This document shows positions 1 through 64,000 of a stretch of DNA of 64,000 nt, piece by piece. The position numbers and the translations under genes were made by a program. The stretch is from Rhodococcus sp. SBT000017. Lineage in GTDB: Bacteria; Actinomycetota; Actinomycetes; Mycobacteriales; Mycobacteriaceae. The DNA is taken from the NCBI RefSeq assembly GCF_003688915.1, contig NZ_REFU01000001.1, forward strand, positions 4,278,001-4,342,000, given 5' to 3'. Within the stretch, counting starts at the first letter, position 1. Each line of letters begins with the position of its first letter. The notes under the pieces are model-generated. The model was not told where the DNA came from and made no database searches. It saw nothing but the letters and a program-made list of their open reading frames with translations.

Positions 1-2
1 CC

Positions 3-680
3 GTACCGGACAGTGAGTTGGCGTCGATCGTCGCGGGTCTGGCGTCCACCGGGGCGGTTGCACCGGGAAAGTTGGTGGTGCACACCTCCGGCGCGAACGG
101 GATCTCGGTGCTCGAGCCTCTGGCGGCTCTCGGTGCCGTGCCGTTGGCGATCCACCCGGCCATGACGTTCAGCGGCGGAGTCGAGGACACCGACCGGATG
201 ACGGCGGCATGCTTCGGCATCACTGCAGGCGACGAGATCGGCTACGCGGTGGCGCAGGCTCTCGTCCTGGAGATAGGTGGCGAGCCGGTTCACGTGCCCG
301 AGAACAATCGAGCGCTCTACCACGCCGCGCTCGCGCACGGCAGCAATCACCTCGTCACTCTGGTGGTCGACGCGGTCGAAGCGCTCCGAGTTGCATTGGC
401 CGGACCGGGTTTCCCCGGTTCGGACTCCGAACGCGGTGTGCCCGAGCGTGTTCTGGCTCCACTGCTCGAAGCCGCGCTGGACAATGCGCTGCGCAACGGG
501 CAGTCGGCGCTCACGGGGCCGGTGGCCCGCGGCGACACCGCTGCAGTCGGCAAGCATCTCGACGTGCTCGAGTCCGTGGATTCGCGGATCGCAGCCGGAT
601 ACCGCGCGCTGTCGTTGCGATCAGCGCAGCGCATCGGTGCCAAGGCAGACCTGATCGAACTTCTGGAAGGGAATCGATGA
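3..680 (+). CDS. Rossmann-like/DUF2520 protein, 5'-truncated by window edge
   Basis: The reading frame is open from the window edge, so the N-terminus (the NADP-type Rossmann part) lies outside and about 226 residues are visible. The remaining part matches the C-terminal DUF2520 helical domain of oxidoreductase-like proteins found beside panC in actinobacteria (Rv3603c in M. tuberculosis). Segments such as [11 protein letters not shown] and [13 protein letters not shown] are typical. These proteins resemble ketopantoate reductase/NADP oxidoreductases, so a pantothenate-related role is plausible from fold and context but unproven. Its TGA overlaps the panC ATG (ATGA), which indicates translational coupling. 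Confidence 0.85.
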
Positions 681-1585
681 CCCTCGCGGGCAGCTACACC
701 AAGGGGCAGTTGACGGTTCACCACGATCCTGCGGTGATCACGTCGGTGTCGAAAGCACTGCGAGGCGTCGGGAAGCAGGTCGCTCTGGTTCCGACCATGG
801 GCGCGCTGCACGCCGGGCACCTGCAGCTGGTGCGGCAGGCCAAGCTCACCGGTGCCGTGGTGATCGTGTCGATCTTCGTCAACCCGCTGCAGTTCGGAGT
901 GGGCGAGGACCTCGATGCCTACCCGCGCACCCTCGACGCCGATGTCGCGCTGCTGCGTGACGAGGGCGTCGAACTGGTCTTCGCGCCGTCGGCGTCGGAC
1001 ATGTACCCGTCGGGTCCGCGCACCACGGTCCATCCCGGTCCGCTCGGCGCAGAACTCGAAGGTGCCAGCAGGCCAACTCATTTCGCAGGAATGCTCACCG
1101 TCGTGGCCAAGCTGCTGCAGATCGCCGCACCGCATCGCGCGTACTTCGGCGAGAAGGACTACCAGCAGCTCACGTTGATCCGGCAGATGGTGCGCGATCT
1201 GAACTTCGACGTTGCCGTCATCGGGGTCCCGACGGTTCGCGAGCAGGACGGTCTCGCACTGTCCTCGCGCAACCGGTATCTCGATGCCGAGCAGCGCGAC
1301 GCGGCGATGGCGCTGTCGGCGGCATTGGTCGCCGGGGCACACGCTGCGGCCGGCGGTGCGGAGGCCATCATCGCCACCGCGCGTGCCGTCCTCGACGAGG
1401 CACCGCTGGTGCAGGTCGACTACCTGGAGGTGCGCGACCCGCATCTCGGCCCGGCTCCCGAGCGTGGAGACGGAAGACTGCTCGTGGCCGCCAAAGTGGG
1501 CACCACGAGATTGATCGACAACGTCGGTGTCGCCGTCGGCACAGGCTTCTTGGAGTACCCGGATGATCCGAAAAGTGGAGAGTGA
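677..1585 (+). CDS. panC: pantothenate synthetase
   Basis: Condenses pantoate and beta-alanine with ATP to give pantothenate in the cytoplasm. The 302-residue product carries [15 protein letters not shown], the HxGH nucleotidyl-transferase motif, near residue 40, then FVNPLQFG, the ATP/pantoate loop [10 protein letters not shown] and the SSRNRYL (KMSKS-like) segment. Longer frames start further upstream, but the ATG at 677 overlaps the preceding stop, gives the family's usual N-terminus and fits the usual length near 300. panD follows four bases after the stop, so panC, panD and coaX form one operon supplying coenzyme A. Confidence 0.97.
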
Positions 1586-1589
1586 CACG

Positions 1590-2021
1590 ATGTTTCGCAC
1601 CATGATGAAGTCCAAGATCCATCGCGCCACGGTCACGCACGCAGACCTGCACTACGTCGGTTCGGTGACCGTCGACCAGGATCTTATGGATGCGGCCGAC
1701 CTGCTCGAAGGCGAGCAGGTAACCATCGTCGACATCGACAACGGTGCGCGGCTGGAAACCTACGTGATCACCGGTGAGCGTGGCAGCGGTGTCATTGGAA
1801 TCAACGGGGCTGCAGCGCATCTGGTGAACCCGGGTGACCTGGTCATCCTGATCGCCTACGGGGTGATGAACGAGCAGGAGGTTGCCGAGTACGCGCCGCG
1901 GGTGGTGTTCGTCGACGAGAAGAACCGGTCTGTCGAACTCGGCAGCGATCCGGCTCATGCGCCTGCGGGCTCGGGTCTGATCACGCCGCGCGATCTGCGA
2001 GCCGATTCCGTGCTGGTCTGA
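1590..2021 (+). CDS. panD: aspartate 1-decarboxylase
   Basis: Makes beta-alanine from aspartate, the second substrate of PanC. The 143-residue proenzyme has the self-cleavage site YVGSVT with Gly24-Ser25; cleavage turns Ser25 into the pyruvoyl cofactor. The conserved [16 protein letters not shown] segment follows at about residues 72-87. The ATG at 1590 gives the classic [16 protein letters not shown] start; an upstream in-frame start would run into panC. It lies four bases after panC and four before coaX, so all three are probably co-transcribed. The C-terminal 25 or so residues after the barrel are variable, as in other actinobacterial PanD. Confidence 0.97.
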
Positions 2022-2025
2022 TTCG

Positions 2026-2826
2026 ATGCTCCTCGCGATCGATGTGCGCAACACCAGCACCGTGGTCGGTCTGTTCACCGGCACGGGCGATCACTCGAAA
2101 CTGCTGCGAGATTGGCGAATTCGAACCGACCCGCATGTGACGGCCGACGAACTGGCCTTGATGCTGCGCGGTCTGCTGGGTGAGGACGCCGAAGGGATCA
2201 CCGGAGTGACTGCGCTGTCGACTGTGCCGTCGGTGCTGCGGGAGATGCGGACGATGCTCGCGCGCTACTGGGATCACGTGGTCCACGTGATGGTCGAACC
2301 CGGTGTGCGGACCGGTGTGCCGTTGCTGGTCGACAATCCCAAGGAGGTCGGTGCCGATCGTATCGTCAATACCCTTGCTGCACACGACTTGTACGGCACG
2401 GCGTGCATCGTGGTGGATTTCGGAACCACCACCTGTGTCGACGTCGTCTCGGCCAAGGGCGAATTTCTCGGCGGTGCCATCGCTCCTGGTCTCGAGATGT
2501 CGGCGTCGGCGATGTCCACTCGCACTGCCACGTTGCGTGAGGTGGAGATGATCCGGCCTCGTTCGGTGTTGGGCAAGAACACCGTCGAGTGCATCCAGTC
2601 GGGCACCATCTTCGGGTTCGCCGGTCTGGTGGACGGCCTGGTCGGGCGAATTCGACGAGAGGTTCCCGAGGTGTCGGGCGCGGACGTCGCGATCATCGGT
2701 ACCGGAGACATCGCGGCGCTGATCCTGCCCGAGTCGACGACCATCGAGCACCACGAACCCGACCTGACCCTCGAGGGGCTGCGTCTGGTCTACGAACGCA
2801 ACATGGCCAAACGGCGTCCACGGTGA
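2026..2826 (+). CDS. coaX: type III pantothenate kinase
   Basis: Phosphorylates pantothenate, the first step from vitamin B5 to CoA. The 266-residue protein has the ASKHA-type N-terminal motif LLAIDVRNT; the Gly of the usual DxGNT is Arg, as in mycobacterial CoaX. Also visible are [11 protein letters not shown] (about residues 103-113), [27 protein letters not shown] (phosphate and substrate binding) and the C-terminal GTGDIAALI. It starts four bases after panD. M. tuberculosis has the same panC-panD-coaX order, although there the type I enzyme CoaA is the essential kinase. The visible motifs look intact. Confidence 0.95.
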
Positions 2827-2867
2827 ACGACTAGCGCTTCGCGGTGCCGTGTGTCAGAATTCTCGGC

Positions 2868-2909
2868 GTGATGACGTGCATGGCCACCCAGGAGTGTTGT
2901 CGAGGCTGA
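2868..2909 (+). CDS. Cys-rich leader peptide before cysteine dioxygenase
   Basis: A 13-codon ORF starts at GTG 2868 (or ATG 2871) and reads MTCMATQECCRG after the first codon, ending at TGA 2907. A -10-like CAGAAT (2855-2860) lies seven bases before the GTG, the spacing of a leaderless transcript. Three of twelve residues are cysteine, with a CC pair two codons before the terminal Gly. The next gene is a cysteine dioxygenase at 2950. Cys-rich leader ORFs that sense cysteinyl-tRNA supply are known in mycobacteria, so an attenuator is the natural reading. Translation is inferred, not shown. Confidence 0.6.
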   Translation: MMTCMATQECCRG

Positions 2910-2949
2910 ACCCTGCCTCGTTCGTAACACACCCCTGGAGTAGAGCTTC

Positions 2950-3519
2950 ATGCTTTCCACACGTGTACTTTCTGTACCCTCCCGTACCCGATCGTCGTCG
3001 CGTTCGGTCTCGACGCTTCCGACCCGGTTGCGTCCACCCGACCTGCTGCGGATCACCGACCAGGGCGCATCCGACGTCCTCGAGGGCCTCTTCGATCACC
3101 TGCTTCCCGTCGGCGGTCGCTGGCCGACCGACGAGCGTTGGGCCGCCCGACTGCATTCCGACGACGACCTCGACGTCTGGTTGATCAGCTGGGTTCCCGA
3201 TCGATCCACCGAACTGCACGATCACGCGGGGTCGCTCGGTGCGCTCACCGTTCTCAGCGGCTCGCTTCTCGAATACCGTTGGGCTGGAACAGGACTGAAG
3301 CAACGTCGCCTCGACGCCGGTGATCAGGCGTCGTTTCCGCTCGGTTGGGTTCACGACGTGATGCACGATCCGGCGTCCGAACCGGCCGGCCCCACCCTCA
3401 GCGTGCACGCCTACTCGCCACCGCTCACGGCGATGTCCTACTACGAAGTGACCGAACGGTCCACGCTGCGCCGCACCCGTAGCGAGCTCACCGACGAACC
3501 CGAGAAGGCCACCGCATGA
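2950..3519 (+). CDS. cysteine dioxygenase family protein (cupin)
   Basis: Predicted non-haem iron enzyme that oxidises the thiol of cysteine (or a related thiol) to a sulfinate. Iron-ligand pattern: HDHAGS (His-x-His near residue 90), an adjacent acidic/aromatic segment LEYRWAG, and the C-terminal third ligand in GPTLSVHAYSPPL. The length of 189 residues fits bacterial cysteine dioxygenases. The ATG at 2950 has a GGAG ribosome site nine bases upstream (2937-2940); the first 30 residues are rich in Ser and Arg and may be disordered. It is coupled by ATGA to a rhodanese, giving a two-gene cysteine/sulfur catabolism unit, probably controlled by the upstream Cys leader. Confidence 0.88.
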   Translation: MLSTRVLSVPSRTRSSSRSVSTLPTRLRPPDLLRITDQGASDVLEGLFDHLLPVGGRWPTDERWAARLHSDDDLDVWLISWVPDRSTELHDHAGSLGALTVLSGSLLEYRWAGTGLKQRRLDAGDQASFPLGWVHDVMHDPASEPAGPTLSVHAYSPPLTAMSYYEVTERSTLRRTRSELTDEPEKATA

Positions 3520-3938
3520 CCATCGTCGAAATGCTCGAATCCGCACGCGAGACCATCGATCGAATGACCGTCTTCGAGCTGCGCGACGCCGTCGCCCGCG
3601 GAGCCGTCGTCGTCGACATCCGCCCCCAGGCGCAACGCGCCGTCGAGGGAACGCTGCCCGGGGCACTCGCCATCGAACGCAACGTCCTCGAATGGCGTCT
3701 GGACCCGACGAGCGATGCGCGCCTGGCGATCGCCGTCGACCACGACGTCGAGTGGATCGTCATCTGCTCCGAGGGCTACACCTCCTCGCTCGCTGCTGCG
3801 TCGCTCAAGCTGTTGGGTCTGCACAAGTCAACCGATCTGGTCGGCGGCTATCAGGCGCTGAAGTCGGCTGGGCTGCTCGGTGTGTTGACGCAGGCCAAGC
3901 ACTGCGTCCGTGAGGCGGAAGCCGTCGCAGCGCACTGA
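3516..3938 (+). CDS. rhodanese-like sulfurtransferase
   Basis: A single rhodanese domain of 140 residues. VVVDIRPQAQRAVEGTLPGALAI (about residues 31-53) is the conserved N-terminal half, and VICSEGYTSSLAAASL carries the active-site loop with the catalytic Cys near residue 86, followed by GLHKSTDLVGGYQAL. Proteins of this type move sulfane sulfur between thiols. The start codon overlaps the stop of the cysteine dioxygenase gene (ATGA), so the two are translated together. The likely role is handling sulfur released during cysteine degradation; this is inferred from context. A further Cys (CVRE) lies near the C-terminus. Confidence 0.9.
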   Translation: MTIVEMLESARETIDRMTVFELRDAVARGAVVVDIRPQAQRAVEGTLPGALAIERNVLEWRLDPTSDARLAIAVDHDVEWIVICSEGYTSSLAAASLKLLGLHKSTDLVGGYQALKSAGLLGVLTQAKHCVREAEAVAAH

Positions 3939-3960
3939 CAGTCCTTACACGCTCGGACTG

Positions 3961-3966
3961 TAAAGT
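3961..3966 (+). promoter_or_regulatory. -10 hexamer of leaderless lysS promoter
   Basis: TAAAGT ends eight bases before the lysS GTG. This spacing puts the transcription start at or within a base of the start codon. No ribosome-binding site is present, which supports leaderless initiation. No good -35 is visible at 16-19 bases. Confidence 0.6.
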
Positions 3967-3974
3967 GTCTGCGC

Positions 3975-5498
<1,524 letters not shown>

Positions 5499-5515
5499 TC
5501 GAACGGTAAAGAGTT

Positions 5516-5532
5516 GTTCGCCAGCAGCGGAC
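5516..5532 (+). promoter_or_regulatory. candidate ClgR operator upstream of clpC
   Basis: GTTCGC-CAGCA-GCGGAC matches the actinobacterial ClgR site pattern (GTTCGC-N5-GCG) with one arm base off. ClgR activates clpC and clpP genes in Streptomyces, Corynebacterium and mycobacteria. It lies about 240 bases before clpC, just upstream of a possible ECF-type promoter: GGAAAC at 5541-5546 and GTTAT at 5565-5569, spaced 18 bases. The promoter assignment is weaker than the operator. Confidence 0.5.
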
Positions 5533-5685
5533 AGTGAACGGGAAACGTTTTGCATAGTGCCTGCGTTATGAACAGTAAGCAGGCAAGGCAGTCCGCACAC
5601 GTGGGCGGTTGCGCAGCATTTCAGGGGTGGAGGGTCGGCGTTCGTAACGTCGGCCAACTACAGTGAGAACCAGTCTTACCTTCAA

Positions 5686-5763
5686 ATGCACAAGCGACCC
5701 GGCGTGTTGGACACTGCGGCGCTAGAAGAACTGGTGGGCGAGCTACCACCCGCCAAGAAGTGA
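5686..5763 (+). CDS. 25-residue ORF ending at the clpC ribosome site
   Basis: A short ORF starting MHKRPGVLDTAALEEL and ending LPPAKK fills the last part of the lysS-clpC gap. Its TGA (5761-5763) is followed at once by GAGGGAGAG, the ribosome site of clpC, so translation could be coupled. There is no clear ribosome site of its own; TACCTT at 5677-5682 is too close to the ATG for a leaderless start. The composition (acidic amphipathic stretch, then PPAKK) looks protein-like. It is not Lsr2, the protein encoded at this spot in mycobacteria. I do not recognise the family; it may be a regulatory upstream ORF. Confidence 0.4.
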   Translation: MHKRPGVLDTAALEELVGELPPAKK

Positions 5764-5772
5764 GGGAGAGCG

Positions 5773-8313
5773 ATGTTCGAGAGGTTCACCGATCGCGCGC
5801 GGCGTGTTGTCGTCCTGGCTCAAGAAGAAGCCCGGATGCTCAACCACAACTACATCGGCACGGAGCACATTCTGCTCGGCCTCATCCACGAGGGCGAAGG
5901 CGTCGCAGCCAAGTCTCTCGAGTCGCTGGGCATCTCCCTCGAAGGAGTACGCAGCCAGGTAGAGGAGATCATCGGGCAGGGTCAGCAGGCTCCGTCCGGT
6001 CACATTCCGTTCACCCCGCGCGCCAAGAAAGTACTCGAGCTCAGCCTGCGTGAAGCACTGCAGCTCGGCCACAACTACATCGGCACCGAGCACATCCTGC
6101 TGGGACTGATCCGCGAAGGCGAAGGCGTCGCAGCTCAGGTCCTGGTCAAGCTCGGAGCCGACCTCAACCGCGTGCGCCAGCAGGTCATCCAGCTGCTGTC
6201 GGGCTACCAGGGCAAGGAACCGTCCGAGAGCGGCAGCGGCCGCGGCGAGGCGGGCACCCCGTCCACGTCGCTGGTCCTCGACCAGTTCGGACGCAACCTC
6301 ACCCAGGCCGCGCTCGAAGGCAAGCTCGACCCGGTCATCGGTCGCGCGAAGGAAATCGAGCGCGTCATGCAGGTGCTCTCGCGTCGCACCAAGAACAACC
6401 CCGTCCTCATCGGTGAGCCCGGTGTCGGTAAGACCGCAGTCGTCGAAGGCCTGGCTCAGGCCATCGTCAACGGCGAGGTCCCCGAGACGCTCAAGGACAA
6501 GCAGCTCTACACCCTCGACCTCGGCTCGCTCGTGGCCGGCAGCCGTTACCGCGGCGACTTCGAGGAGCGCCTGAAGAAGGTGCTCAAGGAGATCAACACC
6601 CGCGGCGACATCATCCTGTTCATCGACGAGCTGCACACGCTCGTCGGCGCAGGTGCCGCCGAAGGTGCCATCGACGCTGCGTCGATCCTCAAGCCCAAGC
6701 TGGCTCGTGGCGAACTGCAGACCATCGGTGCCACCACCCTGGACGAGTACCGCAAGTACATCGAGAAGGACGCAGCACTCGAGCGTCGTTTCCAGCCCGT
6801 CCAGGTCGGCGAGCCGACCGTCGAGCACACCATCGAGATCCTCAAGGGTCTGCGCGATCGCTACGAGGCACACCACCGCGTCTCGATCACCGACGGTGCG
6901 CTCGTCGCAGCTGCCACACTGGCCGACCGGTACATCAACGACCGGTTCCTGCCCGACAAGGCGATCGACCTCATCGACGAGGCGGGCGCGCGGATGCGCA
7001 TCCGCCGGATGACCGCTCCGCCAGACCTGCGCGAGTTCGACGACAAGATCGCCGACGCGCGCCGGGAGAAGGAATCGGCCATCGACGCACAGGACTTCGA
7101 GAAGGCTGCGAACCTGCGCGACAAGGAGAAGACCCTCGTCGGTCAGCGTGCCGAGCGGGAGAAGCAGTGGCGCTCCGGTGACCTCGACGTCATCGCCGAG
7201 GTGGACGACGAGCAGATCGCCGAGGTCCTGGGCAACTGGACCGGCATCCCCGTCTTCAAGCTCACCGAGGAAGAGACCACGCGTCTGCTCCGCATGGAGG
7301 ACGAGCTGCACAAGCGGATCATCGGCCAGGTCGAGGCAGTCAAGGCCGTTTCCAAGGCGATCCGTCGTACCCGCGCAGGTCTGAAGGACCCGAAGCGTCC
7401 GTCGGGCTCGTTCATCTTCGCCGGCCCGTCCGGTGTCGGTAAGACCGAGCTGTCGAAGGCTCTCGCGAACTTCCTCTTCGGCGAGGACGACGCCCTGATC
7501 CAGATCGACATGGGCGAGTTCCACGACCGCTTCACCGCGTCGCGCCTGTTCGGTGCTCCTCCCGGATACGTCGGCTACGAAGAGGGCGGCCAGCTCACCG
7601 AGAAGGTCCGCCGCAAGCCGTTCTCCGTCGTGCTGTTCGACGAGATCGAGAAAGCACACCAGGAGATCTACAACACCCTCCTGCAGGTGCTCGAAGACGG
7701 TCGTCTCACCGACGGCCAGGGACGCACGGTCGACTTCAAGAACACCGTGCTCATCTTCACCTCGAACCTCGGTACCTCGGACATCTCGAAGGCCGTCGGC
7801 CTCGGCTTCTCCTCGGGTGAAGGCACCGGCTCGAACTACGAGCGGATGAAGCTCAAGGTCAACGACGAGCTGAAGAAGCACTTCCGCCCCGAGTTCCTCA
7901 ACCGTATCGACGACATCGTCGTGTTCCACCAGCTCACCAAGGACGAGATCATCCAGATGGTCGATCTCATGCTCAACCGAGTCGAAGGTGCGCTCAAGAA
8001 CAAGGACATGGCGATCGAGGTCACCGAGAAGGCGAAGTCGTTGCTCGCCAAGCGCGGATTCGACCCCGTCCTGGGTGCGCGGCCACTGCGTCGCACCATC
8101 CAGCGCGAGATCGAGGACCAGTTGTCGGAGAAGATCCTCTTCGGCGAGATCGAAGCCGGCCAGATCATCCTGGTCGACGTCGTGAACTGGGACGGCGAAG
8201 GCGCAGGCGAGGACGCGAAGTTCACCTTCCGCGGTGAGAAGAAGGCGATCATCGTCCCCGACGAGGTCCCGGTCGACCTGGCCAAGGCCACCGGAGACAG
8301 CGAGAGCGAGTAA
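5773..8313 (+). CDS. clpC: Clp protease ATPase subunit ClpC
   Basis: AAA+ unfoldase that feeds substrates to ClpP1P2. The 846 residues comprise a double Clp-N repeat (about 1-145; [18 protein letters not shown] is repeated at about 18 and 93), D1 with Walker [10 protein letters not shown] (about 213-221) and Walker B LFIDELHT, a middle UVR segment (about 420-465), D2 with Walker [10 protein letters not shown] (about 551-559), and a C-terminal D2-small domain. A strong ribosome site GAGGGAGAG lies just before the ATG. Length and domains match mycobacterial ClpC1. A candidate ClgR site lies upstream and lysS is the preceding gene; no terminator is obvious before the 8,417-8,531 repeat. Confidence 0.98.
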
Positions 8314-8368
8314 GTTTCACAGCACACGACAATGGGCGATCCTCTTCGGAGGGTCGCCCGTTGTCGTA

Positions 8369-8531
8369 TGTCCACCCGCCCGCCCGCCCGCCCCGTTCGC
8401 CCCGTTCGCCCCGTTCGCGTCAATGGACCCTTGCACTCTTCAGACGTGTGCAGTGGTTCATTCACGCAGATCAGTTCCGTGGGTGAATGGACCGTTGCAC
8501 CGCTCAGACGTGTGCAGTGGTCCATTGACGC
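8369..8531. repeat. composite intergenic repeat: CCCGCC tract, CCCGTTCGC x3, two dyad units
   Basis: After a CCGCCCGCC run come three direct copies of CCCGTTCGC (about 8392-8418), then two related units: 8417-8467 and 8483-8531. Both contain TTGCAC, then TCAGACGTGTGCAGTGG, then a TCCATT/TTCATT end. The outer arms GCGTCAATGGACC and GGTCCATTGACGC are exact inverted complements, so the whole block can fold. It lies between convergent genes and could act as a bidirectional terminator or be a REP-like mobile element. Unit 2 overlaps the 3' end of the next gene. Confidence 0.7.
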
Positions 8532-9835
8532 AGGAGGAAGACCCGAGCACCGAGGGCCACGGCGATGACCGCAAGTTCCGCCAGCACGATCCAGAACAGC
8601 AGCGCGATGTCAGGAGCCCAGCGGGCCAGTGTCGACATCGGCGCACCGGCGAGCGCAGGCAGCCCGAAGTACAGCAACAATCCGGCCGCAAGGGCAGCCA
8701 GGGCACGCGCGGGTGCCCATCGTCCGGGAGCAGTTCTGAATCCGAGCAGCGTTCTCGTCGCACAGAGCGCCAACAACACCGCGAGTGCGGTCGCCGCGAT
8801 CAGCGCTGCTTCGTACAGACCGAAGCCGGCGGTACGAGGCTCGTCCATGCCGAGTCGGGCGAGCACGAGAGAGCGGGCCGCCGAGGCGAGCGCGTCGGCC
8901 TCGAGTTCGCCGTATCGATTGGTCGCGAGGACCACGGCCAGGTGGCGTTCCGGAACGAGTGCGACGTGAGTGAAATAGCCGGGGACCGCACCGGAATGCC
9001 AGCGCATCTCGGTACCGTCGGCCAGCGTTTCGACGTACCACCCGTATCCGTACGTCGCGCCCGAACCCGTCGGCACCGTATCGGGACTGTTCGACGCCGG
9101 AACGGTCAGTTGCCGGGATGCGTAGCGTGAGAGTTCGTCGATGGATCCACTCAGGTAGCCGTAACCCATTCCAGTGGAGTCGATTCCGGTATCGATGCTT
9201 CGGGGGAAGGTGAAGAACGGGACGTGGCCGGGTGCGACGGTGCCGGCGGTGTGCACTCCGGTCTCGCGGGCGACGACGTCGGCGAAGGGTTCGGCGGTGA
9301 CCTTCTCGACGATTGCCTGCAGCAGTAGGTAGTTCAGGCTCGAGTAGCGGAAGGTCCCGCGGTCGGCGACGGTGACGTCCAGTGTGGGGACGACGTCGAG
9401 CGCTCGCTCGGAACGTCCCCACACGTCCAGTTCGGTGACGTCGTGGGGGAGACCGCTGGTGTGGTGGATCAGGTCGTCGATCGTGACGTCGCCCGGAACG
9501 ATCGAATCACTCTCCGGCAGAATCGAATTCACGGTTCCATCGAGCGTGAGGGCTTGATGTTCGGCGAGTGCGTACACCGTCGCCGCCGTCACCGACTTCG
9601 ATACCGAACCCCACACGAACGGCGTTCCCTCGTCGATCGGCGCACCGTCCCCGTCCAGCCCGTACTCGACGTTCTCCAACACCTCGTTCTCGGAGACGAC
9701 GCGGAACGCGACCCCCGGCAGCCCCAGTTCTTCGGCGACAACTTCGATGTCCGACGCCACGCCGGGGTCAGGTGGGGTGGGGGAGCCTGCGGCCAGGACA
9801 GCGACGACGGTCAGCAGGGCGTGGACGATGCGCAT
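8504..9835 (-). CDS. beta-lactamase-family serine hydrolase with C-terminal membrane segments
   Basis: A 443-residue exported protein. An N-terminal signal-like segment (about 1-18) leads into a penicillin-binding-protein/class C beta-lactamase fold: SxxK as S77-V-S-K80 in FVWGSVSKS, a Tyr at 164 (YSSLN) and the HxG triad RWHSGAVPGY near residue 295. The C-terminal 110 or so residues hold about three hydrophobic segments, a layout seen in actinobacterial esterase or peptidase-like members. The substrate is unknown. The last codons (QWTTAHV) and the stop lie in an intergenic repeat unit, so the original C-terminus may have been replaced. Confidence 0.85.
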   Translation of the reverse strand: MRIVHALLTVVAVLAAGSPTPPDPGVASDIEVVAEELGLPGVAFRVVSENEVLENVEYGLDGDGAPIDEGTPFVWGSVSKSVTAATVYALAEHQALTLDGTVNSILPESDSIVPGDVTIDDLIHHTSGLPHDVTELDVWGRSERALDVVPTLDVTVADRGTFRYSSLNYLLLQAIVEKVTAEPFADVVARETGVHTAGTVAPGHVPFFTFPRSIDTGIDSTGMGYGYLSGSIDELSRYASRQLTVPASNSPDTVPTGSGATYGYGWYVETLADGTEMRWHSGAVPGYFTHVALVPERHLAVVLATNRYGELEADALASAARSLVLARLGMDEPRTAGFGLYEAALIAATALAVLLALCATRTLLGFRTAPGRWAPARALAALAAGLLLYFGLPALAGAPMSTLARWAPDIALLFWIVLAELAVIAVALGARVFLLRQWTTAHV

Positions 9836-9911
9836 GGATGGAGTGAACCAACTTCATCGGGGTCGACGCCTCGGTGAACACCCTGATTTCACACCTGAGA
9901 TCAGCTGCTGC

Positions 9912-11171
9912 CTATCGGGTCGTTCCTGCAGGCTCCACTCCTGCGTGAATCAGTCCGGCGATCCAGGGCATCACGTCGTTGTAGGCCGCCAGGGCTCCGG
10001 GTTGGTGGTTCGCGCCCTCGACCGGGATGGCCGGGAGGTCGTATTCGCGGTAGGTGATTTCTGCACCCAGATCGCGCCAGCGCCCGAGCAGGGTGCGGCT
10101 CTGCTCGATGGGTACGGTGTCGTCCTCGACCGCGTGCGACAGGTACACCGGCATGGCCGGGGCGATGCGTCCGACCGTGTTGGCGGCGGTGATCTCGGCC
10201 AGAACGGGGTTGCTCAGTTGCTCGGTGAGTGGTCGGCCGTCGCGGGTCAGCTCGGTCGTTCGCACGATCTCGGAGGCCGCGGGGTCGGTGGTGCACCAGT
10301 TCTGTGCGGCGTCGAGCGCGGCGATCCCGTCGGAGTCGAAGAGGTCGCGGATCCCCGCTGCCCGGTCCGGGTAGGCGTTGATCATCCCGTCGACAGCGAA
10401 GAGCACAGCGCTGCCGAGGCCGGTGTTGTCGAGTGTGTCGATGTTGAGCGTCGGATCTGCCGGTGGTGCACCGACATACGCTCCCTGGATGTTGAGCTCC
10501 GGGGCGTAGGTGGCGGCGAGTTCGGCAGCGGATGCGGATGCGAACCCGCCTTCGGAGTAGCCGAACAGCACCACCGGGGTGGTCGGTTCGACGTCTGCGG
10601 TTCTGGCGACGTCGAGCAGCGCTCGGCCCGATGCGATCCGGTTCAGGTACGTGTGCCCGCCGGGGGTGCCCAGTCCCTGGTAATCGGTTGCGACGACGCG
10701 ATATCCGGCCAGCAGCAGCGGCAGGATGGCCGGGGACGAGCCGACTGTCCCGAGAACTGCCGATCCGGCGCAGCGGTCCGCCATACCGGAAGTGCCGGGC
10801 GCGTACGCGATCACCGGTCGGGGTCCGGGTCCGGTCCACGGAGCTGTGGGGGTCATGGTGTAGCCGGATACGACCATGGGCAGATCGTGTGTATCGGTGG
10901 ATCGATAGAGAATCCGTTCGATGTCGAATCCGAGTCCGAACCCCTTGGGCGAGTTGACGGGCCGGCTTCGGACCACTTCGCCGGGGGTCGCGGTGCCGAG
11001 CGTCGCCACCGGCGCGTCGTAGAAGTCCGCCAGGGGACCGGCGACGGCAATCGGCGTCGAGAATGCGACGATCGACAGGGCCACGGTTGCTGCGATCGTT
11101 GCCGCGCGCGAGAAGTTTCTCGATTGTCGCAGCCGTCGTGTCGACATCCTTGCACTCGGTAGCCCGGTCAC
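9912..11171 (-). CDS. secreted lipase (LIP family)
   Basis: An alpha/beta hydrolase of the secretory lipase family (419 residues). A signal peptide is visible at about residues 22-45 (TVALSIVAFSTPIAVAGP). VLFGYSEGGFASA carries the nucleophile Ser in GxSxG near residue 210; LSHAVEDDTVPIEQ holds the likely acid (Asp) and EGANHQPG the His. The GTG at 11171 is preferred over ATG 11147 because a -10 TAACGT (11184-11179) lies seven bases upstream, the leaderless spacing. It is divergent from an OsmC gene with a 63-bp shared promoter region. Likely role: export and hydrolysis of acyl esters; the substrate is unknown. Confidence 0.88.
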   Translation of the reverse strand: MTGLPSARMSTRRLRQSRNFSRAATIAATVALSIVAFSTPIAVAGPLADFYDAPVATLGTATPGEVVRSRPVNSPKGFGLGFDIERILYRSTDTHDLPMVVSGYTMTPTAPWTGPGPRPVIAYAPGTSGMADRCAGSAVLGTVGSSPAILPLLLAGYRVVATDYQGLGTPGGHTYLNRIASGRALLDVARTADVEPTTPVVLFGYSEGGFASASAAELAATYAPELNIQGAYVGAPPADPTLNIDTLDNTGLGSAVLFAVDGMINAYPDRAAGIRDLFDSDGIAALDAAQNWCTTDPAASEIVRTTELTRDGRPLTEQLSNPVLAEITAANTVGRIAPAMPVYLSHAVEDDTVPIEQSRTLLGRWRDLGAEITYREYDLPAIPVEGANHQPGALAAYNDVMPWIAGLIHAGVEPAGTTR

Positions 11172-11234
11172 CCCGCTGACGTTAGCCTGAGAAACAGGCC
11201 TACGTCAGGGTCGACAACGAAAGGACTCGGTTCG

Positions 11235-11672
11235 ATGCCAACTCGTACTTCACGCACAGCTTGGAACGGAACGCTGGAACAGGGTTCCGGCCAGGTGGAG
11301 CTGTCCAGTTCCGGCGCAGCGACTTTCGATGTGTCGTTTCCCAAGCGCGCCGCCGAGAATGCCGACGGCACCACCAGTCCCGAGGAATTGATCGCCGCGG
11401 CTCATTCGAGTTGCTACGCGATGCAGTTGTCGGCGTTGATCGCCGAGGCGGGCGGCACCCCGCAGAGCCTCGAGGTCACCGCCGATGTCTCGCTCGGTCC
11501 CGATGAGCCGGGCTTCAAGCTGACCGGCATCAAACTGACCGTGCGTGGCGAGGTCGAGGGTCTCGACGCCGACGGCTTCGCGAAAGCAGCTCAGGCGGCA
11601 AAAGAAACCTGTCCCGTCAGCAAGGCTCTCACCGGCGTCGACATCACATTGGACGCGGCTCTCGAGGGCTGA
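11235..11672 (+). CDS. OsmC-family peroxiredoxin
   Basis: A 145-residue OsmC/Ohr-fold protein that reduces organic or fatty-acid hydroperoxides using two cysteines: Cys60 in AAAHSSCYAMQLS and Cys126 in AKETCPVSKAL. The charged N-terminus TSRTAWNGTLEQGSG is typical of the OsmC rather than the Ohr branch. A ribosome site GAAAGGA lies about ten bases before the ATG. It is transcribed away from the lipase gene and nothing follows it in the same operon for 175 bases. An oxidative or osmotic stress role is known for the family; its regulator here is not visible. Confidence 0.93.
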   Translation: MPTRTSRTAWNGTLEQGSGQVELSSSGAATFDVSFPKRAAENADGTTSPEELIAAAHSSCYAMQLSALIAEAGGTPQSLEVTADVSLGPDEPGFKLTGIKLTVRGEVEGLDADGFAKAAQAAKETCPVSKALTGVDITLDAALEG

Positions 11673-11847
11673 ACGGACAAATCGCCCGATGTGAGACTGG
11701 CGAACAATCGTCAGGTTTGAAATAGTTCGTTACTTGACCCATCTGCAGGGTGATTCGGTTACGAATCGTGGTCAAACGTCGGGTTCGATCGGCTGATGCG
11801 TACGTTCGGGGTATGCACCGACCGGCCTAGGAAGGATCAGCCCCACC

Positions 11848-14159
11848 ATGTTGTGGACGCGCTTCCTGGGCCTCGGTGCACTCGCAGTCGCGGTGTACGC
11901 ACTTACCCCGCCTGGAATACCCCAGGATGCGATCTACGCAATCGTGCTCCTGGCCACAGTGGCCGCGTTCGTGTACCGCTACTTTCGGGAACCCGGGCCG
12001 GACAAGCGGACGTGGAAGTACATGGCCGTCGGCGTCGGCTCCTGGGGCATCGGCGACGCGCTGATAGCGATGGTGCATGTCGGCGGAGGACGAGTATCGA
12101 CGTTCTCCTCGTCCGACATCTTCTATCTGTTCGGCTACCTGGTGATCGCTGTCGGCTTCGCCCGAGCCGCCGACGAGAACGGACTCGTGTTCGGGATCGA
12201 AGAACTTCTCGAGTGTCTGGTGGTTGCGGTCGGTGTCGGACTGGCCACATGGGTGTTCGTCATCTCCGACGATGCGGCGTTGTCGTTTCCGTCGGCATTG
12301 GAACTGTGGCCGGCCACGGTCTACCTCACCATCGATGCGTTTCTGCTGACGCTCGTCGGCAGTCTGTACCTGCTGACTCGCTCGACCACGGTGCCGTTCC
12401 TGGCGGCCACGGCGGGCGTCGTGTTCCTCGTCTCTGCCGACTTCGCGTCCTATGCCGCGGTCACCACCTCCGAGCTCTACCGTTCGACTCTTCTGAACAC
12501 GCTGTGGCTGGCGGCGTACGTGTGTTTCGGTGTGATCGCCCTACACATTCCGGAGCGGGCGGTGTCGCGGGTCGACCGGTCCAGCCCGTTCAAATTCGGG
12601 CGCGTGAGATTTCTCGGACTCACGGTCGCGGTCGCCGTGACACCCCTTGCGATGGCTGTTCAGTTGGCCCGCGGAATACCCGTCCAACAGTGGGGTTGGG
12701 TGATCGTGGGGTCCTCGGCGCTGGTCATCGCGCTCGTCGGGTGCCGCATGCGTGTTTCCTGAGTACGTTGCGGTTGCAGGCCGCAGTGCTCGAGGACGTG
12801 GCTCGGACGGACGCGGTCACCGGACTGGCCAGTCGCCGCCTGCTCCGAGAGCGGTTGGACACGATGCTCGCCACCCGTGGTGATTCGGACGTCTTCACGC
12901 TCGTGGTGGACATCGATCGCTTCGCTCAGATCAACGAGACCTTCGGGTACAGCGTGGGAGACAGTGTGCTGCGCGAGATCGGTCATCGCCTTGTGGCATC
13001 GGTGCGGTCCGACGACCTCGTGGGACGGCTCGGTGGGGATCAGTTCGTCGTCGCCATGCGCCGGCGTCCCGCGCAGATCGACGTGACGGACACCGCCGAG
13101 CGGCTTCAGTTCGCAGTCAGTAGAACGATGTTCGTGCACGACATCAACGTGGCGCTCGATGCGACCGTCGGAATCGCCGCGATCGAGGAACCGGGGGTGA
13201 CCCGGAACGACACCGAGGAGCCGGAGGCGAGTCCGGTGGACGGTGAGGCGATGCTTCAGCGCGCCCACGTGGCGTTGACGGCAGCGAAGGCCGGCCATAC
13301 CCGCGTCGGTCGCTACGAACCCGACATGGATCGCGACCGCCACGATCAGATGCGGTTGCTGGGGGAACTCGACACGGCCATTCGTGACCACCAGCTTCGA
13401 GTGTTCTTTCAACCGTGCCTGGATCTGGAGTCCGGCAGTGTCGATCGCGTCGAAGCTCTATTGCGGTGGCAGCACCCACGCGAGGGTTTGATCGGACCGT
13501 CGATGTTCCTGCCCGACGCCGAGCGCACCGGCATGTTGCCCGCCATCACCGCGCTCGTGCTGGACGAGGCCTTGGCGCAGTGCAGCGAATTGCGTCGACG
13601 CGGCATCAATTTGTCTGTCTCGGTCAATCTTTCGGTGAGAAACCTACTGGACGAGACGCTCACCGAACAGGTCGCGGCCGCGCTGGCGAAATACTCGGTT
13701 CCCGCCCACGCTTTGGAATTCGAGGTCACCGAGACGACGGCGATGACCGATCCGGTGCGCTCGGTGAACGCGTTGACGTCCCTGCGTAGCCTCGGCGTCA
13801 CCATTGCGATCGACGACTACGGCACCGGCTACAGCTCGTTGGCCTATCTGCAGACCCTGCCGGTGCAGACTCTCAAGATCGACCGCTCGTTCGTGTCGAA
13901 GATGAACACCGACGAGACCGACGCATCGATCGTGCGCTCGACCATCGACTTGGCTCGAAGCCTCGGGGTGCGGGTGATGGCAGAGGGAGTCGAGGACGCG
14001 GGCACGTTGGATGCGCTCCGAGAGTTGGGCTGCGACGGTGCCCAGGGCTACATCCTCGGTAGGCCGATGCCCGCCGAGTTCCTGGCCGATGCGGTGGCGA
14101 AACTGGATTCGGAGATGCCGACGAAACTCGAATGGGAGCTCGCCCGCGAACGCATCTGA
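11848..14159 (+). pseudogene. membrane GGDEF-EAL protein split by a -1 frameshift
   Basis: The first frame (11848-12762) encodes about 304 residues with eight or so hydrophobic segments, ending at TGA 12760-12762. The second frame runs on without a gap from about 12750 to 14159 and carries GGDEF and EAL domains. Aligning with the intact homologue at 45931-48252 places the break at CGTGTTTCC (about 12751-12759): one missing base there would join the two parts. The cyclase motif is GGDQF (degenerate), while the phosphodiesterase motifs EALLRW, DDYGTGYSSL and MAEGVE are intact. The downstream part might still be made by reinitiation. An assembly error is possible. Confidence 0.8.
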
Positions 14160-14175
14160 GCGGACGCGTGCGCTC

Positions 14176-14487
14176 TCACGAAGTGGCAGGCACGTCCAGT
14201 ACGACCTCGAATTCGAGCAGTGATGCTCCGGACGAGACAGGCTTCGCGGAACTGGCTCCAGCGTGAGCCTCCCGCGACGGTCCCGCCGACCACGCCTGGA
14301 AGGACTCCTCGTCCTCCCACTGGGTGACGACGAAATAGCGCGACTCGCCCTTGACCGGCCGCAGCAGTTGGAACCCGAGGAAGCCCGGGGAGCCGTCGAC
14401 CGACCCGGCGCGCGCGGCGAAGCGCTTCTCGAGTTCGGGGCCTGCGCCCTCGGGTACGTCGATCGCATTGATCTTCACAATGGCCAT
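14176..14487 (-). CDS. mhuD: haem-degrading monooxygenase MhuD
   Basis: A 103-residue antibiotic-biosynthesis-monooxygenase-fold protein, very close to M. tuberculosis MhuD (Rv3592), which opens haem to mycobilin and releases iron without carbon monoxide. The catalytic residues are all present at the same positions: Asn7 (KINAI), Trp66 (FQAW) and His75 (REAHAG). PGFLGFQLLRPVKGE is near-identical to the mycobacterial protein. The ATG at 14487 follows a -10 TAATCT by seven bases, so the mRNA is probably leaderless. It faces a hydrolase gene across 36 bp. No iron-box (IdeR) was recognised. Confidence 0.95.
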   Translation of the reverse strand: MAIVKINAIDVPEGAGPELEKRFAARAGSVDGSPGFLGFQLLRPVKGESRYFVVTQWEDEESFQAWSAGPSREAHAGASSAKPVSSGASLLEFEVVLDVPATS

Positions 14488-14494
14488 GCCCGCG

Positions 14495-14515
14495 AGATTA
14501 CTCCGCCGATATGCT
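14495..14515. promoter_or_regulatory. back-to-back leaderless -10 hexamers (mhuD and hydrolase)
   Basis: TAATCT on the minus strand (14500-14495) is seven bases before the mhuD ATG; TATGCT on the plus strand (14510-14515) is eight bases before the hydrolase ATG. The two hexamers are nine bases apart and divergent. Each promoter's -35 zone falls in the other's -10 or first codons, so the polymerases would compete. Confidence 0.6.
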
Positions 14516-14523
14516 CGGCGGTG

Positions 14524-15261
14524 ATGCTCTACGACGAGGGTGGATCCGGCCGTTCGATTCTGCTGCTGCACGGGCTGATGGGCAGTGCCGCCACCTGGCG
14601 GCGGCAGGTTCCGTGGCTCAGGGAGTTCGGGCACGTGCACACCTACGATGCGCCGGGGCACCGGCGACCGCCGCCTCCCGAGCTCACGACGGAGTTCTTC
14701 GTTGCCGATCTGCTCCAGCATCTCGAGGCGTTGGGGCCCAGTGTGCTGATCGGTCATTCGATGGGCGCACTGCACGGTTGGTGTGCGGCCGCCCAGCGAC
14801 CGGACCTGGTGACCGCCATGGTTGTCGAGGACATCGCCCCGGACTTCAGGGGCCGCACCGCAGACGACTGGGCCGCGATGATCCGGGCGTGGCCGCAACC
14901 CTTTCCCGACGCCGACGCGGTGCGGGCGTTCTTCGGAGACGTTGCGGGTCAGTACTTTCTGGATTCCTTCGAGCGAAACGCCGACGGGTGGCGGCTGCAC
15001 GGTGAGGTGGACTTCTTCGAAGCGATCTCGCAGGAGTGGGGGACTCGGCACTTCTGGGACGAGTGGGATGCCGTCGACGCGCCGGTGTTGCTGATCGAGG
15101 GTGAACACACCATCACCCCGGCCGGTCAGATGCAGCAGATGTACTCGAGCAAGCCCGGATCGGCGTACGTGCGGGTCGAGAAGGCGGCGCACCTGATTCA
15201 CGACGAGGCACCCGAGCGGTATCGCACGGCGGTCGAGGAGTTCCTGCGCGCACTAGGATGA
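14524..15261 (+). CDS. alpha/beta hydrolase (Rv3591c-like)
   Basis: A 245-residue alpha/beta hydrolase. The oxyanion motif is LLLHGLMGSAATW (HG near residue 15), the nucleophile elbow is LIGHSMGALHGW (Ser near residue 80), the acid is probably the Glu or Asp of LLIEGEHT, and the catalytic His lies in EKAAHLIHDEAP. The ATG at 14524 (or GTG 14521) fits a -10 TATGCT eight bases upstream. The same gene is divergent from mhuD in mycobacteria. Its stop overlaps the next hydrolase start (ATGA), giving a two-hydrolase operon. The substrate is not predictable. Confidence 0.85.
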   Translation: MLYDEGGSGRSILLLHGLMGSAATWRRQVPWLREFGHVHTYDAPGHRRPPPPELTTEFFVADLLQHLEALGPSVLIGHSMGALHGWCAAAQRPDLVTAMVVEDIAPDFRGRTADDWAAMIRAWPQPFPDADAVRAFFGDVAGQYFLDSFERNADGWRLHGEVDFFEAISQEWGTRHFWDEWDAVDAPVLLIEGEHTITPAGQMQQMYSSKPGSAYVRVEKAAHLIHDEAPERYRTAVEEFLRALG

Positions 15262-16076
15262 TCCGAATGCCGCTCGCGAAGCTCAACGGAATCGACCTCA
15301 ACTACGACGTGACCGGCGACGGTCCGCTCGTGGTGTTGGTGATGGGCACCGGTAGCCCGGGACGAGTCTGGCGAACCCATCAGGTTCCGGTGCTGGTGAA
15401 GCAGGGGTACCGGGTTGTCACCTTCGACAATCGCGGTATCGCACCGTCTTCCGAGTGTGCGAGCGGGATGACGCTGGACGACCTGGTCGCCGACACCGCT
15501 GCCCTCATCGAGCACCTCGGAGGCGGCGCAGCACGCGTCGTGGGCACCTCGATGGGAGCCCGCGTCACTCAGGAATTGGCCTTGGCCCGGCCGGATCTGG
15601 TGTCGCATGCAGTGATGATGGCCACCTACGGCAAGTCGGGCACCTTTCGCGAGCAACTGTCCAAGGGGGAGAAGGACCTGCACGACGCTGGGGTCGAACT
15701 CCCCGCGTCGTACCGGGCGGCGATGACTGCGATGCAGAACTTTTCGCCGAAGACGCTGGCCGACGACTCCGCGATCGGTGATTGGCTGGCAATCCTCGAA
15801 TACTCCGGCGGCAGGAAGACTGCGGGTATGCGGGCGCAGATCGGACTCGAAATGCGGAGCGGGACAGATCGATTGGCGGCGTACCGGAGGATCGCGGCCA
15901 AGTCGCTCGTCATCGGATTCGCGGACGACCGGATGATCCCGGTGCAGCAGTGCCGCGACGTCGCCGACGCGATACCGGGTGCGCGCTACGTCGAGATCGC
16001 CGACACCGGTCACTTCGGTTACCTCGAACGTCCGGATGCGGTCAACGCGACTCTCGTCGAATTTCTCGCTCAGTAG
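15258..16076 (+). CDS. alpha/beta hydrolase
   Basis: A second alpha/beta hydrolase of 272 residues, only distantly like its neighbour. The fold markers are VVLVMGTGSPGRVW (oxyanion loop), TFDNRGIAPS, nucleophile Ser in VVGTSMGARVTQ (near residue 95), FADDRMIP (acid) and TGHFGYLERPDAV (His). The NRG motif resembles the 3-oxoadipate enol-lactonase and epoxide-hydrolase groups, but no substrate can be assigned. The ATG overlaps the previous stop, so it is co-translated with the Rv3591c-like gene. Its 3' end overlaps that of the convergent MFS transporter by seven bases. Confidence 0.85.
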   Translation: MIRMPLAKLNGIDLNYDVTGDGPLVVLVMGTGSPGRVWRTHQVPVLVKQGYRVVTFDNRGIAPSSECASGMTLDDLVADTAALIEHLGGGAARVVGTSMGARVTQELALARPDLVSHAVMMATYGKSGTFREQLSKGEKDLHDAGVELPASYRAAMTAMQNFSPKTLADDSAIGDWLAILEYSGGRKTAGMRAQIGLEMRSGTDRLAAYRRIAAKSLVIGFADDRMIPVQQCRDVADAIPGARYVEIADTGHFGYLERPDAVNATLVEFLAQ

Positions 16077-17434
16077 CGAACTTTCGGCGGCGGTGTGCGA
16101 AGGAAGACCACGCAGCACACCGCGGTCACCGCCATCGCTGCTGCCATGGCCGAATAGGCGAATCGAAAGTCCGTCAGCCCGGCGACGATGGTGAGCAGCG
16201 CCAACCCCATCGCGCCACCGAACTGCTTGGACGTGTTCATCAATCCTGACGCGGCTCCGGCGTCGGAGCGCGCGACCCCGCTGGTCACCGCAGTGGCCAA
16301 CGGGGTGTTGAGCAGCCCGCCGCCGATCCCGATCAGAATCGACGGCAGCCCGACTGCCGCGAGGTAGCCAGGCGAATTCGAGGCCGCAGCGAGGCCGAGC
16401 AGTCCGGCGGCGGCCAGGGTGGCGCCGGCAGCGGCAACCAGGTGCGAGGGGCATCTGCGCATCAGAGCAGGAGTGACTGCGACGCCGGTCACGACGAGAG
16501 CGGCAGTGAGCGGTAGAAAGCCCACTGCAGCCTGCAGTGGTGACCGCTGCAGGAGCTCTTGCATCTGATAGGTCAGGTACAACCAGATCGGTATCTGGAA
16601 CACCGCACCGGTGAGCAGTGTCAGCAGATTCCCCGTGACCACGGTGCGATCGGCGGACAGCCGCAACGGAATCAGTGGTGCGGTCGATCGACGCAGTCGG
16701 AGTACGAATCCGATCGATCCGGCCACGGCGAGAACAGCCGTCGACAGGGACAACGACTGCGAGCCGCCGGCTCCGAGCTGGGTGACCGCCACGGTGGACG
16801 CGCCGAGGGCCAACGCCCCGAAAGCGGCACCGACGATGTCGAGCCCGGGCCGATGCGCCTCGGTCCCGGCTCGCCGAGCGTCGAGATGTCGACGAGCCGA
16901 CATCAGCAGGACGACGCCGATGGGCAGGTTGATCAGCAGAACCGACCGCCACGAGATGTACTCGGTCAGCGCGCCTCCGGCGATGTTGCCCACTCCACCG
17001 CCGGCAACGCTGATGGCCGTCCACACCGCGACAGCACGTGTCCGCATCGGCCCCTCGGGATAGGTGAGAGTGAGCAACGTGAACGTGGCCGGGGAGACGA
17101 TTGCTGCGGCCAGACCCTGAACGATGCGCGCGGACACCAGCATCGAGCCGGTGGATGCGACTCCGCCGACAACGCTGGCGGCGACGAACAGGGAAACGCC
17201 GAAGAGGAAAACCTCGCGGATGCCTCGGGTGTCGGCTGCGCGGGCTCCGGCGAGCAGGGCCGCGGCGAACGCGACGGTGTATCCGCTGGCGACCCACTGC
17301 ACGTCTCGATCGTCGATGCTCAGCGCTCGGGCGATCTGCGGCAGTGCGATGTTGACGACCGAGGAGTCGAGCACCACCAGCAACTGGGCCAGGCACGCAA
17401 CTGCCAGAACACCCCACGAACGCTCCCGCGTCAT
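16070..17434 (-). CDS. MFS drug-efflux transporter (DHA2 type)
   Basis: A 454-residue integral membrane protein with about 13-14 hydrophobic segments. VVLDSSVVNIALPQIARAL in the first segment is motif D1 of the EmrB/QacA (DHA2) drug:proton antiporters, followed by the loop DTRGIREVF. GNIAGGALTEYISWRSVLLINLPIGV (motif C region) supports antiport. A ribosome site GAGGGGG lies a few bases before the ATG. It is divergent from a TetR gene; two palindromes in the 78-bp gap are the likely operators, so expression probably rises when the regulator binds an effluxed compound. The substrate is unknown. Confidence 0.9.
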   Translation of the reverse strand: MTRERSWGVLAVACLAQLLVVLDSSVVNIALPQIARALSIDDRDVQWVASGYTVAFAAALLAGARAADTRGIREVFLFGVSLFVAASVVGGVASTGSMLVSARIVQGLAAAIVSPATFTLLTLTYPEGPMRTRAVAVWTAISVAGGGVGNIAGGALTEYISWRSVLLINLPIGVVLLMSARRHLDARRAGTEAHRPGLDIVGAAFGALALGASTVAVTQLGAGGSQSLSLSTAVLAVAGSIGFVLRLRRSTAPLIPLRLSADRTVVTGNLLTLLTGAVFQIPIWLYLTYQMQELLQRSPLQAAVGFLPLTAALVVTGVAVTPALMRRCPSHLVAAAGATLAAAGLLGLAAASNSPGYLAAVGLPSILIGIGGGLLNTPLATAVTSGVARSDAGAASGLMNTSKQFGGAMGLALLTIVAGLTDFRFAYSAMAAAMAVTAVCCVVFLRTPPPKVRY

Positions 17435-17449
17435 GCTCGACCCCCTCGA

Positions 17450-17491
17450 TTGGTACAGCTGTATAACAGCCGCTTGATACAGTTGTATCAA
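17450..17491. promoter_or_regulatory. two TetR-type palindromic operators
   Basis: Operator 2 is TTGATACA-GT-TGTATCAA (17474-17491), a perfect 8-2-8 dyad. Operator 1 (17450-17467) is TTGGTACAGCTGTATAAC, with a perfect 10-bp core TACAGCTGTA. The centres are 24 bp apart, placing both on nearly the same face of the helix in the MFS-TetR divergent gap. Confidence 0.75.
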
Positions 17492-17512
17492 ACATGGGGA
17501 GGTGGGCGGAAG

Positions 17513-18115
17513 ATGGCCGGCGAAGATCGACGAGAGCAGATTCTGGTAGCTGCGGAGCGGGTCGCGACCGTCGATGGGCTGGAGGCGCTGACGATGCGGA
17601 GCGCCGCCGCGGCAGCCGAGGTGTCGCTGCGTCTGGTTCAGTACTACTTCCACTCCAAGGCAGGGCTGCTCGACGCCGTTTTGACGCGCTTCTCCGAGCG
17701 TGGCTACGCGGACTCTCGATCCCGGATCGACGCGATCGCCGGCGCTTCGGCAGCCCGACGCCTGCAGATGTTCGCCCGTTCGGTGTTGCCGACAGACGAC
17801 GAGGGCAGGCGCTTCCATCGGCTGGGAGTGTCGTTCGCATCCTTGGCGATCCGGGAACCGGACCTGGCGCAGGCTGCGTATCGCGCCAATCTTGCTGTGC
17901 TGGAGTCGGTTCTGACCCACATGATCGGGCAGGCCGCAGCGGAGAGCGGCTCGGATCGAATCGACGCCGTCGCGGAGGCTCGGCTGCTCATGGCCGCGTT
18001 GCACGGTTTGGGGACGATGACGATGGTCGGGCAGATCGACGAGATCGAGGCGGCCGCTCTGGTGGACCGATTGTTGCTCGGCAGAGCATGGTTCGACGCA
18101 AACGGCCGGAGTTAG
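17513..18115 (+). CDS. TetR-family repressor of the MFS gene
   Basis: A 200-residue regulator. The N-terminal helix-turn-helix is at about residues 28-48 (TMRSAAAAAEVSLRLVQYYFHSKAGLLDAVL), with the usual YYFHSK end of the recognition helix region; the C-terminal ligand-binding half (about 60-200) is helical. The ATG at 17513 follows the purine-rich GGGGAGGTGGGCGGAAG. It is divergent from the DHA2 efflux pump, with twin palindromes between, and so is probably autoregulated. The 3' end overlaps the mutY stop by four bases. The ligand is not predictable from sequence. Confidence 0.9.
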   Translation: MAGEDRREQILVAAERVATVDGLEALTMRSAAAAAEVSLRLVQYYFHSKAGLLDAVLTRFSERGYADSRSRIDAIAGASAARRLQMFARSVLPTDDEGRRFHRLGVSFASLAIREPDLAQAAYRANLAVLESVLTHMIGQAAAESGSDRIDAVAEARLLMAALHGLGTMTMVGQIDEIEAAALVDRLLLGRAWFDANGRS

Positions 18116-18996
18116 CCGTCCGAACCCTCACCCGCGAGGGCGAACAATCCCGACTCGGTCTGTTCGATCAATCCGTCGGTCAGCAGTGAATCGAGAGCTC
18201 GGTCGCGTTGCGTCGGGTCGGTGGGCCAGACGATGTCGAGTTGGGCGCGCTCGACCGGTCCGGTGCTCTCACGCAGTACCGACATGAGTTTTCCGCGCAC
18301 CTGACGATCCGTGCCCGCGAACTTCTGGACCTTCTTGGCCGGGCCGGTGTGCGCGGGCCTGCCTGCTTCGATCCAGGCGCACTCCGGCAGCGGGCACAGC
18401 AGGCATGCCGGATTCTTGGCGGTACAGATCAGTGCGCCCAGTTCCATCAACGCCGCCGAGTAGCGGGCGGCGCGCGGGACGCTCTCCGGGAGCAGCTGCT
18501 CGACGTCGGCCAGGTCCCGCGAGGTGGAGGGATTCCCCGGCTCGGCGTTGCCGTGCAACGCACGCGCCACGACGCGTCGAACATTGGTGTCGACCACCGG
18601 AACTCGCTGACCGTAGGCGAAACACGCCACTGCGCGCGCGGTGTACGCACCGATACCCGGCAGGCCCAGCAGTGTCTCGACGTCGGCAGGTACCTCGTCG
18701 CCGTGCTCCTCGGCGAGCACGCGGGAACACTCGTGCAACCGCAATGCTCGACGCGGATAGCCCAACTTGCCCCACGCGCGGAGCACCTCGGCCTGAGAGG
18801 ACGCGGCCATCGCCGACGGCACCGGCCAACGCTGCACCCACTGCTCCCAGATCGGCGCGACCCGCACCACCGGCGTCTGCTGCAGCATGATCTCGCTCAT
18901 CAGGATCTGCCACGCGCTGACGCCGGGTCGCCGCCACGGCAGATCGCGTCCGTCGGTGTCGAACCACCCGAGCAGAGCGTCGGCATCGATCGGCAA
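18112..18996 (-). CDS. mutY: A/G-specific adenine DNA glycosylase
   Basis: Removes adenine mispaired with 8-oxoguanine. The 294-residue protein has the HhH-GPD core: EIMLQQTPV (catalytic Glu), LLGLPGIGAYTARAV (helix-hairpin-helix) and VPVVDTNVRRV (catalytic Asp). An iron-sulfur site lies in CTAKNPACLLCPLPEC, with the last spacing x4 where E. coli MutY has x5. A longer frame extends upstream, but TTG 18996 is preferred: GAGAAGGG lies seven bases before it and the product then begins just before DALLGWFDTDGRDLPWR, close to the 304 residues of M. tuberculosis MutY. It is divergent from canB, as in mycobacteria. Confidence 0.93.
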   Translation of the reverse strand: MPIDADALLGWFDTDGRDLPWRRPGVSAWQILMSEIMLQQTPVVRVAPIWEQWVQRWPVPSAMAASSQAEVLRAWGKLGYPRRALRLHECSRVLAEEHGDEVPADVETLLGLPGIGAYTARAVACFAYGQRVPVVDTNVRRVVARALHGNAEPGNPSTSRDLADVEQLLPESVPRAARYSAALMELGALICTAKNPACLLCPLPECAWIEAGRPAHTGPAKKVQKFAGTDRQVRGKLMSVLRESTGPVERAQLDIVWPTDPTQRDRALDSLLTDGLIEQTESGLFALAGEGSDG

Positions 18997-19104
18997 GTGG
19001 TCGCCCTTCTCGTCGTGTCTGTGATCGGTCCCAACAGTAGTCAACCCGACTCGCCGGTAACTCGATCCACGTGCACCCAACTCGCCGTGCGCCCGCTGCG
19101 CGTG

Positions 19105-19110
19105 CACAAT
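19105..19110 (+). promoter_or_regulatory. -10 hexamer of leaderless canB promoter
   Basis: CACAAT ends seven bases before the ATG at 19118. This decides between that start and the in-frame ATG at 19109, which overlaps the hexamer. Confidence 0.5.
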
Positions 19111-19117
19111 GAAACAC

Positions 19118-19744
19118 ATGCCTGCTTCGAATCCGATCGCTGCCTGGAAGTCCCTCAAGGAAGGCAACCAACGGTTTGTCTCCGGAGAGGTCCTGCACCC
19201 GTCGCAGGGTATCGAGGATCGTGCTCGCCTCGAAAGTGCTCAGCACCCCAGTGCCATCCTCTTCGGTTGCGCCGACTCGCGTGTTGCTGCCGAGATCATC
19301 TTCGACCAGGGCCTCGGCGACATGTTCGTCGTGCGCACCGCCGGTCACGTGGTCGATTCCGCGGTTCTGGGCTCCATCGAGTACGGCGTCGCCGTACTGG
19401 CGGCCCCGCTGATCGTGGTGCTGGGCCACGATCACTGCGGTGCAGTCAAGGCGACCGTCGACGCCCTCGAGAGTGGCGACGTACCCGGTGGGTACATCCG
19501 CGACGTCGTCGAACGCGTCACCCCGTCGGTGCTCTCGGCCCGCCGCGACGGCTACCAGGCCGTCGACGAGTTCGAGGCTCGGCACGTCGAGGAGACCGGC
19601 AATCTGCTGATGCAGCGCTCGCGGATCGTCGCCGAGAAGGTCGAAGCCGGGGAACTCGCGATCGTCGGCCTCACCTACCAACTGTCGAAGGGACATGCGC
19701 AGTTGCGTGAGGTCATCGGCGACATCGGCGAAATGCCTGCCTGA
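19118..19744 (+). CDS. canB: beta-class carbonic anhydrase
   Basis: Interconverts carbon dioxide and bicarbonate. The 208-residue protein has the zinc and catalytic dyad motif FGCADSRVAAE (Cys, Asp, Arg near residues 51-55) and the second zinc pair LGHDHCGAVKA (His and Cys). It is close to M. tuberculosis CanB (Rv3588c), whose start MPNTNPVAAWK corresponds to MPASNPIAAWK here; this and the upstream -10 set the start at 19118. It is divergent from mutY and upstream of the Rv3587c-like gene, the mycobacterial order. The HDHCG variant of HDSCG is conservative. Confidence 0.95.
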   Translation: MPASNPIAAWKSLKEGNQRFVSGEVLHPSQGIEDRARLESAQHPSAILFGCADSRVAAEIIFDQGLGDMFVVRTAGHVVDSAVLGSIEYGVAVLAAPLIVVLGHDHCGAVKATVDALESGDVPGGYIRDVVERVTPSVLSARRDGYQAVDEFEARHVEETGNLLMQRSRIVAEKVEAGELAIVGLTYQLSKGHAQLREVIGDIGEMPA

Positions 19745-19835
19745 ATCAGCTCGGATCCCATTTCGGTGAGTTCGCTGACGCGACACGCCGTGTGGGCTCA
19801 GGGATAGCGTGGCTTCGTCCGCATACGGTTGATTC

Positions 19836-20582
19836 GTGTTGGAACCGACCGGGCCTTTGCCTCCCGAAATCTACTGGCGACGCCGTGCGCTCGCTATCGG
19901 TGCGGCCGTTGTCGTCCTCGGATTGATCGTGTGGTTCATCGCCTCGCTCAGTGGCGGTTCCGACGACACCGAGGCCGCTCCCGCAGGCGTCGTTGCGGCT
20001 CCGGCGACATCCTCGGCGCTGCCGTCACCCAGCTCTTCTGCCTCCGACGCCGATTCCGCCGGAGCGGGTGGTTCCGGCGGCGGTTCGGGTGGATCCGGTG
20101 GTTCCGGCGGCTCGGGTGGAGCCACCGACTCCGCTGCCGGTGGTGGCGCAGCTGCGCCCACCAGCGGTGCGCCGGCTCCCGTGATCTCCAACCAGTGCCC
20201 GGATCAATCGCTTGCGATCAAGGTGACGCCGGAGAAGGCCACCTACCGTCTGGGCGAAGAGCCCGTGTTCACCGTGGTCATCACCAACATCGGCTCCACC
20301 GAATGCCAGCGCGATGTCGGTGCCGGGCTGCAGCAGGCACTCGTCTACACCCTCGACAATCAGCGCATCTGGTCCAACATCGACTGCTTCCCCAACGCCG
20401 CGTCGGATCTGCGCACCTTCAAGCCCGGCGAACAGGCCGGCTTCACCGTCAAGTGGTCCGGCACCAACTCGGTTCCCGGCTGTGGCGAGGAGCGCATCCC
20501 GGTCGGTGTCGGTGCCTACCAGGCGATCGCCCAGCTCGGCGAGCTCAAGAGCGTGCCGGAGCCGTTCAACATCACCGGCTGA
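19836..20582 (+). CDS. membrane-anchored extracytoplasmic protein (Rv3587c-like)
   Basis: A 248-residue protein with a short cytoplasmic tail, one membrane segment (about residues 20-42, ALAIGAAVVVLGLIVWFIA), a long Gly-Ser-Pro-rich linker (about 45-125) and a compact extracellular domain (about 130-248). The domain has three cysteines and a beta-sandwich look (RLGEEPVFTVVITNIGSTEC). It matches the conserved mycobacterial protein Rv3587c, whose function is unknown. The GTG at 19836 follows a -10 TACGGT by six bases. It sits between canB and disA as in mycobacteria. An envelope role is inferred only from topology. Confidence 0.8.
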   Translation: MLEPTGPLPPEIYWRRRALAIGAAVVVLGLIVWFIASLSGGSDDTEAAPAGVVAAPATSSALPSPSSSASDADSAGAGGSGGGSGGSGGSGGSGGATDSAAGGGAAAPTSGAPAPVISNQCPDQSLAIKVTPEKATYRLGEEPVFTVVITNIGSTECQRDVGAGLQQALVYTLDNQRIWSNIDCFPNAASDLRTFKPGEQAGFTVKWSGTNSVPGCGEERIPVGVGAYQAIAQLGELKSVPEPFNITG

Positions 20583-20597
20583 GTACGGTCGAATCTC

Positions 20598-21473
20598 ATG
20601 ACGACCTCGACAGCTCTCGCCCGCGCCGCCTACAAGACGCTCGAACCCTTCCACGTCACCGCGTACTTCAACCCCGAACTGGGATCGGCGTACGAGGACA
20701 CCGGCCTCGACGGGCACGCCTGGTACGTCGGCGCTCGGGCGGCCCCGATGGGTCCGTGCGCGCCGAGTGTCGTCGCTGCTGCGTTCTACAACTTCAATCC
20801 GGTACTGATCGAGCGTGCGTGGCCTGCCGCCGTGGCCGTCGGTCTCGAGACGGTGTCCGATCGTCGGTGGACCCTGCTCGACTCCGTTCTGGGAACGGCA
20901 CTCGGCCCCCTGGCAAACGACCCTGCGCTCACAACGTTGGCGGGCCGTCTGGGCGATATCGGCGACACCGCCTCGTTCGCGGGCCGACCGCTCGCCGCCG
21001 CGTGGCACTCCGCCGATCGACCCGAGGCACCGCACCTGGCCCTCTGGCACTCGATCACCGTCCTGCGTGAGTGGCGCGGTGACGGCCACCTCGCCGCACT
21101 GATCGACGCAGAGCTCGACCCCACGGAAGCCGCCGTCTTCCACGAGGCCGACCGCACGGCCCCGCAGCCAGGCCGTCGAGCGCTCGGCAAACGCATCACG
21201 CAGCTCACCCGGGAATGGTCCGAGAGCGAATGGGATTCTGCCGCTGAACGACTCGCTGCCCGCGGACTGCTCACAATCTCCCCCGAGGGAGAGACGTTGA
21301 CCGATGACGGCGTCGCGCTCGATCAGCACATCGAGGATCGCACCGACATCATGGCGTCGGCCGTGTGGAAGAACGTCCCGGACGCCGAGCAATTGATCAC
21401 CAGTGCCCGGCCGTTTGTGAAAGCCGTGATCGACGCAGGCTTCCTGCCGGGGACCAAGAAGAAGGCGTCCTAG
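20598..21473 (+). CDS. SCO6745-family protein, function unknown
   Basis: A 291-residue soluble protein that I assign to the actinobacterial SCO6745 family by overall sequence character. The N-terminal part contains [19 protein letters not shown] and [17 protein letters not shown]; the C-terminal part looks like a winged-helix fold ([44 protein letters not shown]). It may be a ligand-binding or DNA-binding protein. A -10 TACGGT (20584-20589) eight bases before the ATG indicates leaderless mRNA. Its last four bases overlap the 3' end of convergent disA. No pathway can be assigned. Confidence 0.75.
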
Positions 21474-22555
21474 TCGTACGGCCCCGAGATCGACGCCTCG
21501 GCCAGTCTGGAGAGGCCTTCACGGATGTGACGAGCCCACAGTCCACCGATGCCGTCGACGGACTGCAGGTCGGCTGCGGTAGCCGCGAGCAGCCCCTGCA
21601 GGGTGCCGAACGCGCCGACCAGTCGGTGAATCTGGCTGAACTGCAACCTCGGAACTCGGGTGAGCACCCGGTACCCGCGGGGGCTCATCGGAGTGTCGAG
21701 GGCCTCTATGGTCGCGGGATATCCGAAGGCGCGGGCCAGCGTCGTCAGATCCAGCAGATCGACGTCGGTCAGCTTGTCCAGTGCGGCCAGCGCCTTCTCG
21801 ACTCCGGTGGTGCTCGACGGTTCGTTGCCGGCGAGGTAGTCACGGACGATCAGTTGGCGATCGACGTCGTTGTCGCCCAACAACTCTTCGAGCTGGAGGG
21901 CGAGCTGCCTGCCGTCGGTGCCGAGTTCGAGGACGTTCTGCTCGATCTCCACCGACACTCTCCGCACCATCTCGAGGCGCTGCGCGACGGTCAGGGCGTC
22001 GCGCAGGGTCACGAAGTCCTCGATCTCGACGACAGAGAGTTGGCGGGTGTTGTCGTCGAGTCGGGCCTTGTAGCGTTCGAGCGTCGCGACGGCCTGATTG
22101 GCGCGCGAGAGGATGGTGGCCGAGCCCTCAACGACGTGCCTGATACCGCCGATGTAGACGCTGACGATGCTCATCGACTGGCTCACCGAGACGACGGGGT
22201 AGCCGGTCTGCATGGCAGTTCGCTCGGCGGCGCGGTGTCGGGTGCCGGATTCGACGGTGGGGATCTTGTGGTCGGGTACGAGCTGCACATTGGCGCGCAC
22301 GATTCGCTTGCCGTCGGTCGAAAGCACCACTGCGCCATCCATTTTGGACAGCTCGCGAAGTCTGGTGGGCGCGAACTCGACATCGAGCTCGAACCCGCCG
22401 TCGCAGATCGCCTCGACCTCGTCGTCGTATCCGAGGACGATCAGGCCGCCGGTGCGGCCGCGCAGAATTCGCTCGAGACCGTCGCGCAGGGCGGTTCCCG
22501 GTGCAAGCCGGGCGATGGTCTCGCGCAACGCTGGGGACGGCGTGGTGCCCTCCAT
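21470..22555 (-). CDS. disA: diadenylate cyclase DisA
   Basis: Joins two ATP to c-di-AMP and scans DNA for branched structures. The 361-residue protein has the DAC domain (about 10-150) with the catalytic motifs KMDGAVVLS (DGA) and [13 protein letters not shown] (RHR), a helical linker, and a C-terminal helix-hairpin-helix DNA-binding domain ([19 protein letters not shown]). Upstream in-frame starts exist, but the ATG at 22555 is preceded by GAGGGGG and gives the normal N-terminus and length. radA lies upstream on the same strand, as in many actinobacteria; the gap holds a 36-bp tandem repeat. Confidence 0.96.
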
Positions 22556-22614
22556 GGCCAACCCCCTCGTGTCATGGCAGCGGCTCGGGCTCGGGCTGCG
22601 GATACTGTGCGAAC

Positions 22615-22704
22615 AAAGAGTACTGCGCAACTACATGCGGGCAGTCAGACAAAGAATACTGCGCTGCTACATGCGGGCAGTCAGACAAAGAATACTGCCC
22701 GGTG
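22615..22704. repeat. 36-bp tandem repeat between radA and disA
   Basis: Units begin AAAGA(G/A)TACTGCGC at 22615, 22651 and 22687 (period 36, about 2.5 copies); the first two are nearly identical. Each unit boundary forms a small hairpin, GCAGT-N12-ACTGC. On the minus strand each unit carries TATTCT or TACTCT, -10-like, repeated three times in the disA leader. The last copy abuts the radA stop codon. Confidence 0.85.
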
Positions 22705-24102
22705 TCATACGGGCCGCATACGCGTGTAGGTCAACGCCTCGCCGACGTTCGTGACGGTCTTGACCTTGATGCCGTCCGGTATGGGACCGGCGTCCTCGGG
22801 GACGATGGCGTAGTTGAACCCCAATCGCGCGGCCTCGGCGAGACGGCGACCCAGCCCGGCGACGCGGCGCACCTCGCCTGCCAGGCCCACTTCGCCCAGA
22901 ATCACCATGCCCGGCGGAAGTGGTTGATCGCGGACCGCCGATGCCACCGCCGCGGCCAGCGCAAGATCGGCGGACGGTTCGCTGGTGCGCATCCCGCCGA
23001 CCGTCGCCGCGTAGACCTCCGCCTTGGACACTTTGACCCCGCAGCGGCGTTCCAGCACGGCAAGGATCATCGCCACGCGGGCGTGATCGAGCCCGCTGAC
23101 CGCCCGCCGAGGCGACGGCATCGCGGTGTCGACGATCAACGCTTGCAGCTCGGCCAACAAGGGCCGTTTGCCGTCCATCGTGACGGTCACGGCAGTTCCG
23201 GGCACGGCGTCGCCCCGGTGATGCAGGAACAGCCCCGACGGATCACTGATGCCGACGATCCCGGTTTCGCGCAGCTCGAAACAGCCGACCTCGTCGGATG
23301 CGCCGAATCGGTTCTTGACGCCGCGAATCATCCGCAGGGTGGAGTGCTTGTCACCCTCGAAGTTGAGCACCACGTCGACGAGATGCTCGAGCGACCGCGG
23401 ACCTGCCACCGCACCTTCCTTGGTGACGTGTCCGACGAGCAGCACCGCAACCCCGGTCGTCTTGGCCAGCGTGGTCAGCGCACTCGTGATGGCGCGGACC
23501 TGGGTGACGCCGCCAATGACGCCGTCGACGTCTGCGGCGAGCATCGTCTGCACGGAGTCGACGATCAGCAGGCTGGGCTTGACCTGCTCCACGTGGCCGA
23601 AGACGGTGGCGAGGTCGGACTCGGCGGCGAGGAAGACGCGCTCGTGTACCGCGCCGGTTCGATCGGCCCGCAACCGCACCTGACCCGCCGACTCCTCGCC
23701 GGTGACGTAGAGCGCGCGGCGATCGGGTGCCGAGCGGGCCCACCGATGCACCACCTCGAGCAACAGCGTCGACTTGCCGACTCCGGGCTCGCCGGCAAGG
23801 AGCACGACCGAACCGGGGACGAGGCCGCCACCCAGAACGCGATCGAACTCGTCGATCCCGGTGGTGTTGGCTTGTGAGGTGGCACTGCTGATGGTCGTCA
23901 GAGCCGCGGCGGGCGTGGTGGGAATCATGGCCCCGCCGCCCGAACGCAGGGCCGATGCACCTGCGCGTGTCGCGAGCGGAGCGGCAGTGGCCTGGACCTC
24001 GTCCATCGAGCCCCAGTCACCGCATTCGGGGCAGCGACCGACCCACTTCGAGACCGAGTGACGGCACGCAGAGCAGCGGTAGCTCGACTTCAGTTTGACC
24101 AC
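22705..24102 (-). CDS. radA: DNA repair protein RadA
   Basis: A 465-residue RecA-like ATPase that promotes branch migration in recombination repair. Domains: N-terminal zinc finger CSAC-x15-CPEC (about residues 10-29), Walker [10 protein letters not shown] near residue 98, the RadA signature [11 protein letters not shown] near residue 255, and a C-terminal Lon-protease-like domain (about 300-465). The GTG at 24102 follows a -10 TAGGCT by six bases, a leaderless layout. disA follows on the same strand. DisA and RadA are known partners in Bacillus and mycobacteria, so the adjacency is meaningful. Confidence 0.96.
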
Positions 24103-24145
24103 GCCGAGAGCCTAACGATCGGCGCCGACAGGGTCGGGGCGGCGG

Positions 24146-24754
24146 CTATTCGCCTTCGCTGTGCTCGGTTACCGCGGACTCGTCGCGCTCGAGCTCGTGA
24201 CCGGCATCGACCGGAACTTTGACGACGACCTCGCCCGCGTTCGCGAACTCGAACGTGACCGGCAGCGTCAGGCCCGGTCGAACGTTCTCGGAGATGTCGG
24301 CCATCTCCACCTTGATCAGCTGGATCGGCAGCAGCGGATCGTCGAGCTGAACATCCGCGGGCGAACCTGCGCCGAGCGCGGTCAGCGGAGCGATCTCGTT
24401 GCTGCCTGCTTCCGCCTCGTCGACGATGGTGACCTGAGCCTCGGGGGAGGAGATGTCGGTCAGCTCGTCGGCCACGGTCGGGTTGGAATTGATGGCCGTG
24501 AAGCCGAGCTCGACGGTGCCGCCGGGCTCGATGCTGTATTCCTCGGAGGTGGGGTAAACGACGTGCACGTTGCGCAGCTGGATGTCTCCGACGTCGACGG
24601 AGTTGCCGTTGACCGCGGCGACCTGAGTCGCAGTCTGGGAGATCTGACCTGCGCCGCACGCGGTGAGGGCCAACGCGCCACCGGCGAGAAGAGCGAGGGC
24701 GGCGGCCGTCCTGCGATGGCGGCCAAGCGGTGTCGCAGCGTCTATTGCAGTCAC
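24146..24754 (-). CDS. lpqE: lipoprotein LpqE-like
   Basis: A 202-residue lipoprotein with signal peptide and lipobox LALTAC (Cys33). The mature part is a PCuAC/DUF461-like beta-sandwich (VDVGDIQLRNVHVVYPT ... GGTVELGFTAINSNP). Copper chaperones of this fold use Met/His ligands, which are not clearly present here, so copper binding is doubtful. The GTG start at 24754 has GGAGGA eight bases upstream. Gene and position match LpqE (Rv3584), between radA and carD. It is divergent from carD across 288 bases. Confidence 0.88.
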   Translation of the reverse strand: MTAIDAATPLGRHRRTAAALALLAGGALALTACGAGQISQTATQVAAVNGNSVDVGDIQLRNVHVVYPTSEEYSIEPGGTVELGFTAINSNPTVADELTDISSPEAQVTIVDEAEAGSNEIAPLTALGAGSPADVQLDDPLLPIQLIKVEMADISENVRPGLTLPVTFEFANAGEVVVKVPVDAGHELERDESAVTEHSEGE

Positions 24755-25006
24755 TTCGGTCGTCCTCCATGTGGTGCCGGGCCGGCTCGGTCCATCTCGT
24801 CCACTAGGCAGAGTAGTAGTTCTCGTCCACCGGCCGCTCGTGGGGTCGGCCAGCGGCCCGATGACGCCAGGTGAGGGTGCCTGTCAGGAGTGGGAACCGC
24901 GGAACGACTCACGGGAAAATGTGGCCCCGGATACACGTCGATCCGTCTGTGTCAACCCCTGATTCGGCACCACTATGCCCCTGACCTGCACCGTTGATAT
25001 GAGCCG

Positions 25007-25015
25007 TGGTATTCT
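25007..25015 (+). promoter_or_regulatory. extended -10 promoter of carD
   Basis: TGG-TATTCT (extended -10) lies 27 bases before the carD ATG, leaving a short leader with a GAAAGGGG ribosome site (25025-25032). No good -35 is seen at the usual spacing. Confidence 0.5.
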
Positions 25016-25021
25016 GGGTAA

Positions 25022-25531
<510 letters not shown>

Positions 25532-25532
25532 A

Positions 25533-26198
25533 GTGAACGGTACTGCCGGCGACGTGGTCGCCCTGGTACCCGCAGCAGGCAAAGGCCTTCGGCTCGGCTA
25601 CGACGAGCCGAAGGCATTCGTCTGTCTGGGTACCGACTCTCTTCTGACTCGGTCCGTCGACGGTCTCCGGGCCTCGGGTGCCGTCGATCGCATCGTCGTC
25701 ATCGTGCCGGCCGAGCTGCTCGACGCGGCCCGCCGTCATGTCGGTGACGACGTCACCGTCGTGGCCGGAGGGCTCGAGCGGACCGATTCGGTACGCGCCG
25801 GTCTCGCCGCTGTCGGCGACGCAGCCGTCGTGCTCGTCCACGATGCAGCCCGGGCCCTCACCCCACCGACGCTGATCGCCCGCGTCGTGGCCGAGGTACG
25901 AGCCGGACGCTCCGCCGTCATTCCGGTTCTCCCGGTCGTCGACACCATCAAGGAAGTCGACATCATGGGCGCAGTGGTCGGTACCCCGGACCGCGCGAGT
26001 CTGCGCTCGGTGCAGACCCCGCAGGGCTTCGACGCCGACGTCCTGCGCCGCGCGTACGACGCAACATCCGACATCTCCACCGACGACGCGGGCCTCGTCG
26101 AGCGCATCGGCGAGACGGTGCACTCCATCGTCGGCGATGCACTCGCGTTCAAGATCACCACTCCACACGACCTGCTACTGGCAAAGGCGCTGCTGTGA
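25533..26198 (+). CDS. ispD: 2-C-methyl-D-erythritol 4-phosphate cytidylyltransferase
   Basis: Third enzyme of the MEP isoprenoid pathway: MEP + CTP to CDP-ME. The 221-residue protein has the nucleotidyltransferase loop [13 protein letters not shown] (residues about 9-21), the [10 protein letters not shown] segment, and [16 protein letters not shown] plus STDDAGLVE near the C-terminus. The GTG at 25533 is one base after the carD stop; a longer frame would overlap carD. ispF follows 16 bases after the stop, so the two consecutive-pathway genes are co-transcribed. Confidence 0.95.
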
Positions 26199-26214
26199 AC
26201 AGTCGAGACGAGCT

Positions 26215-26679
26215 GTGAGAGTCGGCATAGGCACCGACGTCCATCCCATTGCTCCCGGTCGGCCCTGTTGGCTGGCCGGCTTGTTGTTCGAGGACGCAGA
26301 CGGACTCGACGGGCATTCCGACGGCGACGTGGCCTCGCACGCCCTGTGCGACGCGCTGCTGTCCGCGGCCGGACTGGGCGATCTCGGATCGGTGTTCGGG
26401 ACCGGTCGTCCGGAATGGGACGGGGTCAGTGGAGCTGCCATGTTGACCGAGGTCAAGCGCCTGCTCGACGCGGACGGATTCGCGATCGGGAACGCAGCGG
26501 TGCAGATCATCGGCAATCGGCCCAAGATCGGACCGCGCCGCGTCGAGGCCCAGGAAGTTCTTTCGCGGGTGCTCGGTGCGCCTGTATCGGTGTCTGCGAC
26601 CACCACCGACGGGCTCGGGCTGACCGGTCGCGGTGAAGGAATCGCGGCCATCGCGACCGCACTTGTCATGACGAGGTAA
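26215..26679 (+). CDS. ispF: 2-C-methyl-D-erythritol 2,4-cyclodiphosphate synthase
   Basis: Fifth MEP-pathway enzyme; closes CDP-ME 2-phosphate to the cyclic diphosphate. The 154-residue protein has the zinc motif GIGTDVHPI (Asp and His, residues about 5-13), [19 protein letters not shown] with the third ligand His, and the C-terminal [18 protein letters not shown] cytidine loop. The GTG at 26215 gives the family N-terminus; earlier frames overlap ispD. Length is normal. cysS follows but has its own leaderless promoter. Confidence 0.96.
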
Positions 26680-26688
26680 AACCACCGG

Positions 26689-26694
26689 TAGCAT
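26689..26694 (+). promoter_or_regulatory. -10 hexamer of leaderless cysS promoter
   Basis: TAGCAT ends eight bases before the cysS GTG at 26703. It favours that start over the TTG at 26694 and gives cysS a promoter separate from ispDF. Confidence 0.5.
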
Positions 26695-26702
26695 TGCTGG
26701 TC

Positions 26703-28118
26703 GTGACCCTTCACCTACACGACACCGAGACGAGGGCCCTGCGGGAATTCACCCCCTTGGTCCCTGGCCATGCATCGGTGTACCTGTGTGGGGCAACGGT
26801 GCAGGGCGAACCTCATATCGGCCACGTGCGCAGCGGCGTCGCGTTCGACGTACTGCGCCGCTGGTTGCTGGCGCACGATTACGACGTCGCATTCGTTCGC
26901 AACGTGACCGACATCGACGACAAGATTCTCAACAAGGCGCGTGACGCGGGCCGTCCGTGGTGGGAGTGGGCTGCTACCTACGAGCGATCCTTCACCTGGG
27001 CCTACGACCGGCTCGGGGTGCTCCCGCCGTCCGCCGAGCCGCGTGCGACCGGGCACATCACCCAGATGGTCCAGATGATCGAGCGTCTGATCGAACGCGG
27101 CCACGCCTACGCCGACGACTGCGGCGACGTCTACTTCGACGTGCAGAGCTTCCCGAGCTACGGCGCACTGTCCGGGCACAAGCTCGACGACGTACACCAG
27201 GGTGAGAGCGTCGCCGAGGGCAAGCGTGACCCGCGCGACTTCACGCTGTGGAAGGGCGCGAAGCCCGACGAGCCGGCGTGGCCGACGCCGTGGGGCCCCG
27301 GCCGTCCGGGCTGGCATCTCGAGTGCTCGGCGATGGCGGAGAACTACCTCGGTTCGGATTTCGACATCCACTGCGGCGGGCTGGATCTGGTGTTCCCGCA
27401 TCACGAGAACGAGCGCGCGCAGTCCATGGCGGCCGGAGACGGCTTCTCGCGGTACTGGCTGCACAACGGGTGGGTGACGATGGGCGGCGAGAAGATGTCG
27501 AAGTCTCTCGGCAACGTGCTCTCGGTGCCGAACGTGCTGAAAAAGGTTCGGCCGCAAGAGCTTCGGTACTACCTCGGTGGAGCGCACTACCGCTCGATGC
27601 TGGAGTACTCCGATACCGCACTCGAGACCGCGGCCGTGACGTACCGGGGCATCGAAGGGTTCGTCAAACGAGCCGTCGAACGAGCCGGTGAGGTGCCGAT
27701 GGGCAAGTGGACGGCCGGATTCGCCGAGGCTCTCGACGACGACCTCGCAGTTCCCAAGGCGCTGGCCGAGATTCATGCCACCGTCACCCTGGGCAACACC
27801 GCACTCGAATCCGGTGACCTACCGGCAGCGGTGGAGTACGCAGGCAGTGTGCGCGCGATGCTCGACATCCTCGGTGTCGACCCGCTCGATCCGCACTGGA
27901 GCAAAGACAGTGGTTCCGACGCAGCAGCTCTCGGCGCCCTCGGCGTCCTGGTCCAGGCCGAGCTGGAGCGTCGAGCAACGGCGAAGGCGACCAAGGACTG
28001 GGCCGCCGCCGACGACATACGCGATCGACTTGCGAAAGCCGGGGTCGACGTGACAGATACACCCAACGGGCCCGAATGGTCGCTGGGTACGAGTAAGACC
28101 GACGAAGCAGGTTTGTGA
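26703..28118 (+). CDS. cysS: cysteinyl-tRNA synthetase
   Basis: Charges tRNA-Cys. The 471-residue class I enzyme has the zinc Cys and HIGH motif in [19 protein letters not shown] (about residues 25-43), the second zinc cluster in [13 protein letters not shown] and [16 protein letters not shown], and KMSKS in [11 protein letters not shown] near residue 264. The GTG at 26703 is supported by a -10 hexamer. Its TGA overlaps the rlmB ATG (TGATG). The product sets the level of Cys-tRNA that the Cys-rich leader at 2868 would sense. Confidence 0.97.
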
Positions 28119-29101
28119 TGGCAGGCAATTCGAGTAGGCGCGGCGCAATCCGCAAGGACGGCACCAAGAAGGGACAGGTCGCCGGATCCGGCGGCAAGCG
28201 TCGGAAGGGCCTCGAGGGGCGCGGCGCGACGCCTCCCGCCTCCGAGCGCACCAAGCATCCCGCCGCGCGTCGGGCCAAGCTCGCCGAGAAGTCCGCAACG
28301 AACCGCGGCGGCAACACCGGTGGCCGCGCGGGTGGACGACCGGCCGGACGCAAGGCCGAAGACGGTCCCGAGGTGGTACTCGGTCGCAACCCGGTGGTCG
28401 AGTGCCTGCGTGCAGGCGTGCCCGCCACCGCACTGTGGGTTGCCGTCGGTACCGACAGCGACGATCGACTCAAGGAAGCCGTACAGCGCGCAGGCGATGC
28501 GCGGATCTCCATCCTCGAAGTTCCTCGTTCGGATCTGGACAAGCTCAGCGCCAACGGACTGCACCAGGGCCTGGCCCTCCAGGTGCCGCCGTACCGCTAC
28601 GCGCACCCCGACGATCTGATCTCGAACGCGCGCACGCACCAGGAGCCGGCGCTGCTCGTGGCGCTCGACAACATCACCGACCCGCGCAACCTCGGTGCCG
28701 TCGTGCGATCGGTGGCTGCCTTCGGTGGTCACGGCGTCGTGATTCCGCAGCGTCGCAGTGCCAGCGTGTCCGCAGTGGCATGGCGAACCAGTGCCGGTGC
28801 CGCAGCTCGCCTGCCCATCGCGCGAGCAGTGAATCTGACTCGTACGCTCAAGGATTGGCAGTCCAAGGGCGTCACCGTCGTCGGCCTCGACGCGGGCGGC
28901 GACACCGAACTCGACACCTTCGACGGTAAGGGTCCGGTCGTCATCGTCGTCGGATCCGAGGGCAAGGGCCTGTCGCGTCTGGTCAGCGAGACCTGCGATC
29001 ACATTCTGTCGATCCCGATGGCGGGGCCGGTGGAATCACTCAACGCATCCGTCGCCGCGGGCGTCGTACTGGCCGACATCGCTCGTCAGCGTCGCGGGTA
29101 G
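28118..29101 (+). CDS. rlmB: 23S rRNA 2'-O-methyltransferase (RlmB/TrmH family)
   Basis: A SPOUT methyltransferase of 327 residues. A basic, disordered N-terminal extension (about 1-75, rich in Lys, Arg and Gly) precedes the substrate-binding domain ([13 protein letters not shown]) and the knotted catalytic domain with motif 1 [19 protein letters not shown], motif 2 [13 protein letters not shown] and motif 3 [21 protein letters not shown]. The usual target of this group is G2251 of 23S rRNA; Rv3579c is the mycobacterial equivalent. The start overlaps the cysS stop. A dyad element follows before the convergent pxp genes. Confidence 0.92.
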
Positions 29102-29107
29102 GCACGG

Positions 29108-29189
29108 ACCTCACACCCTTTCTGCGAACCTCACACCCTCGCTCACGCGATAGCCGGTGTGCGAGGTCGACAAAAGGGGTGTGAGGTTG
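29108..29189. repeat. dyad repeat between convergent rlmB and pxpC
   Basis: ACCTCACACCCTTT (29108-29121) and AAAGGGGTGTGAGGT (about 29173-29187) are inverted complements apart from one extra G. A second copy of ACCTCACACCC at about 29129 repeats the left arm, and GGTGTGCGAGGT (about 29156) partly pairs with it. The block could fold as a terminator for both genes or be a REP-like element. Confidence 0.7.
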
Positions 29190-29202
29190 TCCGGGGCCGG
29201 AA

Positions 29203-30057
29203 TCAACCGACAGCGCGAAAGCGTATCTGCGTTCCGGGCGTCAGTTGTGCGGCAGCGGACACGTCGGCCGCGGTGACGACGGCGATCACCGGATAACCGC
29301 CCGTGACGGGATGGTCGGCGAGAAACAACACCGGCTGCCCCGACGGTGGAACCTGTAGAGCGCCGAGAACCATTCCCTCACTGGCCAATTCGCTGTCGAG
29401 TGCGCGAACCAGCGGCTCGGAGCCGTCGAGCCTGATTCCGACGCGATCGGTGTCCGGCGTGACCGTCCACGGCTGCTCCAGCAGCAGCGATCGGGTGCTC
29501 TCGGTGAACCAGTTCTCGCGCGGCCCGAACGTGACGTGCAATGTGGCTCGGGTCGATGGCGGCGGTACGAAATCCGCGGCGGGCCATTCCCCGCTGCCGT
29601 TGCCGACGTTCAGAACATCGCCGGCGGAGAGCGCTGCCGGTCCGAGACCGGACATCGTGTCCGTCGCACGGCTGCCGAGGACGGCGGGGACGTCGATCCC
29701 ACCCCGCACGGCCAGGTAACTCCGCAGACCCCATGTGGGCGTGGTCAATTCCAGTACCTGTCCGGCTCGGACCACGAGCGTCGAATTCAATCCTTGCAGG
29801 GTGCCGTCCACGCGGCAGATCACGTGTGCCCCGGTGACGGCCACGACGGCGTCGAACTCGGCGCGGAGGTTCAGGCCACCGAAGGTCACTTCCAGCGTGG
29901 CGGCGTCGGAGTTGTTGCCCACCAATCGGTTCGCGGCATCGTGCGAGAGCCGATCTGCGGCCCCCGAGCGCCCCACACCGATCGACGCATACCCTGGGCG
30001 CCCGCGATCCTGGACGGTGCACAGTGGTCCCGTCTGCAGAACGGTCAGGGCTCTCAT
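29203..30057 (-). CDS. pxpC: 5-oxoprolinase subunit C (biotin-dependent-carboxyltransferase-like)
   Basis: Part of the ATP-dependent 5-oxoprolinase PxpABC, which opens pyroglutamate to glutamate. The 284-residue protein has the KipA/AHS2 fold: GPLCTVQDRGRPGYASIGVGRSGAAD (residues about 9-34), GRSGAADRLSH, a central LRSYLAVRGGIDVPAVLGSRATD and a C-terminal ILFLADHPVTGGYPVIAVV-like block. The ATG at 30057 overlaps the pxpB stop (ATGA). Older annotation as an allophanate hydrolase or sporulation kinase inhibitor subunit stems from the same fold. Confidence 0.9.
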   Translation of the reverse strand: MRALTVLQTGPLCTVQDRGRPGYASIGVGRSGAADRLSHDAANRLVGNNSDAATLEVTFGGLNLRAEFDAVVAVTGAHVICRVDGTLQGLNSTLVVRAGQVLELTTPTWGLRSYLAVRGGIDVPAVLGSRATDTMSGLGPAALSAGDVLNVGNGSGEWPAADFVPPPSTRATLHVTFGPRENWFTESTRSLLLEQPWTVTPDTDRVGIRLDGSEPLVRALDSELASEGMVLGALQVPPSGQPVLFLADHPVTGGYPVIAVVTAADVSAAAQLTPGTQIRFRAVG

Positions 30058-30656
30058 GCCTGCTCGAATCGAACGGTGGTGCCGGGCCGCAGCAGCGCGG
30101 GTGGATCGCGGTCCAGGTTCCACAGTTGCGCGTCGGTGCGCCCGATCAGTTGCCAGCCGCCGGGGGAGGAGCGCGGATAGATGCCCGAGAAGTCACCCGC
30201 CAGCCCCACCGAGCCGGCCGGGACGCTGGTGCGCGGCGACGTGCGCCGCGGAACGTGCAGCCGGGCGTCGGTGCCGACGAGATAGCCGAAGCCGGGTGCG
30301 AAGCCGCCGAACGCAACGATCCACGCTTGATCGGTATGTGCGGCAACGACTTCGGTGGTGGACAGGCCGGTCAGTCGGGCCACCTCGTCGAGGTCTTCGC
30401 CGTCGTATACCACCGAGATAGTCACGGTGTCGGACCGGTCGTCGTCCACGTCGACTGCGGGTTCGGTGGCCGAGATCCAGTCCAGTATCGGCTGCTTCGG
30501 CCCGTCGAACATCACCAGCACGGTGCGGGCGGCGGGAACCAGATCGGCGACTCGAGACGGTGGATCGGCCGTCAGAGAGCGGTAATACGCCATGGTCTCG
30601 TCCAGCCCGTCGAACTCGACGAGTACTGCATTCTCACCCGCCGGAACAATGCGCAT
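30054..30656 (-). CDS. pxpB: 5-oxoprolinase subunit B
   Basis: A 200-residue AHS1/KipI-fold protein that pairs with PxpC. Visible family blocks are the N-terminal IVPAGENAVLVEF, VYDGEDLDEVARLTGLSTTEVVAAHT and the strongly conserved FGGFAPGFGYLVGTD, then PRTSVPAGSVGLAGDFSGIYPRSSPGGWQLIGRT. It overlaps pxpA by one base (TGATG) and pxpC by four, so all three subunits are translated together. The complex is cytoplasmic and removes the damage product 5-oxoproline or feeds glutamate metabolism. Confidence 0.93.
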   Translation of the reverse strand: MRIVPAGENAVLVEFDGLDETMAYYRSLTADPPSRVADLVPAARTVLVMFDGPKQPILDWISATEPAVDVDDDRSDTVTISVVYDGEDLDEVARLTGLSTTEVVAAHTDQAWIVAFGGFAPGFGYLVGTDARLHVPRRTSPRTSVPAGSVGLAGDFSGIYPRSSPGGWQLIGRTDAQLWNLDRDPPALLRPGTTVRFEQA

Positions 30657-31420
30657 CAGACGAAGGCTGTCACGTCGATGCCGTTGCCGCGCAGCAGTTC
30701 CGACACGGCCGTTGCCATCGCGACCGCGCCGGGGGAGTCGCCGTGCAGGCAGATCGACTCGGCGGCAATGTCGATGGGCGAGCCGTCGACCGCCAGGGTG
30801 GTGCCGTCGGTGATCATGGTCAGCACGCGCCGGGCGACGGCGTCGGGATCGGACAGCACGGCGCCAGGTTCCGAGCGGGCCACCAGCGTTCCCTGCGGGG
30901 TGTACGCGCGGTCGGCGAAAGCCTCGGTGACAGTGCGAAGCCCGGCTCGCTCCGCTTCGTCGAGGAACACCGAACCGGGCAGGCCGAGCACCGGCAGCGT
31001 GGGGTCGTAGGCGAGAACGGCGTCGACCACGGCCTTGGCCTGAACGCGATGGTGCACGATCGCGTTGTACAGCGCGCCGTGTGGTTTGACGTAGGCAACG
31101 GCCGAACCGGAGACCTGAGCGAGTGCGTCGAGTGCACCCATCTGATAGATCACGTCGGCGGTGAGATCGGCCGAGGAGACGTCGAGAAAGCGTCTGCCGA
31201 ATCCGGCGAGGTCGTGATAGCCCACCTGCGCACCGATCCGCACGGCTGCGTTCGAGGCCGAACGGCACGTACGCAGCAGAGTGGTGGGATCACCGGCATG
31301 GAAGCCGCACGCAACGTTGGCGCTCGATACCAGGGCGAGCATCGCGTCGTCGTCCCCGAGAGTCCATGCACCGTAGCTTTCGCCGAGATCGGCGTTGAGG
31401 TCGATGGACACCCTCGTCAT
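30656..31420 (-). CDS. pxpA: 5-oxoprolinase subunit A (LamB/YcsF)
   Basis: A 254-residue LamB/YcsF protein: [14 protein letters not shown] at the N-terminus, [38 protein letters not shown] and a C-terminal [11 protein letters not shown], with several His/Asp that suggest a metal centre. It supplies the oxoproline-opening activity with PxpBC. The ATG at 31420 gives the family start; an in-frame upstream extension would run into znuB. It begins one base after the znuB stop, so it is physically in the same minus-strand run as the zinc importer. Confidence 0.93.
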
Positions 31421-31421
31421 C

Positions 31422-32300
31422 CTAGGCGGGAACCAGCCGTCCGGAATTGGCCTTGCGGGTTCCGCCGATCGCACGGCAGACGAGATAGATCACGAAGGAG
31501 ATGGTGGTGACGAACGTCGACACCGGAAGCCCGGGGGCGAGGGAGAGCAGGATGCCTCCGACGGCGGCGATCTCGGCGAACAGGATGGACAGCAGCGTCG
31601 CTTTGAGTGGGCTGGCAGTGACCCGTGCGGCGGCTGCGGCGGGAGTGATCAGCAGCGAGAGCACCAGCAGCGCTCCGACGATCTGGACGCCCAGTGCGCA
31701 GGCGACGCCGACGAGCACGGCGAAGACCACCGAGAGTGCGCGGACGGGGACGCCGCGGGCCAGCGCCACCTCGGGGTCGGTGCTGGCGAACAGCAGCGGC
31801 CGATAGACCACGGTGAGGACGATCAGCACCAGGACGGCGCACACCAGCAGCAACTCGATCCCGCTCTGCCCGACGCCGACGATCTGGCCGATCAGCAGCG
31901 AGAAGCTGGTGCCGGTTCGGCCGGGATAGAGCCAGATGAACAACACCGACAAGCCGAGGCCGAAGGACATGATGACGCCGATGACCGAGTCGCGGTCGCG
32001 GGCCTTGCTACCGAGCAGGGCGAACATCACCGCCGCGACCACGGACCCCACGATGGCTCCGAGGCCGACGGTGATGCCGACGAGCAGTGCGGCAGAGGCG
32101 CCGGTGAGCGAGAGCTCACTCGATCCGTGCACCGCGAACGCCCACTGGCGGCTGACGATCAGCGGGCCCAGCGCCCCGGCGAGCAATCCGAGGATCGCGG
32201 CGGCGAGCAGAGCCTGCTGGACGAAGTCGTAGGTCAGCAGATTGGCGGTGGTGTCGAAGTCGAGCATCTTCGAGAATGCGTCGAGAACCTTCTCGTTCAT
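31422..32300 (-). CDS. znuB: zinc/manganese ABC transporter permease
   Basis: A 292-residue permease with about eight hydrophobic segments and the ABC-3 family signature regions ([24 protein letters not shown] and [50 protein letters not shown]). It forms the channel of a cluster 9 metal importer with the neighbouring ATPase and binding protein. It overlaps the ATPase stop by four bases. Whether zinc or manganese is carried cannot be fixed from the permease alone; the His-rich binding protein favours zinc. Confidence 0.92.
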
Positions 32301-33130
32301 GCCTTGTCTTCTCTGTCGTGCGGCACGGGTGGATGGTGAGCGCCGGCCGAGCCGAGTGCATCGATGGAGTCACCGGTTCCGACCACGATGAGCCGGCCGC
32401 GAACCTTCAACACCTCGACCTCGGTGCCGTAGAGCTCGGACAGGACCTCGGTGGTCATGACATCGGCGGGAGTGCCGATGCGGAACCGGCCGTCGACGAT
32501 GTAGACGATGCGATCGACGAGCGGGAGGATCGGGTTGATCTCGTGCGTCACGAACAGCACTGCCGTGCCGTGCTCCCGCCGTCGGCGATCGATGAGGCTC
32601 GAGACCAGAGACTGGTTGGCGAGGTCGAGGCTGAGCAGGGGCTCGTCGCACAGCAGGACCGACGGATCGCCGACGAGTGCCTGGGCGATGCGCAGCCGCT
32701 GCTGTTCACCGCCGGACATCGAGCCCACGGGAGCGCCCGCGAAGGAGTTGGCGTCGACCTGATCGATCGCGCGCTGCACCGTCTCCTTGCGTTGCCGCAT
32801 GCCGCGCAGGCCCATGCCCCACCGATGGCCGTCCCAGCCGAGGCCGACGAGGTCGCGTCCGCGCAGGGGTAGATCGTCGTCGATGTTGCGTTGCTGGGGC
32901 ACGTAGCCGACGCCCGACTGGCCGCGACGGACGGGATGGCCGTCTATCGCGGCCGTGCCGGACGTGAGGTGATTCTGGCCCAGCAGCACCTTGAGCAGAG
33001 ACGTCTTGCCCGACCCGTTGGGGCCGAGAACGGCGATGAACTCGCCCTTCTCGACCGCCAGATCCAGGTTCTGCCAGAGCGTGCGCTCACCGAACGCCAG
33101 TCCGGCATCGCGCAGTTCTACAGCAGGCAT
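32297..33130 (-). CDS. znuC: zinc/manganese ABC transporter ATPase
   Basis: A 277-residue ABC ATPase: Walker A LGPNGSGKTSLL (about residues 36-47), Q-loop VPQQRN, signature MSGGEQQRLRIAQAL, Walker B VLLCDEPLLSLD and H-loop VTHEIN. The tail of about 40 residues after the core is variable. It powers the metal importer with ZnuA and ZnuB. It overlaps znuB (ATGA); znuA lies 48 bases upstream on the same strand. Confidence 0.94.
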   Translation of the reverse strand: MPAVELRDAGLAFGERTLWQNLDLAVEKGEFIAVLGPNGSGKTSLLKVLLGQNHLTSGTAAIDGHPVRRGQSGVGYVPQQRNIDDDLPLRGRDLVGLGWDGHRWGMGLRGMRQRKETVQRAIDQVDANSFAGAPVGSMSGGEQQRLRIAQALVGDPSVLLCDEPLLSLDLANQSLVSSLIDRRRREHGTAVLFVTHEINPILPLVDRIVYIVDGRFRIGTPADVMTTEVLSELYGTEVEVLKVRGRLIVVGTGDSIDALGSAGAHHPPVPHDREDKA

Positions 33131-33178
33131 GTACTACAGCTTTCCATCAACCGGTCCGAGATCAGGAGTCGGATCGGC

Positions 33179-34204
33179 TCAAGGGGTGGTTGCGAGGGCG
33201 GCCTGCAGATCCGTCGCTGCCTTGGTCTGCCACTCGAGGTACGTCATCCCGGCGGGCAGAGTCTCGGTGACCTCGACGACGGGGATGCCCGCGGCCTCAC
33301 TGGTGGAGCGAATGTCCTGTGTCACAGCATCTTCGGTCTGGATGTTGTAGATCAGCGCGCGGACGGACTTCGAGGTGAACAGATCACGCGTTGCGGCGAT
33401 CGATGCCGGAGACGGGTCGTTGCCCTCCTCGATGGCGTCCTTGAAATCCTCGGGGGTGCGATCGTCGAGATCGGACTCCTCGATGAGGTAGTGCGCGATC
33501 GGCTCGGTCTGCGCCACCGGTGCGTCGGGGTGATCGGCAGCGATCTTCGCCGTCACGTCGGTGATGCCGTGGACCTGCTCGTGGAACGTCTCGGCGTTGG
33601 CGGTGTACTGCGCAGCGTTGTCGGGATCGAGCTGACCGAGCTTGTCGGCGATCTCCTCGGCGGTGTGCGCTGCCACCTCGGCGTTGTACCAGACGTGTTC
33701 GTTGACCTCACCGTGCGAATGGCCGTGATCGTCCGTTGCTTCTGCTTCTGTTTCCGGTGTCGCTTCGTCGGAGGCGGGCTCGGAGTCGTGATCGTGGCTG
33801 TCCTCGAGCAGGGAGAAGGCATCGACCGACGGCACGTCCTGGCCCTCGGATCCGAGGATGTCCTCGATGAACTGGTCGTAGCCGCCACCGTTGTAGACCA
33901 CGAGCGACGCCTCGGCTACGGAAGCCGCGTCGGCGGGGCTCGCCTCGTAGGAGTGCGGGTCCGCGGACGGGTCGGAGATGATCGACGTCACTGTCGCCAG
34001 GTCGCCTGCAACCGCCTCGGCGACGCTTCCCCAGACGTTCGTGGACGCGACGATCGTGATCGGTCCGTCGACGGCGGTGGCCGGAGCCGACTCGGTGCTC
34101 GCGGATTCGGTGGAGCTGCACGCGCTGAGTGTGAGGGCTGCGGCGCAGGTCAGGCCCAGTGCAGCCGTGAGCTTGGTCCGGGACGCGCGATGGGTGGACG
34201 ACAT
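33179..34204 (-). CDS. znuA: zinc/manganese-binding lipoprotein of ABC importer
   Basis: A 341-residue cluster A-I solute-binding protein. The lipobox is LTLSAC (Cys29). Ligand regions are DPHSYEASPAD (first His), a His/Asp-rich flexible loop (SHDHDSE ... DDHGHSHGEVNEHVW, about residues 136-170) and GIPVVEVTETL near the C-terminus. The charged His loop is typical of zinc binders. AGGAG lies about nine bases before the ATG. A candidate Zur-type dyad is found 34 bases upstream of the gene, so zinc-repressed expression is likely. Confidence 0.93.
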   Translation of the reverse strand: MSSTHRASRTKLTAALGLTCAAALTLSACSSTESASTESAPATAVDGPITIVASTNVWGSVAEAVAGDLATVTSIISDPSADPHSYEASPADAASVAEASLVVYNGGGYDQFIEDILGSEGQDVPSVDAFSLLEDSHDHDSEPASDEATPETEAEATDDHGHSHGEVNEHVWYNAEVAAHTAEEIADKLGQLDPDNAAQYTANAETFHEQVHGITDVTAKIAADHPDAPVAQTEPIAHYLIEESDLDDRTPEDFKDAIEEGNDPSPASIAATRDLFTSKSVRALIYNIQTEDAVTQDIRSTSEAAGIPVVEVTETLPAGMTYLEWQTKAATDLQAALATTP

Positions 34205-34237
34205 CGATGAACTCCTGTGAGCGGAACTTGACGCTAA

Positions 34238-34252
34238 TGGAAACCGTTACCG
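34238..34252. promoter_or_regulatory. candidate Zur-type operator before znuA
   Basis: TGGAAAC-C-GTTACCG is an imperfect 7-1-7 dyad. On the minus strand it lies just upstream of a possible -10 TAGCGT (34236-34231), where a repressor would block znuA. Zur sites in actinobacteria are 7-1-7 AT-rich dyads; the match here is partial. Confidence 0.4.
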
Positions 34253-34345
34253 TTGTACTCTAGCGCGCAGTGGGGTGACGGATCGAATCGGACGAACGAG
34301 ACCTCGAGTTTCTCTACGCCGTGTTGTGGGACTAACGTCCCGGTT

Positions 34346-35452
34346 ATGGTCAGGTCAAGCGAACCGCGACGTCAGGCGACGTTGGCGTCGATCGCCGCCG
34401 AGCTGAAGGTATCGCGCACCACCGTCTCGAACGCCTACAACCGACCCGATCAGCTCTCTCCGGAACTCCGCGAACGCGTCCTCCAGGCCGCCAAACGCCG
34501 CGGATACGCCGGCCCCGACCCCGTCGCGCGATCGCTGCGCACCCGCAAGGCCGGAGCCATCGGGCTGCTCCTCACCGAAGCCCTGAGCTACTCCTTTCGC
34601 GACCCCGCCGCGATGAGCTTCCTCGCTGGACTCGCCGAATCCTGCGAAGCCGCAGGGCAGGGCCTACTGCTTATCCCCGCCGGAGCCGAACGCGACGACG
34701 TGCAAGCCGCAGCCGTCGTCCAACAAGCAGGAGTCGACGGCTTCGTCGTCTACTCCGTCGCCGACGACGACCCCTACCTCGCTGCCGTTCGCGAACGCCA
34801 CCTACCGATCGTCGTCTGCGATCAGCCGCGCAACATCCCCGAAGCGGCCCTCGTCGCCATCGACGACCGAGGCGCGATGAAAATGCTTGCCGCACATCTC
34901 ATCTCACAGGGGCACGAGCACCTCGCCGTCCTGTGCATGAGGCTCGGACGCGACCGCCGCGATGGCGTCGTACCCCCGGGGCGCTTGGCGGACAGTCACT
35001 TCCACGTCCAACGCGAACGCATCGCCGGAGTCCAGGCAGCCATGATCGACGCCGGACTCGACCCCGACATCCTCACCGTCGTCGAACGCTTCGACCACAC
35101 CGTCCGCTCCGGCCACTCCGCGGCCGCCCAAGCGCTGCAGGCCAACCGCGAAACCACCGCCCTGCTCTGCACCACCGACGTCATCGCCCTCGGCGCACTC
35201 AACTTCGCTCGAGTCTCGGGAATCGATGTGCCGAGCCAACTCTCGGTCACCGGATTCGACGGCATCTCCGACGCCATCCGCGAGAACCTCACCACCGTGC
35301 GCCAAGACGCCGAAGAAAAAGGCCGTCGAGCAGGCAAACTGGTGCTCTCGTCCTCCCACTCGGGCATCGTCGCCGCCGAAACTCTGCCGACCGAACTCTT
35401 CCGCGGCCGAACCGCAGGACCGCCGCCGAAACAGCCGCCCGCTATCGCCTGA
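34346..35452 (+). CDS. LacI-family transcription regulator
   Basis: A 368-residue repressor. The DNA-binding helix-turn-helix and hinge are at about residues 10-65 (TLASIAAELKVSRTTVSNAYNRPDQLSPELRERVLQAAKRRGYAGPDPVARSLRTRK), followed by a periplasmic-binding-like sensor domain (GAIGLLL to SVTGFDGISDAIRENLTTV). The ATG at 34346 follows a -10 TAACGT by seven bases, so the mRNA is leaderless. No sugar transporter or catabolic gene lies next to it; the neighbours are the zinc importer (divergent) and a trehalose enzyme (convergent). The ligand and targets are unknown. Confidence 0.92.
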   Translation: MVRSSEPRRQATLASIAAELKVSRTTVSNAYNRPDQLSPELRERVLQAAKRRGYAGPDPVARSLRTRKAGAIGLLLTEALSYSFRDPAAMSFLAGLAESCEAAGQGLLLIPAGAERDDVQAAAVVQQAGVDGFVVYSVADDDPYLAAVRERHLPIVVCDQPRNIPEAALVAIDDRGAMKMLAAHLISQGHEHLAVLCMRLGRDRRDGVVPPGRLADSHFHVQRERIAGVQAAMIDAGLDPDILTVVERFDHTVRSGHSAAAQALQANRETTALLCTTDVIALGALNFARVSGIDVPSQLSVTGFDGISDAIRENLTTVRQDAEEKGRRAGKLVLSSSHSGIVAAETLPTELFRGRTAGPPPKQPPAIA

Positions 35453-35459
35453 CCTTTGC

Positions 35460-35597
35460 CGCCCGCTCTCCTGCCCGCCCGCCTTCTGCCCGCCCACCCG
35501 CCCCCCGTTCGGGATGAATGTGAGATTCAGTCGCTCTGAGTGCAACAAAGGCGCATTGATCCCAACCAGGGAGGGGCCATTGACGCGGAAGGGGGGC
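35460..35597. repeat. composite intergenic repeat, second site
   Basis: CCCGCCCGCC-type tracts (35479-35513) lead to CCCGTTCGGG, then a block with GAATGTGAGATTCAGTCGCT, GCATTGATCCC and CCATTGACGC. The plan (CCCGCC tract, CCGTTCG, dyad block, GACGC end) is the same as at 8369-8531, though the core differs. It lies between convergent genes. Confidence 0.5.
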
Positions 35598-35602
35598 GGG
35601 GG

Positions 35603-38155
35603 TCAAGCAGGCTGAGCGCTGAGCAATCTCGCGCAACGCAGCAGACCGAGGTGACTGTAGGCCTGCGGATGGTTGCCGAGGGATCGTTCGGCGATGGGAT
35701 CGTATTCCTCACTGAGCAGTCCGGTGGGCCCTGCAGCACTGACGAGTTGGGCGAACAGTGCTTCGGCTTCGGCGCGTTGTCCCACCAGTAGGTATGCCTC
35801 CACGAGCCAGGCCGCACAGAGGTGGAAGCCACCTTCGCCGCCGGGCAGTCCGTCGTCGTGGCGGTATCGGTACACGGTCGAGCCGCTGCGCAGTTCGGCT
35901 TCGGTGGCGGTGACGGTGGCCGCGAAGCGTGGGTCGGCCGGGTCGATCAGTCCGGACAGTCCGATGAACAGCGTGGCGGCGTCGAGGTCGGTGCCGTCGT
36001 ACGCGGCGGTGAAGGACTGCACTTCCTCGTTCCAGCCGTTGGCGAGCACTTCCTCGCGGATGGTCGCGCGCAGAGATGCCCAGCTGGGTTCTGTTGTGCG
36101 ACCGAATTTTTCGGCGAGTCGGATGGCGCGATCGACGGTGATCCAGCCCATCACCTTGGAGTAGACGTGGTGACGGGGGTTGTCGCGGATCTCCCAGATG
36201 CCGTGGTCGGGCTCGAACCACCGACGCTCGACGGCTTCGACCATGGCGCGGACGAGATCCCAATCGTCTTCGGACAGAACGTGGTCCGATCCTGCGGCCT
36301 TGCGTGCATGGGCGAGAGCGGACACCAGTTCGACGATGGGACCGAAGACGTCCAGCTGAACCTGTTGATTGGCAGCATTTCCCACGCGTACCGGACGCGA
36401 GCCGGCGTAGCCGGGCAGCTCGTCGATGACGGCCTCGGGCGGTAGGCCGAGACCCCAGATCGTGTAGAGCGGGTGCAGACGCTCGGGGCCGGAGACCGAC
36501 TCGAGCACACCGTGGATCCAGGAGAGGTAGTTCTCTGCCTCCGCCATCGATCCCACGTCGACCAGCGCGGTTGCGGTGAGTGCGGCGTCGCGCAGCCAGC
36601 AGTATCGGTAGTCCCAGTTACGTACTCCGCCGATGTCCTCGGGCAGTGAGGTGGTGGCCGCAGCCATGATCGAGCCGGACTCGGCATGTACGAGGCCGCG
36701 GAGGGTCAGTGCCGATCGCTTCATCAGATCGCGCTTGAGTGGAGGCAGGTCCAGGCCGTCGGCCCAGTCCTTCCAGTATGCCTCCGAGGCGCGGCGACGC
36801 TCCACCTCGTCCCACGGGTATTCGGTCAGATCGTCTGTGCCGAGCCGCAATTCGAGAACGATCGGTCCGTCGGACGGATCGACCTCGGCGTGTGCCGTCT
36901 GCTGAGATCCGTCGGAGACGATGTTCCAGGTGACGCCGGGACTGCGCAGCACCATCGGATCTGCGGTACCGAGAATGCGGAGACCGTCGACATCGGGTTC
37001 GAGTGAGGCCCAGGCCTTTCCGAATTCCGGACGCGGTGCGAAGGTGACCACGGCGGTGGCCTTGCCGGTGATGACTCGCGTCAGCGCGGTCTGGCCCTGG
37101 CCGATGTCGTGCGGCAGGTAATCGGTGACCTGCAGGCTGGCCCACTTGGTCTGCACCGTCATCGTGCCGTCCACGTACTGCTGACTCAGCGGAAGTGATG
37201 CGCGGGTGGGTCCGACGCTGAAGTGGCCGGCCTGATCGCCGCCGAGCAGGTGCGCGAACACTGCTGCGGAATCGGGTTCGGGGTGGCACAGCCAGGTGAC
37301 GTCGGCGTCGGGGGTCAGCAGCGCTACGGCATTGGGGCTGGCCAACATCGTCAGTCGTTCGATGCGTGGGGCGTCGGCTCCCGAAAGCCACTGCCGTCGC
37401 TCTTCGAGCAGAAATGCCAGGGCGAGCGCGACCTGCTCGGTGCTGTCGATCCGGAACTCCGCGAGGGTGTCTCCCGGCCCGATCTTGACGCCGATGTCCG
37501 GCCCGTGCAGGTGTCCGAACGCCTTCTCGTCGGTGACGTCGTCGCCGAAAAAGACTGCGGCAGTGGCGGCTTCCTGATGGCGAAGAATGTCGAGGGCGAC
37601 GCCCTTGTCGGTGACGATGACGGCCAGTTCGATGACGGACTTGCCTTCGGTGACCTGAACGCCGTCCCGCGCAGCGGCACCGGATCGCACCGCTGCGAGC
37701 GCTTCGTCACCGGCGGCGGTCTCGGCATTGCGGACGTGCAGCGCGACGCTGGCCGGCTTTGTCTCGATACTCACGCCGGGATGGGCGTCGGCGATGGCCT
37801 GGAGTTCGCCGGTGATGACGGTGAGGAGCTTCTTGGCGTTCTCGTCGATGGCGTTGATGAATCCGGCGTCGAACTCACTGCCGTGACTGCCCACCAACTG
37901 CACCTCGGACGGCAGGCGGGAGAGGATCGCGAGATCGCGGAGGGCACGTCCGGAGATGACGGCAGCGTTGGTGCCGGCCAGGGAGGCGAGCCCGCGCATG
38001 GCGCTGACCGACTCTGGGTGCGGGAAGGCCTTCTGCGGGTCGGAGACGATCGGCGCCATGGTGCCGTCGTAATCGGACGCGACGAGCAGACGCGGAGTCC
38101 GAGCTACTCCAACGAGTGCGCGGCGAAGTTCGAGCGGCAATTCGAGAGCAGTCAC
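35603..38155 (-). CDS. trehalose-6-phosphate phosphatase fused to GH15 hydrolase
   Basis: An 850-residue two-enzyme fusion. Residues about 1-255 form an OtsB HAD phosphatase (nucleophile region VASDYDGTMAPI with Asp28/Asp30; VFFGDDVTDEKAF). Residues about 265-850 form a glycoside hydrolase 15 (alpha/alpha)6 domain (GVRNWDYRYCWLRDAALTATAL; GEGGFHLCAAWLVEAYL), the family of actinobacterial trehalases and glucoamylases. One polypeptide could thus dephosphorylate trehalose-6-P and split the trehalose. The GTG start at 38155 is the first codon of the frame that fits the family. No otsA/treS is in the window. Confidence 0.9.
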   Translation of the reverse strand: MTALELPLELRRALVGVARTPRLLVASDYDGTMAPIVSDPQKAFPHPESVSAMRGLASLAGTNAAVISGRALRDLAILSRLPSEVQLVGSHGSEFDAGFINAIDENAKKLLTVITGELQAIADAHPGVSIETKPASVALHVRNAETAAGDEALAAVRSGAAARDGVQVTEGKSVIELAVIVTDKGVALDILRHQEAATAAVFFGDDVTDEKAFGHLHGPDIGVKIGPGDTLAEFRIDSTEQVALALAFLLEERRQWLSGADAPRIERLTMLASPNAVALLTPDADVTWLCHPEPDSAAVFAHLLGGDQAGHFSVGPTRASLPLSQQYVDGTMTVQTKWASLQVTDYLPHDIGQGQTALTRVITGKATAVVTFAPRPEFGKAWASLEPDVDGLRILGTADPMVLRSPGVTWNIVSDGSQQTAHAEVDPSDGPIVLELRLGTDDLTEYPWDEVERRRASEAYWKDWADGLDLPPLKRDLMKRSALTLRGLVHAESGSIMAAATTSLPEDIGGVRNWDYRYCWLRDAALTATALVDVGSMAEAENYLSWIHGVLESVSGPERLHPLYTIWGLGLPPEAVIDELPGYAGSRPVRVGNAANQQVQLDVFGPIVELVSALAHARKAAGSDHVLSEDDWDLVRAMVEAVERRWFEPDHGIWEIRDNPRHHVYSKVMGWITVDRAIRLAEKFGRTTEPSWASLRATIREEVLANGWNEEVQSFTAAYDGTDLDAATLFIGLSGLIDPADPRFAATVTATEAELRSGSTVYRYRHDDGLPGGEGGFHLCAAWLVEAYLLVGQRAEAEALFAQLVSAAGPTGLLSEEYDPIAERSLGNHPQAYSHLGLLRCARLLSAQPA

Positions 38156-38214
38156 CCGTCGAATCTAGGCGATGAACCCCGCCTCGGCGTACCTGGCTTT
38201 GTGCGCGTGATGTA

Positions 38215-38958
38215 TCACTGCTGGTCGGGGACCAGACCGGGCGACGGAGTCACACCGGAGGCCGCCGACATCGAGGCAGCGGACTTGGTCACGATGGCCA
38301 ACATGGCGCGTTGCGCGCCGTCTGCATCGCCGGATTGGATCGACGACGCGACCACGCCGTGCAGCCGGATCGCCTCCGGGTCGGCCTGCCGCGACATCAG
38401 GGAATGCCGGGTGCGTCCGGCCAGCACCTCCACCACGATGTCGGACATCGACCGCAACATCGGGTTGCCCGAGGCCGCCAGCAATGTGCGATGGAAATTG
38501 CTGTCGTGCTCGAGGTAGGCGTCGGAATCCGCGGCCCGGGACGTCGACGACATTCCGATGACAGCGGCCGTCAGCGCGCCGCATTGCTCGGGCGTTGCTC
38601 GATGCGCCGCGAGCTTGGCCGCCAAAGGCTCGATGCCCGAACGCAATTCGCTGAGCAGCAGCAACTGCTCGGCGCGGGCGGGCCCGGCCAGTTGCCAGCG
38701 AATGACCACCGGATCGAGGGAGTTCCAGTTCTGCGAGCCCTGCACGGTGATCCCCACGCGCCGACGCACGGTGAGCAACCCCAGCGATTCCAGGACGCGG
38801 ACCACTTCCCGGACGACGGTCCGCGACACCGTGAACCGCACGGCGACGTCGTCGGCCGAGATTCGGGTCCCGCTCGGGATCGCGCCGCTCACGATGTCGC
38901 GACCGAGCTCGTCGAGCACCGAATCGTGAAGCTGGCGGAAGTCGCTGGTCTCGCTCAT
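38215..38958 (-). CDS. GntR/FadR-family regulator
   Basis: A 247-residue GntR-family protein with an N-terminal winged helix (LHDSVLDELGRDIVSGAIPSGTRISADDVAVRFTVSRTVVREVVRVLESLGLLTVRRRVGITV, about 8-72) and a C-terminal FCD effector domain (ELRSGIEPLAAKLAA; HDSNFHRTLLAASGNPML with the metal-binding Asp/His pattern). It is divergent from gluconokinase, so control of gluconate use is likely. TCGTCCCACGG (38969-38979) between them differs by one base from the FadR-type consensus TNGTNNNACNA. The ATG at 38958 is preferred over longer frames lacking support. Confidence 0.88.
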   Translation of the reverse strand: MSETSDFRQLHDSVLDELGRDIVSGAIPSGTRISADDVAVRFTVSRTVVREVVRVLESLGLLTVRRRVGITVQGSQNWNSLDPVVIRWQLAGPARAEQLLLLSELRSGIEPLAAKLAAHRATPEQCGALTAAVIGMSSTSRAADSDAYLEHDSNFHRTLLAASGNPMLRSMSDIVVEVLAGRTRHSLMSRQADPEAIRLHGVVASSIQSGDADGAQRAMLAIVTKSAASMSAASGVTPSPGLVPDQQ

Positions 38959-39020
38959 GTCCGACCGATCGTCCCACGGGTTGCCCGGATTCTCGCGTCT
39001 GTCCGATCCGCCGGAGCGAG

Positions 39021-39599
39021 ATGGAGCAGTATCGAGGGATGGCATCACAGACGACAGGCAGAGCGCATCATCCGGTTCTCGTAGTGATGGGAGTGTCCGG
39101 TTCGGGCAAGTCGACGGTGGCGGGAATTCTCGCCGGCGCGTTGAAATGGGACCTGCAGGAGGGCGACGACCTGCATCCGGACGCCAACGTGGCCAAGATG
39201 GCGGCCGGTCAGCCGCTGACCGACGAGGACAGGTGGCCGTGGCTCGACGTGATCGCGGAATGGATCACCGACCACACCACGACGGGCCGATCGGGGATCG
39301 TGACGTGCTCGGCCCTCAAGCGGACGTATCGGGACGTGCTGGCTGCTGGGTCGAGGGAGGGTTCGGAGGTGATCTTCGTGCATCTGGCCGGAACGAAGGA
39401 TCGGATCAGCGGTCGCCTCAATGCTCGGATGGACCACTTCATGCCGTCCTCGCTGCTCGACACGCAGATCTCGACCCTCGAGCCGCTGGGTGAGGACGAG
39501 AACTCCATCGTCGTCGACATCGGTCCGCCCCCGACCAAGATCGCCGAGCACATTCTGCTGGAGCTCGAGAAGCGCGCGGGAATGTCCGAGAGTCACTGA
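39021..39599 (+). CDS. gntK: gluconokinase
   Basis: Phosphorylates gluconate to 6-phosphogluconate for entry to the pentose phosphate pathway. The 192-residue protein has the P-loop VVMGVSGSGKSTVAG (about residues 21-35), LQEGDDLHPDANVAKMAAGQPLTDEDRWPWL (substrate loop), TCSALKRTYRDVL and the lid motif GRLNARMDHFMPSSLLDTQISTLEPL. It is divergent from a GntR regulator. The start is uncertain: ATG 39021 has GGAG seven bases upstream, while ATG 39039 would remove six residues. No gluconate permease is nearby. Confidence 0.93.
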   Translation: MEQYRGMASQTTGRAHHPVLVVMGVSGSGKSTVAGILAGALKWDLQEGDDLHPDANVAKMAAGQPLTDEDRWPWLDVIAEWITDHTTTGRSGIVTCSALKRTYRDVLAAGSREGSEVIFVHLAGTKDRISGRLNARMDHFMPSSLLDTQISTLEPLGEDENSIVVDIGPPPTKIAEHILLELEKRAGMSESH

Positions 39600-39612
39600 T
39601 CGAAGAAAACTC

Positions 39613-39630
39613 AAGCAAGCATGCTTGCTT
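39613..39630. promoter_or_regulatory. perfect 18-bp palindrome between gntK and whiB
   Basis: AAGCAAGCATGCTTGCTT is a perfect palindrome followed by TTTT. It could be a regulator site (TetR-type sites often look like this) or, less well because there is no loop, a terminator for gntK. No terminator-like alternative is seen between the genes. Confidence 0.5.
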
Positions 39631-39720
39631 TTAAGTACTACGAATGACCGAAAGGACTTGTAAAAGTATGACGAATGCGAGATAGTGAGCTTGTTCACTT
39701 TTTCAGTGAGGAGACAGCTC

Positions 39721-40023
39721 ATGGTGCGAGGCGCACCCGCCAGGCCGGTCCAACTTCCCGTACCCAACGCAGACGTATGGGACTGGCAACTCGACGGACT
39801 GTGTCGCGGATTGGACTCGTCCGTGTTCTTCCATCCCGAAGGCGAACGAGGACGCGCCCGCACCTCGCGTGAAAAATCCGCCAAGCAGGTCTGCGGCCGC
39901 TGCCCGGTACTCGAACAATGCCGCCAGCACGCCCTGGAGGCGAACGAGCCCTACGGCGTGTGGGGCGGAATGTCTGCACACGATCGCGCCGACTTCTACC
40001 GCGGAGCCGTCCGAACCGCTTGA
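39721..40023 (+). CDS. WhiB-family iron-sulfur regulator, WhiB3-like
   Basis: A 100-residue WhiB protein: four cysteines bind a [4Fe-4S] cluster (GLCRG, then C-x2-C in VCGRCPV, then EQCRQ), and the DNA-binding turn is EPYGVWGGMS. The stretch PNADVWDWQLDGLCRGLDSSVFFHPEGERGRART is nearly that of M. tuberculosis WhiB3, a redox regulator of lipid metabolism and respiration switches. Longer frames exist, but ATG 39721 has AGGAG seven bases before it. The 120-bp leader holds competing hairpins that could hide that site. Confidence 0.9.
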   Translation: MVRGAPARPVQLPVPNADVWDWQLDGLCRGLDSSVFFHPEGERGRARTSREKSAKQVCGRCPVLEQCRQHALEANEPYGVWGGMSAHDRADFYRGAVRTA

Positions 40024-40352
40024 GCTTCCTGTACCGCGGATGCGGAGACGTCGACAACGATCTCCGTCATCCCCGCCTCTTCGGGTAGCGCCGAGGAAGC
40101 CGGACGCACCGTCCGGTGGCTGACGTCGGGGTCGACCAGCAGTCGTGATCCACGGTCCACCTCCGGGAGTGTTCTCGACCGATCTCCGCGAGTCTGGTGT
40201 CGGCGGCTCCGGACGCGTTATTCTTTGGCAATGACCACCGGGACGGCGTTGCGCCACACACGGATCGGTGACCCGGCCCTGTTTTGACGGGAGCGCGGGG
40301 TCCGCCTTGTTGTGTTGATGGTATCGAAAAATCAACCACGACAGGAGAATTC
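40024..40352. other. intergenic region with leaderless small ORF and operator-like dyad
   Basis: This 329-bp gap has a TATTCT -10 (40219-40224) six bases before a small ORF (40231-40287), then the dyad GTTGAT-N11-ATCAAC (40314-40336) whose outer arms also partly pair (TTGTTGTGTTGAT/ATCAACCACGACA), then AGGAG before the next gene. The first 190 bases show nothing convincing. Confidence 0.6.
40231..40287 (+). CDS. 18-residue leaderless small ORF
   Basis: MTTGTALRHTRIGDPALF, with a -10 TATTCT six bases before the ATG. No ribosome site, and no longer frame. It may be a leader peptide for the dienelactone hydrolase, or the stub of a lost gene. No match is known to me. Confidence 0.35.
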   Translation: MTTGTALRHTRIGDPALF

Positions 40353-41087
40353 ATGCCCACCAAAACTTTCCAGATCCCGATGGCGGATGGACACGCCGAC
40401 GTCTTCGCCGCGTTTCCAGATGACCAGGTGCCGCACCCAGGCGTTTTGATGTATCCCGATGCGTTCGGTCCTCGGCCCGTGCTTCGTGAGATGGCACAAA
40501 AGTTGGCCGCCCATGGCTACTACGTGCTCGTTCCCAACATCTTCTACCGACATGGTCGAGCGCCCCTCGTCGCGCTTCCCGACCACATCGGAGAAGAAAT
40601 TCGGCCGGCACTCGTCGACCAGTTGATGCCTTTCATCCATCTGCACACTGCCGAGCGCGTCTCCAGCGACGCCGAGGTCTACCTACAATTTCTTGAAGAA
40701 CAGCCTGAAGTGAGCACAGGTGAAGTTGGGGTGGTCGGTTACTGCATCGGTGGTCTGCTCGCGACGCGAACCGCCGCCGTGTACCCGAGCCGGATTGCCG
40801 CGATTGCCGCATTCCATGGCCCGGTGGCAGCGGACCGAATCGAAGAGCTTGCGAAAATCACCGCCGAAGTCCATTTTGGCCACGCCGCAGGCGATCTGAC
40901 GCCCGAGGCTCTGAACGAATTAAATAGAGCGTTGGACGCCGCACAGTTGAGCTACAACTCCGAGATCTATCCCGGCACAATTCATGGGTTCACGATGTCC
41001 GACACGGACGCCTTCGATCCGGCTGGGCTGCAGCGGCACTGGGACCGGTTGCTCGCCCTTTTCGAGAGGGCGCTGGGGACCAACTGA
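40353..41087 (+). CDS. dienelactone hydrolase family protein
   Basis: A 244-residue alpha/beta hydrolase of the dienelactone hydrolase family. The nucleophile is Cys in VVGYCIGGLLAT (near residue 131), where other hydrolases have Ser; YPGTIHGFTMSD carries the catalytic His, and the acid is probably the Asp of HAAGDLT. RHGRAP and the N-terminal PMADGHADVFAAFP are typical of the group. AGGAG lies seven bases before the ATG. No aromatic degradation genes lie nearby, so the natural substrate is unclear. Codon usage seems slightly less GC-biased than its neighbours. Confidence 0.9.
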   Translation: MPTKTFQIPMADGHADVFAAFPDDQVPHPGVLMYPDAFGPRPVLREMAQKLAAHGYYVLVPNIFYRHGRAPLVALPDHIGEEIRPALVDQLMPFIHLHTAERVSSDAEVYLQFLEEQPEVSTGEVGVVGYCIGGLLATRTAAVYPSRIAAIAAFHGPVAADRIEELAKITAEVHFGHAAGDLTPEALNELNRALDAAQLSYNSEIYPGTIHGFTMSDTDAFDPAGLQRHWDRLLALFERALGTN

Positions 41088-41101
41088 ATGGCACCGAGAA
41101 C

Positions 41102-41605
41102 TCAGGCGAGTGTCTTGACCACAGTTGCCGGCACCCCGGCCACCAACGTTCGAGGGGGTACGTCGCGAGTGACGACAGCGCCGGCACCGATGATGGCTTC
41201 CGCGCCGATGGTGACGCCTTGCAGGATCAGTGCTGATGTTCCGATCCAGACGTTTCGTCCTATCGTGATCGGTGCCGAGGTGATTCCGGCCCGTCGCCCG
41301 GCGGGTTCGATCGGATGCCCCGAGGTGATCAGGCTGACATTGGGCCCCAGCATGACGTCGTCATCGATTTCGATCCCGCCGATGTCGTTGAAGCGGCAGT
41401 TCTGATTCACGAACACATTTCCGCCGATGCGGATGTTGATCCCGTGGTCCGAAAAGACCGGTGGAATGAGATGGAAGGCGTCGTCGACAGTTTGTCCGGT
41501 CAGTTCCTGCCAGCCCTCTCGAATGGCCTGCTGGTCGGTGTAGGGGATCGTACTGATTTTTGCTGTGAGCATGATTGCGCGCTGCACTTTTTCGGCGAAG
41601 TTCAT
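41102..41605 (-). CDS. sugar O-acetyltransferase (left-handed beta-helix)
   Basis: A 167-residue hexapeptide-repeat acetyltransferase of the NodL/maltose-galactoside acetyltransferase group: FNDIGGIEIDDDVMLGPNVSLITSGHPIEPAGRRAGITSAPITIGRNVWIGTSALILQGVTIGAEAIIGAGAVVTRDVPP, with the catalytic His in SGHPI. The N-terminal part is shorter than in MAT enzymes. ATG 41605 (MNFAEK) has GAGAGGA five bases upstream and is chosen over ATG 41641. It is divergent from a LysR gene that probably controls it. The acceptor is unknown. Confidence 0.87.
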   Translation of the reverse strand: MNFAEKVQRAIMLTAKISTIPYTDQQAIREGWQELTGQTVDDAFHLIPPVFSDHGINIRIGGNVFVNQNCRFNDIGGIEIDDDVMLGPNVSLITSGHPIEPAGRRAGITSAPITIGRNVWIGTSALILQGVTIGAEAIIGAGAVVTRDVPPRTLVAGVPATVVKTLA

Positions 41606-41728
41606 GGCGGTCCTCTCTGCGAACCTCTTCCGGATGGGCATGTCGAGCAAACTGCACCCGTTGGCGGTCGGCAAACAACCTCGAGGTCGGCGAGTCACAA
41701 CCGATGGTTGTCCGTATAGGGTTCGACG

Positions 41729-42676
41729 GTGGATACGGAGGCCGTGCGGACGTTCGTGGCAGCCGCAGACGGAGGTCAGTTCCAGGCTGCCGCTGACGGG
41801 TTGGGGCTGACACAACAGGCTGTATCCAAACGCATTGCGGCACTGGAACGAAGCCTCGGTGTCTCGCTGTTCGTGCGTTCCGGGAGGGGAGCCCGATTGA
41901 GTGTGGACGGGCAGGCTTTCCTGCCCCATGCGCGCGAGCTGGTCAAGAGTGCACAGCGGGCCGTCGGTTCGGTGGCGTTGGGCAACAGAGCATTACGGGT
42001 CGACGTTCTCAACCGTCGCACGGCTCCTGCGACCTCACTGCGGGCATTTCACAGGATTCACCCACAGATCGATCTGGATGTCGTCACCCTCCCCGACGCA
42101 AACACCGACGCTGCCCTCGACGCCGTCTTGGACGGCAGTGTGGACGCAACTTTCCGCGCCATCAGCGCTACGCGCAGTCGAACGCTTCCGGCCGAACTTC
42201 GGTCGACGCGCGTCATCGACGATCGCCATCAACTACTCACCGGGCCGAAGCATCCCCTTGCTGACAAGGCTTCCGTCTCCATCGCAGATCTTCGTCCACA
42301 CCGGATATGGATGCCAGGCGTGCGTTCGGACACCGACTGGGGTGCATATTACGACGAGTTCGGCCGAACGTTCGGGATCCGAATCGACTCGATCGGAACA
42401 AGTTTCGGCGTGGACGTACTTCTCGAAGAGCTTGCGAATTCTGCCCTTATATCCACTCTGATCGGTGAGGGGTCCAGGTATCTGTGGCCCGAGTCCTACG
42501 ATCTGCGCAGAATCCCGATCGTCGATCCCACCCCGGTCTATCCACATGCGATCGTCTGGCGCGCTGACAACAGGCAACCCGCGCTGCGGGTTTTCCTCGA
42601 GTACTTGCAAAGCTCGCAGAGCAGTCAGAAGAACCTCGCCCTCGCCGAAACCTGGACGCCGCCCGCCTGGGGTTGA
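41729..42676 (+). CDS. LysR-family regulator
   Basis: A 315-residue LysR regulator. The winged helix-turn-helix is at residues about 1-60 (AVRTFVAAADGGQFQAAADGLGLTQQAVSKRIAALERSLGVSLFVRSGRGARLS); the effector domain follows (about 90-300). The GTG at 41729 follows a -10 TAGGGT by six bases. It is divergent from the sugar O-acetyltransferase across 123 bases, the usual LysR layout with its target. The C-terminus ends in a Ser/Gln-rich tail. The inducer is not predictable. Confidence 0.9.
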   Translation: MDTEAVRTFVAAADGGQFQAAADGLGLTQQAVSKRIAALERSLGVSLFVRSGRGARLSVDGQAFLPHARELVKSAQRAVGSVALGNRALRVDVLNRRTAPATSLRAFHRIHPQIDLDVVTLPDANTDAALDAVLDGSVDATFRAISATRSRTLPAELRSTRVIDDRHQLLTGPKHPLADKASVSIADLRPHRIWMPGVRSDTDWGAYYDEFGRTFGIRIDSIGTSFGVDVLLEELANSALISTLIGEGSRYLWPESYDLRRIPIVDPTPVYPHAIVWRADNRQPALRVFLEYLQSSQSSQKNLALAETWTPPAWG

Positions 42677-42936
42677 TGCGCCACGAGGACGCTGGCAAGT
42701 GCATGCGCGTGGCCTGAACACGTTCAATCGCAATCGATGTAGAGAGGGTGGAGCACGGCCCGGGTGGCGGTGAACACAGTGGCAGTGTTCTTCTCCTCGG
42801 CGGGTGCTCTGCCTAGTACCGGTCAGACGCTTCACGGCAACGGCGGCGCGTTCACCACGCGATAGCCGGGTGCCTCGAGGGTAGCTCCCGCCCGATCCGT
42901 CGAACTTGTCGGTGGCATCGTGTTTCATGACGATCC

Positions 42937-43719
42937 ATGAACAAGGTCCTGCGTGCGACGCTCGTCAGTGCGGTCGTCATCACCACCGTCATCGGAATTG
43001 CGTCCTTCGTGCTGAGCTTCGCCGCACTGTGGGATCTCGCCACGATGGCAGGCGTTCCGCGCTCACTGTCCTGGCTGTGGCCGGTGATCGTCGACGGCAC
43101 CATCCTGCAGGCCACGATCTCCGTCATCGCGCTCGCCCAATTCGAGGATCAACGCAGTGGTCGACGCTTCTTCTGGGGCGTGTTGATCACGGCAGCTCTG
43201 GTGAGTATCGGCGCAAATGCCATGCACGCCTTCATCTCCGACGCCGGCACACTGCATCCAGCCCTGTCCGCGGCCATTGCCACCGTCGCCCCGGTGAGCT
43301 TGTTGGCCGCGACGCACGGACTCGGCATCCTCGTTCGGATACCGGCGGAACTGCCGAAGACGATCGACATCGCCGACGAAGACCCCGCCCCCGAAGAGGT
43401 GGCAATCGCGGTCCCGAGAGTCGAACCCGTGACACCTGGGGCCGAACTCCCCACCTCCAAACTCCCCACGCCCGACATACCGGCACCCGCGCCGATGGTC
43501 CGTACCGAGCCGGTCCGCACCGAACCAGTCCGCACCGAACCAGTCCGCACCGAACCAATCCGCACCGAACCAGTCGGCACCGAGCCGGGTCGAACCGAAC
43601 AGCGCCCGCCCGAAGCCTCGGTCACCTCGGTGCGCACGGTCGAACCTCTCGACGAGGTGGATCGCTGGATTCTCGACGAGGAACGGGTGGACGATCTCTA
43701 TCCCGTCGACGCCCCGTGA
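42937..43719 (+). CDS. DUF2637 membrane protein with VRTEP repeats
   Basis: A 260-residue protein. Residues about 1-140 form a DUF2637 domain with four hydrophobic segments (VSAVVITTVIGIASFVLSFAALWDLA; LWPVIVDGTILQATISVIALAQ; a central and a C-terminal segment). The remainder is a hydrophilic cytoplasmic tail with seven VRTEP-like pentapeptide repeats (about 189-220) and an acidic end. DUF2637 proteins are frequent in actinobacterial conjugative plasmids and integrative elements (SpdB-like spread proteins) but also occur on chromosomes. Nothing else here suggests a mobile element. Confidence 0.8.
   Translation: MNKVLRATLVSAVVITTVIGIASFVLSFAALWDLATMAGVPRSLSWLWPVIVDGTILQATISVIALAQFEDQRSGRRFFWGVLITAALVSIGANAMHAFISDAGTLHPALSAAIATVAPVSLLAATHGLGILVRIPAELPKTIDIADEDPAPEEVAIAVPRVEPVTPGAELPTSKLPTPDIPAPAPMVRTEPVRTEPVRTEPVRTEPIRTEPVGTEPGRTEQRPPEASVTSVRTVEPLDEVDRWILDEERVDDLYPVDAP
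43500..43600 (+). repeat. 15-bp in-frame tandem repeat (VRTEP)
   Basis: About seven copies of a 15-base unit like GTCCGCACCGAACCA encode the VRTEP pentapeptide in the DUF2637 protein. Three central copies are identical, a likely site of copy-number change between strains. Confidence 0.85.
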
Positions 43720-43741
43720 CACCCGGTGGCACCATCGAAGT

Positions 43742-44254
43742 ATGAGTTCACATCTGCCGAGATCCGTCGTTCCCGAGAAGCCGAAGCCGGGCCAGGAGTC
43801 CGTCTGGGATTACCCCCGCCCGCCCAAACTCGAGGCCTCCAACCGTTCCCTGGTCGTTCGGCTCGGCGGCGAGGTGGTCGCCCGCACCACCGCCGCGTAC
43901 CGCGTGCTCGAGACGAGCCACCCACCGACCTGGTACATCTCGCCTGCGGACGTGGTTCCGGGTGCGCTGACGCCCTCGGACGCCCGCTCGACGCACTGCG
44001 AGTGGAAGGGTGCTGCCACCTACTGGGACGTGCACGGTGGAGATACCGTCGCACCCGCCGCAGGATGGAGCTACGAGAACCCCACTCCTCGTTTCGCCGA
44101 GATCGCCGGGTACCTCGCCTTCTCGCCCAGTCGTCTGGACTGCGAGATCGACGGCGAAGCGGTCCGGCCCCAGGAAGGCGGGTTCTACGAGGGCTGGATC
44201 ACCGACGACGTGGTGGGCCCGTTCAAAGGAATCCCAGGGTCCTACGGCTGGTGA
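43742..44254 (+). CDS. DUF427 domain protein
   Basis: A 170-residue single-domain protein of the DUF427 family. Family blocks are YPRPPKLEASNRSLVVRLGGEVVARTTAAYRVLETSHPPTWYISPADV, STHCEWKGAATYWDV and the C-terminal VRPQEGGFYEGWITDDVVGPFKGIPGS. DUF427 proteins have a beta-barrel fold and no established biochemical role. It begins 22 bases after the DUF2637 gene and may be co-transcribed. Convergent with the lipoprotein gene, four bases apart. Confidence 0.9.
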   Translation: MSSHLPRSVVPEKPKPGQESVWDYPRPPKLEASNRSLVVRLGGEVVARTTAAYRVLETSHPPTWYISPADVVPGALTPSDARSTHCEWKGAATYWDVHGGDTVAPAAGWSYENPTPRFAEIAGYLAFSPSRLDCEIDGEAVRPQEGGFYEGWITDDVVGPFKGIPGSYGW

Positions 44255-44258
44255 CGGT

Positions 44259-45302
44259 CTAACTACCAGGCAACTCCGCGCGGGTGATGATCTGAATCGA
44301 ACTGCTCGCGCCCGGGTCGCTGCCGGTCACCAGCACGTCGCCGGTCCGCGGATCGACCGCAACCGAATTGGTCTGCGTCACCGTCGGCACATCGCCCAGG
44401 GTGCGCGGAGCAGCGGGATCGGACACGTCGACGACCCTCAGTACGTTCGATGCGGTCAGCGTCACGAACAGCAGTCGGCGTTCGGGATCCACGGCGAGCC
44501 CGTACGGGTTTCCGGGCGCATCGATCGACGCGATCTGACGAATGCCCCCGGCAGCGTCGACCGATGCGAGAAGGACCGTTCCGCCGTCGGTGTCGGCGAA
44601 CCCGGCCACCGTCTGATTCACCGTCACCGCGTGCGTGAGCTTGACGCCGATCGGAGCCTGCGCCACCTCCTGCTGCGTCGTACCGTCGTAGACCCACACA
44701 CCGTTGCCCTGCACGTCCGCGACGGCAGCGAACGGGCCGAGAGCGGCGACACCACCGGGTTGGACTGGACCAGGCGGTAGATCCGACACCACCGACCCGC
44801 CGCGCAGGAAGATCACTCCGCCGCCCATCTCGTTGGTGGCCACGATGGTGCCGTCGGAAGTCTGCACGGCATCGTGGGGCTGACGGCCCACCCCGGTGGC
44901 GGTCGACAGAATCGCACCGTCGGCGAGCGAGATCTCGAGCAGTTCGTCACTGCCCTCGAGCGGAACCAGCACCGGGCCGTCGGGACCGGCCAGTGAGAGA
45001 TGACGCGGCGCACCCGTCGTCGAGACCATCTGCCGCACAGCGCCGGTGGCCGCGTCGAACAGCACCACGCCGTCGGGCTCGCGCACCCCGGCAGCAGCGA
45101 TCCCGGACGCCCCCACAACAACACCCTCGGGAGCGCCCGGAAGTGGAACGACCGTACCGATCGGGTCGGCAGCATCCGGAGCCTGTGCGGGCTCGGCCGC
45201 CGGAGTGGTCGGTGGAGTGGACGGTTCGGTAGGCGATTCGGCAGTAGAGCAGCCGGCCACGAGCAGGCAGGCAGTGGCCACGGCAACCAGACGCGCCCTC
45301 AT
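44259..45302 (-). CDS. beta-propeller (YncE/SMP-30-like) lipoprotein
   Basis: A 347-residue lipoprotein: lipobox LLVAGC (Cys18), a Pro/Thr-rich linker (about 20-48), then a seven-bladed propeller-like domain (for example PYGLAVDPERRLLFVTLTASNVLRVVDVSDP and TNSVAVDPRTGDVLVTGSDPG). It is exported and membrane-anchored; a sensor or binding role is possible but no ligand can be named. The ATG overlaps the bluB stop (ATGA), so it is the third gene of the GGDEF-EAL-bluB operon. Confidence 0.85.
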   Translation of the reverse strand: MRARLVAVATACLLVAGCSTAESPTEPSTPPTTPAAEPAQAPDAADPIGTVVPLPGAPEGVVVGASGIAAAGVREPDGVVLFDAATGAVRQMVSTTGAPRHLSLAGPDGPVLVPLEGSDELLEISLADGAILSTATGVGRQPHDAVQTSDGTIVATNEMGGGVIFLRGGSVVSDLPPGPVQPGGVAALGPFAAVADVQGNGVWVYDGTTQQEVAQAPIGVKLTHAVTVNQTVAGFADTDGGTVLLASVDAAGGIRQIASIDAPGNPYGLAVDPERRLLFVTLTASNVLRVVDVSDPAAPRTLGDVPTVTQTNSVAVDPRTGDVLVTGSDPGASSSIQIITRAELPGS

Positions 45303-45934
45303 CGGCGGTACTGCTCGAAGTGCAGGGCGTCGTCGAGGGGACGCCGGGTGCGCCAACCGAAGCGCTCCAGATCGGGTACCTCCTGGAACGATTCGACCGG
45401 GCCGACACACAGCCAGGCGATCGGCCGGACCGGTGCGGGGATGTCGAGCAGTTCGGTGAGGTATGCCTCGTCGTAGAACGAGACCCAGCCGACGCCGACG
45501 TTCTCGGCTATCGCTGCGAGCCACAGGTTTTCGATGGCAAGTACGGCGGAGAACAGTCCGGTGTCGTCGACGGTGTCACGGCCGAGGACGTACCGTCCTC
45601 CACGGTTCGGATCGTAGGTGACGACCACGCCGGTTCCGCTCGTCTCGATTCCCTCGATACGGATGGGGTCGAACGTCTTTCGGCGTTCGGCGTCCAGCTT
45701 GTCCGCGAAGTCCTGTCGGCAACCGGCCACGTGGGCGGCGAATGCGCTCAGAGTGTCGGGCTTGCGGACGACCACGAAGTCCCAGGGCTGGGTGTTGCCG
45801 ACGCTCGGGGCCTGATGCGCCGCTCCGAGGATTCGGCGCAGAGTCTCGTCGTCGACGACGGTGCCGTCGAACTCGGCGCGGACGTCGCGGCGAGATCTGA
45901 TCGCGGCGTACACCGACAGGGCTGCCTCGGTCAT
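45299..45934 (-). CDS. bluB: 5,6-dimethylbenzimidazole synthase
   Basis: A 211-residue nitroreductase-fold flavoenzyme that breaks FMNH2 to 5,6-dimethylbenzimidazole, the lower ligand of vitamin B12. The marker segments are IRSRRDVRAEF, APSVGNTQPWDFVVV, a DLxRxxxP-like centre and AENVGVGWVSFYDEAYL. The ATG at 45934 overlaps the stop of the GGDEF-EAL gene (ATGA), while AGGAG lies about eight bases upstream inside that gene. No other cobalamin gene is in the window. Alternative: another nitroreductase-family enzyme, but the N-terminal SRRDVR favours BluB. Confidence 0.88.
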   Translation of the reverse strand: MTEAALSVYAAIRSRRDVRAEFDGTVVDDETLRRILGAAHQAPSVGNTQPWDFVVVRKPDTLSAFAAHVAGCRQDFADKLDAERRKTFDPIRIEGIETSGTGVVVTYDPNRGGRYVLGRDTVDDTGLFSAVLAIENLWLAAIAENVGVGWVSFYDEAYLTELLDIPAPVRPIAWLCVGPVESFQEVPDLERFGWRTRRPLDDALHFEQYRR

Positions 45935-48252
45935 GATATCCGTTCTCCTGTAGCAGTATTCAGCCGTGCGTTCAGTTCGGCGACCAGGGCGGGCAGTCGG
46001 TCTGCCGAGGTGGGCCGGCCGAGGTGGTAACCCTGAGCTCGTCCGCACCGTAGCTCGCGCAACGCCGTCATCGTCACCTCGTCCTCCACTCCCTCTGCCG
46101 TGACCGACAATCCCAGCGTACGGGCGAGTTCGACGGTCGATCGCACGATGGCTGCATGCGCTGGGTTGCGCGCCATGCCGCCGATGAAGGTGCGGTCGAT
46201 CTTCAACTCCTGTACCGGTAGCCGCTCGATGTACGCGAGAGAGCTGTAGCCCGTGCCGTAGTCGTCGATGGCGACTTGCACACCCATCGCATGCAATATC
46301 GACAGGCTCTCGGTCGCGCCCACCGGGTCGGTCATCGCCGACGTCTCGGTCACTTCCAAGGTCAATCGGCCAGGTGGGCAGGCGAATTCCTTCAGCGCCG
46401 TGCACACCTGCCCGATGAGGGTGTCGTCGAAAAGATTGCGGGTCGAGATGTTGACGGCGATGCTCAACTCGAGTCCCTCGGACATCCACTGCTCGCGTTG
46501 GGCTAGGGCGTGGGTGAGGACGTAGCTCGTCAACGGCCGGATCAGTCCGGTGCGTTCGGCGGTGGGCAGGAATACGCTGGGGGACAGGACCGTGCCGTTG
46601 GGGTGATGCCACCGCAGCAGTGCCTCCACTCCGACGACGGTCATCGTCGTGAGGTCGACCTGCGGCTGATAGTGCAGTCGCAGTTGATCCGTTTCGAGTG
46701 CTGTGGTGAGTTCGCCGAGCATGATGAGTTGCTCACTCTTGTCCCGGTCCATCGACCGGTCGTAGTACGCGACGCGCGACTGAGCGGCTTTCGCGGTCTG
46801 GACGGCGAGGTCGGCTCGCTGCACGAGGCGATCGGGTGTCGTCTCGTCCTCACCGTCGCCGGCCGGAGAATTCGTCGCGACGCCGACGCTCGCTTCGATC
46901 AGCAGGGTCATGTTCCCCACCTCGAAGGGTGTGGCGAACCGGAGCTGAATCTCGTGTGCCAATGCGACCGGGTCCATCGAATCCGATGCCCCACACAGAG
47001 CGAACTCGTCACCGGCCAAGCGCGCCAACAGAATCGAGTCGTCGGCGACGCCGCGAAGGCGCTCGGCGACCACCACGAGGACCTGGTCGCCGAGGCCGCG
47101 TCCGAAGGTGTCGTTGATCTCCTTGAATCGGTCGATATCGACGGTCAGCAAAGTCGATTCACCCGCATTGCCCCAGAGTCGATGTTCGAGGGCGCGCAGG
47201 TTGGCCAGGCCGGTGAGGTGATCGGTATCGGCGACGGCACGTAGCTGGACGGTCTGGGTGTGCAACAACCGCAGCAGATCCGTGATGCGAAACATCACCA
47301 GCACCACCAATGCAAGTGCGCACAGCAGCACCGCCCATCCCCATTGGGCGATCGGCTCGTCGCGAACGACTTCGATGAACATCACGATCGGCGCGGTCAG
47401 GGTGGCCGCGGTCAACACGACGACCGTGGGAGTGGTGAACGACGCCATCAGATGGGCGTCGGATTCGATGTTCGGGTTGGTGATGCGCCGCATGGACGGG
47501 TGGAGGGCTGCGACGCCGATCAGGACATAGGAGATGGTCCATCCGACGTCGAACAGAGACCGGTCGGACGAGGAATCCGAGGCCATCGCGAAGTTGTTCA
47601 CGGTGTCGGTGACGACGAGCAGCGCAACGGCCACGGTGAGCAGTCGATAGGACAGGGCTCGCCATTGCCGTGAGCCGACGAAGTGGGCCAGCAGTCCCAG
47701 CAGGAAAATGTCCATCGCGGGGTACGCGACCTCGACCAGACCGGCGATTCCGGATATACCCTCTTCGCCGAGTGACGGCTGCACGGCGAACACCCAGGTG
47801 AGCAGGCCGAACGCGACCATGACGATGGCGCTGTTGGCGACATGGCCGCGCTCACTCGCTCGCCACTTGTGTCGAGCGAGGAGAAACAAGCCGAAACCGT
47901 AGACCGGATACCCGACGAGATAGAAGGCGTCTGCCAGCGACGGATACGGGACGCTGCCCCGGGTGATGTGGATCCACTCGTAGGCGATGTCGCCGATCAC
48001 CCACAGGGCGGTACCTGCGGCGATGGCCAGCCACGCTGTTCGGTTGCGTGGCCGGTGCATTCTGGTGCCGATGACGGTGGCGGCGACGGCGGAGGCCCCG
48101 ACGAGAACGAAGACCGACTGGCCCCAGACGGTCGTCGGGACCACGAAGTAGGCGGCGCAGCCGAATGCGCCGAGCACTGCGTACCACCGCCACCAGGCCG
48201 TCACGATTTTCTCCAGCCGTTCACGCCGATCCGACGGCTTCAACAATGGCAC
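45931..48252 (-). CDS. membrane GGDEF-EAL c-di-GMP signalling protein
   Basis: A 773-residue protein with about eight N-terminal membrane segments (about 20-310), a GGDEF domain (about 335-500; motif LARLAGDEFALCG, where Ala replaces the first Gly) and an EAL domain (about 515-765; VEALLRWHHPNG, DDYGTGYSSLAYIERLPVQ, TAEGVEDEVT). Both active sites look functional, so it may make or hydrolyse c-di-GMP according to a membrane signal. It is the paralogue of the frameshifted gene at 11848. It heads an operon with bluB and a lipoprotein. Confidence 0.92.
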   Translation of the reverse strand: MPLLKPSDRRERLEKIVTAWWRWYAVLGAFGCAAYFVVPTTVWGQSVFVLVGASAVAATVIGTRMHRPRNRTAWLAIAAGTALWVIGDIAYEWIHITRGSVPYPSLADAFYLVGYPVYGFGLFLLARHKWRASERGHVANSAIVMVAFGLLTWVFAVQPSLGEEGISGIAGLVEVAYPAMDIFLLGLLAHFVGSRQWRALSYRLLTVAVALLVVTDTVNNFAMASDSSSDRSLFDVGWTISYVLIGVAALHPSMRRITNPNIESDAHLMASFTTPTVVVLTAATLTAPIVMFIEVVRDEPIAQWGWAVLLCALALVVLVMFRITDLLRLLHTQTVQLRAVADTDHLTGLANLRALEHRLWGNAGESTLLTVDIDRFKEINDTFGRGLGDQVLVVVAERLRGVADDSILLARLAGDEFALCGASDSMDPVALAHEIQLRFATPFEVGNMTLLIEASVGVATNSPAGDGEDETTPDRLVQRADLAVQTAKAAQSRVAYYDRSMDRDKSEQLIMLGELTTALETDQLRLHYQPQVDLTTMTVVGVEALLRWHHPNGTVLSPSVFLPTAERTGLIRPLTSYVLTHALAQREQWMSEGLELSIAVNISTRNLFDDTLIGQVCTALKEFACPPGRLTLEVTETSAMTDPVGATESLSILHAMGVQVAIDDYGTGYSSLAYIERLPVQELKIDRTFIGGMARNPAHAAIVRSTVELARTLGLSVTAEGVEDEVTMTALRELRCGRAQGYHLGRPTSADRLPALVAELNARLNTATGERIS

Positions 48253-48337
48253 ACTCGGTGATCTGGGTCACTTCGTCCACCCTGATTGCTCGGGTTGTGC
48301 ATGGAGGAGTGTCGGAAGCACGTGCGAGCATAGTTTC

Positions 48338-49558
48338 GTGGAGTCGAACAATCGGAATTTGGCGAGCATCATGCACGCCGATCTCGACTCCTTCTATGCC
48401 TCGGTGGAGCAGCGCGACGACCCTCGGTTGCGCGGAAAGCCGGTCATCGTCGGCGGGGGAGTGGTGCTCGCCGCCAGCTACGAGGCCAAAGCCTTCGGGG
48501 TGCGCACGGCGATGAGCGGCGGGCAGGCCCGCGCGGTGTGCCCGCAGGCCATCGTGGTCCCCCCTCGCATGGAGGCGTACTCGCAGGCGAGCAAGGACGT
48601 GTTCGACGTCTTCCACGACACCACCCCGCTGGTGGAGGGCATCTCCATCGACGAGGCATTTCTCGACGTCGGCGGGTTGCAGAAGATTGCGGGCAGCGCC
48701 GCCTCGATCGGGGAACAACTGCGACGGGACGTCGCCGAGCAGGTGGGGCTGCCCATCACCGTCGGGATCGCGACCACCAAATTCCTGGCGAAGGTGGCCA
48801 GCGCATTCGCCAAGCCCGACGGACTGCTTCTCGTTCCCCCCGGCGGCGAGCTCGAGTTCCTGCATCCTCTGAACATCGAAAGGCTGTGGGGTGTCGGCAA
48901 AGTGACCGCCGAGAAGCTGCACGTCCTCGACATCAGGACCGTCGGGGATATCGCAGCCTACGGCGAGCGGTCGTTGGCCTCGGTGCTCGGCAAGGGTGCG
49001 GGCGCCCACCTGTACGCGCTGGCCATGGGCCGGGATCCGCGGCGCGTCCAACCAGGGAAGTCGCGTAGTTCCATCGGCGCACAGCGAGCACTCGGACGCG
49101 GTAGGCACGACGCGGCCGAGGTGGAGGCGTCGTTGATCGGGCTCGTCGATCGCGTCACGCACCGGATGCGCGGGGCGCAGCGAACCGGTCGAACCGTCAT
49201 GTTGCGCTTGCGTTTTGCCGACTTCACTCGCGCCACCCGCTCGCACACACTCGATCGCGCGACCGCCGACACCCGAGACATCCTGGACGCCGCACTCGAA
49301 CTGCTCCGCGATGCTGCACCGCTGATCGCGGAGAAGGGCATCACCCTCGTCGGTGTCACCGTCTCGAGTATCGACAAGGGCGGAGCGGAACAGCTCGAGT
49401 TGCAGTTCGACGCACCGTCGGTGCGAAAGCCTCCGGAGGCATCGGCTCTCGACCGCGCGCTCGACGGGGTACACAAGAAGTTCGGATCCACCTCGCTCAC
49501 TCGTGGGGTGCTGCTCGGCCGCGATCCGGGAATCTCGGTTCCGCTGTTGCCGGACTGA
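48338..49558 (+). CDS. dinB: DNA polymerase IV
   Basis: A Y-family translesion polymerase of 406 residues. Catalytic acids lie in HADLDSFYASVEQRD (residues about 13-27) and EGISIDEAFLDVGG. The palm/thumb helix-hairpin-helix is LWGVGKVTAEKL; a C-terminal little-finger domain ends with QLELQF (about residues 365-370), which looks like the sliding-clamp-binding peptide. The GTG at 48338 has weak support; ATG 48371 (MHADLD) is a later alternative. It is divergent from the GGDEF-EAL operon. Its stop directly abuts the convergent P450 stop. Confidence 0.93.
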   Translation: MESNNRNLASIMHADLDSFYASVEQRDDPRLRGKPVIVGGGVVLAASYEAKAFGVRTAMSGGQARAVCPQAIVVPPRMEAYSQASKDVFDVFHDTTPLVEGISIDEAFLDVGGLQKIAGSAASIGEQLRRDVAEQVGLPITVGIATTKFLAKVASAFAKPDGLLLVPPGGELEFLHPLNIERLWGVGKVTAEKLHVLDIRTVGDIAAYGERSLASVLGKGAGAHLYALAMGRDPRRVQPGKSRSSIGAQRALGRGRHDAAEVEASLIGLVDRVTHRMRGAQRTGRTVMLRLRFADFTRATRSHTLDRATADTRDILDAALELLRDAAPLIAEKGITLVGVTVSSIDKGGAEQLELQFDAPSVRKPPEASALDRALDGVHKKFGSTSLTRGVLLGRDPGISVPLLPD

Positions 49559-50956
49559 CTACGCTCGTATCGTCGGTTGCACCCGAAAGCCAGTGGGCAT
49601 TATGGTCAGTCGTTCCACGACCTGCAGGTTGTACGACGGGTCGGCTCGCAGATCGAAACGCTGGAGAATCGTTCCGAGTACCAGGACCGCTTCGTGAATG
49701 GCGAATTGCCTTCCGATGCAGGCGCGTTCACCGGTGCCGAAGGGCTTGTAGACATGAGCCGGTCTGGCTCTGATGCGGTCGGGTAGAAAGTTGTCCGGGT
49801 CGAACTCACCGGGCCGATCGCCCCACACCGAATCGCGATGCAGGGCCGTCACCAGCACGATCGCCCAGTCCCCGGCCGCCATTCGGTAGCCGTCACCGAC
49901 GGTGGTCTCGGCCCGCGCTCCTCGCCCGAACGCAGGAACCGTCGGCCACAGGCGCAGTGATTCGTCGAGGACTCGGCGGACGTACCTCAGCTTGGGGACC
50001 TGCCCGAACTCCGGCTTTTCCGCACCCCACACCTCGTCGACCTCGGCGCGGGCCCGCTCGAAGACCTCCGGATGTGTCGCCAGGTAGTACAGCGCGAACG
50101 ACAATGCACCGGAGGTGGTCTCGTGCCCGGCGATCAGGAACGTCAGGATCTGGTAGCCGATGTTGGCTTCGCTCAACGCATTCGGATTGTCGACCTCACG
50201 TGCCGCGTCCATCATGATCTGCAGCAGGTCGTGGAATTCTTCGGTGGACCGGCGCCTGGTCCGGACGACGTCTGCGAGGACGTTGGCCAGGTACTGCTTG
50301 TTGTGTGCGTACCTTCGGTCGGATCGGGCGAACAGGGGCTTGGTGAACGCTGGGATCTTCAGCAACGCACGCCGCTGGTTGTACGTCAGTGCGCCGACCA
50401 TGGCGGAGACGAACGGATGCGGCTCGGTTCGCTCGAACGAGCCGAAGGTGTAACTGAACCCGGTGCGACCGATGGTCTCGAGCGTCAGTTTCGTCATGTC
50501 CGAGGACACGTCGGTCGTTGCGCCGGTGCGTGCGCGGTCTTCCCAGTGCCGAACAAGATCGTCGGCGACGTCGACCATGATCTCGTGGTAGCCGCGCATG
50601 GCACCGGCGGTGAACGCCGGACGCAGAAGGTCGTGGGCGCGTTGCCAGTTCGGCTCGTGGTTGTAGGCGGTGAACAGCCCGTCGGCCCCGATATCGCGCA
50701 GATTCTCGACGCCGGGTGGCAGAAACTTCTCGAAGCGCTTCTCATCACACAGCTCGCCCACCACGTCGGCACCCGAGGCGAAGACGAAGCGCCTGCCGAG
50801 GACGTTCCGCTCGAACATCGGGCCGAGGCGGCCGGCCATCGCGGTCGAATCTTGAACCGGGGTACGCGGGTCGACGCCGACGAGGTCGCCGAGCACGGGA
50901 ATTCGGTACGGGGGATGCGGTAGAGCGCCGTTTCGTACCGCGAACTCTGTCGACAT
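49559..50956 (-). CDS. cytochrome P450, CYP102-like haem domain without reductase
   Basis: A 465-residue P450: I-helix AGHETTSG (near residue 270), K-helix ExxR in DESLRLWPTVP, and the haem loop PFGTGERACIGRQFAIHEAVLVL with ligand Cys near 413. Several stretches recall the haem domain of the self-sufficient fatty-acid hydroxylase P450-BM3 (LIAGHETTSGALSFALYYL; GRQFAIHEAVLVLGTILQRFDL), but the fused reductase is missing, so it needs separate redox partners; none is adjacent. The ATG at 50956 has GGAGTGGCG just upstream. Divergent TetR with a palindrome between. Confidence 0.9.
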   Translation of the reverse strand: MSTEFAVRNGALPHPPYRIPVLGDLVGVDPRTPVQDSTAMAGRLGPMFERNVLGRRFVFASGADVVGELCDEKRFEKFLPPGVENLRDIGADGLFTAYNHEPNWQRAHDLLRPAFTAGAMRGYHEIMVDVADDLVRHWEDRARTGATTDVSSDMTKLTLETIGRTGFSYTFGSFERTEPHPFVSAMVGALTYNQRRALLKIPAFTKPLFARSDRRYAHNKQYLANVLADVVRTRRRSTEEFHDLLQIMMDAAREVDNPNALSEANIGYQILTFLIAGHETTSGALSFALYYLATHPEVFERARAEVDEVWGAEKPEFGQVPKLRYVRRVLDESLRLWPTVPAFGRGARAETTVGDGYRMAAGDWAIVLVTALHRDSVWGDRPGEFDPDNFLPDRIRARPAHVYKPFGTGERACIGRQFAIHEAVLVLGTILQRFDLRADPSYNLQVVERLTIMPTGFRVQPTIRA

Positions 50957-50992
50957 CGCCACTCCATGGTTTCGGCTTGTTGAATTGGTGTG

Positions 50993-51016
50993 CAATAGTG
51001 ACGGTACTCACTGTTG
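50993..51016. promoter_or_regulatory. TetR-type operator between P450 and TetR genes
   Basis: CAATAGTGA-cggtac-TCACTGTTG is a 9-6-9 dyad with one mismatched pair, lying 36 bases before the P450 start and 28 before the TetR start. A -10-like TAAAGT (51030-51035) for tetR follows. Confidence 0.65.
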
Positions 51017-51044
51017 AACTCGTGTCAAGTAAAGTTCGAGGCCC

Positions 51045-51620
51045 ATGACCACACCCCGCAAGCGGATGACGCCGGCGCAACGGCGTGCGCAACTACTCGA
51101 GATCGGCTCGGCACTGTTCGCCGAGCGGCCCTACGAGGACGTGTGGATCGAGGAGGTCGCCGACCTCGCGGGCGTCTCACGTGGGTTGATGTACCACTAC
51201 TTCCCGTCCAAGCGGGAGTTCTTCGTCGAGATCGTGCGCACCGAATCCGAGCGAAACCTCGACCTCACCGCACCGGACACCTCGCTTCCGATCCTCGAGC
51301 AGATCGCCGCCGGGCTCGACGCCTACATCTCCTACACCGACGAGCACGCGCACGGCGTCCGAGCCGTCAACCGCGGGTCCCTGCTGGGAGATCGCCGAAT
51401 CGACGACATTCTCACACGTGAGTTCGAGATCCAGCAGGACCGGATCCTGGCTGCTCTGCCCGCGGAATTTCGCGACGACGAAATGATCCGCATCGCGCTG
51501 CGCGGATGGGTGGCCTTCGTGCGAGCGGTGTGTCTGGACTGGGTGGAGCGCAGAACTCTCGACCGAGAACAGGTTCGTGCGGTATGTCTACGTGCCGTGG
51601 CCGGTCTTCTCGAGGTGTGA
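51045..51620 (+). CDS. TetR-family regulator (divergent to P450)
   Basis: A 191-residue TetR protein: helix-turn-helix at about residues 34-54 (EDVWIEEVADLAGVSRGLMYHYFPSKREFFVEIVR), then a helical sensing domain. It is divergent from the P450 gene with a good palindrome between, so it probably represses both and is released by the P450 substrate or a related acyl compound. The TAAAGT (51030-51035) nine bases before the ATG suggests a very short leader. The next gene starts 22 bases after its stop. Confidence 0.9.
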   Translation: MTTPRKRMTPAQRRAQLLEIGSALFAERPYEDVWIEEVADLAGVSRGLMYHYFPSKREFFVEIVRTESERNLDLTAPDTSLPILEQIAAGLDAYISYTDEHAHGVRAVNRGSLLGDRRIDDILTREFEIQQDRILAALPAEFRDDEMIRIALRGWVAFVRAVCLDWVERRTLDREQVRAVCLRAVAGLLEV

Positions 51621-51642
51621 CCTGCGGGGTTATCGTCGACGC

Positions 51643-51957
51643 ATGTGCCGAAACATCACCACCCTGCGAGGCTTGGAACCCCACGCCACCGACGAGGAGA
51701 TCGAAGCGGCCGCACGTCAGTACGTCCGCAAGATCAGTGGCGTGCAGAAGACGTCCGACGCCACCCGTGACGCCTTCGAGCTGGCCGTCGCCGAGGTCAC
51801 GGCAACGACGCACCGGCTACTCGATGCGCTCCCGGAGCGGCGTCAGCCACCGCCCACGGTGCCGCCACTGAGGCGTCCCGAAGTGCAGGCGCGAATCGCG
51901 GCCGCGGGAGTGGAGCCTGCGGAACGACCCATATCAGCTCAGAAAGCTGGGTCCTAG
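51643..51957 (+). CDS. DUF2277 protein
   Basis: A 104-residue protein whose N-terminal 70 residues match the DUF2277 family (MCRNITTLRGLEPHATDEEIEAAARQYVRKISG...). The family is small, helical and of unknown function; the MCRNI-x-LRGLEP start is its hallmark. The basic Pro-rich tail (about 70-104) is variable. A -10 TATCGT (51631-51636) lies six bases before the ATG. The last 24 bases overlap the 3' end of the EspR-like gene on the other strand. Confidence 0.88.
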   Translation: MCRNITTLRGLEPHATDEEIEAAARQYVRKISGVQKTSDATRDAFELAVAEVTATTHRLLDALPERRQPPPTVPPLRRPEVQARIAAAGVEPAERPISAQKAGS

Positions 51958-52374
51958 AGAGTGCTTGTCCGGCGGCACCGCGGGGAGTCCTTCGCTCACG
52001 CGGAGCTTCTCGGCCATCGAGCTGAGCAGGTTCTGGGATTCCTCGGACAGGTCGAATGCCCGGGCGGACAGGCGGCGTAGACCGTATCCCTGCAGTTGGG
52101 TGAGCAGTTCGAGGTCGTGATCGACCTTCGACGCATAGATGTTGTCGAAGAAGTAGTCGGACTTGACCTTGAAGAACGCAGCCAGCGCCGCCACGGTGTC
52201 CGCGGACGGATTGGCGCGCTGCCCCGACCGTAGTTGCGAGATGTACGGCTTGGAGATCTGGTGCCCGCGCAGGGCGAGCGCGTCGGCGACCTCGGCATTG
52301 GTGTGTGGCTTGCGTCCGGGCGGGTGGATCGTGGAGAACAGATGGTTCAGACGTGCGGCGAAATCAGCGGACAT
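51934..52374 (-). CDS. EspR-like nucleoid-associated regulator
   Basis: A 146-residue XRE-type helix-turn-helix protein with an N-terminal DNA-binding domain (ADFAARLNHLFSTIHPPGRKPHTNAEVADALALRGHQISKPYISQLRSGQRANPSADTVAALAAFFKV, about 2-72) and a C-terminal dimerisation part (about 85-146). The motif PPGRxPHTxAEV and SxPYxSQLRSGxRxNPS are shared with M. tuberculosis EspR (Rv3849), which bridges distant DNA sites and controls envelope and secretion genes. The ATG at 52374 gives the EspR-like start. A strong palindrome lies 49 bases upstream. Confidence 0.87.
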   Translation of the reverse strand: MSADFAARLNHLFSTIHPPGRKPHTNAEVADALALRGHQISKPYISQLRSGQRANPSADTVAALAAFFKVKSDYFFDNIYASKVDHDLELLTQLQGYGLRRLSARAFDLSEESQNLLSSMAEKLRVSEGLPAVPPDKHSLGPSFLS

Positions 52375-52422
52375 CGGGGATGTGTGTGCCTTCCTGATAC
52401 AGCCGCTGCCCACCCGGGCAGA

Positions 52423-52441
52423 TCGGTCCGCCGCGGACCGA
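52423..52441. promoter_or_regulatory. perfect 9-1-9 palindrome upstream of the EspR-like gene
   Basis: TCGGTCCGC-C-GCGGACCGA, a perfect inverted repeat in the leader of the EspR-like gene. It could be a regulator site (autoregulation) or an mRNA hairpin; there is no T-run that would make it a terminator. Confidence 0.55.
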
Positions 52442-52666
52442 ACCGGCTCATAGTAGCCGCTGCCATGATTCCGGCGAACCGTGGCTGACCTGCAGGAATT
52501 GATCCGAAAATCGTACTGATCGGTTTCATGCGTTGGGCGCAGTGCGGCGCCGAATCGGCGCAGCCGGGTGCCCCGGGAACTGCATCGAACGAATGCTTTT
52601 CCGCAGAATCGGACACCTGATCCGAGCCTCGGTGGCAGACTGTCTTGCCAGGCGAAGGGGGTGGAG

Positions 52667-53338
52667 ATGACCGGTCGTCAACGACGAACGTTCGATTCAC
52701 GAGACGGTGACGCGGAGGTGGTCGAGCCATTGCTGCGCGCAGTGCTGTCCTACGCGCCGCGGGACGAGTCGCCCTTGCCGCACCCGTCCGAGGGAATCAT
52801 GCTCCGGGCCGAGGACGGCTCCGGGTTCGTTTGGCTCGAACTCGCCATCGCAGACGATCTCGGCGCAGGTATCCCAGGGCCGTTCGGGTCCAGGTTCTAC
52901 GAATGCGATTCATTCGAAGTGATTGTGCCGCAACGCGATCCACGGGACGGCGCGTTGTTGATGATCCATCTTCTCGATGCGCGGGCACCGCGCAGGTTCG
53001 AATTCAGAACGTCGATGCCGCCGCACTGGAGTCTGCGTCTCGAACACGACGGTTCGGTCTCGGTGCTCGACGCAGGCGAACGTGCGGTGATATTCATCGG
53101 TCGCCCTTGGGCTTTCGACTCCGACCTGCAACCGGTGCGCGTGCACTACACCATCGAGAACGGCGTACTGGTACAGAACATTCGGGCCACAGCGGACACC
53201 GGATTCCCCATCCTGATCGACCCGGATCCCGACGCGATCATCACCGGAGACGGTCGGCTCATCACCGAGACGTGGACTCCCCGCTTGGTGGCGGGCGGAA
53301 TCGTCGAGGATCTGCCGCCGAGATCTCTGTCGAGCTGA
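52667..53338 (+). CDS. hypothetical protein, unknown
   Basis: A 223-residue soluble protein that I do not recognise. The predicted character is mixed beta strands with acidic loops: LPHPSEGIMLRAEDGSGFVWLELAIADDLGAG, FGSRFYECDSFEVIVPQRDPRDGALLMIHLLDA, then a C-terminal beta-rich half. No signal peptide or membrane segment. The ATG at 52667 has a strong GGGGGTGGAG site just before it. It stands alone between the EspR-like gene and the convergent globin-reductase gene. Confidence 0.7.
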   Translation: MTGRQRRTFDSRDGDAEVVEPLLRAVLSYAPRDESPLPHPSEGIMLRAEDGSGFVWLELAIADDLGAGIPGPFGSRFYECDSFEVIVPQRDPRDGALLMIHLLDARAPRRFEFRTSMPPHWSLRLEHDGSVSVLDAGERAVIFIGRPWAFDSDLQPVRVHYTIENGVLVQNIRATADTGFPILIDPDPDAIITGDGRLITETWTPRLVAGGIVEDLPPRSLSS

Positions 53339-53360
53339 TTACTTTGCAGCGCACAGTGAT

Positions 53361-54524
53361 TCAGAACGGATCGTGCTGAATGTGCTCCATCGGCGTGCCG
53401 ACCTTGCGGAGAGCGTAGATCGTCGTCCGTACCATCGACGGCGACCCGCAGATCTGAATCTGCCGATCGGCCCACGAGCCGAACTGGGTCACCACCTTGC
53501 CCACCGCGCCGTGCAGACGGTGGTGCATGCCCCACGGTAGTTCGCGAGGTGTGCCCGAAAACCACCACGGATTCTCGAGCTCCTCGGTCACCGGAACGAC
53601 CGTCAGCCACGGGTTCGACAGCGACAACTGCCACAGAGTGTCCAGATCGTAGAGGTCGCACGGATACGTCCCACTGACGAACAGATGCACCCGCGGATTG
53701 TTGCTGCGCTGCGCCATCTCCATCACCTGCGCACGCAGCGGAGCCAGGCCGGTGCCTCCCGCGATCATCAGCACGTCCTCGCGGATCGCGCGGTCGACAT
53801 GCATCCCGCCCAGCGGCGGACTGATGGACCAGCGATCACCCACGGCGGTTTCGGTGACCATCGCCGGCGACACCCAGCCCCCGGAGACGCGTCGAACATG
53901 GAACTCGATCTCGCCGTAGGGATTGCTGGGGATGGCAGGGGACAGGTATCGCCACAGCTTGGGCCGCTGCGGAATCTGCACACTGACGTACTGCCCGGGA
54001 AAGTACGGGATTTCGCCGTCGGTCTTCAATCGCACCACCGCGAGGTCGTCGAGAAGCCGATGATGTTCGACGACGGTGGCACTCCAGAACGGCGGCAGTT
54101 CGTCGTTGTCGGCGGCGACGGCCATCGCATTGCTGACGACGGTGAGCGCGTCGTTCCAGGCGGTCTCGACCTCGTCGGTCCATACCTCGTTGCCGGCGAA
54201 GGTGCGGAACGCGCTGATCAGAGCCGAGCTGCCGGCACGGAAATGCGCGCCCGAGATCCCGTGCTTGCGGTGGTCCCGGCCGAGCTGCTCGAGGAACGGT
54301 TCGACGCGGTCGGGGTCGTCGAGATGCTCGAAGACGTATCCGAGTGCCATGACGAAGTGTTCGCGCAACGCATCCATCGACGCGGGGAACAGGGCTCGGA
54401 AGTCGGGGTGCTCGGCGAAGAGATGCCCGTAGAAGGACCGGGACAGTCGCGCCGGGCCGTCCTGAGCGGCCACGACGGATTTGAATCCGGTGCGAACCAG
54501 GGAGATCGTGCGCGCGTCGAGCAT
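53361..54524 (-). CDS. flavohaemoprotein-like globin/FAD reductase
   Basis: A 387-residue globin-reductase chimera. The globin domain (about 1-135) has the proximal His in LGRDHRKHGISGAHF; the FAD domain (about 145-240) has FPGQYVSVQIP and LWRYLSPAIPS, and the NAD(P)H domain (about 250-387) has MIAGGTGLAPLRAQV and ICGSPSMVRTTIYAL. Members reduce oxygen or detoxify nitric oxide; type II members (M. tuberculosis Rv0385) work differently with lactate-type donors. GGAGGTGG lies just before the ATG. Divergent from clpB, as Rv0385 is from clpB in mycobacteria. Confidence 0.9.
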   Translation of the reverse strand: MLDARTISLVRTGFKSVVAAQDGPARLSRSFYGHLFAEHPDFRALFPASMDALREHFVMALGYVFEHLDDPDRVEPFLEQLGRDHRKHGISGAHFRAGSSALISAFRTFAGNEVWTDEVETAWNDALTVVSNAMAVAADNDELPPFWSATVVEHHRLLDDLAVVRLKTDGEIPYFPGQYVSVQIPQRPKLWRYLSPAIPSNPYGEIEFHVRRVSGGWVSPAMVTETAVGDRWSISPPLGGMHVDRAIREDVLMIAGGTGLAPLRAQVMEMAQRSNNPRVHLFVSGTYPCDLYDLDTLWQLSLSNPWLTVVPVTEELENPWWFSGTPRELPWGMHHRLHGAVGKVVTQFGSWADRQIQICGSPSMVRTTIYALRKVGTPMEHIQHDPF

Positions 54525-54639
54525 CGATCCACCTCCACCTCCACCCCACCGAATCACTGCCGATGACACACCATCGACCGTCACCAAAGTAGACCGATCG
54601 AGGATATCCCGCATTTCGCCGAATGTGGAGAAAAACAAG

Positions 54640-54660
54640 GTTGAGCGGAACAGACTCAAC
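54640..54660. promoter_or_regulatory. HAIR/HspR operator upstream of clpB
   Basis: GTTGAGC-GGAACAG-ACTCAAC fits the HspR HAIR consensus CTTGAGT-N7-ACTCAAG with the flanking C/G and one inner base changed on both sides, so it stays symmetric. It sits 60 bases before clpB, matching HspR control of clpB in actinobacteria. Confidence 0.8.
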
Positions 54661-54719
54661 TTGGCTATGGTTGTAGTCATCGACAGGCTTTGAAATCCAC
54701 TCTGGAAAGAAGGTGACCG

Positions 54720-57266
54720 GTGGACAGTTTCACTCCCACCACGAAGTCGCAGGCAGCACTTTCCGCTGCTCTGCAGGCCGCATCCGCGGCCGGTAACCCG
54801 GATATTCGTCCGGCACATTTGTTGGTGGCGTTGCTCGATCAGACCGACGGCATCGCCACACCCTTGCTGAAGGCCGTCGGCGTCGACCCTGCAACGGTGC
54901 GTCGAGAAGCGCAGAACCTCGTCGACCGCATGCCCTCGGCATCCGGTTCGACCACCACTCCGCAACTCGGCCGTGAAACCCTCGCCGCGATCACCGCCGC
55001 ACAGCACCTGGCCACCGAACTCGACGACGAGTTCGTCTCCACCGAACACATCATGGTGGGGTTGGCGACCGGCAGCGACGATGTCGCCAAGCTCCTGACC
55101 GGCCACGGAGCCGGACCGAACGAGCTGCGCGACGCCTTCCAGGCCGTCCGGGGCAGCGCCCGGGTCACCAGCGCAGATCCCGAGAACACCTACCAGGCGC
55201 TGGAGAAGTACAGCACCGACCTGACCGCGCTGGCCCGAGCAGGCAAGCTCGATCCCGTCATCGGCCGCGACACCGAGATCAGGCGCGTGGTGCAGGTTCT
55301 CTCACGGCGCACCAAGAACAACCCGGTGCTCATCGGCGAACCAGGCGTCGGCAAGACGGCCATCGTCGAAGGACTCGCTCAGCGCGTCATCGCCGGCGAT
55401 GTTCCGGAGAGCCTGCGCGGCAAGACCGTCGTCTCCCTCGACCTCGGTTCCATGGTCGCGGGCGCGAAGTTCCGCGGTGAGTTCGAGGAACGGCTCAAGG
55501 CCGTGCTCGACGACATCAAGAACTCCGCAGGCCAGGTGATCACGTTCATCGACGAGCTGCACACCATCGTCGGAGCAGGCGCGACCGGTGAATCGGCAAT
55601 GGACGCGGGCAACATGATCAAGCCGATGCTCGCCCGCGGCGAACTGCGCCTCGTCGGTGCGACGACCCTCGAGGAGTACCGCAAGTACATCGAGAAGGAC
55701 GCTGCGCTCGAACGACGCTTCCAGCAGGTCTACGTCGGTGAGCCGTCGGTCGAGGACACGGTCGGCATCCTGCGCGGACTCAAGGAACGCTACGAGGTGC
55801 ACCACGGCGTCCGGATCACGGACTCCGCCCTGGTCGCCGCCGCCACGCTCAGCGACCGGTACATCACCGCCCGGTTCCTGCCGGACAAGGCCATCGACCT
55901 GGTCGACGAGGCCGCGTCCCGTCTGCGGATGGAGATCGACTCTCGCCCCGTCGAGATCGACGAGGTCGAACGCGCCGTCCGTCGCCTCGAAATCGAGGAG
56001 ATGGCCCTGGCGAAGGAGACCGACGACGCGTCGAAGGCTCGGCTCGACAAGCTCCGCCAGGAGCTCGCCGATCTGCAGGAGAAGCTCGCCGGACTCAGCA
56101 CACGCTGGCAGAACGAGAAGAACGCCATCGACTCGGTGCGCGTCCTCAAGGAGGAGCTCGAGAACCTGCGCGGCGAATCCGACCGCGCCGAACGCGACGG
56201 CGATCTGGGCAAGGCCGCCGAGCTGCGCTACGGACGTATCCCGACTCTCGAGAAGGAGCTCGCCGCCAAGACCGATGCCTCGCCGGCTCAGGGCGACGTG
56301 ATGCTCAAGGAAGAAGTGGGACCGGACGACGTCGCCGACGTCGTCGCGGCCTGGACCGGAATCCCCGCGGGCCGGATGCTCGAGGGCGAGACCGCCAAGC
56401 TCCTCCGCATGGAAGACGAGCTCGGCAAGCGAGTCGTCGGTCAGAAGGACGCAGTACAAGCGGTGTCCGACGCCGTCCGACGCTCCCGCGCCGGAGTGGC
56501 CGATCCCAACCGTCCGACGGGATCGTTCCTGTTCCTCGGACCCACCGGCGTCGGCAAGACCGAGCTGGCGAAAGCGTTGGCGGAGTTCTTGTTCGACGAC
56601 GAACGCGCGATGGTGCGCATCGACATGAGCGAGTACAGCGAGAAGCATGCCGTCGCTCGGCTCGTCGGTGCACCTCCGGGCTATGTCGGGTACGAGGCCG
56701 GTGGCCAGCTGACCGAGGCGGTGCGCAGGCGTCCGTACACGGTGGTGCTCTTCGACGAGGTCGAGAAGGCGCACCCCGACGTGTTCGACATCCTGCTCGC
56801 AGTGTTGGACGAAGGCCGGCTCACCGACGGCCAGGGCCGAACCGTCGACTTCCGCAACACGATCCTGATCCTCACCTCCAACCTCGGTGCCGGCGGTACC
56901 AAGGAGCAGGTGATGGACGCGGTGCGGCGGTCGTTCAAGCCCGAGTTCGTCAACCGACTCGACGACGTGGTGGTGTTCGACGCGTTGTCCGAGGATCAAC
57001 TCGAGTCGATCGTCGACATCCAGCTCGGCTTCCTCGCCAAGCGTCTGGCGGCTCGTCGCCTGACGCTTGACGTGTCGTCGCCGGCGAAGATGTGGCTCGC
57101 GGTGCGCGGCTACGACCCGCTGTACGGAGCGCGGCCGCTGCGTCGACTGATCCAGCAGGCCATCGGAGATCAACTGGCGAAGCTGTTGCTCGCCGGCGAG
57201 GTCCACGACGGCGATGTGGTGTCGGTCAACGTAACTCCTGACGGCGATCGCCTCATCCTGGGCTAG
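54720..57266 (+). CDS. clpB: disaggregase ClpB
   Basis: An 848-residue Hsp100 chaperone that rescues aggregated protein with DnaK. It has Clp-N repeats (about 1-140), D1 with Walker [14 protein letters not shown] (about 206) and [13 protein letters not shown], a long coiled-coil middle domain (about 400-525, heptad-like leucines), D2 with Walker [23 protein letters not shown] (about 607) and the C-terminal D2-small part. The GTG at 54720 follows a GAAAGAAGG site. A HAIR site for HspR lies upstream. A strong terminator follows at 57282. Confidence 0.97.
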
Positions 57267-57281
57267 CCGCGGTATTTCGTG

Positions 57282-57320
57282 AACAGGCCCGCACGAGCAC
57301 TGCTCGTGCGGGCCTGTTTT
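57282..57320 (+). terminator. Rho-independent terminator of clpB
   Basis: A 16-bp perfect stem (AACAGGCCCGCACGAG with its complement, 57282-57297 and 57303-57318) around a five-base loop, followed by TTTT. It lies 16 bases after the clpB stop. Confidence 0.9.
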
Positions 57321-57361
57321 GTGCCTTCAACTGGGGTGTACCGGGTAGGTACGCTCGTGGA

Positions 57362-58351
57362 ATGACGAATCCGGACGACCCGCGGACACCTCGAGAACGC
57401 GATCAGGACGCGGCACGCCAGACGGAGTCATCCGAGCCGACCCAGGACTACGGTCGGCCGGACCCCGAGGCCCAGAACTACCCCGACGGCGCTCACCCCA
57501 CCGAGGCATATCCGACGCAGGCGTATCAGAACCCGGCCCAGCCGAATGACGATCCACAGGCGTATCCGCAGGGGTATCAGCCCACCCAGGCATTTCCGCC
57601 GTACGACCCCGAGCAGCAGGCGGCGGCGAATCAGGCCTACGGCCAGACCCAGCAGTACGGCCAGGCTCCGCAGTACGGCCAGGCTCCGCAGTACGGCCAG
57701 GCCCCGGGGTACGACACTGCTCAGTACGGCCAGCCCCAGCAGTACGGTCACACTCAGCAGTTCGGCCACACTCAGCAGTTCGGGCACACGGGGCAATTCG
57801 GGCAGCCGCCGGAGTACGGCGCTCCGCCTCCCACCGATGGACCGAACGCCGCTGATTCGGGCAGCAAGGGCCCCCGCCCGTGGGTTCTGGCGCTGATCGG
57901 ATTCGTCGTCCTCGCCATCGTCGTGGTGTTCGGAATTTCCTTCCTGAGCGGGGGATCGGACGAGCCCGGCACCACGGCCACCGGCCCGTCGACGTCGACC
58001 TCGATCCGGCCGCCCACCTCGAGTGCGCCCACGACCGCGCCGCAGCCCACCGAATCGGGCACGGCCACCACCCCCGAGTTGATCCCGGGAGGAATCCCCG
58101 AGATTCTCGGTCAGCTGGGCTCGTCGGTGGGAACGATCAGCGCCAACGACGGTTCGACTCTGACGCTCGACGGCCTCGACGGCGCTCCGGTGACGGTGCA
58201 GACCACACCTCAGACGCAGATAATCTCGTTGTCCGGTAGCGATCTGGCGTCGCTGACCGTCGGTGCTTTCGTCGTGGTGCAGGGCGAGGCCGTGGAGGAC
58301 GGAACGATTCGCGCGAACGTCATCATCGAAACGCCCAGTCTCGGTGGATAG
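57362..58351 (+). CDS. membrane protein with YGQ repeats and DUF5666-like domain
   Basis: A 329-residue protein in three parts: a Gln/Tyr/Pro-rich cytoplasmic region (about 1-175) with YGQAPQ and FGHTQQ repeats, one membrane segment (about 177-198, WVLALIGFVVLAIVVVFGISFL), a Thr/Pro linker, and an external domain of about 75 residues (SVGTISANDGSTLTLDGLDGAPVTVQTTPQTQIISLSGSDLASLTVGAFVVVQG) like DUF5666 OB-type domains. The function is unknown. It starts 42 bases after the clpB terminator. Low-complexity regions of this type often drive condensate or scaffold behaviour. Confidence 0.82.
   Translation: MTNPDDPRTPRERDQDAARQTESSEPTQDYGRPDPEAQNYPDGAHPTEAYPTQAYQNPAQPNDDPQAYPQGYQPTQAFPPYDPEQQAAANQAYGQTQQYGQAPQYGQAPQYGQAPGYDTAQYGQPQQYGHTQQFGHTQQFGHTGQFGQPPEYGAPPPTDGPNAADSGSKGPRPWVLALIGFVVLAIVVVFGISFLSGGSDEPGTTATGPSTSTSIRPPTSSAPTTAPQPTESGTATTPELIPGGIPEILGQLGSSVGTISANDGSTLTLDGLDGAPVTVQTTPQTQIISLSGSDLASLTVGAFVVVQGEAVEDGTIRANVIIETPSLGG
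57655..57800 (+). repeat. 18-bp in-frame repeats (YGQAPQ/FGHTQQ)
   Basis: Three copies of TACGGCCAGGCTCCGCAG-like units followed by copies of TTCGGCCACACTCAGCAG-like units encode YGQAPQ and FGHTQQ. Copies are nearly identical, so length variation between strains is expected. Confidence 0.8.
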
Positions 58352-58436
58352 GCAACCCGAGCTGTCGTAGGGACCGTTCACAGGACCCGGCGGTGGTGGG
58401 CGGCGCAGGTGTTGATGTCGATTAAGGTGGTGCGCG

Positions 58437-59486
58437 ATGACGGCAATGTGGTTCGGCCTTGCGGCAATTGCACTGATGGGTGCAGTGGCGCTGCTCTACA
58501 TCGACAGGTCCAAGCGAGATCAGTCCGGACGTGTTCGGCAGATGTGGGCCAAGGCTCAGGGATACGAGTACCGACCGCACGATCGAGAACTGGTCACTCG
58601 GTTCTCTCGCGCTGCCCTGTCCAAGCCCGAGTTCGACGTGGCTCTCGGAGTTGTGACCGGCGTTCGGCGCGGTGAGGAGTTCGTTCTCTTCGACGTCGAG
58701 GAGACGGGCACGATCGTGGCCGTGCAGCGCTCGGTCGGTTCCGATGTCGACATCGACCTTCGGCCCCGCTCGACGCCACCACCGCGCGACGAGGACATGG
58801 AACTGCTCGGCTCCATCGGCCCGCGTGTGGTGTTCGCCACCGACGTCGATATCGCTCGCCGTGTCTGCGACCAGCGGATGGCTGCTTTCACCGAGTCCAT
58901 CCCGGCGAATCTGCAGCTGTTGTGGAGCGAGAAGGACTGGACGCTGGGATCTCTGCCGCTCAGCAGTGCCGGTCGCGATTGGGATGCCGCGATCGACGCG
59001 GTCGCGCGACTGTCGGGCATGTTGCATGTGCTTCCCCCGGTTCGCGGAAGCGCGGTCTACGGCTCTCGCCCCGGCGATCCCGGCCGTGATCGAAGCGATC
59101 CCGGTAGGCCACTGGTCCAGGAGACACACACTCAGCAGGCGCGCACGCCGCAGAATCCCCAGCCTCGCGTGGCGGAACCTCGTATTCAGGCGGTTCGAAG
59201 CCCGGAGCCGCGTGTTGCCGAGCCGAGAACCTCTGCGCCCAAGACGCCCGAGCCACGGGTTCGGCCACCCCGGGTAGCTGAGCCGCGCACTCAGGAACCC
59301 CGCACCCAGGAACCCCGCACCCAGGATCCGCGTCCGCAGGAGCCGGGACGTAGGCCTCGTCCACCGAGGCCCGATGCGGCCGGTCCGCAGGCTGCGCGTT
59401 CGGCGAATCCGTCGCGTCCGGTGCCGCGTCCGCCCGCGTCGCGTCCGATTCCGTTCGACTCGGACCGCCGACGCAATCAGCCCTGA
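58437..59486 (+). CDS. membrane-anchored protein with PR-rich tail (Rv0383c-like)
   Basis: A 349-residue protein: an N-terminal membrane segment (about 4-21), a compact domain (about 30-200) with EYRPHDRELVTRFSRAALSKPEFDVALGVVTG and DIDLRPRSTPP, then a long Pro/Arg-rich tail (about 215-349) with EPRTQ and VAEPR repeats. Its position between clpB and pyrE matches Rv0383c, a conserved protein of unknown function. A -10 TAAGGT (58423-58428) lies eight bases before the ATG. The basic tail could bind nucleic acid, RNA or the wall; this is speculative. Confidence 0.75.
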   Translation: MTAMWFGLAAIALMGAVALLYIDRSKRDQSGRVRQMWAKAQGYEYRPHDRELVTRFSRAALSKPEFDVALGVVTGVRRGEEFVLFDVEETGTIVAVQRSVGSDVDIDLRPRSTPPPRDEDMELLGSIGPRVVFATDVDIARRVCDQRMAAFTESIPANLQLLWSEKDWTLGSLPLSSAGRDWDAAIDAVARLSGMLHVLPPVRGSAVYGSRPGDPGRDRSDPGRPLVQETHTQQARTPQNPQPRVAEPRIQAVRSPEPRVAEPRTSAPKTPEPRVRPPRVAEPRTQEPRTQEPRTQDPRPQEPGRRPRPPRPDAAGPQAARSANPSRPVPRPPASRPIPFDSDRRRNQP

Positions 59487-59544
59487 TGAAACTTCGGGCG
59501 TGTTTACGGGCGCAGACGCGCTTACGCGGCTAAATTCGTACCCT

Positions 59545-60129
59545 GTGACGGTTTCTTCGAGTGTTGTGGTGGCAGTCCTGGTGCTGGTCCTGTTCGTCGT
59601 GGTCGGTTATGTGGTGATCGCGCTGCGTCGACTCGGTCGGTACAGCGAGCAGACGGAGCAGAGTCTGCGGCTTGTCGATGTCGAGCTCGATCGGCGTCAC
59701 GAGCAGTTGGGCCCGTTCCTCGCCGCCGCGGAAGCCACCGGGCTGTCCGGTGATCTGCTGCGTCAGCTCGGCGGTGCGCGTTCGTGGTCCAAGGCCGTAC
59801 GCGATCGCCGCCTGGGGCTGCAGGCACAGGCGGCTGCCGAGAATGCGCTGTCCGCTGCGTTCCATGCCGTGCTCGCCGATGCCGATGCGCGTCAGAATGC
59901 GTTGGGCAATTGGGCGTTTCGAGGCCCGGCCGGAGAACTCGACGTCACCGAGCGTCGTATCGCAGGCGCGGTGCGCGTGTACAACGACAATGCGTACCGG
60001 TTGTCGCAGGCGATCGGCACGTTCCCGTCCTCGCTCGTCGCGAGGTCTCGCTCGTTGACCGCACCGGAACCGTTCGTGGAGACCAAGGAACTGCTCGACG
60101 AGCAGCAATCGGCCGAGATCGCTGCCTAG
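59545..60129 (+). CDS. LemA-family membrane protein
   Basis: A 194-residue protein: one N-terminal membrane segment (about 4-26) then a helical LemA domain. Typical blocks are LRLVDVELDRRHEQLGPFLAAAE and the C-terminal ERRIAGAVRVYNDNAYRLSQAIGTFPSSLVA. LemA proteins are membrane-anchored with a cytoplasmic or outside four-helix bundle and no firm function. The GTG at 59545 follows a -10 TAAATT by eight bases (leaderless); longer frames overlap the previous gene. It lies between the Rv0383c-like gene and pyrE. Confidence 0.82.
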   Translation: MTVSSSVVVAVLVLVLFVVVGYVVIALRRLGRYSEQTEQSLRLVDVELDRRHEQLGPFLAAAEATGLSGDLLRQLGGARSWSKAVRDRRLGLQAQAAAENALSAAFHAVLADADARQNALGNWAFRGPAGELDVTERRIAGAVRVYNDNAYRLSQAIGTFPSSLVARSRSLTAPEPFVETKELLDEQQSAEIAA

Positions 60130-60232
60130 AAGCAGAACGATCAGCGGATCCGGCGGGAGCACATGCGCGGTTCGGTGGGTAAGTTCGTACCGACCTATCG
60201 AAGATCCGTGGTGCGACGAGAGGAACCCGAAC

Positions 60233-60781
60233 ATGGCCGAGAGTGCCGCAAATTCGGACCGGCAGGAACTGGCCGATTTGGTGAAAGAGCTTGCCGTCGT
60301 GCATGGGAAGGTCACGTTGTCGTCGGGCAAGGAAGCCGACTACTACGTGGATCTGCGTCGCGCGACTCTGCATCATCGGGCGGGTGCGCTGATCGGTTCG
60401 TTGATGCGCGATCTGGTGGCCGACTGGGATTTCGTGTCGGTCGGCGGTCTGACGATGGGTGCAGATCCGGTGGCGATGTCGATCATGCATGCGCAGGGGC
60501 GTCCGATCGACGCGTTCGTGGTGCGCAAGGCCGCGAAGGCGCACGGCATGCAGCGTCAGATCGAGGGTCCGGACATCGTCGGCAAACGTGTTCTGGTGGT
60601 GGAGGATACGACGACCACCGGAAACTCTCCGCTCACTGCCGTGCAGGCTCTGCGTGACGCGGGCGCGACGGTCGTCGGAGTGGCCACGGTGGTCGATCGG
60701 GCGACCGGGGCGGACGAGGTCATCGCCGCCGAGGGGCTCGAATATCGATCGCTCCTCGGCCTGGTGGACCTCGGCCTGTAG
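60233..60781 (+). CDS. pyrE: orotate phosphoribosyltransferase
   Basis: Makes orotidine 5'-phosphate from orotate and PRPP in pyrimidine synthesis. The 182-residue protein has KVTLSSGKEADYYVDLRRATLHH (orotate loop region), GLTMGADPVAMSI, AFVVRKAAKAHG and the PRPP motif VLVVEDTTTTGNSPLTA (about residues 120-136). GAGAGGA lies about ten bases before the ATG. It follows clpB and Rv0383c-like genes as in mycobacteria; the LemA gene is an addition. Convergent with the sortase-like gene, 21 bases apart. Confidence 0.95.
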   Translation: MAESAANSDRQELADLVKELAVVHGKVTLSSGKEADYYVDLRRATLHHRAGALIGSLMRDLVADWDFVSVGGLTMGADPVAMSIMHAQGRPIDAFVVRKAAKAHGMQRQIEGPDIVGKRVLVVEDTTTTGNSPLTAVQALRDAGATVVGVATVVDRATGADEVIAAEGLEYRSLLGLVDLGL

Positions 60782-60802
60782 TCCCGATCGCGAAAGGGCT
60801 TG

Positions 60803-61411
60803 TCAGCGAACGAGTTGCGCGACGACGACGAAGTTGTCGTCGGTTGGTTCTCCGCCTTGGACGTCGCAGTTGGCGAGGATCAATCGACCCGGCACCGAGC
60901 GTCGGAGTTCGTTGTCCGCCAGCAGGGATCCCTTCGGTAGTGGGCCGACCGATTCGACCGCGTACTGCAGGGTGCCGGTCGGTGTGCGCAACACGACGGT
61001 GTCGCCCGGTGTCACCACTCGCAGTGCCTTGAACGGGGCATCACGCTTCGAATAGTTATGTCCCGCAACCACTACCGTTTGTTCGGTGGAGGTTCCCGGC
61101 ATGCCGCTCTCGGCCCACCACGCGGGCAGTTCGTCGACCGGATTCAGCACCTGGCCACTGTCGCCGCCGCGGTAGAGCGGGTCGGGATGGATGGGGCTGC
61201 TCAGATAGGTCGTGCCGTCCGAGGACCGGAGTTCGATGTATTCCGGCTGAGCGGGAGCGACGTCGCTCGCCGGTGCAGCCACCGAGATCTGTGACTGCAC
61301 CGGCGAGCGATCGGGCGCGGCGATCCCGACTTCGTCACTCGCACAACCTGATACGAGTAGAACGAGGGTCAGGATCGCCGTCCACAGCCAGCGGGTACTA
61401 CGAGGTGGCAT
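60803..61411 (-). CDS. sortase-like (class F) lipoprotein lacking the catalytic Arg
   Basis: A 202-residue protein with a sortase beta-barrel. The catalytic His118 is in VVVAGHNYS and Cys182 in LILANCDV, but the third residue, an Arg about ten residues after the Cys in sortases, is replaced by DDNFVVV (Asn193). The N-terminus has a lipobox LLVSGC (Cys23), so it is probably lipid-anchored rather than membrane-spanning. Class F sortases are typical of actinobacteria. Its start overlaps the end of the coiled-coil protein by 14 bases, so that protein is the likely partner or substrate. Confidence 0.82.
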   Translation of the reverse strand: MPPRSTRWLWTAILTLVLLVSGCASDEVGIAAPDRSPVQSQISVAAPASDVAPAQPEYIELRSSDGTTYLSSPIHPDPLYRGGDSGQVLNPVDELPAWWAESGMPGTSTEQTVVVAGHNYSKRDAPFKALRVVTPGDTVVLRTPTGTLQYAVESVGPLPKGSLLADNELRRSVPGRLILANCDVQGGEPTDDNFVVVAQLVR

Positions 61412-63242
61412 CGGTGGAGCTGCGGCGACGCAGGTAGAACGCTCCGCCTGCTGCCGCGACCACGACCACGCCGACTCCGGCCAGGATCACCGGGGTGTTG
61501 GACGAGCTGTCCGACCCGCCCGACGCCTCGTCGGAGGAATCGCCGAGAGCGAGATCGACCGGCGGCAGATCGCCGGCAACGCTGACGACACCGTTCTCGT
61601 CGGTGGTGAAGTAGTCCGCGACGGTGAACGATCCGTCCTCGTTCCTGACACCGACCAGGGAGACGCCGGTCTTGTCGACGACGACGGTGTTCTCGTCGAC
61701 CTCGGTGACCGGAACATCCTCGCGGACAACATCTCCGAGGTTGATGGTCCAGCTGAACTTCGGTCCGCTGGCGGCCAGTTCGGCTGCTGCGGCCTTCAGG
61801 TCGGCTTCGGCCTTGGCCTTCTCGTCGGCGGTGGCCTTCGCAGCAGTTGCTTCATCCTGAGCGGTCTTCATTGCGGCTGCTGCTGCGGTGGCCTTCTCCT
61901 TGGCTGCAGCGGCTGCGTCGGTCTTGGTTGCCAGATCTGCATCGGCGGCTACCACTGCGGCGTCGGCGTCCACGACTGCCTGTGCGGCGTCGGCTGCGGC
62001 CTGCTCGAGGTCTGTGATATCGGCATCCGACGGGGCGGCGTCGAGTGCAGCCTGCGCTGCGGTTGCCGCCTCTGCCTTGGCCTCGGCGTCGGCCTTGGCC
62101 GCATCGGCTGCGGTTCGGGCGTCGGCTGCGGCCTTCTCGGATTCGGTTTCCTCGCCTGCGGCGGCCTCGGCTGCAGCTTCGAGGTTCACGGCATTCTGCT
62201 CGGCCATTGCGGCTACTGCGGCTGCAGTCTGAGCCTCGATGTTGAGTGCCAGCGATTTCGCGGCCGTGGCAGCAGCAGCGCGAACTGCAGCGGTCACCTT
62301 GGCGAGGTTGAAGTTCTTGAACGAATCCTGAACGGCGGTAACGGAATCCGCGAGGGCCTTGTTCGACGCGTCGGCCTCGACCTTGGCAGTGGCGGCAAGT
62401 TCGGCCTTCGCGTCGGCGTCCGCGCGGGCCGCCTCGGCTTCGGCAGTGGCTTCGGGATCGCCCGAGACGGCTGCGGCTTCGAGTTCCTTTGCCTTTGCGT
62501 CTGCCTCCGCAGCGGCTGCTGCCGCACTGTCGGCGGCGGCCTTGGACTCATCTGCCGCGGTCTGCAGCTCGGCTGCGGTGTTCTTGGCTGCGGTGACTGC
62601 AGCACTCGCGGCCTCGCTCTGGACTTTGGCCGATGCGGCGGCCGTGACGGCTGCCTTTGCCTTGACGTCGGCCTCGGCTGCGGCTACCTCGGCTTTGGTG
62701 GCGTCGCTACTCGCGGCGGTGTCGGCGGCCATGGCTGTGTCGAGGCGCACCTGAGCGGCGGCAGATGCTTCAGCGGCAAGCTTGCTGGCCGCTTCGGCGT
62801 CGGCGATTGCCTTCTTCTCGGCGTCGGAGAGCTGCGGGATGATGTCGAGGTTGACCGTCGCGGTTCCGTCGTCGTTCATGACGATGCCGGGGACGATCTG
62901 GGGCAGGGGGCGGATGCTCGACGGTGCTTCGGGGGCCGGGACGGCGGCGGCAGCCGCAGCGTCGGCAGCGGCGGCAGCGGCATCCTCCGAGGTCACAGCG
63001 GGTGTCTGAAGTTCCCCGTCGACGGTGGCCGATCCTTCGACGGCTGCGCCCTCCTCGGCGGTGGGGGCTCCGGATTCGGTGCCGCCTTCGGTGGCGGGCT
63101 GCTCGACGACGGAGCTGTCCGGTGTGGTCGGTTCCTGCGCACTGGCGATTCCCGGTGCGGCGAGGGAGAGGGACAGTGCCATGGCGGCCCCGGCAGCGGC
63201 GAGGCGCGCCTTCTTGGACCTGGCGATCGACTTCTGCGACAT
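61398..63242 (-). CDS. secreted Ala-rich coiled-coil protein with C-terminal membrane anchor
   Basis: A 614-residue exported protein: signal peptide (about 1-35, ends PGIASA), an acidic Thr/Glu stretch, a long Ala-rich coiled-coil (about 125-480; runs of AAADAKAKAEA type), a small globular domain (about 482-560, FSWTINLGDVVREDVPVTEVDENTVVVDKTGVSLVGVRNEDGSFTV), a Ser/Gly-rich linker and SNTP-TM-RRRSS at the end. The tail resembles a sortase signal but has no LPxTG. It shares 14 bases with the sortase-like gene. The function is unknown; a wall or surface fibre is plausible. Confidence 0.85.
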   Translation of the reverse strand: MSQKSIARSKKARLAAAGAAMALSLSLAAPGIASAQEPTTPDSSVVEQPATEGGTESGAPTAEEGAAVEGSATVDGELQTPAVTSEDAAAAAADAAAAAAVPAPEAPSSIRPLPQIVPGIVMNDDGTATVNLDIIPQLSDAEKKAIADAEAASKLAAEASAAAQVRLDTAMAADTAASSDATKAEVAAAEADVKAKAAVTAAASAKVQSEAASAAVTAAKNTAAELQTAADESKAAADSAAAAAAEADAKAKELEAAAVSGDPEATAEAEAARADADAKAELAATAKVEADASNKALADSVTAVQDSFKNFNLAKVTAAVRAAAATAAKSLALNIEAQTAAAVAAMAEQNAVNLEAAAEAAAGEETESEKAAADARTAADAAKADAEAKAEAATAAQAALDAAPSDADITDLEQAAADAAQAVVDADAAVVAADADLATKTDAAAAAKEKATAAAAAMKTAQDEATAAKATADEKAKAEADLKAAAAELAASGPKFSWTINLGDVVREDVPVTEVDENTVVVDKTGVSLVGVRNEDGSFTVADYFTTDENGVVSVAGDLPPVDLALGDSSDEASGGSDSSSNTPVILAGVGVVVVAAAGGAFYLRRRSSTDATS

Positions 63243-63517
63243 GGAGATTGTGGCCCTTCGGTCAGTGGCAGCATCGTGCTGCGCGCACCCGCCCTCCCAC
63301 GCGGAACGGGTGTTGTTGGTGAGTCACACGAACAACCGTGTTGACGTGACCGTAAACCAACCGGCCGGTCTCGGGAACCGTTAACGGCTTTACCTGAGAA
63401 TTGGTTATGAAAGTGTTACTGATGGGACGCATGTGACGAGAGAGATTCTCGACATGCAACGGCGGTCGAGGCGTGTACGTCTCGACCGCCGCGAAAAGCC
63501 GTTCGGATGAAGGTATT
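63243..63517. other. intergenic region: surface-protein leader and hairpin
   Basis: Holds the promoter and leader of the coiled-coil gene (minus strand). CCGTTAACGG (63378-63387) is a perfect 10-bp palindrome beside GGTAAA on the minus strand. A 10-bp stem GGCGGTCGAG/CTCGACCGCC (63461-63490) is downstream of the MFS gene and could terminate it, though a T-run is absent. No riboswitch was recognised. Confidence 0.5.
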
Positions 63518-64000
63518 TCAGTCGCCGACCGTCACGGCCCGGGCCTCGTCGATGCTGTGAGGTGCAGGTTCGTGGTCGTCGACGTGAGCGAGCACCTTCC
63601 GGCCGGTTGCCAGGACCACGATGGCGAGAGCGGTGCAGGCGGCACCCACCCAGAACGGGACGTGCATGTTCGACTCGCCCAGTTTTCCGGCCAGGTAGGG
63701 AGCCGCGGCCCCGCCGGTGAAGCGAACGAAGCTGTAGGCCGCCGATGCCGTCGAGCGCTCGACCGGTGCCGAGATCATCACGGTCTCGGTGATCAGCGTG
63801 TTGTTGACGCCGAGGAACAACCCGGCCACGACGGTTCCCACGATGAGGACGGTCTTGTTCTCGGTGAACATCGCCATGACGCCCAGATCGAGGGCGAACA
63901 GCAGCAGTGCGAGCATCATCATGTTCAGCGTTCCGAAGGCCCGCTGCAGCTTCGGTGCGATGAACACCGACGCGACCGCCAGGCACAGGCCCCAGCCGAA
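63518..64000 (-). CDS. MFS transporter, C-terminal part (cut by window edge)
   Basis: The frame is open to the window edge on the minus strand; 161 residues are visible and the rest of the gene lies beyond 64,000. About four hydrophobic segments are present (LNMMMLALLLFALDLGVMAMF; TVLIVGTVVAGLFLGVNNTLI; SFVRFTGGAAAPYLAG; FWVGAACTALAIVVLATG). The segment VNNTLITETVMISAPVERSTASAAYSFVRFTGGA is typical of the C-terminal half of drug-efflux MFS proteins. The substrate cannot be judged. Confidence 0.85.
   Translation of the reverse strand, partial: FGWGLCLAVASVFIAPKLQRAFGTLNMMMLALLLFALDLGVMAMFTENKTVLIVGTVVAGLFLGVNNTLITETVMISAPVERSTASAAYSFVRFTGGAAAPYLAGKLGESNMHVPFWVGAACTALAIVVLATGRKVLAHVDDHEPAPHSIDEARAVTVGD

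Follow-up and report, generated by a model that had tools for sequence, protein, structure and literature searches.

The coaX-lysS interval and its short leader frame

The window, which is the whole 64,000-nucleotide stretch of Rhodococcus sp. SBT000017 DNA analysed here, contains a locus with the gene order coaX, leader, cysteine dioxygenase (CDO)-family gene, rhodanese gene and lysS. The named strains closest to it, Rhodococcus sp. 06-462-5 and a group around Rhodococcoides fascians, place it in a Rhodococcoides/Rhodococcus genome. The coaX gene (2026-2826) was identified by its Pfam profile, and the gene starting at 3975 is presumably lysS, a name given from its reading frame and position. 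The leader open reading frame (ORF), VMTCMATQECCRG, occupies 2868 to 2909 of the forward strand and consists of 13 codons and a stop. It starts with GTG (2868-2870), ends with TGA (2907-2909) and has cysteine at codons 4, 10 and 11 (2877-2879, 2895-2897 and 2898-2900), the last two forming an adjacent pair. From the TGA to the ATG of the CDO gene at 2950 there are 40 bases, within which lies the Shine-Dalgarno sequence GGAG (2937-2940). Upstream, an extended -10-like element, TGT-CAGAAT, is found on the forward strand at 2852 to 2860, with TGT at 2852-2854 and CAGAAT at 2855-2860. The latter begins 13 bases ahead of the GTG, and a leaderless transcription start at or next to 2868 is predicted. 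A generic sigma-70 scan of 2700-3100 yielded neither a full promoter nor a -35 match; thus, only the -10 part of the promoter is seen. An earlier sequence-only reading of this DNA had claimed a 13-codon frame with three cysteines and a pair near its end, a -10-like element at leaderless spacing and a location 40 bases before a cysteine dioxygenase/rhodanese pair, all of which were confirmed.

The CDO-family gene (2950-3519, forward strand) encodes 189 aa that match the Pfam profile CDO_I (PF05995) with 39.3 bits against a cut-off of 23, and it is the only PF05995 match in the window's genome. The best solved relatives of the protein are 8qfr/8qfl, 3eqe and 4qm8, entries named cysteine dioxygenase. 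Residues H90, H92, H135, S151, H153 and Y155 are invariant in 18 of 18 aligned rows; we take the three former to be the iron-binding histidines and the three latter to be the S-H-Y residues. With the profile score, these conserved residues point to membership in the CDO family. R63 is also invariant and R67 nearly so in the same 18 rows, and both are presumed candidates for the equivalent of the substrate-binding arginine of rat CDO. The rhodanese-domain protein (140 aa; 3516-3938, forward strand) matches PF00581 with 40.3 bits (cut-off 22.2), and the start of its gene overlaps the end of the CDO gene by 4 bases. A rhodanese gene on the same strand and at most 900 bases away accompanies CDO in 156 of the 158 distinct loci with a CDO identity of at least 55%. 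At L120 and L121 (genomes G004 and G025), the CDO match is split in two by an insertion of about 66 bases in the gene, and the frame stays open over 224 aa.

Elsewhere, the window's genome contains two further cysteine leaders close to sulfur genes, which adds to the case for attenuation. An HVDL leader of the Ms4527A type (L269, G000:C1:304722-304781; 35.1 bits, cut-off 45) lies where a reading frame of the sulfite/nitrite-reductase family begins. The peptide MLTSRRTVDLCRLGGCCCRCC (L270, G000:C1:2359211-2359267) precedes a gene for 187 aa, which is followed by a sulfurtransferase gene.

Occurrence of cysteine leaders among relatives and in other families

The comparison started from 202 loci with a CDO match, and a lax rule found a CC leader at 183 of these, a few wrong picks among them. 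Of 171 loci with a recognised ribosome-binding site, 118 were distinct, and 107 of those were kept by motif score, 11 being dropped. Some genomes are present under more than one locus, and 'distinct' counts are by sequence. A short ORF with a CC pair, a stop at most five codons away and a start at most 16 codons away was found in 139 of 156 distinct regions upstream of CDO, against 5 of 156 on the other strand of the same region, 1 of 156 in an upstream stretch and 0 of 155 in a downstream stretch. A strict form, GAG/GGG-CC-CG, recovered the leader at 125 of 156 distinct loci, with corresponding control counts of 0/156, 0/156 and 0/155. The frequency of the leader is, therefore, far above chance or control rates. 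Across the family, the motif GGGAGTGTTGTCGNGGCTGA was present with at most one mismatch in 108 of 201 genomes and 18 of 31 genera, against three of 201 genomes for the reversed pattern. Conservation of the cysteine codons across Rhodococcus, which the sequence-only reading had put forward as a check, was found: the strict motif occurs in 74 of 80 named loci spanning Rhodococcus, Rhodococcoides, Nocardia, Antrihabitans, Aldersonia, Prescottella, Mycobacteroides and others. The remaining six comprise five loci of Mycobacteroides or Mycobacterium sp. and one (L185) with a leader one codon longer.

The relatives' leaders share more than the cysteine pair. A start codon, GTG in 98 cases and ATG in four, lies exactly nine codons ahead of the pair in 102 of the 107 distinct leaders. 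The sequence CANNNT or TANNNT begins at -13 in 80 of the 107, while T at -16 and G at -15 are found in 95 and 92 of 102 leaders respectively. The cysteine pair is written TGTTGT in 104 of the 107 leaders and TGTTGC in three; in five genes of the window that were counted, TGC was used six times and TGT once. The peptide core QECCRG is conserved and the N-terminal half is variable, codon 4 encoding cysteine in the window's leader and another residue in many relatives. Multiples of three among leader lengths were considered as evidence of coding and dropped, since the leaders had been found as ORFs and the argument is circular. A loose CC-stop pattern, searched genome-wide, was uninformative.

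No leader was found by the lax rule at 19 of the 202 loci, namely seven in genus g30, five in g18, one in g29 and six others, two of which are distant CDO matches. Six of the seven g30 loci (L103 and L105-L109) have CDO and rhodanese fused in a single reading frame of 305-309 aa. At three of the five g18 loci (L067, L074 and L093), a readable short ORF with one cysteine and ending in RCRS lies upstream of the CDO-rhodanese pair, and the g29 locus reads QEC*. In genus g18, the CC leader also sits ahead of a distant rhodanese at the coaX-lysS position.

Leader motifs also occur away from any intact CDO gene, and 22 such loci were inspected. At each of them the leader comes after coaX and is followed, on the same strand, by rhodanese and then lysS. 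Twenty are without a CDO match, and the other two (L318 and L319, in genomes G135 and G147) have a match over 28-39 residues; at both, the leader hairpin is intact, the rhodanese is matched over 140 residues and the CDO gene is apparently being lost. At five of the 22 loci (two in g10 and three in g18), the rhodanese is distant, with 31-41% identity, and CDO is located elsewhere in the genome. Rhodanese, which follows the leader at all these 22 loci, is thus the most constant of its targets.

In other actinobacterial families, eight of 28 scanned CDO loci have a different cysteine-containing short ORF near the CDO start, and all eight have rhodanese downstream. The peptide is of type MRCCC in five, RRHIDLKRTCTAICR in two and HRLHIDLQRVLSCGC in one. 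These loci and the 22 without an intact CDO gene indicate that the leader is not tied to CDO. The MRCCC type (L230-L232, L234 and L235) is a five-codon ORF just before CDO and is an extremely short cysteine leader candidate. Among the other 20 loci, further cysteine short ORFs upstream of CDO read FDEHCQ/FDERCQ (L237 and L239), MQSCR (L240) and RRHVALLRVVSMACRSLG (L247), and L249 and L250 have short ORFs with runs of four or five cysteines; the remainder of the 28 gave no clear leader candidate.

RNA pairing and the calculated effect of a ribosome

Pairing between the leader and the CDO start was counted on two alignments, A2 with 42 of 58 short-class sequences and A3 with 41 of 49 long-class sequences, mostly from Nocardia. 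Left out of A2 were L005, L008, L009, L012, L022, L023, L031 and L121 as near-duplicates or odd, and L038, L078, L088, L096, L114, L115, L116 and L118 as divergent. Seven of the latter eight belong to g29, and the three TGTTGC leaders (L038, L088 and L096) are among the omissions; because these eight were omitted, the A2 figures exclude divergent types. L054, L101, L158, L163, L171, L180, L188 and L194 were left out of A3.

Three helices, given here in window coordinates on the forward strand, were found in A2. Helix H1 joins leader codons 4-6 to the CDO start-codon region, with GCATGG (2878-2883, columns 17-22) as its 5' arm and TCATGC (2948-2953, columns 91-96) as its 3' arm, the latter including the start codon at 2950-2952; 97.6% of cells are paired and three of the six pairs are changed on both sides. 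Helix H2 pairs CCAGG (2888-2892, columns 27-31) with CCTGG (2934-2938, columns 77-81), which overlaps the Shine-Dalgarno sequence; 98.6% of cells are paired. Helix H3 is formed by CGAGGC (2901-2906, columns 40-45), in leader codons 12-13, and GCCTCG (2915-2920, columns 54-59), with A-U to G-C changes in five of the 42 sequences. Leader codons 4 to 13 can, thus, pair with the Shine-Dalgarno sequence and start codon of CDO, with some compensatory changes; these occur in H1 and H3, and changes in H2 are one-sided only. Over the whole of A2, 98.3% of cells are paired, compared with 38-45% when the partners are slid, and the covariation score was reached by none of 500 shuffles. The number of pair types was matched by 42 of 500 shuffles.

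The long-class leaders gave a similar result: in A3, 95.5% of cells are paired, against 34-44% when slid, and no shuffle out of 500 attained the covariation score. Two other measures did not exceed the shuffles in A3: the number of pairs changed on both sides was equalled by 134 of 500, and that of pair types by 499 of 500. The outer helices are the same as in A2, with 88.6% (H1) and 99.0% (H2) of cells paired. Two further segments form a 3:4 helix, in which A-U is replaced by G-C in eight sequences, and a possible 2:3 hairpin of the Nocardia type has 99.6% of cells paired and no covariation. The segment scheme of the Nocardia-type leader resembles that of classical attenuators.

Folding of the window RNA gave a z score of -2.67, with one of 200 shuffles equally good, and leader duplexes compared with shuffled 3' arms gave a mean z of -1.6. 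A comparison of cognate with non-cognate duplexes between leader and ribosome-binding site carried almost no signal (mean -16.5 versus -16.2 kcal/mol; cognate rank 0.47), since the two arms hardly vary, and it was replaced by the pair counting on alignments. In the window and the aligned relatives, an RNA structure is predicted to hide the ribosome-binding site of the next gene.

The effect of a ribosome was calculated as the cost of opening the Shine-Dalgarno sequence and start codon, with a crude footprint from -15 to +12 of the A site. The mean cost was 13.7 kcal/mol in the short class and 14.6 kcal/mol in the long class with no ribosome; it was 7.0 and 8.7 kcal/mol with codon 4 in the A site, 7.5 and 9.3 kcal/mol with codon 10, and 7.4 and 9.6 kcal/mol with codon 11, a reduction by a third to a half. 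The values rose to 10.1 and 11.1 kcal/mol with the stop in the A site and to 13.2 and 13.6 kcal/mol two codons past it. Any ribosome on codons 4 to 11 opened the site about equally, whether at a cysteine codon or not. When the leaders were shuffled (eight mononucleotide shuffles each), the mean cost with no ribosome was 8.8 kcal/mol instead of 14.1 kcal/mol, and stalling lowered it by 0.5 kcal/mol instead of 5.8 kcal/mol; the native cost exceeded the shuffled mean in 99 of 107 leaders. The drop was below 4 kcal/mol in 32 of the 107 and absent in eight; the weak group includes six leaders of g29 (L078, L088, L096, L114, L116 and L118). At the 22 loci without an intact CDO gene, a drop of at least 4 kcal/mol was calculated for 11, and the native cost was above the shuffled mean at 14. 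An earlier measure, the mean unpaired probability of the Shine-Dalgarno sequence, failed to separate the ribosome states and would not have supported an attenuation model.

Proposed regulation of the operon and comparison with known leaders

The leader is likely to be a cysteine-responsive translational attenuator that is ON when Cys-tRNA is scarce. The operon mRNA would begin with the 13-codon ORF, which would be translated as a leaderless frame. With plentiful Cys-tRNA, the ribosome would reach the leader stop and depart, and leader codons 4-13 would then fold on the downstream RNA and hide the Shine-Dalgarno sequence and start codon of CDO. With scarce Cys-tRNA, the ribosome would wait at Cys4, Cys10 or Cys11 and keep the 5' arms open, so that the CDO-rhodanese message could be translated. 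Since a pause at a cysteine codon is calculated to open the gene, expression in cysteine shortage is predicted. The leader sequence is probably both coding and structural.

The sequence-only reading had also inferred that this operon is controlled by attenuation, with a logic that would be the reverse of that of usual amino acid attenuators. Attenuation by a conserved Cys-codon leader is well supported by the data above, but the reversed logic is not: because the CDO ribosome-binding site is hidden in the conserved hairpin and is calculated to be opened by a ribosome stalled at a cysteine codon, the operon would be ON in cysteine shortage, as biosynthetic genes are. Under the reversed scheme, plentiful cysteine would let ribosomes finish the leader and start again at the CDO gene after 40 bases, so that the enzyme would be made when cysteine is abundant. 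This suits the textbook role of cysteine dioxygenase and the CDO-family match of the gene. However, the site is calculated to be closed both with no ribosome and with a ribosome past the stop, the strongly structured gaps of 38-71 bases between stop and start are unlike re-initiation, and the leader serves rhodanese also where CDO is absent, which together make the scheme unlikely. It is similarly improbable that the leader governs Rho-dependent or intrinsic termination between itself and the gene. Rho was weakly suggested for the Cys leaders that precede cys operons in mycobacteria (Seliverstov et al., 2005; PMC1262725), and a clear calculated opening is lacking at half of the loci that have no intact CDO gene; yet the conserved pairing in the window and aligned relatives reaches exactly the Shine-Dalgarno sequence and start codon, and a scan of 2700-3100 found no terminator-like site.

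The least probable of the explanations considered, and a very improbable one, is that the short ORF is incidental and the RNA hairpin itself is the element, be it a riboswitch, a thermosensor or simply a repressor structure. Nucleotide conservation is very strong, and pairing accounts for much of the leader sequence, as such an element would have it. Against this, TGTTGT is identical in all 83 aligned rows (42 of A2 and 41 of A3); it lies outside the consensus helices in A2, and its last two bases are inside a helix in A3. The rows were selected for two cysteine codons, so that the presence of cysteine in each proves nothing by itself, and the only informative point is that TGT is used and not TGC. 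In addition, the CC leader is retained in genus g29 and at loci where opening of the hairpin is weak or not predicted, other families place different cysteine ORFs before the same operon, and the window has no Rfam match at the gathering threshold. Translational attenuation with expression in cysteine shortage, therefore, remains the preferred reading.

The class of mechanism is known from mycobacteria, and the CDO-rhodanese leader is probably an additional case. In M. smegmatis, stalling reportedly frees a hidden ribosome-binding site, and six loci are said to have responded. The attenuation mechanism of these polycysteine leaderless ORFs has been published (Canestrari 2020), as cited in PMC9094748, PMC9031893 and PMC13236596. 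According to these citing papers, short leaderless ORFs with neighbouring Cys codons stand there before sulfur genes, and the speed of the ribosome on those codons sets translation of the next gene. The window's leader likewise has adjacent Cys codons near its stop and precedes genes assigned to sulfur metabolism (CDO and rhodanese), and it is predicted to be leaderless and to act in the same way. It differs in its CDO-rhodanese target and in pairing that reaches the start codon, a comparison drawn through the citing papers, and a CDO locus may be among the six. Cysteine-rich upstream ORFs conserved in mycobacteria were described before cysA2, Rv0485 and nirA (Shell et al., 2015; PMC4633059); they are leaderless, as the window's leader is predicted to be, they resemble it in being enriched in cysteine, and they belong to different operons. 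The word dioxygenase is absent from the main text of that paper. Cys leader peptides were also described before mycobacterial and P. acnes cys operons and B. longum cbs (Seliverstov et al., 2005). As far as the excerpted text goes, these share runs of Cys codons near the stop; unlike the window's leader, they precede cys and cbs operons, and no conserved terminator hairpin was reported. In the passages seen of PMC9094748, PMC9031893, PMC13236596, PMC4633059, PMC1262725, PMC8557817, PMC8092301 and PMC3087709, no leader before a CDO gene is described, nor was one found in the literature searched, which covered few subscription journals and left the full text of Canestrari 2020 outside.

The NCBIfam models NF042936 (leader_Ms4527A) and NF042934 (cis_reg_atten) carry the description of a Cys-rich or a putative leader peptide. 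Outside the family, two leader candidates of HIDL type, each ahead of a CDO-rhodanese operon, match both models below the cut-off. The window's leader with its in-frame extension (2844-2906) had no match among the NCBIfam leader models up to E = 1, and eight relatives' leaders had none up to E = 5.

Expression in cysteine starvation would make poor sense if the CDO-family enzyme simply destroyed cysteine. Two resolutions may be offered: the enzyme belongs to salvage, or rhodanese is the main product and CDO is protective or accessory. We tentatively propose, as possible rather than probable, a sulfur-salvage module in which a CDO-family thiol dioxygenase and a rhodanese are made together when Cys-tRNA is short. 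The oxygenase would act on non-cysteine thiols or persulfides and feed sulfur back, and the annotation of cysteine disposal would be wrong for this branch. Rhodanese would be the constant output and the oxygenase an accessory dropped by several lineages that keep the switch. The constancy of rhodanese, at 156 of 158 distinct CDO loci and at all 22 loci where CDO is not intact, favours the view of a module, and the operon may serve sulfur relay or salvage and not cysteine disposal. A possible counter-example to expression in shortage comes from one rhodococcal proteome (PMC8557817), in which two rhodanese-annotated proteins were lower in sulfate-starved culture; either may or may not be the window's rhodanese.

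These results would extend attenuation by Cys codons to a large part of a sizeable actinobacterial family. They also provide a clear candidate hairpin in which the Shine-Dalgarno sequence and start codon are both paired to the leader, with a four-segment form and an alternative hairpin in Nocardia. Finally, the regulation yields a prediction of function, in that an enzyme annotated as cysteine-destroying is apparently produced under cysteine shortage.
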